From a virus, in the IMG/VR virus record IMGVR_UViG_3300033388_002277, positions 1 to 41,084 of that record: a DNA stretch of 41,084 nt; one strand, 5' to 3'. Each line of letters begins with the position of its first letter. Position 1 is the stretch's first letter. Below the pieces are notes generated by a model, which was given only the letters and a program-made list of their open reading frames with translations, was not told the origin of the DNA and did no database searches. Positions 1-41,084 of the stretch are shown in pieces. Position numbers and translations under genes: made by a program.

Positions 1-114
1 ATCTCTCCCTTGGTAGGAACTGTTCCACCGGCTTCGCCCAATAATTTAGCTAATCCGTTCTTTGCCGTAATTTTCTCAAATGGTTGGATAAGACTGTTTT
101 GCTCTATAGTTGTG
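1..114. repeat. Terminal direct repeat, left copy (circular overlap)
   Basis: Identical over 114 bp to 40971-41084. A coding frame continues through the join (866 down to 1, then 40970 down to 39482; 2355 bp, a multiple of three). This is what a circular assembly written with a k-mer overlap looks like. A true 114-bp terminal redundancy is possible but lies inside a gene, which makes it less likely. Confidence 0.93.
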
Positions 115-866
115 AATAAAGAGTCAATGTCCGGCTGAGTTACTTGGCCCCTTATCCCCTCAAATTGTACCTTAGGCATCTCTCCCTTGAGGTTTTTCAG
201 CTGCTCAAAGTACCCAGCTTCCCCAGGTGTACGCCCTCCGGCCTCTATTACCTTGCCTATGCGCTTTGAGCGTTCAGCAGTATACAATGCTTGCTGCTGT
301 TTTCTGATGGGTTTAGCGGCCTTGAGAGCCTTTATGACTCTAGGAACTGGATCATCCCTAATCACACTTGCTTGGAGTGGTGTTTTAGGTTTCCCAACGC
401 GAGTCGAGATCTTTTTCAATGCCTTCTCATATCGCCCTAGTTCCTTAACGGCTTTACCAAATCCCTTCTTTACAGGGACAGTTTTGGCAATAGTCTTTAA
501 TGTAGTACCTTTGATAGGTATTTTACCTAAGACCTTACCTGCTGGACCAGCAACAGCCATCAAAGCTATGTCTAATGGTGATAGGTCAGCTATATCCACA
601 CCTGCTTCTTTTATGGCAGATGGAGCGCCTTTACGCATTATTTCGCCAATTGAAGGAGTTCTACCCTTTTCCATTTCAGCAGCTACAAATTCACCTAAAG
701 CTTTCTGGCGTTTTTCTTTGATGCCTACGTGTTCAGCTATTGTCCTACCTGTTACCTGCTTGGAAATAGGCTCTAGTATAAACTGCCCAATAGTTTTCTT
801 AGGCTTATTTCCTACCGGCTGTAAATCCAATGTGGATTTCTTTACTGGTTGTAAATCTAAAGGCAT
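1..866 (-). CDS. Large internal virion/ejection-like protein, N-terminal part (gene spans the circle join)
   Basis: N-terminal 289 codons of a 784-residue protein whose remainder is 39482-40970. The start ATG (866..864) shares one base with the TAA stop of the upstream gene, and a good ribosome site lies further upstream of that gene. The protein opens with two copies of the motif LDLQPV (residues 3-8 and 13-18), then a basic, Ala/Lys-rich, mostly helical region. A hydrophobic stretch near residues 95-105 (SPLDIALMAVAGPAGKVLG) could contact membrane. I know no catalytic motif here. Its size, its place after the nozzle and the glycine-rich virion protein, and its helical composition fit podovirus ejection proteins or the 'large polyvalent protein' class. 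The function is inferred from context. Confidence 0.75.
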   Translation of the reverse strand, partial: MPLDLQPVKKSTLDLQPVGNKPKKTIGQFILEPISKQVTGRTIAEHVGIKEKRQKALGEFVAAEMEKGRTPSIGEIMRKGAPSAIKEAGVDIADLSPLDIALMAVAGPAGKVLGKIPIKGTTLKTIAKTVPVKKGFGKAVKELGRYEKALKKISTRVGKPKTPLQASVIRDDPVPRVIKALKAAKPIRKQQQALYTAERSKRIGKVIEAGGRTPGEAGYFEQLKNLKGEMPKVQFEGIRGQVTQPDIDSLFTTIEQNSLIQPFEKITAKNGLAKLLGEAGGTVPTKGE

Positions 867-1420
867 TATGGTTTCCTTCTATACCCTTCGTCTAATGCTT
901 GCTGTAATTGGCTCTTAGGTATTGTGAATTCCGTACCTGATGCGTCTACTACTTTGACTCTTGCACCGATAGGCTTAGGAGTCTTAGTGCTTTTAGTATC
1001 TCTTGCTGCGTTTTCAACTGCAGCGTATAAATCAGGATATGTTTCTTTAAGATTCTCAGATTGTACAGGATCAGATAGCAACTTGATGGCTGCAGTCTTG
1101 GAAAGCCCACCTGCTTCCTTTTGTGCGAATACACTTCCTACAGGGCGTTCCCCTACTACTTCTCCTGTTGGTCCAACAATACTCTGAGTAGTTGGGGCCA
1201 ACGAAGCTTCCTTTTCCAGTAATCTTTCTTTGATAGTCCCCTCAAAGCCAAGAAGGTTTTTTTCTCTTTCCAAACCTTCACCGGCCATTCTGTCCATTTT
1301 CAATTTATTAGCTACCTTGCCAATAGCTGCGCCAATCCCAGCGCGCTTACCCCCTGATGCTCTGCCAACTTCATATCCGCTGACAAGTCCACTTTGTACA
1401 CCTCTCCAATCTCCTGCCAT
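866..1420 (-). CDS. Small virion-associated protein of unknown function (184 aa)
   Basis: Start ATG at 1420 follows a strong GGAGG seven bases upstream. The N-terminus (MAGDWRGVQSGLVSGYEVG) is Gly/Ala-rich, followed by charged helical sequence and a Lys/Thr-rich linker. It lies between the 515-aa glycine-rich protein and the 784-aa ejection-like protein, and its stop overlaps the latter's start by one base. N-terminal 'G..VQ.G...G...G' segments of this kind are common in small podovirus internal virion proteins encoded here, but I do not recognise a defined family. It could be a minor core protein or a chaperone for the larger neighbour. Confidence 0.7.
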   Translation of the reverse strand: MAGDWRGVQSGLVSGYEVGRASGGKRAGIGAAIGKVANKLKMDRMAGEGLEREKNLLGFEGTIKERLLEKEASLAPTTQSIVGPTGEVVGERPVGSVFAQKEAGGLSKTAAIKLLSDPVQSENLKETYPDLYAAVENAARDTKSTKTPKPIGARVKVVDASGTEFTIPKSQLQQALDEGYRRKP

Positions 1421-1436
1421 TATTTACCTCCAATAT

Positions 1437-2984
1437 TTATTGTACTGTTCCCCCAGGTTGTCCTTGAGGGGTTCCTCTAACTAAAAGTTCTGATCCTAAA
1501 GTGCCTAATGATTCTCTTATTGCTTGAACATCTGCTACCTTCGCGCCATAAACCATAGCTGCTGATTGAACATCTAAGCCGGTTAATCCTATAAGATCGT
1601 CCATAGTCCTCTGATCGACCTGTAAACTGTCTTGAATTGCTTGATACTTTTGAGTTCTTGCAAGTTCAAATCTTCTTTGCTCTTCTTGAGCAACATAATT
1701 ATTCTTAACTTCCATAAAACTCTTATCTAACATATTGTTGGCTGTAATATACTCGCCATTCTGTTGATAATTAGGATCAATAGCGTTCCATTGCTGGGCT
1801 AATGCTTTCTTTTGTCTACCATATTCATTGTCTAAATTAGTCAATGTAGTTTTGTAATATTCATCACTACCACTAGCGTAAAGATCTGTAGGTGATGCTG
1901 ACAATATATTACCTAACTCTGACTGTGCTTGTTGGCCTAGTGGTGTTAATCCACCCTGAGCAGATAAAATCTTACTTCTTAGCAGCTCGACACTATCAGG
2001 CATTTGGAATTCAGGTTGCTGTATTCCGCTTGAAGCTAACAAAGAACCAGCTCCAAGAATATTTTTAGGGGTTGCTAAACTCCCAAGGTTAAATCCTTTA
2101 GATGCTGGTGCCACCGCTGTTGGTGCTGTAGCCGCTGATTGAACTGTTGGGGCAGCTGTTGGTACTCCTGCAGTCTTCGCAGCTCCACCTAAAAGGCCTG
2201 GAGCGCCACCAGATGATAAGCTAGGTACTTGCGACAAATTAGTGAATCCTTGTGCTGATTGTCCTGCTGTAACTGGACCCTGTAGCTTTCCTACAGAACT
2301 AAGAGCTGATGAAGCTGCTGCAGAACCAAGTAAATTTTGTGGAACTTGCGACAAATTAGAATAACCTAATGCACTTTGTCCTGCTGTAACTGGACCCTGC
2401 AAAGCTCCTGTTGCTGGCGCTCCCATACCAAGAAACTTTCCACCTGTGCCTATAAGCCCCTTTGTAGCTGCAGCTCCTGTTGTAGCAGCTGTACCCATAA
2501 GACCAGAGCCTAATTGCCCTAAATAGCTTCCACCTGCGGCTTTAGAGGCTTCAATTCCGGCTGACATACCGCCAGCACCCATACCGCCCCCTAATCCTGC
2601 CAAAGCAGTCTGTATACCGCTTATCTTTCCTGAACCCATAGTTTTCTGTGTTATTGCACTTGACCCTGCGCTAATCATTCCTGCAGCCAAAGGACCAAGA
2701 GGGCCAGCAAGCATCCCTAATGCTATTGGTATTACTTTTGCGAATATTTTCTTACCTTTTTTATGACGAATTCCGTATTCATCTTCATGGTTAGAATGTT
2801 TGGAAACTAACTCATCAATTTCATGGTGCAAAGTAGCTTCATCAACATCTTTAATCCCTGTTCTTCTTACGAAAGCAAAGCCTTTTTCTTTATCAGCAAT
2901 ACCTAATGAATCACTGATCCCTTTGTAGGGTAAACTATCGAACTCTTTGTCAGTCAATATCTGTACTGTGTAATTTTTACTCAT
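1437..2984 (-). CDS. Glycine/alanine-rich internal virion protein with tandem repeat (515 aa)
   Basis: ATG at 2984 has AAAAAGGAG upstream. Domains in order: a charged N-terminus (about 1-85) containing a His/Glu-rich helix (residues 50-75); a long Gly/Ala/Ser/Pro-rich hydrophobic region (about 85-320); and a soluble helical C-terminus (about 330-515) rich in Gln and charged residues. The middle region carries two copies of a 21-residue repeat starting LQGPVTAGQSA, 39 residues apart. A long Gly/Ala-rich, membrane-compatible middle between two helical ends fits proteins that form a channel through the cell envelope on DNA ejection. The family is not recognised; the role is inferred from position in the tail/ejection block. 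Confidence 0.75.
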   Translation of the reverse strand: MSKNYTVQILTDKEFDSLPYKGISDSLGIADKEKGFAFVRRTGIKDVDEATLHHEIDELVSKHSNHEDEYGIRHKKGKKIFAKVIPIALGMLAGPLGPLAAGMISAGSSAITQKTMGSGKISGIQTALAGLGGGMGAGGMSAGIEASKAAGGSYLGQLGSGLMGTAATTGAAATKGLIGTGGKFLGMGAPATGALQGPVTAGQSALGYSNLSQVPQNLLGSAAASSALSSVGKLQGPVTAGQSAQGFTNLSQVPSLSSGGAPGLLGGAAKTAGVPTAAPTVQSAATAPTAVAPASKGFNLGSLATPKNILGAGSLLASSGIQQPEFQMPDSVELLRSKILSAQGGLTPLGQQAQSELGNILSASPTDLYASGSDEYYKTTLTNLDNEYGRQKKALAQQWNAIDPNYQQNGEYITANNMLDKSFMEVKNNYVAQEEQRRFELARTQKYQAIQDSLQVDQRTMDDLIGLTGLDVQSAAMVYGAKVADVQAIRESLGTLGSELLVRGTPQGQPGGTVQ

Positions 2985-2985
2985 A

Positions 2986-3327
2986 TCATATCTCCTTTTT
3001 ATAAGTTTTTGTTATACCATTTTTATGTCTACACCAACAAATCTCTTTGACCGTTGGGAAAGCATTTTTAATGTATGATTTAAAACGACTCCAAGTTTCA
3101 TGTGAAAACTTTGGGTTATCAGATAATTTAGTAGTTATAAGTTGATCTACATAACAGATTGTTCCTCTCTCATCATCTTCTTCAACACTCCAAGGATTAT
3201 CTCTTTGAGCATACATATCAGGATTATTTGTAATAAAAAATGAAATAGTACAAGCTAAGGCATCACCTCTGAAAAAAGGTATTAACCTGCTTCTCTCTAA
3301 CATTTCTTTGTAATATACTTTATCCAT
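2986..3327 (-). CDS. Tail-module protein of unknown function (113 aa)
   Basis: Start ATG at 3327 shares a base with the TAA of the upstream gene. The sequence starts MDKVYYKEMLERSRLIPFFR and has many aromatic residues and a basic tail with a Trp-Cys pair (ICWCRHKNG). Small proteins at this place in podovirus tail operons sometimes have an acetyltransferase-like fold, but I see no acetyl-CoA motif and do not assign it. It is coupled to the 199-aa tail protein upstream and the 515-aa virion protein downstream. Confidence 0.65.
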   Translation of the reverse strand: MDKVYYKEMLERSRLIPFFRGDALACTISFFITNNPDMYAQRDNPWSVEEDDERGTICYVDQLITTKLSDNPKFSHETWSRFKSYIKNAFPTVKEICWCRHKNGITKTYKKEI

Positions 3328-3926
3328 TAAAACAATGCCTCCAATGATATATATATTGCATACTTAGGACTTCCTGCCTTACCAGCGATAGCAGTTGCAT
3401 AAGTTATTGCTACTGGTTCACAACTTAGAAAAGAAGTTCCTAAAGCCCCATTTGCTGTTGAGTTTAAATTAACAGAAGATGTAGGGGTTATGGTTTTGGC
3501 CCCAGAAATATCACTCCACCCTATTGTGGCTGAAAGCGTACCAGTGCCAGCAGTAGTACAAATCATATATACATTTACTCTATATAGCCCAGCTGATGAT
3601 GGAGTATAGACAATTGCTGTCGATATATCATCTCCTTGATCTATCAATTGAATGGTGCTGACTATAGTTGTTTGAGAAAAACCTGATGTTCCCCATTGAG
3701 AAAAATGCCAAGTGTTATTTGTGCTATCATAAAAATAAAATCGTCTGATAGTTCCGCTTATATAAAGTAAGAACTCCCCTTCATCTCCTATATGAGTAGG
3801 CACAGTAGTAACAACTCTCATTTGGTATCGAGAATTATTGATCAACTGTGTCAAATCATTTGCAAAATCAACAAAGTCATTGTCTTTTCTGGTTTGCTTA
3901 GAAAATTCAAACTGTCTTAGCTTCAC
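3327..3926 (-). CDS. Probable tail/appendage beta-protein (199 aa)
   Basis: Start overlaps the nozzle gene's TGA (ATGA). The N-terminal 30 residues are charged and helical, resembling short tail-attachment segments. The rest is Thr/Ser/Gly-rich beta sequence, including a jelly-roll-like stretch (TPSSAGLYRVNVYMICT) seen in many phage surface proteins. No signal peptide, in contrast to the fibre-like genes at 35267-39081. The likely role is a tail-tip or head-fibre component bound through its N-terminus. This comes from composition and position only. Confidence 0.65.
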   Translation of the reverse strand: MKLRQFEFSKQTRKDNDFVDFANDLTQLINNSRYQMRVVTTVPTHIGDEGEFLLYISGTIRRFYFYDSTNNTWHFSQWGTSGFSQTTIVSTIQLIDQGDDISTAIVYTPSSAGLYRVNVYMICTTAGTGTLSATIGWSDISGAKTITPTSSVNLNSTANGALGTSFLSCEPVAITYATAIAGKAGSPKYAIYISLEALF

Positions 3927-6900
3927 GAAGTTGCACCATCTCCTACTTCTAGTCCGAGTAATACACCGGCTAAATCTAAACTATATAAAGAAACTGCTGG
4001 ATTAGATGAATCATCTTTTATCTTCATTTGTAGCATATTCTCAACAGTTCCTATATCTATCAGAACAGTTTTCCCAAAAGTGAAATCATCAGCTCTGTTA
4101 TAGGCGAATGTTTCCGCTGTTGTCCAAGATACATTCCAATCAATTCTAAATTGAAAATAAAGATTAATTGTAGATACTGAAGGTGCTTGCTTGAAACTTA
4201 TGCCTAGCTGTAATGATTTTGATAACGTACCTACTGATCCAGGCTTTATCCTTGGTGATACCCAATAAGCGCTTATATCAGTCCCATCATCACTATCACC
4301 GCTTTCCATCTGCCACATATACCCTGTATACCCAGCGCAATACAATATCTTGGCTTTGCTTGTAGATATGGCATAAAGGGAAGAAGCAAAAGGTTGACCA
4401 TCATAAGGATAAACACCGCCTGTTTTATAATCAAAAACAAAAGCGTAATTGATAACAGTATCTGTACCTAAAACGCAATATAGTATATACTCTGATGTAT
4501 CAGTTTTTACCGTAGAATGGAAACAATCAGCATAAGTCAAATTCATATCTGAAAAAGATAATGGCTGATCATCGCCAGGCTCAAACAAATCATTAGTTTC
4601 TTCTGTTAAATTTTCATTTATAATCTGAACATTGTAGCCATCGAATAAGGCTAGTTTCTTATCTGTAGTCAAGAACACTAATACAGTGCCAAGCTCTCCA
4701 CCGATTTCAACTTCTTTAATAGTATAATGAGCCGGACAACCAATTCCCAATATCTGATCAACTTGGAAAGTTGGATTTGAACCCAGAAAACTTATTCTAT
4801 GTATTGAATATCTTTTGAAGATATATAATTTACCTTTCAATATCCTCATACCTGTTATAACATCACCATCATTAGTATTAACATTCAGCGTATTGGCGGC
4901 ATCCCATGTAGCATAATCTGAAAGGTTCGAATATTTTATAGTATTAGGGGAACCGCGAACACCTGCTGCGAATACATAGTTGCGCCAAATTACTACAAAT
5001 TTACTGATAGGGGCTGCAGCTACCGAAGATACTGCACCTGTACCTAGATACGTAAAAAGCCCTATGTCTGTATTTATCAATGCTCTGCCGGACTGCCAAT
5101 CAGCAAATGTCCAATATCTGCTTGTAGTTAGTAACGAGGCCGCATAGAAATTATCTATATAGAAAGTTGTTTCAGCGTCAGCATTTAAAACTGTTATTAT
5201 TATTTCATCTATATCATCTTTGTTGGCATTGGAAACAGCGGATAAATCCCAAGTAACCGTTTGGAAAACATTAGCTACTGTTATATTTGGGGTTATTTCT
5301 GTGGTCGTGCCTCCACTATCATGTATACCTATCTTTATATTACTACCAGTACGATTAGAGCGTATATCAAACTTCAACGTATTCTCATTAGACAAATCTA
5401 TTGATAATGATGATTTCGTTAAAGTATCATTTAAACTGCTTGCTATTGCTGCAATACTTTTCAAGGAATATAATCCTTGAGTTTTAATTGTACTTTCAGA
5501 ATAAGATTGAAGAGGTCCATCGGTGCTATAAGGTCCAGTAGGTACTGTAATAGTATCATCTGGTGTAGAATTTGGTGAAGCACTAAATATATTACTTTTC
5601 TGTATTCTTAATTCGTCCATATAGCCGTCCAAGAAATTAGTTGCGCCTGTAGCACCTATACTTAAAATACCAGCGAAGGTGTCTGTATTTGTAAAAGAAC
5701 CGCTGTAAGCTACTTGAACACCATCTTTATATATTCCAAATTCATCAGCTTTCTTTACTAAAGCGATATGGTGCCAATCAGTATCAGTTATTTCCCCACC
5801 ACTAATGCTTATTCTTGTAGTAGCATTTTCTCTATAAAAGAAGAAAATCCCATTACCATGTATATGAAGTAGCCCCCATGTATTATCATCATTCTCTCGT
5901 TGTGCTACATATTCTTCATTTCCTACATGATCGTTATGTTTTACCCAGAAATCTATAGTCCAATCATCAATAGTGGAAGCCATTAAGTCCCAATCGGGAC
6001 TATCAGCATATTGTAAAAATCCACTATCACCATCAAAATCAGCACTGGCGGTACCCCATTTCTTGACAGCAGTAACGGTATTAACATCAGCAGTGACTGT
6101 AGCATTGCCTTTAGGATCGTCAGTAGAGGAATCTGGGAAAGTTGTTCCTGCATCTGCACCATCCATGTGCATTGCTAACTTAGTATTTGAATCTATAGTG
6201 GCAGTAGTATCACTACTGACATACGCTGCCTGTGCAGCACCATCTGTAGCATATTCCATTAAATCAACTTCTGTGCTTACATTAAATAAATTATCCCAAG
6301 CACCGTCTGGCGTTCCTAATGAATCTTTTTCCATTTTGTACAAAGTAGTGCCAAACATTCCTAGTAGCATATTCCTGGAAGAGAAATCAAAAAGGGAAAA
6401 ACAATCATTACCCTTTGCGCCACCAGTAATATACATCTCAAATACTGCATTATACTTGCTTTGGGCTTCCCACGTGGTAGCATCATAAGCGCTCATTGTT
6501 CCATCAGGGAAAACTACATCATAATCATCTGTTCCCCATTCTGCGTAAGCTGTTCCATTTATGGTGTTGTCACCCTGCAATACTAAATGATATTGAGTGT
6601 CAGCAGTTAATGTTGGTCCAGTTGAAAATGTGAAAGTATACCAAGCGTAAGAAGTAGTTAATGTAGATATATCAATATTTACTGAAGTTCCATTAGATAC
6701 TGCCGAACCAGAAGGCACACCTGAGCTGTCTGTCTGTAGCTCTATGTTTATATTTCCTGTAGGAGTGCTAGTTTTCTTTAGCCACAACCTTACCTTTTGA
6801 ACGGCAGCTGAAGTCTTGGGCTTAAATCCTTGAGATATTTCTGTTCTTGAAGTAGCATCTCTGAGAGCATAATCAAACGTTTGATATCCTGAAGGATAGT

Positions 6901-7099
6901 AAACGTCTAAATTATCACTGCCAACTTCTGAAGAATTAATTTTTGAATACCCACCCCTTTTGACTAATCTTTCTTTTACTCCGGCACAATGAAAGTTTCT
7001 CATATTGGGACTCTTAGTAAGACCCATAGCTATAATAGGCGTTCTGGTATCTTGCCCACCTGAGAAATCAGTAATTGCAGCAATCTGTTTACGTATCAT
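3923..7099 (-). CDS. Tail nozzle-like protein with inserted LamG/jelly-roll domains (1058 aa)
   Basis: Start ATG (7099) shares a base with the stop of the adaptor gene, the usual adaptor-nozzle pair of podoviruses. The N-terminus (about 1-60: FSGGQDTR, AMGLTKSPNMRNF) and the region at about 670-945 (FVVIWRNYVFAAG, GDVITGMRILKGKLYIFK) look like the blades of the nozzle beta-propeller. Inserted between them are a jelly-roll-like domain (about 85-200), a LamG/concanavalin-type domain (about 300-505, with DWTIDFWVKHND and DTDWHHIALVKK), and a second carbohydrate-binding-like jelly roll (about 535-660). Simple nozzles lack these. The extra domains probably face outward and bind host glycans, giving the short tail its own receptor-binding surface. 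Propeller and inserts are my reading, not a search result. Confidence 0.8.
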   Translation of the reverse strand: MIRKQIAAITDFSGGQDTRTPIIAMGLTKSPNMRNFHCAGVKERLVKRGGYSKINSSEVGSDNLDVYYPSGYQTFDYALRDATSRTEISQGFKPKTSAAVQKVRLWLKKTSTPTGNINIELQTDSSGVPSGSAVSNGTSVNIDISTLTTSYAWYTFTFSTGPTLTADTQYHLVLQGDNTINGTAYAEWGTDDYDVVFPDGTMSAYDATTWEAQSKYNAVFEMYITGGAKGNDCFSLFDFSSRNMLLGMFGTTLYKMEKDSLGTPDGAWDNLFNVSTEVDLMEYATDGAAQAAYVSSDTTATIDSNTKLAMHMDGADAGTTFPDSSTDDPKGNATVTADVNTVTAVKKWGTASADFDGDSGFLQYADSPDWDLMASTIDDWTIDFWVKHNDHVGNEEYVAQRENDDNTWGLLHIHGNGIFFFYRENATTRISISGGEITDTDWHHIALVKKADEFGIYKDGVQVAYSGSFTNTDTFAGILSIGATGATNFLDGYMDELRIQKSNIFSASPNSTPDDTITVPTGPYSTDGPLQSYSESTIKTQGLYSLKSIAAIASSLNDTLTKSSLSIDLSNENTLKFDIRSNRTGSNIKIGIHDSGGTTTEITPNITVANVFQTVTWDLSAVSNANKDDIDEIIITVLNADAETTFYIDNFYAASLLTTSRYWTFADWQSGRALINTDIGLFTYLGTGAVSSVAAAPISKFVVIWRNYVFAAGVRGSPNTIKYSNLSDYATWDAANTLNVNTNDGDVITGMRILKGKLYIFKRYSIHRISFLGSNPTFQVDQILGIGCPAHYTIKEVEIGGELGTVLVFLTTDKKLALFDGYNVQIINENLTEETNDLFEPGDDQPLSFSDMNLTYADCFHSTVKTDTSEYILYCVLGTDTVINYAFVFDYKTGGVYPYDGQPFASSLYAISTSKAKILYCAGYTGYMWQMESGDSDDGTDISAYWVSPRIKPGSVGTLSKSLQLGISFKQAPSVSTINLYFQFRIDWNVSWTTAETFAYNRADDFTFGKTVLIDIGTVENMLQMKIKDDSSNPAVSLYSLDLAGVLLGLEVGDGATS

Positions 7100-7809
7100 T
7101 AATAATCCTTCATCCTTGAAGATCTTCGTTGATCTATTGCTATCATTGGTCTACCTATCCTTGGTGATCTACCTTCTTTTTTATCGTCAATTATATGAGC
7201 TTGGTTGAGTAATCTTTTAGCCTTAGATTCCCATATTCCCATACCACTAACATCGCCCTGCTTGGCCAACAAATCAGATACAGCTAAGTATACGATAGCC
7301 ATTTGCTGTGAAGTTTCAGGAATATTAGGAATATCTGTGTCACCAACCATTTCAGTTGGTTTCTTAACATAATCAAATCTGATAACTCCATACTGAGAAA
7401 CAAACGATGAAGAGGGAATAGATGAAAATTGTAAACTCAACGTACCATCAGTCTTGGTAACTCTACATTTGCTAGGAGTTCCTAAAAGTGATTCATCAAC
7501 TTCTTCACTCCACCTTGCATCATCAACAACATCTATTGGAATACGAACACCGTTGGAAAGATACCAACAAGAGATAATGTGATCAAAGTCTGTAGTCCCT
7601 GTAAGGATAGCGTAAGAAGCTGTGTCAGCAACTGGAGTAATAGAAGATTCTCTTTTTAAGCTTTCCCAGTTCCTTAGAGATGCTATTAACCGTAAAGCAT
7701 CGTTAGCTGCTCTTTTTGCTTTCGTGTCGGCAGACGTAACATTATTTATATTAGCATAATCCTTTATGCGCGTATAAAGATCTAAAAATTCTAAACCGTA
7801 TGTTGCCAT
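7099..7809 (-). CDS. Head-to-tail adaptor protein (236 aa)
   Basis: ATG at 7809 follows AGGAGC. The helical N-terminus (LDLYTRIKDYANINN, KRAANDALRLIASLRNW) followed by a beta-rich centre (TDFDHIISCWYLSNG, RVTKTDGTLSLQF, RFDYVKKPTEM) and a closing helix with AIVYLAVSDLLAKQGD is the pattern of podovirus adaptor proteins (T7 gp11/P22 gp4-like class). They join the portal to the tail nozzle. It directly precedes and is coupled to the nozzle gene, which supports the call. The basic C-terminus (IDQRRSSRMKDY) could contact DNA or the portal. Confidence 0.8.
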   Translation of the reverse strand: MATYGLEFLDLYTRIKDYANINNVTSADTKAKRAANDALRLIASLRNWESLKRESSITPVADTASYAILTGTTDFDHIISCWYLSNGVRIPIDVVDDARWSEEVDESLLGTPSKCRVTKTDGTLSLQFSSIPSSSFVSQYGVIRFDYVKKPTEMVGDTDIPNIPETSQQMAIVYLAVSDLLAKQGDVSGMGIWESKAKRLLNQAHIIDDKKEGRSPRIGRPMIAIDQRRSSRMKDY

Positions 7810-7819
7810 CCCAAAGCTC

Positions 7820-8248
7820 CTATTTTAATTTTTCATTTATTAAATCTTTGATACTATCAATAACTTCAATTTTCTCTTTAAGAGTATTCTTCAATTTTGT
7901 TAAAGTACCCCTTAACCCTTCATTGGATTTGATAAGATCAGTAGCTTCTTTTTCTCTCTTATCCAATTGAGAAATTTTACCTGCTGCCAATGCTTCCTTG
8001 GTATTGGCAGAATTAACCTTTCCCTGGGCTTTCTCTAGCATTGAATCAATTTCCTCTTGATGCTCTTTTTTCTTTTTGGCAAATTCCTTATCTAATTTTA
8101 AGATATCTTTTGACTTTTCGTTTCTTGTTTCTTCAAGAACTTTAAGATTAGCTATAACTGAAACTTCTTTATTCTTTAAAGTCTTAACTACACCTTTTAG
8201 TTTTCTGACTTCCTTCTCTATTAATGTATCAAAGCTTTGATCTCTCAT
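7820..8248 (-). CDS. Coiled-coil protein of unknown function (142 aa)
   Basis: Nearly the whole chain is Lys/Glu/Leu heptad-like sequence (KELKG... EVSVIANLKVLEETRNEKS; EKIEVIDSIKDLIN), predicting a long coiled coil without membrane segments. Start ATG at 8248 overlaps the TGA of the zinc-finger gene. It lies just before the adaptor gene. It could be a structural spacer or chaperone, but I do not recognise a family. Confidence 0.65.
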   Translation of the reverse strand: MRDQSFDTLIEKEVRKLKGVVKTLKNKEVSVIANLKVLEETRNEKSKDILKLDKEFAKKKKEHQEEIDSMLEKAQGKVNSANTKEALAAGKISQLDKREKEATDLIKSNEGLRGTLTKLKNTLKEKIEVIDSIKDLINEKLK

Positions 8249-8523
8249 TGAGTTTCCTCCTTTTTGTGCTTTCTTGAATGTGATCTAAGCCCTAATTCTG
8301 TCTTAGCTACAAAATCACATACAGCACATTTGAATTCTTCTTCGGGTTCTTTTACTATTGGGCTTACATCAGGAATTTTTATGTCTTCCATAACGACTTC
8401 AAATTCAGCCCTATTAGGCAAACTAAATATATAATTTATTATCTCTTGATCTTTAATATCTAATACTCGATCATTCTCTTTTGTGAAAAAGTAAGGTTTT
8501 CTATTCAGGGAAACCTTAAACAT
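8245..8523 (-). CDS. C2H2 zinc-finger protein (92 aa)
   Basis: The C-terminus holds a textbook C2H2 finger: C66-x2-C69-x12-H82-x3-H86 (CAVCDFVAKTELGLRSHSRK then H). The N-terminus (MFKVSLNRKPYFFTKENDRV) is a small beta-rich segment. I chose ATG 8523 because AAAGGTGG lies just upstream; a longer start at 8553 would lie inside the preceding membrane-protein gene. Such small C2H2 proteins occur in phage head regions but their role is not established; binding to DNA, RNA or a virion protein are all possible. Confidence 0.75.
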   Translation of the reverse strand: MFKVSLNRKPYFFTKENDRVLDIKDQEIINYIFSLPNRAEFEVVMEDIKIPDVSPIVKEPEEEFKCAVCDFVAKTELGLRSHSRKHKKEETQ

Positions 8524-8536
8524 CGTTCTACCACCT

Positions 8537-9640
8537 TTATACTTGATCTTCACAACTTACCTCCATTTTTTGTACTGTTAATAGCCCGAATAGAGCTATT
8601 GAAGTTCCTGCTAGTCTTGAATAATCCATAAAAGAATATCCCAGCCCGCAGATAGCTAATATTAAACAAGAGGCTATCAAGCCTTTTGATATTTGAGTTC
8701 TATATTTAAATCCAACAAATTTACTAATAATGAATATTAACAATGCTATTATTCCAAATATTCCTAAAGCATGGGTTACGCCTAAATATAAACTATATGG
8801 ATCAGTATATTTAATAGACCTAGCATTGATATACTCAAAAGTTCCAATCCCATACCCATAAAACAATTTTTGGTGAATCAAAGCAATGGTATTCTCCCAT
8901 ACATCAATTCTTACATTTAATTTAGAAAAAAACTTAACACAATATAAAACGACTAAAGAACAAAAAGACACAATATAAATATTAATATACTTTACTTTGA
9001 ATAATTTATGCCTGCACAAATATGCCATACCTATAACAGCAGGTATTATTGCCGTTCCTGATTTTGATAGAGCCAACCCTATCGCTGGAATTATGGCCAG
9101 ATATGGATTCAGTACATAACAAATAGGCAATGATATCGCTTGGTAAATTCCTAGGTTAGTCTTATAGCTCATTAGACCCATAATGAATGAATCATGTAAA
9201 GGGTTCGGGTCGTGATTAAAGGGATAGTAAACACCGAACGATTGGAATATCGCAAATATAGTATTTAGCGCTGACACAACAACAACAATTTTTAATATCG
9301 ACTTTACATTCTTTGTATAAGTTACAATTAAATAGTAAAGAAGAAAACCTAAAAATACAGTAGGAAAACTTTTGATAGTTATAGGATGTGGAAACATATT
9401 CCAAGCGCACACAACAAACAAAATCGCGAATAGTTTATCTTCGAATATCCTTTTTGGTCTATCAAATAATGCCGCCAGAAACAAGGCTACTATACCATAT
9501 TGAAATAATTGTAATTGTAACAATGAAATACTTCCACTAAAATAGCCAAACTGATACCATTGATATCTTGCAGCAAAGCCAAAAGATGTATATAGTATTG
9601 GCGTTAATAATAGAAATATTTTCAATGTTAAATCAAACAT
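8537..9640 (-). CDS. Wzy/WaaL-like O-antigen polymerase or ligase membrane protein (367 aa)
   Basis: About ten hydrophobic helices cover the chain. A large loop near residues 245-285 contains R-x-D-x-W (NVRIDVWENTIALI) followed by GYGIGTFEY, the arrangement typical of the Wzy_C/O-antigen ligase superfamily, whose periplasmic loop Arg and Gly motifs act on undecaprenyl-linked sugars. Chain length is near the family norm. The start ATG lies one base beyond the stop of the secreted 118-aa gene, with a weak ribosome site, suggesting translational coupling. It sits inside the virion operon, not in a sugar cluster. It may alter the host O-antigen or capsule so that related phages cannot attach, as serotype-converting phages do; the substrate is unknown. 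Confidence 0.75.
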   Translation of the reverse strand: MFDLTLKIFLLLTPILYTSFGFAARYQWYQFGYFSGSISLLQLQLFQYGIVALFLAALFDRPKRIFEDKLFAILFVVCAWNMFPHPITIKSFPTVFLGFLLYYLIVTYTKNVKSILKIVVVVSALNTIFAIFQSFGVYYPFNHDPNPLHDSFIMGLMSYKTNLGIYQAISLPICYVLNPYLAIIPAIGLALSKSGTAIIPAVIGMAYLCRHKLFKVKYINIYIVSFCSLVVLYCVKFFSKLNVRIDVWENTIALIHQKLFYGYGIGTFEYINARSIKYTDPYSLYLGVTHALGIFGIIALLIFIISKFVGFKYRTQISKGLIASCLILAICGLGYSFMDYSRLAGTSIALFGLLTVQKMEVSCEDQV

Positions 9641-9641
9641 A

Positions 9642-9998
9642 TTATTCGTATCTTAATATTGCATACCCATCATTGACTAGTAAATATATACCATCTCTAA
9701 ACGTTAATGGCTTATCACTGAAATCTTGATGCTGAGTACCTAGTGCTGTAACCTCAGAGCCTTCAGTCTGTATCTCGCTAAGATCAGTTGAATCTACCGT
9801 TTGGGTGATAGCATCATAAATAATAAAATCACCGCCATTAGCCGTTGCAGTAAACGTAACAGAATACAATGTTGCGTTGCCGCGTTTTACTAAAGTGCTT
9901 GTTTTATAAGCAGTAACAGTGGCAGTATTCCTATCAGCGAATACAATCGGCATCAAAAACAATGTCATTAAAAACATCACAAAAACTTTTTTTCTCAT
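9642..9998 (-). CDS. Secreted small beta-protein, paralogue of the next upstream gene (118 aa)
   Basis: ATG at 9998 has TAGGAGA upstream. The N-terminus MRKKVFVMFLMTLFLMPIVF is a Sec signal peptide with likely cleavage after the next Ala (before DRNTA). The mature part is about 96 residues of beta-type sequence: LYSVTFTATANGG, IQTEGSEVTALG, FRDGIYLLVNDGY. It aligns over its whole mature length with the 128-aa protein encoded at 10054-10440, so the two arose by duplication. The function is not known. It could be an exported surface protein or a virion decoration with an unexpected export signal. Confidence 0.75.
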   Translation of the reverse strand: MRKKVFVMFLMTLFLMPIVFADRNTATVTAYKTSTLVKRGNATLYSVTFTATANGGDFIIYDAITQTVDSTDLSEIQTEGSEVTALGTQHQDFSDKPLTFRDGIYLLVNDGYAILRYE

Positions 9999-10020
9999 AT
10001 TTCTCCTATTAAACTATGCA

Positions 10021-10039
10021 GGGTGGGAATAACCCACCC
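10021..10039 (-). terminator. Hairpin between two secreted paralogues (possible attenuator)
   Basis: GGGTGGG (10021-10027) and CCCACCC (10033-10039) form a perfect 7-bp GC stem with a 5-nt loop. On the minus strand no T-run follows (TGCATAGTTTAA), so it is a weak terminator at best. It may reduce read-through after the highly expressed capsid genes or protect the upstream mRNA. Confidence 0.5.
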
Positions 10040-10053
10040 CACATAATATTTGT

Positions 10054-10440
10054 TTACCTATAGTGTACTACAACGTCCATGCCAGTAGTCAATATCACCA
10101 TACCATTCCTAAACCTTATACCTTCGTCACCAAAATCAACTGGTGCTACAGAGTCATATTGTGTAGCTTCTCCACCTTCAGTTAATATATTGGTCCTTGA
10201 TGCTGAACCTTCTGTTTCAGCATAGGTAGCATAATCTAAGATAGCATAAATCCCAGCAGCAGCAGTGGCCGTAGCCATAACCTTATAGAGTGTTCCTCCA
10301 TTGCCAGTGATTAAAGTGTCTGCAGACAAGGCAGCGCCTGTCTTCATAGGTATAGTTCTAGCTGGATCAGCTTTTGCGCTAAAAGCAAAAGCACCTAACC
10401 CAACCAAAACTACAAGAAGTAAAATAGCAATCTTTTTCAT
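10054..10440 (-). CDS. Secreted or decoration-like small protein directly after the capsid gene (128 aa)
   Basis: ATG at 10440 follows AAAGGAGA. The N-terminus MKKIAILLLVVLVGLGAFAF is a clear Sec signal peptide with cleavage probable at SAKA/DP. The mature part contains LYKVMATATAAAG, ILTEGGEATQYD and IRFRNGMVILTTG, matching the paralogue at 9642-9998. Position immediately downstream of the major capsid gene is where a head decoration protein is usual, yet a signal peptide would send it out of the cytoplasm where heads assemble. Either it is exported for another purpose or the hydrophobic end serves a non-export role. Confidence 0.75.
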   Translation of the reverse strand: MKKIAILLLVVLVGLGAFAFSAKADPARTIPMKTGAALSADTLITGNGGTLYKVMATATAAAGIYAILDYATYAETEGSASRTNILTEGGEATQYDSVAPVDFGDEGIRFRNGMVILTTGMDVVVHYR

Positions 10441-10455
10441 AATTTCTCCTTTAGT

Positions 10456-11751
10456 TTATACGCTTATTGGGTTGTCAGCCATAGTCTTCATTAACACATA
10501 ATTAACTGATTCTCCGGCACTATCTGTAATAGTTGATTGACCGTAGACTGCAGCTATACCTAATCCATTTTCGAAGTAAGTTCCATCAGGGAATTTGTAG
10601 TCATAACCTTGATAGATTGGTTGTGGTTTCATACCCCAACCTCTTACAGCAATTTCAGCACCAAAACCAATTACACTACCTACGTCACGTTGTGTTATCA
10701 ACGCACCTTCAGTATGTGCAGCAGCAGAAGTACCATTTTGGCCACGTGAACAACCAGCAAATCTGTAAGTAGTACCTGTTAGAGTACCGGCAGTAATGCT
10801 AGTGTAAGTGATATCTTCATCATCAATCTTGATTGTTCCTGCAGATGCGAAGAAATCAGCTAGATTTCTCTTTGTTCCGATAAGATCAAAGATTATCTCT
10901 GTGTCACTGTCAGAAGCAGTTGTGTACAATCTTACTTCTGGGCGTAATGGAGAACCTTGAATTTGAGCAGCAGACTTTTTAGCTCTGTGACAATACAAAA
11001 TTATTCCATTATAGATGCCTAAGGCACCAGAAAACAAACGGTTCTTCATGTAATCTCTTGGTCCAGCATCACGTTGAGCTTGATTCCATACAGAATCGCC
11101 CTTCAACCAATACTCATCGATTTCAGAGATAACACAACCGTAAAACTCTTGCTCTTCCCCATACTCTGAAGTAGTACGAATGGGTATCGCTGTACGCTGA
11201 AGCGCTAATTTAAGACGATCAATTTCTTCGGTACCAAAATGATCATTAGCGCCTAGAGAAGCTTCAGTTGTAGCATCTCCAGCATAAATTGTGTTGCTTG
11301 CATTTGTAATCAAAGCTGCAAACATATCGCTATCAATTTTTCTCTGCATCCAATCTGACAACTCAGTACGGATAGTTTGAGCGATATTAAAATTAACTCT
11401 CTTCTCAAGATTCTTTGTGTACGCTACTGCGTTTCTTAACCAATCTACTGTTAGGGTATACTGCCCTAAAGCTAATTGATCTTCATTGCCAGTTAGCGTA
11501 TTTTCACCTGTTACTCCGGCTGAGAATAACTGTGTTACAACATTGAACTTGATAGTTTCCCCAGGTTTCTTTGTGAAATCAGTATTGGAGATGATAGGTT
11601 TTCTTGAACCTTCAGCACCCTCAAATCTGGCTCCCCAAAATGCTCTTCTTATAGCATCTGCACGTAGGCGATCGGCCCAATAGGTTGGGATTGCATTTTG
11701 CAATACTCCTGACCCATCATCATATCCCATATTGTTAAGTGTTTCAGACAT
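10456..11751 (-). CDS. Major capsid protein, N4 gp56/DUF4043-like HK97 fold (431 aa)
   Basis: Placed right after the scaffold gene with a strong AAAAAGGAG site before ATG 11751. The N-terminal arm (IPTYWADRLRADAIRRAF), RKPIISNTDFTKKPGETIKF, DWLRNAVAYTKNLEKRVNF and ELSDWMQRKIDSDMF are typical of the N4-gp56-type capsid family. Near residues 300-350 there is an inserted small beta-domain (GTIKIDDEDITYTSI, FAGCSRGQNGTSAAAHTEG) of a kind shared with many phage surface proteins, which may stick out from the capsomer. It forms the icosahedral shell. Family identification is by pattern memory. Confidence 0.85.
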   Translation of the reverse strand: MSETLNNMGYDDGSGVLQNAIPTYWADRLRADAIRRAFWGARFEGAEGSRKPIISNTDFTKKPGETIKFNVVTQLFSAGVTGENTLTGNEDQLALGQYTLTVDWLRNAVAYTKNLEKRVNFNIAQTIRTELSDWMQRKIDSDMFAALITNASNTIYAGDATTEASLGANDHFGTEEIDRLKLALQRTAIPIRTTSEYGEEQEFYGCVISEIDEYWLKGDSVWNQAQRDAGPRDYMKNRLFSGALGIYNGIILYCHRAKKSAAQIQGSPLRPEVRLYTTASDSDTEIIFDLIGTKRNLADFFASAGTIKIDDEDITYTSITAGTLTGTTYRFAGCSRGQNGTSAAAHTEGALITQRDVGSVIGFGAEIAVRGWGMKPQPIYQGYDYKFPDGTYFENGLGIAAVYGQSTITDSAGESVNYVLMKTMADNPISV

Positions 11752-11765
11752 TGAATTTCTCCTTT

Positions 11766-12533
11766 TTACGACATTTGTTGTAAGTCATAAGCGTTTTTAT
11801 CATCTTCAGACAAAGCATCATACTCTGCGTAGGACAATCCTCTTTTAACACCACCCGCTTTTGATCCTGCTCCTTGCATAGCGGTAAGCGGTTGCGTGTT
11901 AGGCGCTGGCTTATTCGCTTGCTTAGAGATAACACCATATGCTCTTACTGTAGCTATATACTCAGCATCAGGTGTCGTATACTTATTGAATGATCCATCA
12001 GGATTAAACTCAGCATACTCATTAGCTAAGATCTCATTAGCGATCTTATACAGCGGACTCTCGGTGTTAAATTTGCCATCTTTTGCAAGTTCAAAATCAC
12101 TTCCGAATTCTGATAGCGCCTTGCTTCTTGATGCCTCAACACTAGAATTATACTTTGTTGTGGCAGCAGAATTTTGACGATAATTATCAATTCCGGCTTT
12201 GATCTCTTTCTGCGTATAATTAACTATTTCTTTCCTAAAATCTGGGTCATAATTCGCAAACGGAACTCCTTCTTCTACTACTGGTACAGCTGGAGCTGCG
12301 GCTTGCTTTCCTTCCCAAGTCTTATTCTGGTGATTATACGTGGCAAATTCTGACAGCGTTCCTACTAAGGGCGTAATCTGACTTTGACTGTCCGCATAAC
12401 GCTTCTTATACGGATTCCCTTCTGCCTCCCAATCAATAGTTGGTTCAACTACTGGGGCTGCACCTCCTGCTCCTGGATTTTCCAATCCTGCCTGATTTTC
12501 AGGGTTAGGCTGGGTTAAATCTACTTCTGGCAT
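11766..12533 (-). CDS. Capsid scaffolding protein (255 aa)
   Basis: ATG at 12533 follows AAAAGGAGA. Acidic, Pro/Ala/Gln-rich N-terminus (EVDLTQPNPENQAG), a helical centre with many Lys/Glu (FRKEIVNYTQKEIKAGIDNY), and a basic C-terminal end (GGVKRGLSYAEYDALSEDD). This disordered-then-helical layout and its position between portal region and capsid gene are standard for scaffolding proteins, which guide procapsid assembly and leave. No protease domain is fused to it. Confidence 0.78.
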   Translation of the reverse strand: MPEVDLTQPNPENQAGLENPGAGGAAPVVEPTIDWEAEGNPYKKRYADSQSQITPLVGTLSEFATYNHQNKTWEGKQAAAPAVPVVEEGVPFANYDPDFRKEIVNYTQKEIKAGIDNYRQNSAATTKYNSSVEASRSKALSEFGSDFELAKDGKFNTESPLYKIANEILANEYAEFNPDGSFNKYTTPDAEYIATVRAYGVISKQANKPAPNTQPLTAMQGAGSKAGGVKRGLSYAEYDALSEDDKNAYDLQQMS

Positions 12534-12617
12534 ATTCTCTCCTTTTCTTTGTCGTTTCTATTATCCGAGTTACGACTTGTTTTTCTTAACACAGGATAAT
12601 CTGCGTATCTATAAATT
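12534..12617 (-). promoter_or_regulatory. Possible weak promoter before scaffold/capsid genes
   Basis: Between the terminator and the scaffold start, the minus strand has TTAAGA, 18 bases, then GATAAT about 20-30 bases before AAAAGGAG. The fit to sigma-70 is poor. A promoter is expected here because a strong terminator lies directly upstream and capsid genes need high expression. Confidence 0.3.
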
Positions 12618-12660
12618 AAAAAAAGGGCTAACCCGACATTGTTAGTGTCAGACTAGCCCT
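12618..12660 (-). terminator. Strong rho-independent terminator inside the head operon
   Basis: On the minus strand AGGGCTA (12660-12654) pairs with TAGCCCT (12630-12624), an inner GACA/TGTC helix extends it, and TTTTTTT follows (12624-12618). It lies after the portal-side small genes and before the scaffold and capsid genes, so it can separate expression of packaging and capsid genes. Confidence 0.85.
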
Positions 12661-12680
12661 TCGTACTTGACGGTGGTGGC

Positions 12681-12797
12681 TTAACTCAGTAAGTCAATTT
12701 CTTCTTTATGCACCTTTTTGCTCAAATTTCCTTCGTGGAAGTTCAATGTTATCTTCCCTGTAAACTTTTTCGTCACAAACTGAGATAGGTAAACCAT
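12681..12797 (-). CDS. Small beta-type protein (38 aa)
   Basis: Runs from ATG 12797 to TAA, starting seven bases after the stop of the 116-aa gene. Sequence features: VTKKFTGKITLNFHEGNLS followed by KKVHKEEIDLLS, a short beta hairpin and a helix. Similar tiny 'GKITLNF..G' proteins sit near the capsid genes of other phages, but no function is known to me. No strong ribosome site, so expression is probably coupled to the gene upstream. Confidence 0.55.
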   Translation of the reverse strand: MVYLSQFVTKKFTGKITLNFHEGNLSKKVHKEEIDLLS

Positions 12798-12804
12798 TAA
12801 TTTC

Positions 12805-13155
12805 TTAATATTCACCCATTACCTCTTTTTCATCAGCCTTATTTTTATCTTCCTCAGACATTTTATCATAATTATCTTTGGAAACCTTGCCCTTCATTCC
12901 ACATTCCATAATCTTAATTTCATAATTGGCTTGAGTCTTATCATCATAGTCTTCACGTATACCACCAATCTTACCCTTAATATGAATCTCTACAGTGTCA
13001 CCATACTTTTTGCCTTTTAATTCTGGCAATTTTTTGGAGGAAAGGTCGATTGATGGGTAGTACATTACCTTTTTCTTGCTTTCTGGCTCAACACCGCAAC
13101 AATTATCTCTCATTTCACCCATGTCATGCATTTTGTGGTCCATTCCATTTTCCAT
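12805..13155 (-). CDS. Capsid-stabilising/staple-like protein (116 aa)
   Basis: ATG 13155 shares a base with the upstream TAA and has AGGAGG before it. The N-terminus is Met/His/Asp-rich (MDHKMHDMGEMRDNCC), then a beta motif YYPSIDLSSKKLPEL and GDTVEIHIKGKIGGI, then an acidic/lysine-rich tail. The middle motif resembles small phage proteins that bind the capsid surface or staple subunits and lie between portal and scaffold. The His/Cys/Met-rich start could bind metal. The assignment rests on pattern and position. Confidence 0.6.
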   Translation of the reverse strand: MENGMDHKMHDMGEMRDNCCGVEPESKKKVMYYPSIDLSSKKLPELKGKKYGDTVEIHIKGKIGGIREDYDDKTQANYEIKIMECGMKGKVSKDNYDKMSEEDKNKADEKEVMGEY

Positions 13156-13436
13156 TATTTTCCTCCTGCCTTAGCATTTTCTTTCAATTCTTTAGGTATT
13201 CTCTGAACTTCTTTCCATACTTGCAAAGCCAATTGCAAGCGCTTTAAATCTTCACCAGTTAAGCTATGATCACTTTCAAGCTTGTTTCTGACAATATCCA
13301 TTTTTTTCTGAACTTTCTCTTCGTATAACTTCCAACCAACGCTATTAGATACAGCTTTCCAGGAAGTATACCCAGCCCTTGCTTTCTCTACAGCTTTTGT
13401 CCTAGCTTGTGTCTTTTTAAGAAGGTTTTTGAGCAT
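13155..13436 (-). CDS. Small helical protein after portal (93 aa)
   Basis: Starts at ATG 13436 inside the last 20 bases of the portal gene with AGAGGTGAT upstream. Very basic N-terminus (LKNLLKKTQARTKAVEKAR) then helix-rich sequence (DLKRLQLALQVWKEVQRIPK). No family recognised. It may help portal or scaffold assembly, as small basic proteins at this place often do. Confidence 0.65.
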   Translation of the reverse strand: MLKNLLKKTQARTKAVEKARAGYTSWKAVSNSVGWKLYEEKVQKKMDIVRNKLESDHSLTGEDLKRLQLALQVWKEVQRIPKELKENAKAGGK

Positions 13437-15327
13437 CTATCACCTCTGTTTGAGCTTTCGCATTTGTTTCATTTATGTCAGCCTGTTTTTCTTGGCCTTC
13501 CAGCTGCAGTGCTGCTTCTTGAACTTGTGATTGCTGCTGCTGCTCTTGGGCTATTTCTTCTTCGGTCTTCAATCTTACATTGCGAGTATCAGTAGATGTT
13601 AGCAAATTTTCAGTAACATCTAGCATTGTTTGTACACCAATAGCAGGATTCTTACCAAATGAATCTAGGAAAGTCTTGTAATTCAGCATTGCATTGTTCT
13701 GCTCGATTCCTCTGTTAATATTAACAGAGTTACCTACTGATTCAAAGTCATAATTACCGGCCCAATAAGCTTTGTTCATATCCTTAAATGGATTTACCTT
13801 TTGCTCAGTAAGCTTTGTGATGAAATCATCATCAAGATTATCTGAGTTTAAAGTCACTATGAAGTCGTATAAATCCTCATTTACATCTTGCAATGACCTT
13901 ATCATATCGTCAAACTTGATATTCCCTTCACCAATCACTGTCATAATGCCAGAAGCTGTTCTATTACCGGCTAAACCGCCTGTTTCTCCTACAGCATAAT
14001 CCATAACACCAAACAGTTTCTGAACCATTCCAAGCAGAAAATTCATTTTGGCAAATTCCATCTGTTCAGACTTAGGCAATTCCAAAACCCTATAAGCATT
14101 AGGTTGATCTGACTTCCACTTCACTCCTGGTCCAAATGGGTTCAATTCGTCTTCGTGATCAGGAGGTACAATTATAGGAGGATTATTGTTAATAGATCCC
14201 CTATCTACCATTTGGTTAAAGGTAGCATCGATCATATCGCGCATACCAACCAGAAATTCAGGAACACCTTTACCGAATGGTGATCCTTCCATTGGGATAA
14301 TCTGATAATGGAATATAGGTCTTACTGGAAACGGACTTAACATCCATCCAAGCAAAACTTTATACTTTGGGCATACAAATGCGATAATCTCTTCATCTTT
14401 ATTATCACCATTTATATCATATTTACCATACCATTCATAGATTTTGATAGGCTCTCTCATGGCCTTATTATTGTCTTTCGCGTTAGCTATTAAATCTTTG
14501 TAAATTTTGTCTACGTTCTGAAACTTACCTTCTTTCATGTTGCCTTTTCTACGATTAAGCCAATCAAAAGTCTTGTCGTAGGTGTCGCAAATCCAATCCC
14601 AATCGTCAACATCAGGACTATCAGCGTTCTTAGGTATCACCAATTCTTTGATAGTTCTTCCGTAAACCATTGGGCCTTCATAAATCACTTTTTCTTCTTG
14701 GATTTGATCTGTCACTATAACCGGCACTGTGCCAAACTCGTCTATCGGCTGAGGCGTGTGATCTGCGCTTACTGTAATTGGCTGTCCTGTTTCAGGATTC
14801 CTGATAATTTCTTCTGTTCTAGGGTCTTGTAAGTAATGCACTATTTTGTTGAAAGGTCTTGTTTTCTTCTCCCATACAACTTTGGCGAATCCATCACCTT
14901 CAATAGTCACTGTCTTAAATACCAACTTCATCCTGCGGTAAATCTTAATCATCTTGTTTAACTGGTAATTTAAGGCTTTCTGTACTATAGGCGCTTTTTC
15001 CACATCACTTGGCGCAGTACCCTTCACCCATACCACCGGCTTTGCTCCGTAGCACACCTTCAGAAATCTAGGTATCAAACCTTCTATCGTGAAAGCGTCT
15101 ATTGGGATTCCTACGTCAGAGCAACCTTCCCAAGGTGAATCTTTTGGGCCTTTCTCAGGATCATCACCCCATCCCAGTAAACCAGATATAGACCTCTTGG
15201 CCTCATATCTTTTAGTATATTCTCTAACAGCTTTAATCCTTGGCTGCTGGAAAGCCATAGACTCGCCAACTTCTTGGATTATGTAATCTCTTAATCGATC
15301 TTCGACACTTTCATTCAATAACGGCAT
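13417..15327 (-). CDS. Portal protein (636 aa)
   Basis: ATG 15327 is preceded by AAAGGGAATT. Length and order (after large terminase, before scaffold and capsid) are those of a podovirus portal. Typical stretches are PWEGCSDVGIPIDAFTIEGL near the N-terminus, PIFHYQIIPMEGSPFGKGVP and RDMIDATFNQMVDRGSINNN in the stem/wing region, and a Gln-rich coiled C-terminus (EEEIAQEQQQQSQVQEAALQ) that could form the barrel. The dodecameric portal is the DNA entry gate and docks terminase and the adaptor. Confidence 0.88.
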   Translation of the reverse strand: MPLLNESVEDRLRDYIIQEVGESMAFQQPRIKAVREYTKRYEAKRSISGLLGWGDDPEKGPKDSPWEGCSDVGIPIDAFTIEGLIPRFLKVCYGAKPVVWVKGTAPSDVEKAPIVQKALNYQLNKMIKIYRRMKLVFKTVTIEGDGFAKVVWEKKTRPFNKIVHYLQDPRTEEIIRNPETGQPITVSADHTPQPIDEFGTVPVIVTDQIQEEKVIYEGPMVYGRTIKELVIPKNADSPDVDDWDWICDTYDKTFDWLNRRKGNMKEGKFQNVDKIYKDLIANAKDNNKAMREPIKIYEWYGKYDINGDNKDEEIIAFVCPKYKVLLGWMLSPFPVRPIFHYQIIPMEGSPFGKGVPEFLVGMRDMIDATFNQMVDRGSINNNPPIIVPPDHEDELNPFGPGVKWKSDQPNAYRVLELPKSEQMEFAKMNFLLGMVQKLFGVMDYAVGETGGLAGNRTASGIMTVIGEGNIKFDDMIRSLQDVNEDLYDFIVTLNSDNLDDDFITKLTEQKVNPFKDMNKAYWAGNYDFESVGNSVNINRGIEQNNAMLNYKTFLDSFGKNPAIGVQTMLDVTENLLTSTDTRNVRLKTEEEIAQEQQQQSQVQEAALQLEGQEKQADINETNAKAQTEVIDAQKPS

Positions 15328-15343
15328 TTTTAATTCCCTTTAA

Positions 15344-15559
15344 TTATGGTGTTATTATTTTCTTTTTTTCTGCTTTAAGTTGAGCGTTTTTCACAATATC
15401 CTTACAATATTCCAAAACGCCTATCGCTCTACATCTATCATCCCAGAAGCCTTCTGGTGCCTCTACCATTATCTCTCCACCTTTCACCCATATCTCGGCT
15501 ACCTTGAAATCTACTTCTTTTTTTACTTCTGCTTCTTTTCCTGTTGTACATTCAGCCAT
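15344..15559 (-). CDS. Unknown small protein between terminase and portal (71 aa)
   Basis: Starts at ATG 15559, strong AAGGAGG upstream and 13 bases after the terL stop. Sequence is charged, with EIWVKGGEIMVEAPEGFWDD in the middle and a Lys-rich helix at the end. Not recognised; three Cys at residues 4, 43 and 52 are too far apart for an obvious zinc site. Confidence 0.65.
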   Translation of the reverse strand: MAECTTGKEAEVKKEVDFKVAEIWVKGGEIMVEAPEGFWDDRCRAIGVLEYCKDIVKNAQLKAEKKKIITP

Positions 15560-15572
15560 ATTCCTCCTTGGT

Positions 15573-17252
15573 TTAATATCCTGATAATCCTCTGCGCCTT
15601 TTTTGCTTTGGTCTTACCATGAATTTCTCTTTATATGGCTTTTCGCAGCGTACTTGCCCCGCAATCGCCCTAGCCAATACCAAATCATCACTCTTACCTT
15701 TCTCAGCCTCTGGTTTACCACGCTTCACGTTGTTTATAAACGTCCAACATTGGCTGATCAAATCTACATCTCGCAAATCTGTGGACCCTTGCGTTACTTC
15801 TTCGGAAAACTGAGCCAACATTTGTGGCCTACTGACTGAGTTTGTGTTAAATCCTATGTCTAGCGTAGCTTCCTTGAAGCCTTTCTTAGTCTTTATTTTG
15901 CGGTAAACTTTACCATAATGTTTATATAGCCCTTGGTTTACAGAATATCCATAACCTTTATTTTCACAAGCTATCAACGCATCGTTGTAGTAATGACCTA
16001 GCCTTATCAGGTCTTCCTCGAAATCTTCTGGCGCTGAGTTATGATTATACACGGCAACTGTCTTATTTGTGCGTTTATTCAGCACTATTCCGGCAGATTT
16101 ATCACCATGCGTCAAACCTTCGGCTGAATCTGCGCCTATTATGTACTGTTCTCCCCTTCTTGGGAGTTCGTATATCCTGAAAAGGCCAATCGCGTCAGGT
16201 CTAAACACGTGCCTATTGTCTTCCTTCACTATATTGCCTTGTGCTATGGGCTTAACGATCTCTTGCTGCTTCAATGCTTCTCTGTTGAGGAATAAGTTAC
16301 CAGTAGCTACAAAGGCATCCTGAGCGCACCCAGGGTTATCTTCGTTGAACTTATTGATGTTACCAGAGCAGTTATTGACCAAATCCCAACGCCTCCAGTT
16401 CAATTGTTCCTCTGTGAGGCCGTGTTTCTGCTTTAGTTGCTGCTCGTCTATCAGGAAACTTTCTTTTTCGAGAGGTGAAGCGAACTTCACATTGTCAATT
16501 GGGTACAATTTACCGCCTTCAAGAGGCATACTGTACTCTGGGAACTCATGCCACGCGTAAAAGAGGGGTACCCAGTCTGATTTTCCAGTGGTTGCAGCTG
16601 TCCACATATCGTAGAACTGTTCATATCCGTTTGCGGTGGTTTCTAGGAACATCATTGTACCAGCGGTATTTGGTACAGCATGGCCAAGCCCTGACATAAT
16701 TTCTTCTAGGGACTTTGTGAATCGTGAAACCTCTGAAAGATGGGCGAATTGTATCGTATATTTACGGCCAATGTTCTGATTATCTGCTGTATCTATCAAG
16801 ATTTGGCTGTTTAGTGTCTTAAATGCCAGTTTTTTCTCGTTGGAAGCCTTAGATCTTGGTTTCAGGTGTTGATCGAGATATTCGTGGTATTGCTTTTGCA
16901 TTTCGAAGATATAGTTGGCACCATCAAGATCATCTGCTATCACCATTGCGTTTACACCTTTCATGCGGCTCACGAAGGCATATAGTATGGCCTCTATTAT
17001 CGTTGATATTCCCATTTGGCGCGCTTTCAATACCAATATCCTTACAGGCTTTCCCGCGAAGAAGAGTGCTTCCACTGTGGTGAGGAATTTCTTTTGCACA
17101 GCGTTCGGGTAGAACTTCTTCATTCCCTCGGATTTAGTCTTTACGGTTAGGAAACCATGACGGACCAATTCAAAAGGATTCTGCCCTATTAGTTGGGCTT
17201 CCTCTTGATGGATTTCTTCTAGGGTCTTTTTAGGTTCTGTTGCTGTTTCCAA
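15573..17252 (-). CDS. terL: Terminase large subunit (559 aa)
   Basis: ATPase-nuclease motor that packages DNA into the procapsid. Adenine motif and Walker A-like loop lie at residues 73-84 (LVLKARQMGIST), with catalytic MMFLETTANGYEQF further on. The C-terminal RNase H-like nuclease starts near residue 365 (IIGADSAEGLTHGDKS) and includes IACENKGYGY and a late acidic GKSDDLVLARAIAG. I take TTG at 17252 as start: AAAGGAT lies just upstream, and the next in-frame Met is at residue 44, inside conserved sequence. The codon just before TTG is TAA, ending an in-frame 13-codon ORF with a strong ribosome site. Confidence 0.9.
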   Translation of the reverse strand: METATEPKKTLEEIHQEEAQLIGQNPFELVRHGFLTVKTKSEGMKKFYPNAVQKKFLTTVEALFFAGKPVRILVLKARQMGISTIIEAILYAFVSRMKGVNAMVIADDLDGANYIFEMQKQYHEYLDQHLKPRSKASNEKKLAFKTLNSQILIDTADNQNIGRKYTIQFAHLSEVSRFTKSLEEIMSGLGHAVPNTAGTMMFLETTANGYEQFYDMWTAATTGKSDWVPLFYAWHEFPEYSMPLEGGKLYPIDNVKFASPLEKESFLIDEQQLKQKHGLTEEQLNWRRWDLVNNCSGNINKFNEDNPGCAQDAFVATGNLFLNREALKQQEIVKPIAQGNIVKEDNRHVFRPDAIGLFRIYELPRRGEQYIIGADSAEGLTHGDKSAGIVLNKRTNKTVAVYNHNSAPEDFEEDLIRLGHYYNDALIACENKGYGYSVNQGLYKHYGKVYRKIKTKKGFKEATLDIGFNTNSVSRPQMLAQFSEEVTQGSTDLRDVDLISQCWTFINNVKRGKPEAEKGKSDDLVLARAIAGQVRCEKPYKEKFMVRPKQKRRRGLSGY

Positions 17253-17294
17253 TTAATATCCTTTGGGTTTAGGTTTTGGCTTTTTTTTGTTCAT
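17253..17294 (-). CDS. 13-aa Lys/Pro leader peptide, in frame with terL
   Basis: ATG 17294 is preceded by a near-perfect AAGGAG and encodes MNKKKPKPKPKGY, stopping at TAA directly next to the terL TTG. Frame and adjacency suggest that ribosomes terminate here and restart on terL. It might instead be only an incidental reading frame at the terL ribosome site. Confidence 0.45.
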   Translation of the reverse strand: MNKKKPKPKPKGY

Positions 17295-17379
17295 TTTGCT
17301 CCTTATTATGAATAGCAAGGCAGTTATCAGCGACTGATCGTAACCAATTTCTGCGAGTGGGGAACATACTATAAGCCAT
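17269..17379 (-). CDS. Putative micro-ORF upstream of terL (36 aa)
   Basis: Encodes MAYSMFPTRRNWLRSVADNC followed by a charged, Lys/Gln-rich end. It starts 12 bases after the previous micro-ORF's stop, with no good ribosome site, and overlaps the 13-aa leader. Coding is plausible but unproven. Confidence 0.35.
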   Translation of the reverse strand: MAYSMFPTRRNWLRSVADNCLAIHNKEQNEQKKAKT

Positions 17380-17390
17380 CTGCAGTAGTC

Positions 17391-17498
17391 TTATAGGTTT
17401 CTCAGGCTATCACGCCACTTGCTATAATTATCAAATAACTCCACCATTTGAGCTTCAAGCTGTGAGAGGCTTGTGGAGTAACTAACACATTTCGGCAT
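17391..17498 (-). CDS. Putative micro-ORF (35 aa)
   Basis: ATG 17498 lies inside the end of the 30-aa Cys-rich ORF. It encodes a short amphipathic helix (SLSQLEAQMVELFDNYSKW). No ribosome site of note; translation would depend on coupling. Confidence 0.4.
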   Translation of the reverse strand: MPKCVSYSTSLSQLEAQMVELFDNYSKWRDSLRNL

Positions 17499-17574
17499 CT
17501 TTATAAAGGCAGCCTTCGCAATTTGTGTATTCCTTTTTGAAAAAACAATATCTTGGTTCTGCTAATTTATCCAT
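17482..17574 (-). CDS. Cys-rich micro-protein (30 aa)
   Basis: ATG 17574 lies five bases after the preceding stop and encodes YCFFKKEYTNCEGCLYKD and ends in MC. Four Cys (residues 10, 19, 22, 30) could bind one zinc. Function unknown. Confidence 0.5.
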   Translation of the reverse strand: MDKLAEPRYCFFKKEYTNCEGCLYKDAEMC

Positions 17575-17579
17575 TATCT

Positions 17580-17717
17580 TTAATATATATCACCATAATT
17601 ACAACCACCACATTCTATGCCAAGAACCTCATCAAACGTTTCCACTGAAACCTCTTTGTGCATATGAGTGAAACAATGCCACCATAGTTTTATCTTGTTT
17701 ATTGCTGTTGGTTTCAT
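17580..17717 (-). CDS. Small Cys/His protein (45 aa)
   Basis: ATG 17717 overlaps the TGA of the lipoprotein gene (ATGA), so it is translationally coupled. Contains WWHCFTHMH and ECGGCNYGD; Cys 15, 36, 39 with nearby His could form a zinc site. Similar tiny zinc-type proteins sit between the terminase genes in other phages, as far as I recall; role unknown. Confidence 0.55.
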   Translation of the reverse strand: MKPTAINKIKLWWHCFTHMHKEVSVETFDEVLGIECGGCNYGDIY

Positions 17718-17935
17718 TTGGTTGATCCTATTGAATTTGGTATCTTGAAAGGTTCTTCTCTGGTTGCTGATATTGAACCATCTGCTTTGATCTCACCACT
17801 TTTCATGCCATAACTTAGGCGCACTTCTTTTGTTTGCACCTTTACACCCTCTTTGAAGTCGTAGAATTTGGCTGTTCCTGCGCAGGCTGTTAGGATTAAG
17901 GGGCTTGTGATTAATAATAGGTATAATTTGTTCAT
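17714..17935 (-). CDS. Small lipoprotein (73 aa)
   Basis: The N-terminus MNKLYLLLITSPLILTAC has a classic lipobox LTAC with the lipidated Cys at residue 18; the mature protein is about 56 residues, polar (AGTAKFYDFKEGVKVQTKEV). This is the size and build of outer-membrane spanin subunits (o-spanin) or of superinfection-exclusion lipoproteins. It is far from the lysis cassette at 34227-35240 and between the terminase genes, so spanin is possible but not certain. Start overlaps the stop of the 35-aa ORF upstream. Confidence 0.7.
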   Translation of the reverse strand: MNKLYLLLITSPLILTACAGTAKFYDFKEGVKVQTKEVRLSYGMKSGEIKADGSISATREEPFKIPNSIGSTK

Positions 17936-18039
17936 TTCTTCTCTTCTTTGGGTTTTACTTTCTTGTCAGCTTCTTTTTTATTAGCTGCTTCTTGCTGCTT
18001 TTTCATATCGCCCCATTTCATTGTGTTCATACCTGGCAT
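17932..18039 (-). CDS. Lys-rich micro-protein coupled to lipoprotein (35 aa)
   Basis: ATG 18039 has GGAGG eight bases upstream. Sequence MPGMNTMKWGDMKKQQEAAN is followed by a Lys/Glu-only tail. TGA overlaps the lipoprotein ATG. Probably expressed and possibly serves to deliver ribosomes to the lipoprotein gene; function unknown. Confidence 0.55.
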   Translation of the reverse strand: MPGMNTMKWGDMKKQQEAANKKEADKKVKPKEEKK

Positions 18040-18078
18040 AATCTTTGTCCTCCAATTTTATAAATTTGTAAAAATATT

Positions 18079-18279
18079 TTAAGCATATACCGAAAAACCT
18101 TTCCGATTTTGAAAGTGTGACAAAATTAAGGTGTAAGGAATGTGAGTACCCCCACGATTTGAGGCTGCCCCCTCCCCCCCTCTTATATAGTATTTTCTAT
18201 GCTTATTACTGTATACAGCACTAATATACTGGGCGACTTGAACGTGTGATTTTTCGACTAAAAATAAAGAATTTGGCAT
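18079..18279 (-). CDS. Doubtful ORF over the G-rich region (66 aa)
   Basis: ATG 18279 has a partial GGAAG site, and the frame stays open through the G-tract to TAA-type end. The translation (VEKSHVQVAQYISAVYSNK then a Gly-rich part) has no recognisable domain. The G-runs in its middle look more like a DNA signal, so I give coding low weight. Confidence 0.3.
   Translation of the reverse strand: MPNSLFLVEKSHVQVAQYISAVYSNKHRKYYIRGGEGAASNRGGTHIPYTLILSHFQNRKGFSVYA
18149..18180 (-). other. G-run cluster beside small terminase gene (possible packaging site)
   Basis: On the minus strand runs of 7, 5 and 5 G occur within 32 bases, 130 bp after the small-terminase stop, in an otherwise AT-rich genome. 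Such G-runs near terS are seen at cos or pac regions of some phages. Folding as a G-quadruplex is possible, since the 7-G run could supply two tracts. Confidence 0.35.
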
Positions 18280-18311
18280 ACTACTTCCGATAATAATTAT
18301 TATGTAAACTT

Positions 18312-18830
18312 TTAAACCTTATGTAACTCTTTGCCCTTCAATGGGTTAGCCTTAATTCCTAGTAATCTACTGGTTGCAAACTGGTAATCATCTTGACTTT
18401 CAACGTTTGTTATCTGTGTTTTATCAGTCCACATTGCCAAGTATTTGCCCATTAATTCCTCTATTCGTATTACTTCTGCGTACTTATTATTTTTGAGACA
18501 CAACGCTCTTAGTCGTGTTAACGATGCTAAAACTGATTTAGGTGTTAGATCTTCTAGCTTAAACTCCTCTATGAGTTCTTGATCCCCAACTTTTACCAAC
18601 TGATTGGTTTTCCTGTTATTTTTATGGTTTGCAGTGGTTTCTTTATACCCAGCAGCTAATAACGCTTGATTAATAGGTAATCCTTCCTTTCTAGCTTGTT
18701 TATACTTAGCTTTTTTTAGTGGGTCTATCTTCTTCCCTGGCTTTTTCTTGAGTTTCTTGGCTTTTTCTTTCTTTTTGAGTTCACATTTAGCTAGTTTGTC
18801 TTTAATCTGTTGAACAGTTTGGCGAGGCAT
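18312..18830 (-). CDS. terS: Terminase small subunit (172 aa)
   Basis: First gene of the leftward late operon, ATG 18830 behind AAAGGAATG. After a very basic N-terminus (ELKKKEKAKKLKKKPGKK) comes a helix-turn-helix typical of small terminases (KQARKEGLPINQALLAAGYK), which binds the packaging site. The C-terminal half is helical for oligomerisation and binding TerL. Promoter P1 lies 45-73 bases upstream. Confidence 0.8.
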   Translation of the reverse strand: MPRQTVQQIKDKLAKCELKKKEKAKKLKKKPGKKIDPLKKAKYKQARKEGLPINQALLAAGYKETTANHKNNRKTNQLVKVGDQELIEEFKLEDLTPKSVLASLTRLRALCLKNNKYAEVIRIEELMGKYLAMWTDKTQITNVESQDDYQFATSRLLGIKANPLKGKELHKV

Positions 18831-18874
18831 ATATATATCATTCCTTTGTTAAAAGATGTAGGTATATCTCTTAT

Positions 18875-18903
18875 ATAATAACATATCCTTTATATAATGT
18901 CAA
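18875..18903 (-). promoter_or_regulatory. Promoter P1 (leftward, late operon)
   Basis: Perfect -35 TTGACA (18903-18898), 17-base spacer ending in TGT, and -10 TATTAT (18880-18875), hence an extended -10. It faces terS, 45 bases downstream. A match this good in a short stretch is unlikely by chance. Confidence 0.85.
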
Positions 18904-19006
18904 GCTATTCCTCTATTATTTTTTGAGGCCGGATTACTACTATAACAGATCTATTGGTTTAATTTAATATACTTATATTATTCTATAGCCAAAAAATAAG
19001 ATCATT

Positions 19007-19149
19007 TATCAGTTTACCTTCACACGAGGGATACTTGAACCTAATCACAAGCCAAAAAGTAACAGCAACTCAAAAATATAATATCCTATCAGTTTTCCAC
19101 TATACGAGGATATCTTACTAATCTGTACCTTTCGAAAGGTAACAGACTC
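19007..19149. repeat. Degenerate 80-bp duplication
   Basis: TATCAGTTTACC (19007) and TATCAGTTTTCC (19087) begin two blocks that share ACGAGG, a TTAC/TTGAAC stretch and end with AAAAGTAACAG (19055-19065) and AAAGGTAACAG (19135-19145). All shared points have the same 80-bp offset, so this is one diverged tandem repeat. Confidence 0.7.
19126..19141. repeat. Perfect 16-bp palindrome TACCTTTCGAAAGGTA
   Basis: Two box halves meet head to head to form a perfect inverted repeat without a loop, in the middle of the box array. Typical of a dimeric DNA-binding protein site. Confidence 0.8.
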
Positions 19150-19412
19150 CCCAAAGGTAACAGAAAGGTAACAAGCTTATCCCTTACCCAGTATACGCTT
19201 TCTTAATCCTGTTACCTTTGTACCTTTCGTTGTACTATAACATATACTAGCTAGGGTAACAAGGTACACATCTTCAGCGACTCAAAGGTAACAGATACGC
19301 CATTATTTCGAGCATCTAAAGGTACAGAAGTAACAGCCCCTCAAAACCTCAAGCCTAGCATACCTTTTTCTTGTTACCTTTCTGTTACCTTTCTGTTACC
19401 TTTGTACCTTTC
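19135..19412. repeat. Array of 11-bp iteron-like boxes (AAAGGTAACAG/CTGTTACCTTT)
   Basis: Forward copies at 19135-19145, 19153-19163, 19164-19174 (last base A) and 19284-19294; reverse copies at 19209-19219, 19371-19381 (first base T), 19382-19392 and 19393-19403. Variants with GGTAC occur at 19220, 19262, 19318 and 19404. Two pairs and one triplet are directly adjacent with 11-bp period, one turn of the helix. Confidence 0.8.
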
Positions 19413-19526
19413 AACCGGCCTAATTAACCCTAAATAACCAACCTCTCACAAAATAAATGTGAAACTATTTTCAACTCCATAGAATAACCCCAATGGAATC
19501 AACACATTCCACACCATAAAAAAAGC

Positions 19527-19556
19527 TTGACATTCACAAGAAAATTGTGTTATACT
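19527..19556 (+). promoter_or_regulatory. Promoter P3 with internal inverted repeat (rightward early)
   Basis: TTGACA (19527-19532), 18-base spacer ending in TGT, TATACT (19551-19556). CACAA and TTGTG (19535-19539 and 19545-19549) form an inverted repeat between the two elements, placed as an operator would be. It drives the rightward small-gene cluster 50 bases downstream. Confidence 0.85.
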
Positions 19557-19607
19557 TGTCTTGGGTAGAACGAATCAATTAATCACGAACCAAAGGAGGG
19601 CAGAAAC

Positions 19608-19907
19608 ATGAAAGTAACCAAGGCAACATTTAAAAGTTTCTTGAGGAAGAACGAAGGAAAGCTACACGTCAACCACAAAAGATCTTTTGATGGCATGATT
19701 GATGGTTGTGCTGAATTACATGATGGTTTCACACCAGTAGTAAAAGACGATACTTTTATAGAGAAATCTTTTGGTATCAAAGGTTTATGGCTTGTTGGTG
19801 GTGGTAGAGACTATTTTAATGCTTACAATGATGGTAAATATGAAGGCATTGAAGTCTTTAATTGTTGTGGTAGCTCGATAATAGCCACAAAAGAGGCCAC
19901 CCAATGA
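19608..19907 (+). CDS. Conserved phage early protein of unknown function (99 aa)
   Basis: ATG has a perfect AAAGGAGG nine bases upstream and is the first gene after P3. Features: MKVTKATFKSFLRKNEGKL, SFDGMIDGCAEL, GIKGLWLVGGGRDYFNAY, FNCCGSSIIA. I recognise this as a family found in many phages and prophages, without a known function. Being first in an early operon suggests a host-takeover or early regulatory role. Confidence 0.75.
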   Translation: MKVTKATFKSFLRKNEGKLHVNHKRSFDGMIDGCAELHDGFTPVVKDDTFIEKSFGIKGLWLVGGGRDYFNAYNDGKYEGIEVFNCCGSSIIATKEATQ

Positions 19908-20002
19908 AAACCCTCTCCAACAATATCGATCTAATAGCAGCCGGAGTATTGGCGGTAGCCTTTCTCCATAATATTATATTTTACGTAATAATGGGGGTTT
20001 AA
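19904..20002 (+). CDS. Single-pass membrane micro-protein (32 aa)
   Basis: ATGA overlap with the preceding stop. One hydrophobic helix covers most of the chain (LIAAGVLAVAFLHNIIFYVI). Probably inserted in the inner membrane; function unknown. Confidence 0.6.
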   Translation: MKTLSNNIDLIAAGVLAVAFLHNIIFYVIMGV

Positions 20003-20173
20003 ATGAGTAAATGTAAATATTGCGGAAGAGAAACAAATCCTAGAGAGCATAGCAGCGGTAAAAAAATGTATGCTATAACTCCTAAATTTTGCCATGCAAG
20101 TAAGTGTAAAGATAAATATGATCGCTTACATGAAGACACCCAAAGAAGAAATGAAGGTGAAGTATTAAAATGA
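20003..20173 (+). CDS. Zinc-ribbon-like small protein (56 aa)
   Basis: ATG follows the TAA of the previous ORF directly. CKYCGRE near the start (C4, C7) and FCHASKC (C30, C35) form a likely zinc site. Basic and charged otherwise. Stop overlaps the next start. Confidence 0.6.
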   Translation: MSKCKYCGRETNPREHSSGKKMYAITPKFCHASKCKDKYDRLHEDTQRRNEGEVLK

Positions 20174-20412
20174 CTAAACTAGACTACATCAACGAAATCC
20201 AAAAAGAATATCCCTACTGGGACATATCCGGCTTCAAGGAGGGCCGATTATATGAAATCGCAAGCCAAATACGGAGAAAGAGATTACGCACTACAAAAAG
20301 AACTGGAGCAAATGCAAGAAGAGCAAAGTATTACTGTGCCGGCATGGGTAGGTTGGTTGATAGCTGCCCTATTGATATCAATAGCGGTGTTAGCTGTTGT
20401 TTTTGCGCCTAA
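20170..20412 (+). CDS. Small early protein (80 aa), 3' half overlaps a membrane gene
   Basis: Start overlaps the upstream stop (ATGA). The first 38 residues (LDYINEIQKEYPYWDISGFK, EGRLYEIASQIRRKR) look like a real helical protein of a type seen in other phages. The rest (from about residue 40) is read out of frame with the 58-aa membrane gene and looks like a shadow of it, with a Cys-rich end. Confidence 0.55.
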   Translation: MTKLDYINEIQKEYPYWDISGFKEGRLYEIASQIRRKRLRTTKRTGANARRAKYYCAGMGRLVDSCPIDINSGVSCCFCA

Positions 20413-20428
20413 CCTGGGTACAGCATGA
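20252..20428 (+). CDS. Membrane micro-protein nested in another frame (58 aa)
   Basis: AAGGAGG (20236-20242) lies upstream of ATG 20252. The N-terminal half is charged and helical (ERDYALQKELEQMQEEQS), then one transmembrane helix (WVGWLIAALLISIAVLAVVF). It overlaps the 80-aa ORF by 161 bp in a different frame, and the ribosome site and coherent helix favour it being real. Confidence 0.65.
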   Translation: MKSQAKYGERDYALQKELEQMQEEQSITVPAWVGWLIAALLISIAVLAVVFAPNLGTA

Positions 20429-20547
20429 AAAATGTAGCTGTATTCCTCATATTCATGGTAGCACTAGCCGCAGGAGTTAGATATCACGTGGTACAAGGCA
20501 ACAAAGCAATGGAAGAATATGCACAAAACCAAGAAAGGAGTCAATAA
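20425..20547 (+). CDS. Membrane micro-protein (40 aa)
   Basis: ATGA overlap with the gene before. N-terminal hydrophobic helix (VAVFLIFMVALAAGVRY), then a polar tail. Could be membrane-anchored or secreted. Confidence 0.55.
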   Translation: MKNVAVFLIFMVALAAGVRYHVVQGNKAMEEYAQNQERSQ

Positions 20548-20548
20548 A

Positions 20549-20767
20549 ATGTGTAGAACATATAAGGTCAAAAGACCACCAAAAGAGGTTAAAGCATGGT
20601 TTGATAGAAATTTTCCTGATTGCGAGTACAAATTTTATTGGTATAGGGGTTATGATCAAGAAAAAGTTTATGGTTGTGAAGTATATCATAATAATGAATA
20701 CTGGCATAATGCTACCCAAGCAGACCTTGAGTGGTTTAAAAACAGTAATAAGGAGGCCCAACAATGA
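20549..20767 (+). CDS. Small early protein rich in aromatic residues (72 aa)
   Basis: I use ATG 20549, with AAAGGAG eight bases upstream, rather than the in-frame ATG 20519, which lies before that site. Contains VKAWFDRNFPDCEYKFYWYR and EVYHNNEYWHNATQADLEWF. Compact, acidic-aromatic, cytoplasmic; family not recognised. Confidence 0.65.
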   Translation: MCRTYKVKRPPKEVKAWFDRNFPDCEYKFYWYRGYDQEKVYGCEVYHNNEYWHNATQADLEWFKNSNKEAQQ

Positions 20768-20901
20768 ATCAAGTATGCGAATCAACCAACATGGTATGTA
20801 TCTTTAAAACAAAGAAGAATTATTGTAAGAAAGGTATATGTATGAAAGACAAAAAGCATTGGTGTAAATTTAGAGTTCAGAAAGTGAAAAAGGAGGTATA
20901 A
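20764..20901 (+). CDS. Cys/Lys-rich micro-protein (45 aa)
   Basis: ATGA overlap with the gene before. Five Cys spaced VCESTNMVC, NYCKKGIC, HWCKF in a very basic chain suggest metal binding. A 20-base piece of its 3' end recurs at 21037-21056. Confidence 0.55.
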   Translation: MNQVCESTNMVCIFKTKKNYCKKGICMKDKKHWCKFRVQKVKKEV

Positions 20902-20902
20902 A

Positions 20903-21028
20903 ATGAGCTGGTTAGATGAATACTGGACACTGAAAGAAAAGTATCTCAAAGAAGGAATGACATCAAAAGAGGCTAGAGAAAAGGCACGTGACGAAATAGA
21001 CAAACAACGCAAAGAAGAAAATAACTAA
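20903..21028 (+). CDS. Small charged helical protein (41 aa), last gene of the rightward cluster
   Basis: Perfect AAGGAGGT upstream of ATG 20903. Sequence is WLDEYWTLKEKYLKEGMTSK then a charged helix. Short and cytoplasmic. The cluster terminator follows 28 bases after its stop. Confidence 0.6.
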   Translation: MSWLDEYWTLKEKYLKEGMTSKEAREKARDEIDKQRKEENN

Positions 21029-21036
21029 AGGCACCA

Positions 21037-21056
21037 TGTAAATTTAGATTTCAGAA
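21037..21056 (+). repeat. 20-base duplicate of 20863-20882
   Basis: TGTAAATTTAGATTTCAGAA differs in one base from 20863-20882. It lies outside genes, just before the terminator, and looks like the remnant of a copied gene end. Confidence 0.7.
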
Positions 21057-21086
21057 GCTCCTGGGGCAACCCAGGGGCTTTCTTTT
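21057..21086 (+). terminator. Rho-independent terminator of the rightward cluster
   Basis: GCTCCTGGG and CCCAGGGGC pair across a GCAA tetraloop, followed by TTTCTTTT. It ends the only rightward operon and separates it from the convergent leftward genes. Confidence 0.88.
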
Positions 21087-21096
21087 GCCCCGAAGG

Positions 21097-21360
21097 TTAA
21101 AGCGTAACAATGCTGCAGCCCAGATCAGATATCAACAGCCCAACATCTTTATCCACACTATCAACCACCGAAAGGGAAACCAAGTGCTTATCGCTTGACC
21201 TAAGCCTACCATACATACCCATAAAGCGGTACTTGAGCCTGTTCTTACGCCCCAAGTCAATCTCAGCAACATATTCACCAAACATCTCTTTCAACTCGCA
21301 AAGAGGGCCAATATGAGCCATTTCGCGGCCTTTATCTTCCTTGATTAGTTCGTCAAACAT
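21097..21360 (-). CDS. Unknown small protein, last gene of the leftward early operon (87 aa)
   Basis: ATG 21360 abuts the upstream TAA. The sequence is mixed alpha/beta (CELKEMFGEYVAEIDLGRKN, YRFMGMYGRLRSSD, DKDVGLLISDLG). No domain recognised. The convergent terminator hairpin lies just beyond its stop. Confidence 0.6.
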   Translation of the reverse strand: MFDELIKEDKGREMAHIGPLCELKEMFGEYVAEIDLGRKNRLKYRFMGMYGRLRSSDKHLVSLSVVDSVDKDVGLLISDLGCSIVTL

Positions 21361-21678
21361 TTATAGTTTATCCTTATTATCTGGTAATTTCTTATAAATT
21401 CTAGCGCATATCTTACAACATTCACCTGATAGATTGTTCCTCAATAAACTATACCTTTCCTTTTTCTTAAATTCTCTATCGCATAGAGGATATATAGGAC
21501 TCATAGGCCTTGCTTGAATCCATATATGCCCAACTTTCTTATCTGGTTTCAATCTATCAGCACAATAAATAGTATCATCTTTAGTAGCACCACCACACAT
21601 TATGCGTTTTAACTCTTCAATTTCCCTCTCTCCTGCCTCATATTGTTTAGCTACACCACAATCTTTACATTCTTTCAT
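21361..21678 (-). CDS. Cys-rich zinc-binding-like protein (105 aa)
   Basis: GGAGG seven bases before ATG 21678 sets the start; a longer frame would run into the upstream membrane ORF. N-terminal CKDCG and C-terminal CCKICAR flank a helical and a GHIWIQARPM segment, giving possibly one or two zinc sites. Stop overlap with neighbours on both sides. Function unknown. Confidence 0.62.
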   Translation of the reverse strand: MKECKDCGVAKQYEAGEREIEELKRIMCGGATKDDTIYCADRLKPDKKVGHIWIQARPMSPIYPLCDREFKKKERYSLLRNNLSGECCKICARIYKKLPDNKDKL

Positions 21679-21863
21679 CGTATAAACCTCCAGCATATCC
21701 AAATCCATACAGTTATCGGACATACAAAATATAATGTAAAAAATCCTGCACATTCAAAAGGTTTTTTTATACGAAATTTACTAGGTGCTACTAAATAGCC
21801 CATAATACCCCCAAACATAAACCAAAAAGTCAGTCCACCACCAATATATATTAACCAATTCAT
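21675..21863 (-). CDS. Two-helix membrane protein (62 aa)
   Basis: Hydrophobic segments WLIYIGGGLTFWFMFGGIMG and FFTLYFVCPITVWIWICW flank a basic loop. ATGA overlaps at both ends. It resembles small holin-like or envelope-active proteins only in build; position in the early operon argues against lysis. Confidence 0.6.
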   Translation of the reverse strand: MNWLIYIGGGLTFWFMFGGIMGYLVAPSKFRIKKPFECAGFFTLYFVCPITVWIWICWRFIR

Positions 21864-22036
21864 CTTTTATCCCTCCAATAACTCACAACCTTAAACACAA
21901 TCACCATGCACATCGCCAAAGTAACAATATAGGCCCAAAACATAGCTTTATTGCTGCAAACAGCGAACCACGCGTCCCACCTATTTATTAATTCGTACAT
22001 ATTCATTGACCGCAAAAGGATTATCAGTTCGTACAT
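21860..22036 (-). CDS. Membrane micro-protein with repeated MYELI start (58 aa)
   Basis: GGAGG five bases before ATG 22036. Its first residues MYELIILLRSM and then MYELINRW repeat each other, in DNA as two copies of TTCGTACATATT. One transmembrane helix (FWAYIVTLAMCMVIVFKVV). Overlaps the 49-aa ORF in another frame. Confidence 0.58.
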   Translation of the reverse strand: MYELIILLRSMNMYELINRWDAWFAVCSNKAMFWAYIVTLAMCMVIVFKVVSYWRDKR

Positions 22037-22130
22037 ATTTCCTCCTGTAATTAAGATTCTCCACAATAGTTCTTACTGCATAACCAGCTATAAAGAAAAT
22101 TATAGCCACCAAACAAAAAATCAATATCAT
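21981..22130 (-). CDS. Membrane micro-protein (49 aa)
   Basis: GGAGG seven bases before ATG 22130, and ATGA overlap with the 122-aa gene. N-terminal helix ILIFCLVAIIFFIAGYAV then a basic tail. Shares 56 bp with the next ORF in a different frame; both have good ribosome sites. Confidence 0.55.
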   Translation of the reverse strand: MILIFCLVAIIFFIAGYAVRTIVENLNYRRKYVRTDNPFAVNEYVRINK

Positions 22131-22495
22131 TTGCTAACCTCCAGGTGTTTATTCTCTATTAACCATATTAACATTTTAGCTCTGGCATCGGCTTCGGTTA
22201 TTTCATACATTATTTTGTTATACCTTTCATTATAACAACGATATTTATATTTTAGCTGATCCCATTTTTCTATTACAGTTCCTACTGGCAACATTTCCCC
22301 CAACTCTGCTACTGTGAAGGCTGAATAAGTATTATCTAAACATTCCCATTTATTATTGGGCTGCACTTTGCTCGCGATTCTCCATCCATCTGAGAATTTA
22401 TACCAGCAATACAGACTTTCTTGGCTAATCCCCAGCTCCTTAAACTTCTTAGCATATTCTAAATCACACACTTGTTTCTCTAATGTTATTATCAT
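22127..22495 (-). CDS. Conserved phage protein of unknown function (122 aa)
   Basis: Contains AFTVAELGEMLP and a C-terminal ADARAKMLIWLIEN, which I recognise from a family common in phages and prophages of many hosts, with no known function. The N-terminal part has YCWYKFSDGWRI. Start ATG overlaps the TGA upstream. Confidence 0.7.
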   Translation of the reverse strand: MIITLEKQVCDLEYAKKFKELGISQESLYCWYKFSDGWRIASKVQPNNKWECLDNTYSAFTVAELGEMLPVGTVIEKWDQLKYKYRCYNERYNKIMYEITEADARAKMLIWLIENKHLEVSK

Positions 22496-22596
22496 TCAAT
22501 CCCCTTTCTTGTTATAATCATCAATATTAACTGAAAAAGTTTCATAATCCCATATCCAAGCAAAATAGCTATAACTAAACCTACACCTAGTAGCAT
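22492..22596 (-). CDS. Membrane micro-protein (34 aa)
   Basis: ATG 22596 follows the preceding TAA directly. Almost wholly hydrophobic (LLGVGLVIAILLGYGIM, LFQLILMII) with a basic end. Ends in ATGA overlap with the 122-aa gene. Confidence 0.5.
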   Translation of the reverse strand: MLLGVGLVIAILLGYGIMKLFQLILMIITRKGIE

Positions 22597-22770
22597 TTAA
22601 TCGCAGTCAATCCAATAAATATACAAACCTATAAGTAAAAAAGATGCCCCGCTTATCGCCCTTATTGGTGATAGCCCGATTAATTCAAATCCCAATCCTA
22701 TAAAATAACACCCAGCAAATACAACTGCAGCAAATATCAGAGATCTGATAGCTTTTAAGATTTTATACAT
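22597..22770 (-). CDS. Membrane micro-protein (57 aa)
   Basis: GGAGGAAGC before ATG 22770. Two hydrophobic segments (LIFAAVVFAGCYFIGLGF and ASFLLIGLYIYWI). Overlaps the 65-aa gene upstream by 16 bp. Confidence 0.58.
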   Translation of the reverse strand: MYKILKAIRSLIFAAVVFAGCYFIGLGFELIGLSPIRAISGASFLLIGLYIYWIDCD

Positions 22771-22952
22771 GCTTCCTCCTCATCAGTCCATTTATCCTCT
22801 AACCTGTTAAAAAGATCATCATAATATTTAGACATAGTTTTCATTCTGGCTATGCCTAAACCTATTAATATACCCATCATTAATATTATAAATATTATCA
22901 ATGTAAATAGAATAGTGTTTTCCTGGATAACATAAGCAATTTTACCCCACAT
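22755..22952 (-). CDS. Single-pass membrane protein (65 aa)
   Basis: GGGGAG before ATG 22952. One long helix (ILFTLIIFIILMMGILIGLG) then a charged cytoplasmic tail (YYDDLFNRLEDKWTDEEE). Overlaps its neighbour upstream by 11 bp. Confidence 0.62.
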   Translation of the reverse strand: MWGKIAYVIQENTILFTLIIFIILMMGILIGLGIARMKTMSKYYDDLFNRLEDKWTDEEEACIKS

Positions 22953-23205
22953 TGATTATCTCCCCTATTGGTTTACCAAATTGTTTCTCTAGCTTTATCA
23001 CCATTACAGCGTAAGCATCCATAGCTATTGTTACGGCTTCCCTGCGCGCCTTGTCTACATCAGCGTTCATATTGTTGGTGATATCTTCACCGGCAAAGCC
23101 TAGATCGTCTGGGTACAAAGACTTATTGCAGATACGCACTATATCCTCTACATTATGATCCTCAGCTTTACCTTGCAGCTCAAATCTTACGAATAATTGC
23201 TTCAT
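22942..23205 (-). CDS. Unknown cytoplasmic protein (87 aa)
   Basis: Starts in ATGA overlap with the DUF551 gene's stop. A beta start (KQLFVRFELQGKAED) is followed by a long helix with Ala/Met (REAVTIAMDAYAVMVIKLEK). No domain recognised; the pattern could be a small dimeric regulator. Confidence 0.6.
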   Translation of the reverse strand: MKQLFVRFELQGKAEDHNVEDIVRICNKSLYPDDLGFAGEDITNNMNADVDKARREAVTIAMDAYAVMVIKLEKQFGKPIGEIINVG

Positions 23206-23405
23206 TTACCCTCCTTTGGTGGTTCTGGTAATGGCATCCAATGGGTTATATACCTGTGGGTTATAAAAGATTCACAATTATCGTATATATCCTCAAACAC
23301 TCTATTAAATTCAGCAGGTAACACCCTTTCTAGATAATCATCATACACTAATACTTTATCGTTGCAATCTGGCAACCTATCTTTTACACTAATCCATTCC
23401 ATCAT
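23202..23405 (-). CDS. DUF551 family protein (67 aa)
   Basis: Starts EWISVKDRLPD and ends ITHWMPLPEPPKEG, the two signature motifs of DUF551, a small domain found in many phages and prophages. The middle VLVYDDYLERVLPAEF is also typical. Function is not established for the family. Coupled by ATGA overlaps to both neighbours. Confidence 0.82.
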   Translation of the reverse strand: MMEWISVKDRLPDCNDKVLVYDDYLERVLPAEFNRVFEDIYDNCESFITHRYITHWMPLPEPPKEGK

Positions 23406-23593
23406 TTCTCCTTTACATAAGTTTGACTGTACCCTGTTTCCACAACGGTCTTATGCCCTGTTTTATTAGTGTGGCTTCTTGCTTCCTTGACTGCATTTCT
23501 GAAAGGGCTGCTGCTGGAGTTTTGCCAATCACATACTGAGCAAAAAGCTAATCCATGTATTAGTATTGGTCTTTTGAATTTAGTTATTATCAC
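23402..23593 (-). CDS. Small zinc-site protein, GTG start (63 aa)
   Basis: GTG at 23593 overlaps the upstream TGA, with GGGGGAG just before it. Sequence has CSVCDWQ then HTNKTGH, a C-x2-C...H-x5-H spacing that could hold a zinc. Otherwise unknown. Confidence 0.58.
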   Translation of the reverse strand: MIITKFKRPILIHGLAFCSVCDWQNSSSSPFRNAVKEARSHTNKTGHKTVVETGYSQTYVKEK

Positions 23594-23721
23594 TTCTCCC
23601 CCTTCTCATTAGTACAGTTACCATCTTTATCATAGTTGATATTAGCACACGCCCACCCACAACGAATAGTATCAAACGCTTTGCTGATCGGCTTCCATTT
23701 GCTGCATTTACCACACTTCAT
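23590..23721 (-). CDS. Cys-rich micro-protein (43 aa)
   Basis: ATG 23721 to TGA. CGKC near the start, then CGWAC and a later Cys: five Cys fit a zinc or small metal fold. No strong ribosome site; overlaps the upstream gene's end. Confidence 0.55.
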   Translation of the reverse strand: MKCGKCSKWKPISKAFDTIRCGWACANINYDKDGNCTNEKGEK

Positions 23722-23930
23722 CGAATACTCCCCATCAAATCACTTACTTTAAGGTTAAAATCAACCACTTTAAGTTTAAAATCAACACTATTATTACAAT
23801 TCATATGCTTTATCCTCGCTGCCTGTTCCTTAGTCGCTACCAAAGGGCTATTGTACTGACATTTAGCAGTGCAACCCTTACATCCCTCGTATCTAGCTAA
23901 CAAATCTGACCTTACTTTTTTAACCATCAT
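23718..23930 (-). CDS. Cys-cluster small protein (70 aa)
   Basis: ATG 23930 overlaps the TGA of the upstream gene, with AAAGGAGA upstream; ATG 23927 is an equally good start. A CKGCTAKC cluster and a later NCNN give possible metal binding, followed by two near-copies of the segment VDFKLKV/VDFNLKV. Confidence 0.6.
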   Translation of the reverse strand: MMVKKVRSDLLARYEGCKGCTAKCQYNSPLVATKEQAARIKHMNCNNSVDFKLKVVDFNLKVSDLMGSIR

Positions 23931-24220
23931 TTCTCCTTTGGTGTTTTTGGGTATAGGATAACACACCTATTGCATATCTCACAAAAATAAGAATTATCTC
24001 TAAAATGCTCTAATTTATGTTCCTCTCCATTTACCTCACAATCTGGCATAGATTCATAATCAACGCTGTGGCTGGCAGTAGCATAAAACTTTTTCTGGCA
24101 AACACTACATTCCATTGTTTCCTCATCATAGTCATGCCCCCAATCGTCAACCTCGTGTAACTCTCCACAATAAGGACATTTATACCCATTTGATTCGCTT
24201 GTTTCTTCGTATCTACTCAT
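23927..24220 (-). CDS. Multi-zinc-finger protein (97 aa)
   Basis: AAAGGGGGT before ATG 24220. Three CxxC pairs (CPYCGE, CSVCQK, CEICNRC) spread over the chain suggest two zinc ribbons. First gene after the primase-helicase. May act as an early transcription or nucleic-acid-binding factor; inference only. Confidence 0.65.
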   Translation of the reverse strand: MSRYEETSESNGYKCPYCGELHEVDDWGHDYDEETMECSVCQKKFYATASHSVDYESMPDCEVNGEEHKLEHFRDNSYFCEICNRCVILYPKTPKEK

Positions 24221-24235
24221 ATTACCCCCTTTTTA

Positions 24236-26713
24236 TTAACCCGCATAATCAACCAACGCCTTAATACTTTCAGGCGCATTGGCCGCGTTAAACACCACGC
24301 ATTTCTTCAACGTATCTTTTATCCTGAAAGCTACGTTCATACCCTCAAACCCTGACTCTTCCTTGAGATAATCCCTTATAGCCGAAGACTTGAAAGGTTC
24401 AATACCCCTAGTCTTGCGGTATTCCTGCGCCCATATGCTGTGCAATCCGTGAAAGTACAGATATACAGAACCATTACCGTCTATGGTCCAATACTCGTCA
24501 TTGATCAGCTTACGAGTCTTCAACATCACCAAATCCTCCAGGAAAATGGCGATAGCTTGCTCATCTTGGTACTCGTTCTCTACTCTTTTGGTTTCAGTGG
24601 TCAACCACTTGGCAAAATCTATTGTATCGTCAAAGGTGATACCATAACCGGCTGCAACTATCGCATAATTGATAGCTGTCCGATCATCACTGCCTTGCTT
24701 CGTGAAATAATCCTTACCTTTCTTTAAAATGGTGAGGTATTTAGCTTTGTTAGCTTCCTTGTTGCGTAGCAGCTGCAGTATATAGTTGCTGAATTTAGCC
24801 CTGTTAGCTGTAAACCAGTTGAAATGGTTGGTTTCAGGAGTTTTGCGGTTCTTTTTGCTGACATTCACCACGATACACCTAGTCAATAGTGCGTTATCCT
24901 CAGGAGTTTCCTCACCAGATATGATAAGTGAACCCCTAATCTTAGCTTCCCTAATACCAAAAGAGGACTTGATACCTTTACCTGCTGACTGTCTATTGTA
25001 TGCGTTGCGTAGCACGCCATTCTTGTACGTTACTTGCTTTGTGTTGCGATATTCGTCTATGAACATAGGTAATGATGAATAGTAGCTGAGATAGCGTTGT
25101 ATGGCCACAGGCGTGGTATCTGATGCCATCTTCCCCGCGTTCTCGACTCCAAAGAAGGACATAAGCCACTCGGCTATCGTACTCTTACCTGAACCTCTTC
25201 GCCCTGTCACAAACAAGAAGGGATAGCAGCCAAATGCGTTAAACACCTCTTCCATGTAAATTATAGAGCTGATCCAACCAAGGCATAGGTTGGCTTCCAT
25301 AGGCCCAAGAGTTTCTGACAGCTTCTCGCGTAGCTCCATAATGTCAATATCGCTAAGGTTGAGATAGGGTATACCCTCAGATATAGTGGATTTGCCACTG
25401 CTGACCCCCAAGGGAATGGGTTTGACACCTTTCTTGTCGGTCCAAAAGATACCGTTATTGTCAGGCCTAAGCTCTTTGCCATCTTTGAAAGCAACATTGC
25501 TGAACAGCCATAGATTCTCGCTTGGAATCCAGCCTACATGGTCAGGTTCGGAGATATATCTACCATCATCGTTGAGAAATTCAGATTCCCATATATTATT
25601 GAGGTCTTCACGGAACCCTCGCCATATGAAATTGCCTTTACGCATACAGAATGTAGCGAATCCATCACTGCCTACCATGTTCTCAGGCGCAATGTGGAAG
25701 CTAGCCGTTGCTTTGCCGAACTCATTAATCAATTGTATCTCTCTTATGATGCCGTCAATGGTATCATGCGTTGCCAAAATCTTGATAGTGAAGTTGCTGA
25801 TTACCTCTTGCCACTCACTCTTGCCCTTATAGCGCGTAGCCACGTATTTGCCGAAATCTTTGGTGATATGAGTCTTGAAGAATTTCTTGGCTAACTTTTT
25901 CTTGACGATAAGTTGTGCTTCCTCAGGTAATTCCTTGAGATAATCCTTGCAGCTCTTGGCGCGGGATATCACGCTGCGTATATCCACTGAGGTCTTACCC
26001 ATAGCCAAGGCACCATCAATATCGATCTTACCCTTTACGCGCCAGCCATCAGGTAGTGTAGCTATCTTGGTGTTGAAACCTTCCTTATTGAGTTTGTTAC
26101 ACATCACGTAAGCGAAATACTGAGTGTCATACCTCACCATAGAGTTTTCTTTGTACTTGTCCTTGAAAACTGGGTTGTCTTTTACCTCGTTGTCAAACAT
26201 GATTGCAACGCCCTTGACCTTATGAGTGTTCAGAAATTGAACAAGCTTCGGAAAATGTTCACCTGCAAAAGAGGATATACCTGGCGCAGCTATACAATTG
26301 AAGCCAAGTTGCATTGCTGCAGCTGCTTTAAACTCTCCTTCGGTAAGGATTACATCTTTACCGACATTAAGCTCATGGTATAGTTCTACAGCTTGGCCGG
26401 ACAATCCAAGCTTATGTGGCCTCAGTAAATAGGCCTTACCAGCAGTGTTTAGGTATGGAATGATGATGCGATCTTCAAGAAGTTGTGGCGATAGATGCAG
26501 CACTTGGTTCTTTAGAAGACAAACTCCTGATTCAAGTAATTGCTCAGATGTATAACTGCTGATAAGGTCTTGTTCGATATCAAGGAGGTACTTACCTCCT
26601 GAGATAAATCTGTATTTGGCGATAGTGTCTTTGTCAAAGCCTCTATCGTGCATAAGAGATTCTTTATGCTGCTTGGATAGTTTGCCCTTAGATAGTATGT
26701 ACTCGTATATCAT
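24236..26713 (-). CDS. Toprim/DUF927-type primase-helicase (825 aa)
   Basis: Main replication enzyme. N-terminal about 1-110 is a short helical and beta part with RIIIPYLNTAGKAYLLRPHK; a Toprim-like domain follows, with ILTEGEFKAAAAMQ (acidic Glu about 124) and a later acidic AIMFDNEVKDN (about 173). The C-terminal half is a DUF927-type P-loop ATPase: Walker A GRRGSGKST at about 502-510, Walker B SLPMFIDEYRN near 554, sensor-like SLIISGEETPEDNALLTRC. It unwinds DNA and primes or loads. No polymerase is encoded near it, so the host polymerase is probably recruited. Start ATG overlaps the preceding gene. Confidence 0.82.
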   Translation of the reverse strand: MIYEYILSKGKLSKQHKESLMHDRGFDKDTIAKYRFISGGKYLLDIEQDLISSYTSEQLLESGVCLLKNQVLHLSPQLLEDRIIIPYLNTAGKAYLLRPHKLGLSGQAVELYHELNVGKDVILTEGEFKAAAAMQLGFNCIAAPGISSFAGEHFPKLVQFLNTHKVKGVAIMFDNEVKDNPVFKDKYKENSMVRYDTQYFAYVMCNKLNKEGFNTKIATLPDGWRVKGKIDIDGALAMGKTSVDIRSVISRAKSCKDYLKELPEEAQLIVKKKLAKKFFKTHITKDFGKYVATRYKGKSEWQEVISNFTIKILATHDTIDGIIREIQLINEFGKATASFHIAPENMVGSDGFATFCMRKGNFIWRGFREDLNNIWESEFLNDDGRYISEPDHVGWIPSENLWLFSNVAFKDGKELRPDNNGIFWTDKKGVKPIPLGVSSGKSTISEGIPYLNLSDIDIMELREKLSETLGPMEANLCLGWISSIIYMEEVFNAFGCYPFLFVTGRRGSGKSTIAEWLMSFFGVENAGKMASDTTPVAIQRYLSYYSSLPMFIDEYRNTKQVTYKNGVLRNAYNRQSAGKGIKSSFGIREAKIRGSLIISGEETPEDNALLTRCIVVNVSKKNRKTPETNHFNWFTANRAKFSNYILQLLRNKEANKAKYLTILKKGKDYFTKQGSDDRTAINYAIVAAGYGITFDDTIDFAKWLTTETKRVENEYQDEQAIAIFLEDLVMLKTRKLINDEYWTIDGNGSVYLYFHGLHSIWAQEYRKTRGIEPFKSSAIRDYLKEESGFEGMNVAFRIKDTLKKCVVFNAANAPESIKALVDYAG

Positions 26714-26853
26714 ATATTTTTCTTGGCTTTCTCCATCAAATTATAAAAATCCAAAACACCATCTATATAAACTTTCTTATAATCCTCACTTCTCTCTGAA
26801 ATTTTATTCTCACTGAGTAAGGTTGTGACTATTTCGTTAAAATTAATATCCAT
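26710..26853 (-). CDS. Unknown small protein (47 aa)
   Basis: AAAAGGAGA before ATG 26853 marks the start; the longer frame upstream is out. Helical and charged (NFNEIVTTLLSENKISERSE). Ends in ATGA overlap with the primase-helicase, so likely translated as a coupling leader. Confidence 0.58.
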   Translation of the reverse strand: MDINFNEIVTTLLSENKISERSEDYKKVYIDGVLDFYNLMEKAKKNI

Positions 26854-27034
26854 ATTCTCCTTTTGAATCATTACCAGATTTAGCATATATATCATGCAAT
26901 TTACAAATTTGGTTGAAAGTTAAATCTTTGGTTTGGTTTTCAATACTATCTAAGAATTCTGATTCCCACTCACTAGGCTGATAAGGCTGATTATGTATAT
27001 CTTCAATTAAATTTTTAGCTTCTTTGTGAGTCAT
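26843..27034 (-). CDS. Unknown small helical protein (63 aa)
   Basis: ATG 27034 with AAAAAGGAT upstream. Acidic helical sequence (THKEAKNLIEDIHNQPYQPS, EFLDSIENQTKDLTFNQICK). Overlaps the next gene by 11 bp. No family recognised. Confidence 0.58.
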   Translation of the reverse strand: MTHKEAKNLIEDIHNQPYQPSEWESEFLDSIENQTKDLTFNQICKLHDIYAKSGNDSKGEYGY

Positions 27035-27052
27035 TTTTATCCTTTTTATTAA

Positions 27053-27083
27053 GGGTAGCGGGACGGGGGGCGCCCCACTACCC
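27053..27083 (-). terminator. GC-rich hairpin without T-run (possible attenuator)
   Basis: GGGTAG and CTACCC (27053-27058 and 27078-27083) and inner G/C runs form a long stem (10 bp with a mismatch). After it on the minus strand comes TTAATAAAAAGG, so it is not a simple terminator. It lies between the 233-aa gene and the 63-aa gene and could slow or protect transcripts. Confidence 0.4.
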
Positions 27084-27102
27084 AATCTGCTTGTAACGGA
27101 AA

Positions 27103-27804
27103 CTAGATAATTTCTGTGTTGTCCATCTTGATTTCTTTGTGCTTAAATTCTTCATACCAGCTTTCAGCTAACTTAGAATCATCAGCTTTAGCGACTCCAT
27201 GTATACAAGTCTTTAGTACAAAGAACTTACCCTTATCATTTTCCTCAGCTTTAGCAATCAGCCTGTACTCACGACTCCAAATATCACCAGGCATCAATTT
27301 CAACAAGCTCAACAACTCTTTACCGGCTTTATTGCTGGTCTTTGAGAAGCTAAGAACTACCGGCATATCACATCCTGGGAAATAACTCAAGAAATTATGA
27401 AACTTAGTGGCCAAAGGTGACTCACCATTAGGACCAAACTTGCCTTCTTCAATAACTCTTGAGTCTTCAGGATCACTGCTTGCCCAAATGATAGCGCCTG
27501 GACTGTAAGAAGAGTCAAAGCCAGAATCCTCTTTATTGCGAGGATTGAAGCGAATCCAATTGCTGCTGTAAATAATAGGTATGAAAGTGTTAGGAAGGAT
27601 TTCCTTTGTCAAACTGTTGATAATCATACCCTTTTTAAGGTTATCATAATCATCAAGGTCAGGGCTGTTTGACTGCAATAGTCTAGCACGTGGAAGAATT
27701 AAATCTTCACGTGGCACATCAGACTCGAAGCCTCTCTTTGTGCCTTGGGTAGCTGGGACTGCTGATTCCGTTTTCTGTAAATCTTTATTTGATTTTTGTA
27801 CCAT
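27103..27804 (-). CDS. Unknown replication-region protein, possible ssDNA-binding role (233 aa)
   Basis: AAAGGAGA before ATG 27804. The N-terminus is disordered and polar; then comes DLILPRARLLQSNSPDLDD, a beta-rich core (PNTFIPIIYSSNWIRFNPRN, GCDMPVVLSFSKTSNKAGKE) and IWSREYRLIAKAEENDKGKF. Proteins with this build lie next to phage primase-helicase genes and are sometimes annotated as ssDNA-binding. I see no clear OB motif and no strongly acidic tail. Role inferred from place. Confidence 0.6.
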   Translation of the reverse strand: MVQKSNKDLQKTESAVPATQGTKRGFESDVPREDLILPRARLLQSNSPDLDDYDNLKKGMIINSLTKEILPNTFIPIIYSSNWIRFNPRNKEDSGFDSSYSPGAIIWASSDPEDSRVIEEGKFGPNGESPLATKFHNFLSYFPGCDMPVVLSFSKTSNKAGKELLSLLKLMPGDIWSREYRLIAKAEENDKGKFFVLKTCIHGVAKADDSKLAESWYEEFKHKEIKMDNTEII

Positions 27805-27817
27805 AATTCTCCTTTAT

Positions 27818-28276
27818 TTATTTAACTAAGCCTAAAGCTATAGCGCTTTCTCTGCTGATACTCACTGTTTTGCCTTCACACACTATATCTACTTTGCTGT
27901 CTAATGGTTTGATGTATTCCCAAGTGTAAGTACGATGATCACCCTTATCATTGAAATTATCTTCTTCACCTAAGTAAACACAGAAATAGGGACGATCAAC
28001 ACCTTCTCTCTGGTCTTCAAATAAAAATATTCTTTCTGCCCATTGTTCACTTTCACTATGTCTAACTAACACCTTCTGACCAAAGCATGTTTCTACTGAT
28101 TCCCATAAATGCTGGCAGAAACAAAGTCCGCTATTCACGAAGCCTTCTGAATCTATTTTATTTCCCACCCATAGTTGATCACTGTCCTTGACCTTGCCTA
28201 CTATATACATTTCTCCTTTTACAGCTGATGAACAATTTCTCGTTTGTCTTACCCTATCTCCAACTTTAAACTCCAT
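27818..28276 (-). CDS. SH3/KOW-like domain protein of unknown function (152 aa)
   Basis: ATG 28276 chosen for its GAGG five bases upstream. N-terminal EFKVGDRVRQTRNCSSAVKG is typical of a small SH3-like barrel, a second barrel-like part includes QKVLVRHSESEQWAERIFLF. It ends in a helix (VSISRESAIALGLVK). Possibly a nucleic-acid binding or tuning factor for replication; not identified. Confidence 0.6.
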   Translation of the reverse strand: MEFKVGDRVRQTRNCSSAVKGEMYIVGKVKDSDQLWVGNKIDSEGFVNSGLCFCQHLWESVETCFGQKVLVRHSESEQWAERIFLFEDQREGVDRPYFCVYLGEEDNFNDKGDHRTYTWEYIKPLDSKVDIVCEGKTVSISRESAIALGLVK

Positions 28277-28277
28277 A

Positions 28278-28679
28278 TTACCTCGCAAAAAATTTCACTT
28301 GCGGCTGCAAGTAGTGGTTAATACAATCAGGTGGGTTCTTACATTCCACCTGTATCAGTTCCTTTACAAATGATGATAATGAGCTTGGATGTACACTCTC
28401 CTTTATCATATCATCTCTGCCCTCACCGCGCAGATACTCGAAGACTTTAGCTTCGTCTTCCTTGTGATAGGATGCCCTGATCTTTGGAGTTCCTAAGGTT
28501 ACGAATCCCACGCCTTCATACTTAGCAGTGGTAGTCTTACCTTGTGCCTCCATCAATGCCCCAAGTTCATCCTGTGCCTTGTCGAGATCCTTCTGGCAAG
28601 ATGTTGATTTTTCTTTCAGTGAAGATTTCAACTCTTGTGCCTTTTGAATCGCGATTACTAGCTCCTGTTCCCTTGTCAT
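28278..28679 (-). CDS. Conserved phage protein with coiled-coil N-terminus (133 aa)
   Basis: First about 45 residues are helical (ELVIAIQKAQELKSSLKEKS), then KYEGVGFVTLGTPKIRASY, then ESVHPSSLSSFVKEL. The order 'coil, G.G.V..., VHP..LSSFV.E' is one I recognise from a family of unknown function frequent in phage replication and recombination regions. Coupled by ATGA to the exonuclease gene. Confidence 0.68.
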   Translation of the reverse strand: MTREQELVIAIQKAQELKSSLKEKSTSCQKDLDKAQDELGALMEAQGKTTTAKYEGVGFVTLGTPKIRASYHKEDEAKVFEYLRGEGRDDMIKESVHPSSLSSFVKELIQVECKNPPDCINHYLQPQVKFFAR

Positions 28680-29284
28680 TGTGCGTCACCTCCTTTTTGA
28701 CTTAAAATCATGTCCTGATTCTGTCCTTTTACATGGTCAATGAATTTATGGAATATCTGCTTGGTAACTCTGATATCTTCCATTGAATCATGCGCCTTAA
28801 ATTCTATACCATAATACTCTGCAACTGTTGCGAGTTTTAGGTTTTTAGTTTTGATGAGTCCGGCAAGTGTGAAAAGCATTGTTATGCCAATAATGTCTAT
28901 AAGATGATATGCTATATAGGCATAGAAGAATTTGTTGTTGTTGCGCTTAAACCACGCGTCCATGTGGTCATAATCGAACTTGATGTTCTGACCCACAAGG
29001 TAGAATTTATCGTTCTTGTCATAACGATTTATATATTTGTTCAAGATTTTCATTAGCAGAGCGTAAACAATTCCAGGCTCAGGGTAAGCCATTATCTCTT
29101 CTTTGGTTTTGCCGATGATCTGCAAGGCTTCATGTGTGAATAATTGACCTTCAAAGGGTTTGCAGTTGAAGTCAAATTCTTCTTTAACCTCACCATCAAT
29201 CTCAATGATGCCTGATAGCTGCACGATACCATGTGTATTTGGTTCAAGGCCGGTTGTTTCAGTGTCTAAGAATAAAAGTTTCAT
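28676..29284 (-). CDS. DEDDh 3'-5' exonuclease (202 aa)
   Basis: DnaQ-like nuclease for proofreading-type or end-trimming work. Exo I is LLFLDTETTGLEP (Asp7, Glu9), Exo II GQNIKFDYDHMDAWF, Exo III AHDSMEDIRVTKQIF with His and Asp. Complete catalytic set and the length of free-standing DEDDh proteins. First gene behind promoter P4 and a structured leader. Could trim DNA ends for recombination or degrade host DNA. Confidence 0.88.
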   Translation of the reverse strand: MKLLFLDTETTGLEPNTHGIVQLSGIIEIDGEVKEEFDFNCKPFEGQLFTHEALQIIGKTKEEIMAYPEPGIVYALLMKILNKYINRYDKNDKFYLVGQNIKFDYDHMDAWFKRNNNKFFYAYIAYHLIDIIGITMLFTLAGLIKTKNLKLATVAEYYGIEFKAHDSMEDIRVTKQIFHKFIDHVKGQNQDMILSQKGGDAQ

Positions 29285-29406
29285 TTTTCTCCTTATAGGT
29301 TGCCCCGACAGAAAAAATTAACTGGGCAGAACATCACGAGGATGGATTTTCTGCCGAGGACTTTTCTAAATTTTTAAAACGAATGTGTGCGTTCTACCCA
29401 TAAAAC
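29285..29406 (-). promoter_or_regulatory. Structured 5' leader with two mutually exclusive stems
   Basis: On the minus strand GGCAGAA (29355-29349) pairs with TTCTGCC (29331-29325); inner CATC/GATG helps. The same GGCAGAA can pair instead with TTTTCTGTC (29315-29307), 9 bp with one G-U pair, closer to the AAGGAG of the exonuclease gene. Two 11- and 13-codon ORFs (starts at about 29402 and 29333) also lie in it. Confidence 0.45.
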
Positions 29407-29434
29407 AATCTATCACTAAATTTTCATTTGTCAA
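29407..29434 (-). promoter_or_regulatory. Promoter P4 (leftward, exonuclease to primase operon)
   Basis: TTGACA (29434-29429), 16-base spacer ending in TGA, TAGATT (29412-29407). It lies over the 3' end of the methyltransferase gene. The -10 is weaker than in P1 and P3, but the -35 and TGn are exact. Confidence 0.7.
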
Positions 29435-29918
29435 CAATTAATTTCATAAAACAAACCCAATGTGTTTTTTGAGTTTTACCAGAGGGATGCCCAAACAACG
29501 GACGATAATTTGTAAGTTTCAATACTTCCTTTAATGGTATATCATATTCATTCCATTTGAATATAAGGATCCCTTCATTTTTTAATACCCTAAAACATTC
29601 TGAAAACCCTTTAGACAGATCGTCTTTCCATGTATTTTTGTCTAATACACTATATTTTTTTGCCATATAACTATTCTTCCCTAATGAGGTAAAATGTGGA
29701 GGGTCAAATACTACGAGAGCAAAGCTATCAGATTTTAGATCAAGATTCCTAAAATCCATTATTTGATCCGGATCACATTCAAACTTTCTAGCATTTTCCC
29801 CTTTTCCAACCATACAAGATTCTACTTTGCGCTTATCAATAAAAAGAGCATTGGGATTCTTTCTATCAAACCAAAACATCCGGCCGCCACAACAAGCATC
29901 TAATATTAATTTATTCAT
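29424..29918 (-). CDS. DNA methyltransferase-like SAM enzyme (164 aa)
   Basis: Class I fold: motif I LILDACCGGRMFWF near the N-terminus, IV as VVFDPPHFTSLG with DPPH at residues 72-75, the (D/N)PPx signature of amino-methyltransferases (N6-adenine or N4-cytosine). GFSECFRVLKNEGILIFKWN is a typical later strand. It is short, with no separate target-recognition domain visible. Probably methylates phage DNA or a base within it to escape host restriction; substrate unproven. ATGA overlap with the VRR-NUC gene. Confidence 0.82.
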   Translation of the reverse strand: MNKLILDACCGGRMFWFDRKNPNALFIDKRKVESCMVGKGENARKFECDPDQIMDFRNLDLKSDSFALVVFDPPHFTSLGKNSYMAKKYSVLDKNTWKDDLSKGFSECFRVLKNEGILIFKWNEYDIPLKEVLKLTNYRPLFGHPSGKTQKTHWVCFMKLIVDK

Positions 29919-30193
29919 TCTATGCTCCCTATAAATTCATCAACACCTTCAACACTATTACACCAAGTAGCCCACCCACCAGATAATTCTATCTGCTCTA
30001 ACGTCCATTTTTGAATATGGCTTGGGTGGTTTTTCTTAACCTTCAGCTCAACAGCGAAGAATATACCTTCCTTGCAGCCTATAAGATCAGGGATTCCGGC
30101 AGTGAACTTGTCAGCGCTCTTGTAAACCCATACCTCAGGGTATTTCTGCTTGATCATTATGAGAACTTTGGCTTTCAGCTGTGTTTCTGTCAT
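29915..30193 (-). CDS. VRR-NUC domain nuclease (92 aa)
   Basis: Stand-alone virus-type replication-repair nuclease of the PD-(D/E)XK fold. Catalytic residues visible: GIPDLIG (Asp36), VELKVKK (Glu49, Lys51), with a later Gln61 in HIQKWT. Full-length stand-alone members are about this size and can cleave Holliday junctions. Overlaps neighbours by ATGA at both ends, so it is made together with the methyltransferase. Confidence 0.88.
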   Translation of the reverse strand: MTETQLKAKVLIMIKQKYPEVWVYKSADKFTAGIPDLIGCKEGIFFAVELKVKKNHPSHIQKWTLEQIELSGGWATWCNSVEGVDEFIGSIE

Positions 30194-30714
30194 ACTTTCT
30201 CCACCTTGAACCAGTATTTATCATTCATATTATATGGTTCTACACCATTCACACCTGTGATATGTACAAACCTATTGTATGTTACCCCATATATACCTAC
30301 GCATAATCTATAAGATGCATGATGATCACCATTTGGTTTTTCCTCATCATAGCTATATGCCCAATCTCCAGGTTTCAATTCATTACGTTTGTAAGGGGTC
30401 AGTTTAGTCTTTATCTTAATGGCTTGCCCACAAATACCAGGTCTATCTGTAAAACCTACCATCCATCCTTTAGCATTATGGGAATAGCCTACACCTTGCC
30501 TATCACCAAACTCCAAAAACAAACTCTTAGAAGGATCTCTGCTCTCATAAAACTTTATTCCCTCTGGTACATAGATAGTATCGTCTTTGGGTTGATAGTT
30601 TTTACATTCGTCACTATAGTGTGGATCTTTACGTTTGAACTTCTCACATTTCTTACAATTATGAACATCTTTTAAAGCTACTGGCGCAAAATTTTCACAT
30701 TCTCTTTCACACAT
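30190..30714 (-). CDS. Unknown protein with Cys-rich N-terminus (174 aa)
   Basis: ATG 30714 overlaps the upstream TGA (an in-frame GTG three bases before is an alternative), with GGGGG upstream. The first 40 residues have six Cys (CERECEN, CKKCEKF, DECKNYQ) likely binding zinc. The rest is beta-rich with KIKTKLTPYKRNELKPGDW and a PGICGQ motif. No family recognised. Confidence 0.62.
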   Translation of the reverse strand: MCERECENFAPVALKDVHNCKKCEKFKRKDPHYSDECKNYQPKDDTIYVPEGIKFYESRDPSKSLFLEFGDRQGVGYSHNAKGWMVGFTDRPGICGQAIKIKTKLTPYKRNELKPGDWAYSYDEEKPNGDHHASYRLCVGIYGVTYNRFVHITGVNGVEPYNMNDKYWFKVEKV

Positions 30715-31004
30715 CACTCACCCCCTTTCAATTCATTCCATAATAGAAACATCACGCAACACATAGCATGAGCCAAATGCGGCAACCCGCTCTCAGGGTC
30801 CAGCTTCTCTCCTTGCTTCCAAGCTGACATATGCCTCATCATAGCTGCATAGTACCTATCATCAAAATTCTTTAACTTTTGCCAATTATTTGAACCGTAC
30901 TTGCTTGCGCCGAAAGTCAATATCTTAACGACACATTCAATTGGTTTCATTGGGAGCAAATCCCATCTTAGCTTACCATCATCATATTTTTTACCTCTGC
31001 CCAT
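30714..31004 (-). CDS. MazG-like dATP/dGTP pyrophosphohydrolase (DUF5664-type) (96 aa)
   Basis: GGAGG five bases before ATG 31004 fixes the start. KYDDGKLRWDLLPMKPIECV, FGASKYGSNNWQK, YYAAMMRHMSAWKQGEKLD and GLPHLAHAMCCVMFLLW are the conserved blocks of the phage family annotated as dATP/dGTP diphosphohydrolase N-terminal domain. Members adjust purine nucleotide pools; in Z-genome phages a related enzyme clears dATP/dGTP. No PurZ is in this genome, so Z-DNA is not supported. Confidence 0.8.
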   Translation of the reverse strand: MGRGKKYDDGKLRWDLLPMKPIECVVKILTFGASKYGSNNWQKLKNFDDRYYAAMMRHMSAWKQGEKLDPESGLPHLAHAMCCVMFLLWNELKGGE

Positions 31005-31902
31005 TTTTACCTCCATATTTTACACCTATATAATCTAACACCTTGCCACACCCTAAAGTATTTATGCAATAATCCCATAGCTTAGGATGAGTTCTGGCCA
31101 TCCTTTGAAATCTGTTTTCTCCTTTTTCCATGTGTACACCAAACATACAGAATATGCAGCCGGTATGTTTTTCTCCCATATCATATATTTTAGAGTAAGG
31201 TAGATTGTTGTCTTTGATGTATTGCCACACATCTGACTCTAGCCAGAAAGCTATAGGAGTGGACCTAGACGATCTACCATCGAAGGAATTACACCCTTGC
31301 TTGATATATTCTAGTTTTCTTTGCTGACTATCACAAGCCATAGTTCCTATGAAAGCTGACAGCTTTGTTTCCTTATTATATCTTATAATCGGCTCTTTTT
31401 TCAGCCTTTCACAACACTTCTCGCTAATTTTAAAAGGAGCATCAATTAGATAATGCCATTTCCTAGATATAGTAGGGTGTTGTTTCTTGCCAGAAGTGGG
31501 ATTTATGCCACCATAAAGCCTTAAATCTTTTTGAATCTGTGAATTTGTGTTTCTGCACCTATGTATTCCCATTGAATTTTTTTTACTTACTACTGGATAA
31601 CCATATTTTTCAAGGACTTCTTTAAATGACATTTTTGGTCTAACCCATGTAACGTTGGGAATAGTCCTTACAAATTCTTTAATCTCAGGATATTCTAAGC
31701 CAGTGTCAACAAACATAGCTGGAATATCAGGATATTCAGACCTCACCAAATCTAGCAATACTGTGCTATCTTTACCACCAGAGAATGAAACATACACATT
31801 GCCTTCCATAGCTTCATAGAACTCTCTAATTTTCTTCTTGGAAAGCTCTACCTTAACTCTAAGGTCTAATCCCTGTCTTTGTTTTAGCTGCCAATGTTCC
31901 AT
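30991..31902 (-). CDS. PAPS reductase/DndC-like sulfurtransferase-family protein (303 aa)
   Basis: ATG 31902 shares a base with the SNF2 stop. PP-loop ATP-pyrophosphatase motif VSFSGGKDSTVLLDL (SGGKDS at 41-46), MFVDTGLEYPE, and four Cys suitable for an Fe-S cluster: CC at 163-164, C249 and C252 (HTGCIFC). This set is shared by DndC-like proteins and phage PAPS reductase homologues. It might sulfur-modify DNA or tRNA, or assimilate sulfate. No DndD/E partners are present, so phosphorothioate DNA is only a possibility. Next to helicase, nuclease and methyltransferase genes. Confidence 0.8.
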   Translation of the reverse strand: MEHWQLKQRQGLDLRVKVELSKKKIREFYEAMEGNVYVSFSGGKDSTVLLDLVRSEYPDIPAMFVDTGLEYPEIKEFVRTIPNVTWVRPKMSFKEVLEKYGYPVVSKKNSMGIHRCRNTNSQIQKDLRLYGGINPTSGKKQHPTISRKWHYLIDAPFKISEKCCERLKKEPIIRYNKETKLSAFIGTMACDSQQRKLEYIKQGCNSFDGRSSRSTPIAFWLESDVWQYIKDNNLPYSKIYDMGEKHTGCIFCMFGVHMEKGENRFQRMARTHPKLWDYCINTLGCGKVLDYIGVKYGGKNGQR

Positions 31903-33260
31903 TATTTTCTTCTCAAAAATCCATTCACAATATCTTGTGCATCGCCCTTGCGCTGCAGCGTTATATATATATCTTCCTCTATAGTGTTGTGGCATATCAG
32001 GTGTATATAGGTGCAAGGATTTTTCTGGCCAATTCTATGCGTCCTACCTCTTGCCTGTATGTAACACTCTGAGCTGTAATCTAATGCGTAGAAAATCTGT
32101 ATATTACAATTCACTAAAGTTAATCCATGAGCTGCAGATCTTGGATGCGCTATGAAAAACTGAGCCTCACCACTCTTGAAAGCTTTGATGGACCCATCCT
32201 TATCCTTAGTACCACCATAGAGCGTAACGCATTTATCCTTCAACAATTCTGCGAGCTGTCTAACCTCATGCTGGAACTGGCACCATATAATAGCCTGTTG
32301 TGTCCCTATATCATCTAGTATGCCCTTCAGCTCCTTTAATTTGGGGTTCTCCTTAGTAGGTTGGACGATGCCGTCAGTATCTATTGCAAAGCCACTACAT
32401 AGCTGTCTAAGCTTCATAAGCTTGGTTAGAGCCACCTGAGCCACTATAGCTTGGCTTTGGATCTCGATAATGGCTTCACGCTTCATAGTATTGTAAAGGC
32501 TCCTAAGCTTGGCTGGCAGCACCACGAACCGCTTCTGGTCTATCTGCTCCGGCATATCAACACATTCCACAAGCTTGGCATAATGGGTGTAAGGCTTCAT
32601 CTTCAATACCAGCTGCTCTCTTCTTTGAGGTGTTAGCTTGTACTTCCAGCCGTTCTGAAAAAGCTTACTCATTGCTTGCTTGTCCATAATCTGACCATTC
32701 ATAACTTGGCCACCACGCGCCAAATGAAAGAAGTAACCCCGAAAGGCATAAAAACTTTTGTGAAATATCTCATCACCGACAAAGCTCATCTGGCTCCAAT
32801 ACTCAGTTTCGCAATTAGGCGCAGGAGTACCACTCATAACTATTCTGTATTGAAAATCATGCTTCATTTTCAGGAGTTTCTTAGTGGTTTTTGATTTAAA
32901 ATTCTTCATGCGGCTGCTTTCATCTAAGGCTATCATTGCTGGGCCATTTATTTTGAAGCTGTTTCTTAATACCCACTCCCAATTGGCAATGTATATATCA
33001 GCTTCTTTAAACTTCTTTTCTCTCATGGAGTGATATGTGAAGTTAGTGAACTTCTTGATATCTTCACCCCAAGCCTCATTAATCAGTGTTATAGGACATA
33101 CCACGCAAAGCTTCAGATTTGGTATTGGCTTCTTATAATATTTGTAAGTCTCAAGCACAGTCAAGGTTTTACCGCAACCAATAGAATGGAACAATGCCCC
33201 GCTTCCCTTGTTTTTGATCAATAATTTTATAGCTTCTTTTTGGTGGTTATACAATTCCAT
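31902..33260 (-). CDS. SNF2/DEAD-like helicase-translocase (452 aa)
   Basis: ATG 33260 with GGAG seven bases upstream. Motif I ALFHSIGCGKTLTVLE (GCGKT 28-32), motif II ALDESSRMKN (DESS variant of DEAH), motif III RIVMSGTPAPNCE, and C-terminal motif V/VI with CYIQARGRTHRIGQ, typical of SNF2-family ATPases. Such phage helicases act in replication or recombination, together with VRR-NUC and exonuclease proteins. Stop overlaps the PAPS-reductase start. Confidence 0.88.
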   Translation of the reverse strand: MELYNHQKEAIKLLIKNKGSGALFHSIGCGKTLTVLETYKYYKKPIPNLKLCVVCPITLINEAWGEDIKKFTNFTYHSMREKKFKEADIYIANWEWVLRNSFKINGPAMIALDESSRMKNFKSKTTKKLLKMKHDFQYRIVMSGTPAPNCETEYWSQMSFVGDEIFHKSFYAFRGYFFHLARGGQVMNGQIMDKQAMSKLFQNGWKYKLTPQRREQLVLKMKPYTHYAKLVECVDMPEQIDQKRFVVLPAKLRSLYNTMKREAIIEIQSQAIVAQVALTKLMKLRQLCSGFAIDTDGIVQPTKENPKLKELKGILDDIGTQQAIIWCQFQHEVRQLAELLKDKCVTLYGGTKDKDGSIKAFKSGEAQFFIAHPRSAAHGLTLVNCNIQIFYALDYSSECYIQARGRTHRIGQKNPCTYIHLICHNTIEEDIYITLQRKGDAQDIVNGFLRRK

Positions 33261-33372
33261 ACAAATCTCCAATACTGCTGTTTAGCTTTTCTGCTTTACA
33301 ATCAACGAACCAATCTTTGAGCTTCCTGTTATATTTGATGGCTTCTTTGATTAGTGTTCCCTTTACGTACAT
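33247..33372 (-). CDS. Small basic protein (41 aa)
   Basis: ATG 33372 shares a base with the upstream TAA, and the 3' end overlaps the helicase start by 14 bp. Sequence VKGTLIKEAIKYNRKLKDWF then a polar tail. Likely translated as part of the helicase operon; function unknown. Confidence 0.55.
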   Translation of the reverse strand: MYVKGTLIKEAIKYNRKLKDWFVDCKAEKLNSSIGDLYGIV

Positions 33373-33623
33373 TATTTACCTGTGATTCTATTGTGTATAG
33401 CTGCAACTAATTTCCTTCTTTTCTTGTAACTCACTGGGCAATTATCATTAGAGCAAAAATCACAAGACATTAAGCAATTGTTGTATATTGCATCATCAAA
33501 CATTTTAGTAAGTTCACCAAGCCCAGGCAAAAACTTTTCATATTCTTTGACTGCTTTATTGTAACCTAGACCATGCCCAGCATGAGAAAATCTTCTTAGT
33601 TTCTTTTTAGTCGGTCTTTTCAT
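33372..33623 (-). CDS. Small basic Cys-containing protein (83 aa)
   Basis: AAGGAGG six bases before ATG 33623. Basic start (KRPTKKKLRRFSHAGHG), then a charged helix, then a Cys cluster CLMSCDFCSNDNC with four Cys for zinc, then a basic end. Could be a DNA/RNA-binding protein. Not recognised. Confidence 0.6.
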   Translation of the reverse strand: MKRPTKKKLRRFSHAGHGLGYNKAVKEYEKFLPGLGELTKMFDDAIYNNCLMSCDFCSNDNCPVSYKKRRKLVAAIHNRITGK

Positions 33624-33786
33624 AAACATCCTCCTTAATAAAAGTAACAGCTGGCCTACCAACCCAATTCTCGTGAGTCGATTTTGAAATTTTGGAAAAA
33701 TTAATTCTGCGAATTTGGGTTTTCGTTCCGTATGGTTCTTCGTACCAGTTGTCAGGAATCTTGTCACCGGCATTGATAGTATTCAT
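33607..33786 (-). CDS. Unknown small protein (59 aa)
   Basis: ATG 33786 overlaps the TGA of the 25-aa ORF. Sequence NTINAGDKIPDNWYEEPYGT and ENWVGRPAVTFIKEDV suggests a small beta barrel. No family recognised. Confidence 0.55.
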   Translation of the reverse strand: MNTINAGDKIPDNWYEEPYGTKTQIRRINFSKISKSTHENWVGRPAVTFIKEDVYEKTD

Positions 33787-33860
33787 AGCATTGCCATAGC
33801 TAATGCGATAATAAGAATCAATATCACGATGCAAATGAAACCTACAATGCGGTTAATCAT
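33783..33860 (-). CDS. Membrane micro-peptide (25 aa)
   Basis: ATG 33860 overlaps the TGA of the upstream gene, and its own TGA overlaps the next ATG. The chain is one hydrophobic helix (IVGFICIVILILIIALAM) with a basic start. Size and build resemble small membrane-active phage or host peptides. Confidence 0.5.
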   Translation of the reverse strand: MINRIVGFICIVILILIIALAMAML

Positions 33861-34078
33861 AAATCACCCTTCCTTCTTTTTCTGCCCTTAGTAGCTCTGA
33901 CCCTTTTGTTGGGACACCACTGATCGTACAGTTCAGGAATACCTGTGACAGCAACCAGCTTCACATTCTCAAATCTGATATCATGCTTCTCAGATACTAT
34001 CTTGATAGCTATTGATGAGTGAACTCCCTCATCGATCAACTTCCTAACCTCTTCCAAAATCACGCTTGGTTTAAACAT
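33857..34078 (-). CDS. Small basic protein, first gene of the DNA-metabolism operon (73 aa)
   Basis: ATG 34078 behind GGGGG. Helical N-terminus (VILEEVRKLIDEGVHSSIAI) and beta centre (FENVKLVAVTGIPEL), then a very basic end (KRVRATKGRKRRKGDL). First gene after P2, so a DNA- or RNA-binding early regulator is a fair guess. No family recognised. Confidence 0.6.
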   Translation of the reverse strand: MFKPSVILEEVRKLIDEGVHSSIAIKIVSEKHDIRFENVKLVAVTGIPELYDQWCPNKRVRATKGRKRRKGDL

Positions 34079-34202
34079 AGAACCCCCTTTTGGCAGGGAA
34101 CAAGACATAAAAAGGCGTACCAGAATGTTTGGCATCCTGACTTTTCAGTCCTGCTCCCCAAAATGTTTTGTTTTTAAATGTTAGTACGCGTAACATGGTA
34201 CG
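34079..34202 (-). other. Untranslated leader between P2 and the first gene
   Basis: 124 bp without a gene. Starts with a GTTAC/GTAC-rich stretch (34177-34213: CTGTTACAG, GTACC, GTTAC, GTAC) like the box array at 19135-19412, then a GACT-GAAA-AGTC mini hairpin (34138-34149 area). Confidence 0.4.
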
Positions 34203-34230
34203 ACTGTAACAGATTAATTCATAATGTCAA
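34203..34230 (-). promoter_or_regulatory. Promoter P2 (leftward, DNA-metabolism operon)
   Basis: TTGACA (34230-34225), 16-base spacer ending in TGT, TACAGT (34208-34203). It lies over the stop of the 41-aa ORF and faces the gene at 34078. CTGTTACAG covers the -10, so a protein that binds GTTAC boxes could switch it. Confidence 0.68.
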
Positions 34231-34352
34231 GAACTTTTTTTCTTAAACCACAACTTAGTCTTTTTCCATATAGCTTTGAAGACAATCTTAGCTATCATTC
34301 CGGCAGCTTGCATTTGTAACTCATCAGACATTCTTTGATATTTCTGTTCCAT
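34227..34352 (-). CDS. Small cationic amphipathic protein (41 aa)
   Basis: ATG 34352 shares a base with the upstream TAA. Its C-terminal half is cationic and amphipathic (IVFKAIWKKTKLWFKKKSS). As the last gene of the lysis-region cluster it might add to membrane disruption; no direct evidence. Confidence 0.5.
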   Translation of the reverse strand: MEQKYQRMSDELQMQAAGMIAKIVFKAIWKKTKLWFKKKSS

Positions 34353-34936
34353 TATTCAATTACTCCATCCCAGACTACCCTGAATTCTTTTGTTAAGAAG
34401 TGTGCCGGCATTGCCTTGTCTGGTTTAAGACCACCCAGCGCATCTTTGTATTCTTTTTGTAAAGCCCATAGGCAATTTTCAGAACAGAAAAAAGCCTTGA
34501 ATTTATTGAAGAATCTTATAACAGGTATCATAAAAGAAGCTACTCCTAATATATCATAAGGAAGATTACATCCTGATGCAGACCAGAAAGCAACTTTATA
34601 TCTTCTCTTGTTATAATTAGGTGCGTAATATTTCACTATCCTTGCTCTTCTCCCCTTGTAGCGCTTTGTTATATCAACAATCTTTGTCGTAGGTATAGCA
34701 ACGCATACTGAAAGTGGACCACCACCTAAAACTTCTACGTGGGAAGTGCAAGCAATGTCAGGTGCGAAGCCAGCAGCTAACTGTTTCTTCTCGATCCTGT
34801 CACCAAAAAAACCACCCTTGTCGTAAACTATAAAGTAACCCATCTTAGGTATGTCTAAATCAAATTTCATTTTCAATCCTTCGGTCACAACTCTGTAACC
34901 CATTGCTTTTATTAATCTTGACTCGTGCCTATCCAT
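34352..34936 (-). CDS. Permuted NlpC/P60 (YiiX-like) cysteine hydrolase, candidate endolysin (194 aa)
   Basis: Order of motifs is His first, Cys later: ACTSHVEVLGGG (His66) and AFFCSENCLWALQ (Cys151), the circularly permuted arrangement of YiiX/DUF830-type papain-fold hydrolases. Between them VDITKRYKGRRARIVKYY is typical. Members cleave peptide or amide bonds, some in peptidoglycan. No signal peptide, and it follows a single-TM coiled-coil gene, so it fits an endolysin with a holin or spanin partner. No other lysozyme is visible in the genome. Substrate is not proven. Confidence 0.65.
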   Translation of the reverse strand: MDRHESRLIKAMGYRVVTEGLKMKFDLDIPKMGYFIVYDKGGFFGDRIEKKQLAAGFAPDIACTSHVEVLGGGPLSVCVAIPTTKIVDITKRYKGRRARIVKYYAPNYNKRRYKVAFWSASGCNLPYDILGVASFMIPVIRFFNKFKAFFCSENCLWALQKEYKDALGGLKPDKAMPAHFLTKEFRVVWDGVIE

Positions 34937-34937
34937 A

Positions 34938-35240
34938 TCATTTTGTTCCTAATGCACCCTCAATCCTGGCTACTGCATTACTCATTGCAGTTTGCTCTAT
35001 TCTAAATTCTCTGAACTCGGTTTCCATTTTATCGTTTACATGAGTAATGGCTCTGTCCTGTCGGATATCTGACTTTTCTAAGGAGTCCATTTCCGATGTG
35101 GCGTTGGCATAACAAACTGCGCCGGCAACGATCAGGGGAACTATGACGCAAGCGATTCTGAACCACTCCATCGTTGATAGTTGGAGTTTGCCCTTTCTTC
35201 TGTCTTCGCCGTCATGATTGTCTGTTTTAATTTTTCCCAT
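34938..35240 (-). CDS. Membrane-anchored coiled-coil protein, holin- or spanin-like (100 aa)
   Basis: Charged start, one transmembrane helix at about residues 27-46 (FRIACVIVPLIVAGAVCYAN), then a charged helical tail (SDIRQDRAITHVNDKMETEF). This fits an i-spanin or an XhlA-like lysis accessory. Directly upstream of the NlpC-type gene. Could also be a tail-fibre accessory protein, but position favours lysis. Confidence 0.6.
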   Translation of the reverse strand: MGKIKTDNHDGEDRRKGKLQLSTMEWFRIACVIVPLIVAGAVCYANATSEMDSLEKSDIRQDRAITHVNDKMETEFREFRIEQTAMSNAVARIEGALGTK

Positions 35241-35266
35241 GGTTGCTCCTTAGTTGTCGATTAATA

Positions 35267-36622
35267 TTATGGGCTAAAAACCCTACCTTGCGCTCTCATT
35301 CTAAATGATATAGTGTCTGTTATGTCATCTTGTACTAATACTTCCATCTTCTGAATTGGCGAAGCATCACCATCAAGTTCAGCTACAAGCTCAGACTTAT
35401 GAAAAGACCATCTGCCATTAACTCCATGATTTCCAGCAGGTGCTTTATCCGAATATCCAACATCATACATATCCAGTTTCATATCTCCATTAGTTTTCCA
35501 ATTACCAAAAGTAACTGTTCTGCCTGCCGCCGTAGTAGCTCTTATAACAACCCCATTAGTTAATGCCGCCATTCCACCGAATTTTCCATCATCAGGTGCT
35601 AAATTATCTACTATTGAAAAAATTATTCTTGTAATCTGCCAGACGCTACCTGGTGGTGCTGTTATTTCAAAAGCTTCTGGTGATGCTAACGTACCAGATA
35701 CAGCCATTTCAGATATAACCTCAGTAACAACTGCTGCTGTCGTATAGTCATTCCCTAGCGGTCTATCAAGAGTTAATGTTCCGGGAGTACCTGCAGCAAC
35801 AACTGTAATTGTCATCAATCCTATTTCTACCTCCCCATCTTCTTCTAGTTTCAACTCATCACCCACTATAAAACCAGTCGTATCCGCAACAGATATGGAA
35901 GTGTCGCCTTCTGTTGCAGCAGAATTTAATGTGGTAGTTGTCGCAGTATGCTGATGGAATGTTTCATTGATGATTTTTCTATGCACCCAAGCATTATTCA
36001 CATCTAAAGCCCCGCGATAAGTTGTCACATTCTCAAAAACACCAGTGAGAGAACTTTCACCTGTAAGAACTGATTTTGTAAGTTCTGCATCATCTTCATC
36101 TACTATGGAATCTTGTATGCGATGTGAAGAAGGCTTTACATAATATGGTTTTAGTACAGTTTGCAATAAAAAGGATCCTTGCCCACTGCTTCCATTAGTA
36201 TATGTTACCTTAAAATATTTTGCAGCTGCTTGAAAACTAAAAGTCTTTTTAGCTCCTGCTGTGATAGTAAAAGAATCATCACTTATTAAAGTTGCATCTG
36301 ATCCTTGTGTTGAAAATTCTACTAGTAACCCATCTGTTGCACTCGCTACATTAGAAGTAACAGAAATAACAATAACACCATAATTAGTTATAACTTCCCA
36401 ATCTCCATCAAAAGACGCATCCCCCACAAGTGTGCTTTCTGATGAATTATCCGTACTGATATGCCCAGGCGCAAAAGCAATCAATCCATTAAATCCATTT
36501 GTAGGAACTACATCTGCTTCTGTTCCATCGCTATCTTTAATTATGACTGAATCAAATCTTGCTTGACCATAAACAGAACTAAATAAAAATAGACTCAATA
36601 TAAAACATATAAATTTTTTCAT
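35267..36622 (-). CDS. Secreted fibre-like beta-protein (451 aa)
   Basis: ATG 36622 overlaps the upstream TGA; a longer TTG start has no better site. Signal peptide KKFICFILSLFLFSSVYG, likely cleavage before QARFD. Mature part is Thr/Ser/Gly-rich beta: GLIAFAPGHISTD, ATEGDTSISVADTTGF and GTLTLDRPLG, of the kind found in phage fibres and surface proteins, and EITAPPGSVWQITRIIFSI. Last of four secreted fibre-type genes. Either an exported surface protein or a virion fibre with an unexpected signal. Confidence 0.75.
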   Translation of the reverse strand: MKKFICFILSLFLFSSVYGQARFDSVIIKDSDGTEADVVPTNGFNGLIAFAPGHISTDNSSESTLVGDASFDGDWEVITNYGVIVISVTSNVASATDGLLVEFSTQGSDATLISDDSFTITAGAKKTFSFQAAAKYFKVTYTNGSSGQGSFLLQTVLKPYYVKPSSHRIQDSIVDEDDAELTKSVLTGESSLTGVFENVTTYRGALDVNNAWVHRKIINETFHQHTATTTTLNSAATEGDTSISVADTTGFIVGDELKLEEDGEVEIGLMTITVVAAGTPGTLTLDRPLGNDYTTAAVVTEVISEMAVSGTLASPEAFEITAPPGSVWQITRIIFSIVDNLAPDDGKFGGMAALTNGVVIRATTAAGRTVTFGNWKTNGDMKLDMYDVGYSDKAPAGNHGVNGRWSFHKSELVAELDGDASPIQKMEVLVQDDITDTISFRMRAQGRVFSP

Positions 36623-37098
36623 CGCCAATGCTCCGTTGTTTCAAAGGTTAATTTAACCACTCCCTCACCAAATGCTTTGCTCGCATTTACCCCATCTATT
36701 TCTTGAGATCCGTTAGGCGTAGTAGTCACCAAGTTGCCCGTATCTCCTGTATTAAAAAAAGAATATTCTGTGCCATCAACACCCACTGGAAGATTCACTG
36801 TTATCGCTCCACTGTCGGTATTGCAATATATTTCATGATCCGTTGACAGCACTGTGTAAGGACTATCTGAATCAGTGATATGTGTAGTGTTTTTAATCCT
36901 TCCCTTGGTAGTAGTCAAGCCAACGCCAAAGATCCATTGCGTCAAGGTTCTAGTGACATTGAAAAAGGCTTGATTAAAGTCTCCTATCTGAATCTTGCGA
37001 GAATAATCAGGATAAACCCTGAAACTTTCCCCTGTGTGACTCTGGCCCAACACCGTTAAGGGAACGATTAACAATAATATAAATATTAATTTCTTCAT
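36619..37098 (-). CDS. Secreted fibre-domain protein (159 aa)
   Basis: Signal peptide KKLIFILLLIVPLTVLG, cleavage likely before QSHTG. The mature part includes YTVLSTDHEIYCNTDSGAIT and VNLPVGVDGTEYSFFNTGD, a small beta domain I recognise from many phage tail fibres and appendages. Ribosome site is modest (GGAG 12 bases upstream). Between two other secreted fibre-type genes. Confidence 0.75.
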   Translation of the reverse strand: MKKLIFILLLIVPLTVLGQSHTGESFRVYPDYSRKIQIGDFNQAFFNVTRTLTQWIFGVGLTTTKGRIKNTTHITDSDSPYTVLSTDHEIYCNTDSGAITVNLPVGVDGTEYSFFNTGDTGNLVTTTPNGSQEIDGVNASKAFGEGVVKLTFETTEHWR

Positions 37099-37099
37099 T

Positions 37100-38560
37100 T
37101 TATTGTGGTACTCCGAATTCGCTCATATTAGTAATTGTACCATTGCCACCCTCTATGTTGACTAGAACTGTTACCGTGTTGCTATCCTCTGATCCTTCAA
37201 AGCAAGCTCTTACACCAATGTAATAATTTCCTGTAGGAAGTAATAGTGCAGCATTGGTTTCGTCAGATCTAACAAGAGCAAATGTATCTGTGGCAGCAAC
37301 TGAAATCTTGTAATATGTATCACTAAACACATCATCACTACCCTCACGAACATAGATCCTGTACTCATCTACATCACCAGTTGCAGCATCCCAATCAATA
37401 GCAACAATTCCGTCACCAATTGCATCTGCTGTATCTATGCCAGAAAAAATTGGTGCAACCGCCACGGCAGCTGCTGCTTTGCCAACTGCACCAATCTCAG
37501 TGAATCCCTCTGATAATCCACCAGGAAACTCACCTGGGAACCCTAGATTATCCATAGCTGAACCTACAGAAAAATCGCCATTAGGGGCATCAGTAAAATC
37601 AGGATCGATGGAACTGCTATTAATTCCTTTTTCTACCCCACTAACATCGCCACCAGTGTTCCCATTAAAGTTATTCCAATCTAGTAAATTATCACCATAA
37701 GTAGTAGTGATATTGATACCTTTAGTAGTACATTCAGATATAATATTCTTTTCTATTATATTCCCATGTGATGTAGTACCCGCTATACCTATTGGACAAT
37801 TCCAAATGGTATTATCAATTACTTGCCCGTTAATCGTTGCACCAAAGTCAATACCCTTAACAACACAAGTCTCTACAATATTTCCCTTTGCAATAGAGCT
37901 ATTACCAATAAAGAGAATACCTATTTGCGAATCATGTATGTAACAATCTTCTACAATTCCACCAGAGTTCAATGTTACAGCGGCAGTTCCATTTGTACTT
38001 GATATTTCAGAGTTGATAATTCTATTTGGGCCTCCCTGAGAAAGTAGCCCATAACTTGAAGCGTGGGATGATGTACTTCTCATCCTAGAATTAAACACAG
38101 AAGAATAAATACTAAATCTCAACCCATGGCCATTACCGGTACCAGTATAAAGTAAATCCATATTGTAAACTAACCAATAAGAATCAAGAGCAATATAGAA
38201 ACCATTGCCTGTTATTGCAGGTTGATCTGCTCTGTCAGCTGCCCAATCTGAATATACTGGTGGTTCATTAGTTGTGCCTGGATTAACACCTATGATTTTA
38301 ATAGGTGATATAGCAGTTCCATCCTTCCCTGTACCTACAGTGGAGGTTATAGTGTAAGCACCGCCTTCAAAGAAATAGCGATCCCCTGGCTCTGCTGAAC
38401 CTTCGGCATCGCTTTCAAACTCTGATAAGCTGAAAGCATTTCCCCATGTCAACCCATCTTTAGTTCCAGATCCACCACTTACAACATACATGTCCGTTGG
38501 TGCAGAATAAACACTTAAAGGTATTAAAAGTAAAAGTAAAGTTGCTATAAATTTTTTCAT
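37100..38560 (-). CDS. Secreted parallel beta-helix protein with Fn3-like tail (486 aa)
   Basis: Signal peptide KKFIATLLLLLIPLSVYS, cleavage before APTDM. Then the pectate-lyase-type start (VSGGSGTKDGLTWGNAF), beta-helix rungs with IINSEIS, GIVEDCYIHDSQIGIL, GIDFGATINGQVIDNTIW and IIEKNIISEC, and a C-terminal fibronectin-III-like domain (GIVAIDWDAATGDVDEYRIY). Such helices bind or cut polysaccharide, as in tailspikes; I see no certain catalytic triad. The signal peptide is not expected on an assembled tailspike. Start overlaps the preceding stop. Confidence 0.78.
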   Translation of the reverse strand: MKKFIATLLLLLIPLSVYSAPTDMYVVSGGSGTKDGLTWGNAFSLSEFESDAEGSAEPGDRYFFEGGAYTITSTVGTGKDGTAISPIKIIGVNPGTTNEPPVYSDWAADRADQPAITGNGFYIALDSYWLVYNMDLLYTGTGNGHGLRFSIYSSVFNSRMRSTSSHASSYGLLSQGGPNRIINSEISSTNGTAAVTLNSGGIVEDCYIHDSQIGILFIGNSSIAKGNIVETCVVKGIDFGATINGQVIDNTIWNCPIGIAGTTSHGNIIEKNIISECTTKGINITTTYGDNLLDWNNFNGNTGGDVSGVEKGINSSSIDPDFTDAPNGDFSVGSAMDNLGFPGEFPGGLSEGFTEIGAVGKAAAAVAVAPIFSGIDTADAIGDGIVAIDWDAATGDVDEYRIYVREGSDDVFSDTYYKISVAATDTFALVRSDETNAALLLPTGNYYIGVRACFEGSEDSNTVTVLVNIEGGNGTITNMSEFGVPQ

Positions 38561-39081
38561 GGTGTCACCGTAGTTCCTATAAAGTTATTGTTACTATTAT
38601 AATTTCTTGTCCATGTATATGTGCCATCCGTAAAGGATGATATTCTGTTATCGCTCCAACTAATTGTTTCGTTCCTCCCTCCGACACGTTGGATTGCTGT
38701 TACTTTTCTGCCGTCTCGTGTGTAGACTGTGCTTCCTGTCTCGTAGGCATCGCTGGCCTCTATCTCTGTTGCATTGGTCAAGTTATAACCGCCCCAATCA
38801 ATATCTGCCGTTGGTGAATTGCCACCATCACGCCTTATATATAGGCCGTCAGTAAAAGGCTCCACATCATGCGTTGCTGTACCATCCCCATTATCAGTGA
38901 TAGTGCCATTGTTAAATTTCACTTGCCAAGGAAATACTTGTGGACTACCATCTTCCTCGGTTACGCTTTGCACGCCATTGCCAACAGGAACGCCACTAGG
39001 CACACCGCTATGATTGCCACCGCGAGGCTGTGCTGATGCCACTAAAGGTATCATCAGAAATATCAATAATAATTTCCTCAT
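38557..39081 (-). CDS. Secreted fibre-like protein, alternative longer start (174 aa)
   Basis: ATG 39081 has GGAGAAG upstream and gives signal peptide RKLLLIFLMIPLVASA, cleavage before QPRGG. An in-frame ATG at 39168, overlapping the previous gene's TGA, adds 29 residues with another hydrophobic helix, so two forms may be made. Mature motifs: WQVKFNNGTITDNGDGTATH, YIRRDGGNSPTADIDWGGYN and FTDGTYTWTRNY, common in phage tail fibres. First of four such genes. Confidence 0.72.
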   Translation of the reverse strand: MRKLLLIFLMIPLVASAQPRGGNHSGVPSGVPVGNGVQSVTEEDGSPQVFPWQVKFNNGTITDNGDGTATHDVEPFTDGLYIRRDGGNSPTADIDWGGYNLTNATEIEASDAYETGSTVYTRDGRKVTAIQRVGGRNETISWSDNRISSFTDGTYTWTRNYNSNNNFIGTTVTP

Positions 39082-39164
39082 AGCTTTCTTCTCCAATTTT
39101 ATGAACAGCAACATCATAGGGCAGTAAATTGCTATACCGATCAGCATAAATTTGATAATATCTT

Positions 39165-39485
39165 TCATCGTAGATAACTCACTTGTAATTTACCATCTGT
39201 TCCTACACCACCTGTCCTTATAAACTTAGTGTCATTTAGCTGCATAGTACCCTCTATGACCAAGGAAGAGTTAGGGTACAAGCTATGGCCAACTGTTGCT
39301 GTTGGGTCTTCTCCATTCATTCTGTACCTCATTGAGGCTGTCTCAGCCGTTATTATAGCCATCTTTGGCTTAGGTGTAGCGTTTAGCTTGTCAGCAGAAA
39401 ATCCTATGGCTGTATCTGTAACAATAATTACTTCATCATCAAAACATTTGTACTTGCCTACTACGTGTAATCTGTTGTCTATCAT
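39165..39485 (-). CDS. Small virion-type beta protein (106 aa)
   Basis: ATG overlaps the end of the ejection-like gene. Motifs VIIVTDTAIGFSADKLNATP, ITAETASMRYRMNGEDPTAT, GHSLYPNSSLVIEG and FIRTGGVGTDGKLQVSY match a small beta protein I recognise from several phages, where it is likely a decoration or fibre-base protein. No signal peptide. Between ejection and secreted-fibre genes. Confidence 0.7.
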   Translation of the reverse strand: MIDNRLHVVGKYKCFDDEVIIVTDTAIGFSADKLNATPKPKMAIITAETASMRYRMNGEDPTATVGHSLYPNSSLVIEGTMQLNDTKFIRTGGVGTDGKLQVSYLR

Positions 39486-41084
39486 TTAGCACCTACTGGT
39501 TGTAAGTCAAGTTTCTTTGCCTTGACTTGCTTAAATTTTTCCTCAATTTTAACCTGTAAATCTGCAATCTTTTGATCGTATCTATCTGTTTTCACTTTCT
39601 TTTGCTCTGCCGTTAAGCGCGCATTTTTCTCGGTATCTTTTTTTAGCTTTATATAATTGTTGATCACTTCCTGAGTAGGAGCAAGCTGTCTGGCCATATC
39701 TCTTATACCTTTGTTTCGATTTAACAACTTTTTTGCCTCTTCTCTTTTGCCCTGTTTTATCAACTTTCGGTAATTAGACATTACTGAGTTGGAAGAATAC
39801 ACTATCTCCTTAGGAGTAGGGGTGTAAGTCTGTATGCCAACACCTATACTGGCAGGTATCACCATTGGTAAATCTTTCAATCCCCCTTCTTTATATAAAT
39901 CATAAGCATCTTGCATGATCATTGGTACGAATAATGACCCAACTTCCTTACCAACATTGATCTTTTCACCAAAGCCTGTTTGACCTTTAGCCAATTTAGT
40001 TATCAATGATGGAACAGGGGCTTCTTTACTTTCGATGAATCTTGTCGCTATATCAAATCTAGTTAATGGCTTATACCCTTCGCCTAATGTTGCCTCGACA
40101 CCAGTGGTAGAACTGATATATTTACCGCTAAGTATTTGAGCTAATGATCTTATTGGCTGTTGGAATCCAGCCCAAATATCTATTCTTGTATTACCAATTT
40201 TTATCTTACCAAAGTCAGCACTTCTAGGATCTTTCCCAACTTTTGCGCCACCCATTTCAGCCAATTTCAAGACGGTCAATCCTGTACCTATCAAAGCTGA
40301 TGCTGATTGTAGCGCTTCTTTTCTGGCCACAGGAGGCAAGCCTACATAATATGCTGGATTCAACAGAGTCAATCTTGAGCTTACCAATCTTGGTGAAAAC
40401 AAAAGGCCATTCATTATCTTCGCTGAACTCTCTAATGCGCCTAGACCGCCTCTTCCTGAAGCATTGTTAATAAAGTTGGCAACTCCAGCAGCTTCCACAG
40501 GATTGTTCATAAGATTGTTTTTCTTAACTATATAATCAAAAGTATCAGCTCTCATTTTATTTAGAAAGCCTGTATATGCTCTTTCTGATTGCTTGACTAG
40601 TGGTATCTTTCCCACAAATTTACTCAAAAATTCTTCTTCTTTTCCAACCAACATATCAGTTAAAGCTAATTTACTGTTCCTCATTAACTCATAAGTCGGT
40701 CTGCTTTGAATTTCTTGCTGCAGTCCTTCATATGCTTTTTTATTGAAGAAGTATTTAAACTGCTCCTTGAAAGCTCTAGCGCCTATTTTTGGGTGACGAA
40801 CAAAAGGCACTAATCCCTGTCTAAGAGGGGCTGAAAAATCAGCAGTAGCTCTCATGGCTTTTGGAACATTTACAAGATCTCCAAATAGGTCTAGCATCTT
40901 TTTAGTGGTAGAGCGTTTAGCTAACATGGCACCGGCAAAATCCTTAGAGAAAACTTGCTCTAACAACTTCATCTCTCCCTTGGTAGGAACTGTTCCACCG
41001 GCTTCGCCCAATAATTTAGCTAATCCGTTCTTTGCCGTAATTTTCTCAAATGGTTGGATAAGACTGTTTTGCTCTATAGTTGTG
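39482..41084 (-). CDS. Large internal virion/ejection-like protein, C-terminal part (runs off the right edge)
   Basis: Continuation of the gene that starts at 866; bases 40971-41084 repeat 1-114. This part is about 500 residues and ends with TGA overlapping the ATG of the next gene. Seen here: an amphipathic helical segment with APLRQGLVPF, typical of large phage virion proteins of unknown role; a weakly hydrophobic stretch around PASIGVGIQ; and a long charged, coiled-coil-like C-terminus rich in Lys and Glu. The last residues are LDLQPVGAK, repeating the motif found twice at the N-terminus. No lytic transglycosylase motif is visible. Probably packaged in the head and ejected with DNA; this is inference from synteny and composition. 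Confidence 0.75.
   Translation of the reverse strand, partial: TTIEQNSLIQPFEKITAKNGLAKLLGEAGGTVPTKGEMKLLEQVFSKDFAGAMLAKRSTTKKMLDLFGDLVNVPKAMRATADFSAPLRQGLVPFVRHPKIGARAFKEQFKYFFNKKAYEGLQQEIQSRPTYELMRNSKLALTDMLVGKEEEFLSKFVGKIPLVKQSERAYTGFLNKMRADTFDYIVKKNNLMNNPVEAAGVANFINNASGRGGLGALESSAKIMNGLLFSPRLVSSRLTLLNPAYYVGLPPVARKEALQSASALIGTGLTVLKLAEMGGAKVGKDPRSADFGKIKIGNTRIDIWAGFQQPIRSLAQILSGKYISSTTGVEATLGEGYKPLTRFDIATRFIESKEAPVPSLITKLAKGQTGFGEKINVGKEVGSLFVPMIMQDAYDLYKEGGLKDLPMVIPASIGVGIQTYTPTPKEIVYSSNSVMSNYRKLIKQGKREEAKKLLNRNKGIRDMARQLAPTQEVINNYIKLKKDTEKNARLTAEQKKVKTDRYDQKIADLQVKIEEKFKQVKAKKLDLQPVGAK
40971..41084. repeat. Terminal direct repeat, right copy (circular overlap)
   Basis: Exact second copy of bases 1-114. 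Together the two copies show the unit genome to be 40,970 bp and circular or circularly permuted. Confidence 0.93.

Follow-up and report, generated by a model that had tools for sequence, protein, structure and literature searches.

The window, i.e., the whole stretch of 41,084 nucleotides that was analysed, covers an entire virus record and is a complete virus genome of ~40,970 bp, as judged from its 114-bp direct terminal repeat (positions 1-114 = 40971-41084), and nearly all of its genes lie on the minus strand. A terminase large subunit, a portal and a capsid protein are encoded. The structural gene order resembles that of podoviruses, the tail and ejection labels coming from weak matches and position, and the succession of ejection protein, fibre block and small membrane/lysis gene is similar to that of T7. 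Shine-Dalgarno motifs were found for 28 of 35 window genes, versus 11% in the background. Two scans of bacterial genomes returned neither a host nor a prophage. A Bacteroidota host, as would be proposed by the "Q-rule" from the glutamine at +1 in three of the four fibre-block proteins, was set aside as unproven, because of this Shine-Dalgarno usage and because d1 and d2 have Asp or Glu at +1. The genes discussed below belong to a fibre block and to a cassette at the capsid gene (Table 1).

Table 1. Genes of the fibre block and of the capsid cassette, with their positions in the window
Feature	Position	Strand	Predicted signal	Remarks
Wzy_C-type multi-span membrane protein (O-antigen ligase/polymerase superfamily)	8537..9640	-		Adjoins d1; conserved in the lineage
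d1, 118 aa	9642..9998	-	MRKKVFVMFLMTLFLMPIVFA, followed by DRNT	Paralogue of d2 (37% identity)
d2, 128 aa	10054..10440	-	MKKIAILLLVVLVGLGAFAFSAKA, followed by DPAR (site by family alignment)	Directly after the capsid gene
Major capsid protein	10456..11751	-	None	PHROG 334 (2.3e-34) and relatives; anchors the conserved capsid-d2-d1-Wzy_C cassette
Small membrane protein	34938..35240	-		Immediately follows the fibre block, at the place of a holin-type lysis gene (function from position only)
f4, two-domain beta protein, 451 aa	35267..36622	-	MKKFICFILSLFLFSSVYG, followed by QA	Mobile phage family
f3, 159 aa	36619..37098	-	MKKLIFILLLIVPLTVLG, followed by QS	
f2, right-handed beta-helix protein, 486 aa	37100..38560	-	MKKFIATLLLLLIPLSVYS, followed by AP	Pfam Beta_helix (3.5e-10)
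f1, fibre-type protein, 174 aa	38557..39081	-	MRKLLLIFLMIPLVASA, followed by QP	
f0, small protein	39165..39485	-	None here or in G007, G010 and G011; present in L031	Upstream of f1

Signal calls and gene starts

Signal peptides were called with a home-made rule based on a charged n-region, an uncharged h-region with a mean hydropathy of at least 2, and small residues at -3/-1. In a calibration on E. coli K-12, the rule matched 21 of 24 exported proteins and 3 of 79 others (1 of 79 at a score of at least 5), i.e., a false-positive rate of ~1-4% on that set. The first-pass annotation had reported Sec signal peptides on four ORFs starting at 39081, 38560, 37098 and 36622. All four are present on the minus strand, score between 5.2 and 6.0, and have canonical Sec/signal peptidase I N-termini with a lysine/arginine start, 12-15 hydrophobic residues and a small-x-small site. 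Its view that this was not a stray hit is borne out: only 9 of the 50 window genes are rule-positive, a run of four signals is far beyond chance, and the comparative data given below strengthen the case. The set is, however, larger than the four described, since d1 and d2 are also strong by the rule, bringing it to at least six signals, all within the late structural region. Among 157 ORFs of lambda, P22 and T7, a score of at least 5 was reached only by lom, two Rz proteins and two spurious ORFs.

That the hydrophobic starts are an artefact of wrong gene starts or of chance is very improbable. The ribosome-binding motif of f2 is only weak, which could be read in that sense. Against this, false positives of the rule are rare, the signals come in runs of four and two, and they are conserved in relatives. 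Mis-annotated starts were rejected, given that no alternative Shine-Dalgarno-led start was found downstream of the signal in any of the six proteins. For f1, starting at the in-frame ATG at 39168 would extend the ORF by a hydrophobic segment; a Shine-Dalgarno motif (GGAG) is found only at 39081, and in the counterpart of relative G007 the signal begins directly at the ATGA overlap. The signals are probably translated, and the six proteins are predicted to be substrates of Sec and signal peptidase I, their export being strongly supported by sequence. As to the nature of this export, a cysteine at +1 (lipobox), the criterion for lipoprotein superinfection exclusion of the T5 Llp type, was found in none of the six. 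Disulphide bonds as a reason for export were not supported, because the mature parts of d1, d2, f1 and f4 are free of cysteine. The raised Ser/Thr content after the cleavage site (28% versus 19-20%) is only a mild hint of glycosylation.

Fibre-block families and their relatives

The first-pass annotation had described all four proteins of the block as fibre-like. This label is well supported for f2, for f4 (through its phage-wide family) and for f1 (through its relatives) and is weaker for f3; neither f1 nor f3 gave Pfam hits. The N-terminal module of f1 (EEDGSP..TDNGDGT) is common to signal-bearing long proteins encoded at the same site in G007, G010 and G011. The G007 protein has 910 residues and an f1-like N-terminus, charged and hydrophobic, and it is missed by the rule because it has no standard cleavage site. 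In G010, the protein is longer than f1, has an f1-like N-terminus including the signal, and is cut by the contig end. The G011 protein (698 residues) likewise has an f1-like N-terminus including the signal, and can be identified with certainty as a tail fibre (Peptidase_S74, 5.8e-13; PHROG tail fibre, 5.5e-19). The latter links f1 to the Peptidase_S74 tail fibres through the shared N-terminal module, the G011 fibre bearing a Sec signal, whereas f1 of the window is short and lacks the S74 domain. In the window, the short f1 is followed by three further signal-bearing proteins. In G012, the f0/f1 block is absent from the fibre site, an observation that speaks against regarding these proteins as virion parts.

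For f4, 57 related loci were found in IMG/VR, some of them near-duplicates. About 50 relatives have no signal at their N-terminus, among them the two closest ones (65-68% identical); besides f4, only those of L031 and L057 are signal-bearing, and in a tree of 40 members three changes are needed to account for the three signal-bearing ones. The homologues of f3 in other phages, one of which adjoins an f4 homologue, also have no signal. With the relatives mostly lacking them, inheritance of the signals along with the fibre modules is unsupported for f3 and f4, and, as far as the compared sequences tell, the signals are additions to phage protein families that normally do without. In L031 and L057, the adjoining structural genes are signal-bearing too, and across the f4 loci neighbouring genes tend to share the presence of signals (Fisher p 0.005, neighbours counted by hand). 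In L033 and L040, a signal-less f4 gene has fibre or beta-helix proteins nearby whose N-termini look like signals. Therefore, signals tend to come in sets per phage, as seen in IMG/VR contigs that are partly fragments. The first-pass annotation had overlooked these signal-less homologues, as well as d1, d2 and the Wzy_C-type gene.

The fold search that it had proposed for the fibre-block proteins was run for mature f4, the model of which consists of beta domains (pLDDT 82, pTM 0.57). The best match among solved structures was XepA of PBSX (6i56, E 3e-7), with low TM-scores of 0.23/0.35; the phage Chi tail tip and the Rider domain of a K1 lyase were also matched, and a profile search matched a phage tail tube. 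Mature particles do not contain XepA, an exported protein (PMC6834076), which counts against placing f4 in the virion. Both proteins are late, have an export signal or are exported, and are encoded near lysis genes, f4 lying just before the holin-type gene. From this, f4 and perhaps its neighbours could be late exported lysis helpers acting on the envelope, as proposed for XepA. This is decidedly unlikely, considering that the TM-scores are low and that XepA has no sequence match to f4, the relatives of which occupy head or tail positions in other phages, the closest homologues being signal-less or found among head-tail genes (as in G004). It would also leave d1, d2 and the S74 fibre unexplained.

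The capsid cassette and its lineage

When the capsid protein or the terminase was used as a single query against viral contigs, no matches were obtained, and the lineage was reached only by a capsid alignment that included one relative, which retrieved 17 contigs (48-84% identical). Of these, 15 extend beyond the capsid gene (about a dozen if near-duplicates are set aside; three end before the second gene is complete), and in all 15 this gene is followed by two or three small proteins with signal-like N-termini. These correspond to d2 and d1; in the most distant contig, L118, they hold the same position and the likeness is positional. The d2 of L109 fails the signal rule because of an arginine. 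Between L104 and L105, d1 differs at 12 of 24 residues in the signal and at 2 of 96 in the mature part, with the signal kept, whereas random substitution of an equal number of bases keeps the d1 signal in 4% of cases. This difference may represent a swap of the signal segment, the function being kept either way. The cleavage sites are also kept in the lineage (FA before DRN in d1, A before D or E in d2), and predicted Sec signals are retained throughout it. These observations bear on the idea that the signals stay uncleaved and act as tails that bind lipids or anchor in membranes, either on the virion or while particles assemble at the membrane. Fusing the PhoE signal to the capsid protein of T7 leaves the phage viable, and this phage was reported to contain phospholipid (PMC5157022). 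Nevertheless, we regard this idea as improbable, since in d1 and d2 the cleavage sites are kept and not just the hydrophobicity, and the signals have changed separately from the mature part.

The mature d2 model is a jelly roll (pLDDT 85), the close viral matches of which are short unannotated phage proteins. The trimeric cement protein of Helicobacter phage KHP40 (7dou) is a small jelly roll like d2, the match being weak (E 7e-3, TM 0.44).

The Wzy_C-type gene follows d1 wherever the sequence of the relatives extends, except in L109, where a membrane protein with C-terminal TPRs takes its place. The Pfam Wzy_C model is matched at 7.6e-4 in the window (below cutoff) and at 1.1e-7 in L104 (above cutoff), and the window protein has a profile match to WaaL (7tpg, 1.4e-5). 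As the WaaL/Wzy/PglL superfamily spans ligases, polymerases and protein glycosylation, the window protein is placed at the superfamily level only. One scheme would have a virion made in two compartments, in which DNA-filled particles form in the cytoplasm, Sec-exported decoration proteins and fibres are glycosylated in the periplasm by the phage Wzy_C-type transferase (a membrane-plus-TPR protein in one member), and the two are joined at lysis. We hold this full scheme to be unlikely, and glycosylation was kept out of the preferred reading because its basis is gene order and a superfamily that also holds polymerases and ligases. The presence of this gene could equally mean surface modification, which speaks against the virion reading.

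Export, proposed virion attachment and comparison with known systems

The first-pass annotation had left two meanings side by side, namely proteins that coat the host surface or exclude other phages, and fibres added to virions outside the cytoplasm. The evidence tilts towards virion parts, because d1 and d2 are predicted to be exported and are co-conserved behind the capsid gene, because of their predicted jelly-roll fold, and because an S74 fibre with a signal exists in a relative; the surface reading is retained. According to the latter, the proteins would be exported non-virion components of the periplasm or cell surface, which either mask the receptor (excluding superinfection and keeping progeny off debris) or alter the surface together with the Wzy_C enzyme. 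It can draw on lambda lom, an exported outer-membrane protein located among tail-fibre genes, on the conservation of the Wzy_C-type gene beside d1, and on the signal-bearing proteins of Porphyromonas gingivalis phages, which were read as envelope modifiers (PMC10367356). We consider it somewhat unlikely, given that d2 and d1 lie directly behind the capsid gene in every relative, that f3, f4 and the f1 of relatives belong to virion-type families, that no long fibre other than the signal-bearing protein is seen at the fibre site of G007 and G011, and that late expression comes late for exclusion.

We tentatively favour the view that f1 to f4, d1 and d2 are late outer virion parts, which would leave the cytoplasm through Sec and be added to virions outside it at lysis. 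It is preferred because the genes are located directly behind the capsid gene or at the fibre site, and because f3, f4 and the f1 of relatives are kin to virion-type families. Each of the six proteins would be made late as a precursor, translocated by the host Sec machinery and cleaved by the host signal peptidase I. In the periplasm, the mature proteins would then fold and form oligomers, separated from the capsids, whose assembly and DNA filling would take place in the cytoplasm. Once lysis opens the envelope, the finished particles would meet and bind the waiting appendages, so that attachment would take place at or after lysis. Decoration proteins and tailspikes, e.g., P22 gp9, can bind finished particles late.

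The assembly of tailed phages is taken to be cytoplasmic until lysis, and in the open-licence papers no report of Sec-exported fibres or decoration proteins of tailed phages was found. If this lineage does export them, it would represent either a virion part matured in the periplasm or fibre-type proteins deployed on the infected cell. The trait can be sought in other genomes as signal peptides on fibre and decoration genes.

Several known systems share part of this pattern. Directly following the capsid gene, d2 and d1 occupy a position typical of capsid decoration proteins; these normally have no export signal, whereas d1 and d2, as candidate decoration proteins, are signal-bearing. The filamentous phages (Inoviridae) have virion proteins with cleavable Sec signals, the coat proteins pIII and pVIII. 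Yet the particles of Inoviridae are put together at the inner membrane and leave the cell by extrusion, whereas the genome described here encodes the terminase, portal and capsid protein of a dsDNA phage. Several Sec-signal proteins, described as having no known function and some with glutamine at +1, are encoded by phages of Porphyromonas gingivalis (PMC10367356); these phages infect Bacteroidetes, whereas Shine-Dalgarno motifs are in use in the genome described here. Finally, lambda lom, Bor and similar exported moron proteins are, as here, signal-bearing and encoded in late or fibre regions, but they are not fibre-like and occur as single genes, in contrast with the present set, which includes decoration-type proteins.

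Genome ends and the region ahead of f1

The viral genome is complete, given that a direct terminal repeat of 114 bp is present at positions 1-114 and 40971-41084; counting this repeat once, ORF 866-3 continues in frame over the genome junction as 41083-39482. Ahead of the signal-bearing fibre-type protein f1, a hydrophobic stretch is found in frame (39082-39168), beginning at the ATGA overlap with the small upstream protein f0, and the relative G007 lacks it.

Features of the window and of related or unrelated contigs
Feature	Coordinates	Context	Property
1058-aa protein	3923-7099	structural region	Laminin_G_3 (ConA-like lectin) domain, 1e-14
Wzy_C-type membrane gene	8537-9640	late operon, behind exported pair d2/d1	conserved
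73-aa protein	17714-17935		lipoprotein-like signal (LTAC)
DNA methyltransferase gene	29424-29918	replication region	
PAPS-reductase-like gene	30991-32016	replication region	
SNF2-type helicase gene	31902-33272	replication region	
Membrane protein	L109:12184-13647	replaces Wzy_C-type gene in L109	C-terminal TPRs (TPR_2, 8e-18)
Signal-bearing protein	L057:4120-4647	unrelated contig, different head genes; directly behind capsid gene	
Endolysin/transglycosylase-like protein	L092:2428-2865 (-)	G007	hydrophobic N-terminus

Export signals and lysis

In the unrelated contig L057, two further signal-bearing genes are located upstream. Based on the N-terminus of the endolysin/transglycosylase-like protein of G007, lysis may also use Sec. 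The 73-aa protein is perhaps an outer-membrane spanin.

Lectin-like domain and membrane gene

The Laminin_G_3 domain is possibly a carbohydrate-binding insert. In L109, a contig related through its capsid protein, the combination of membrane part and C-terminal TPRs is reminiscent of TMTC-type O-mannosyltransferases.
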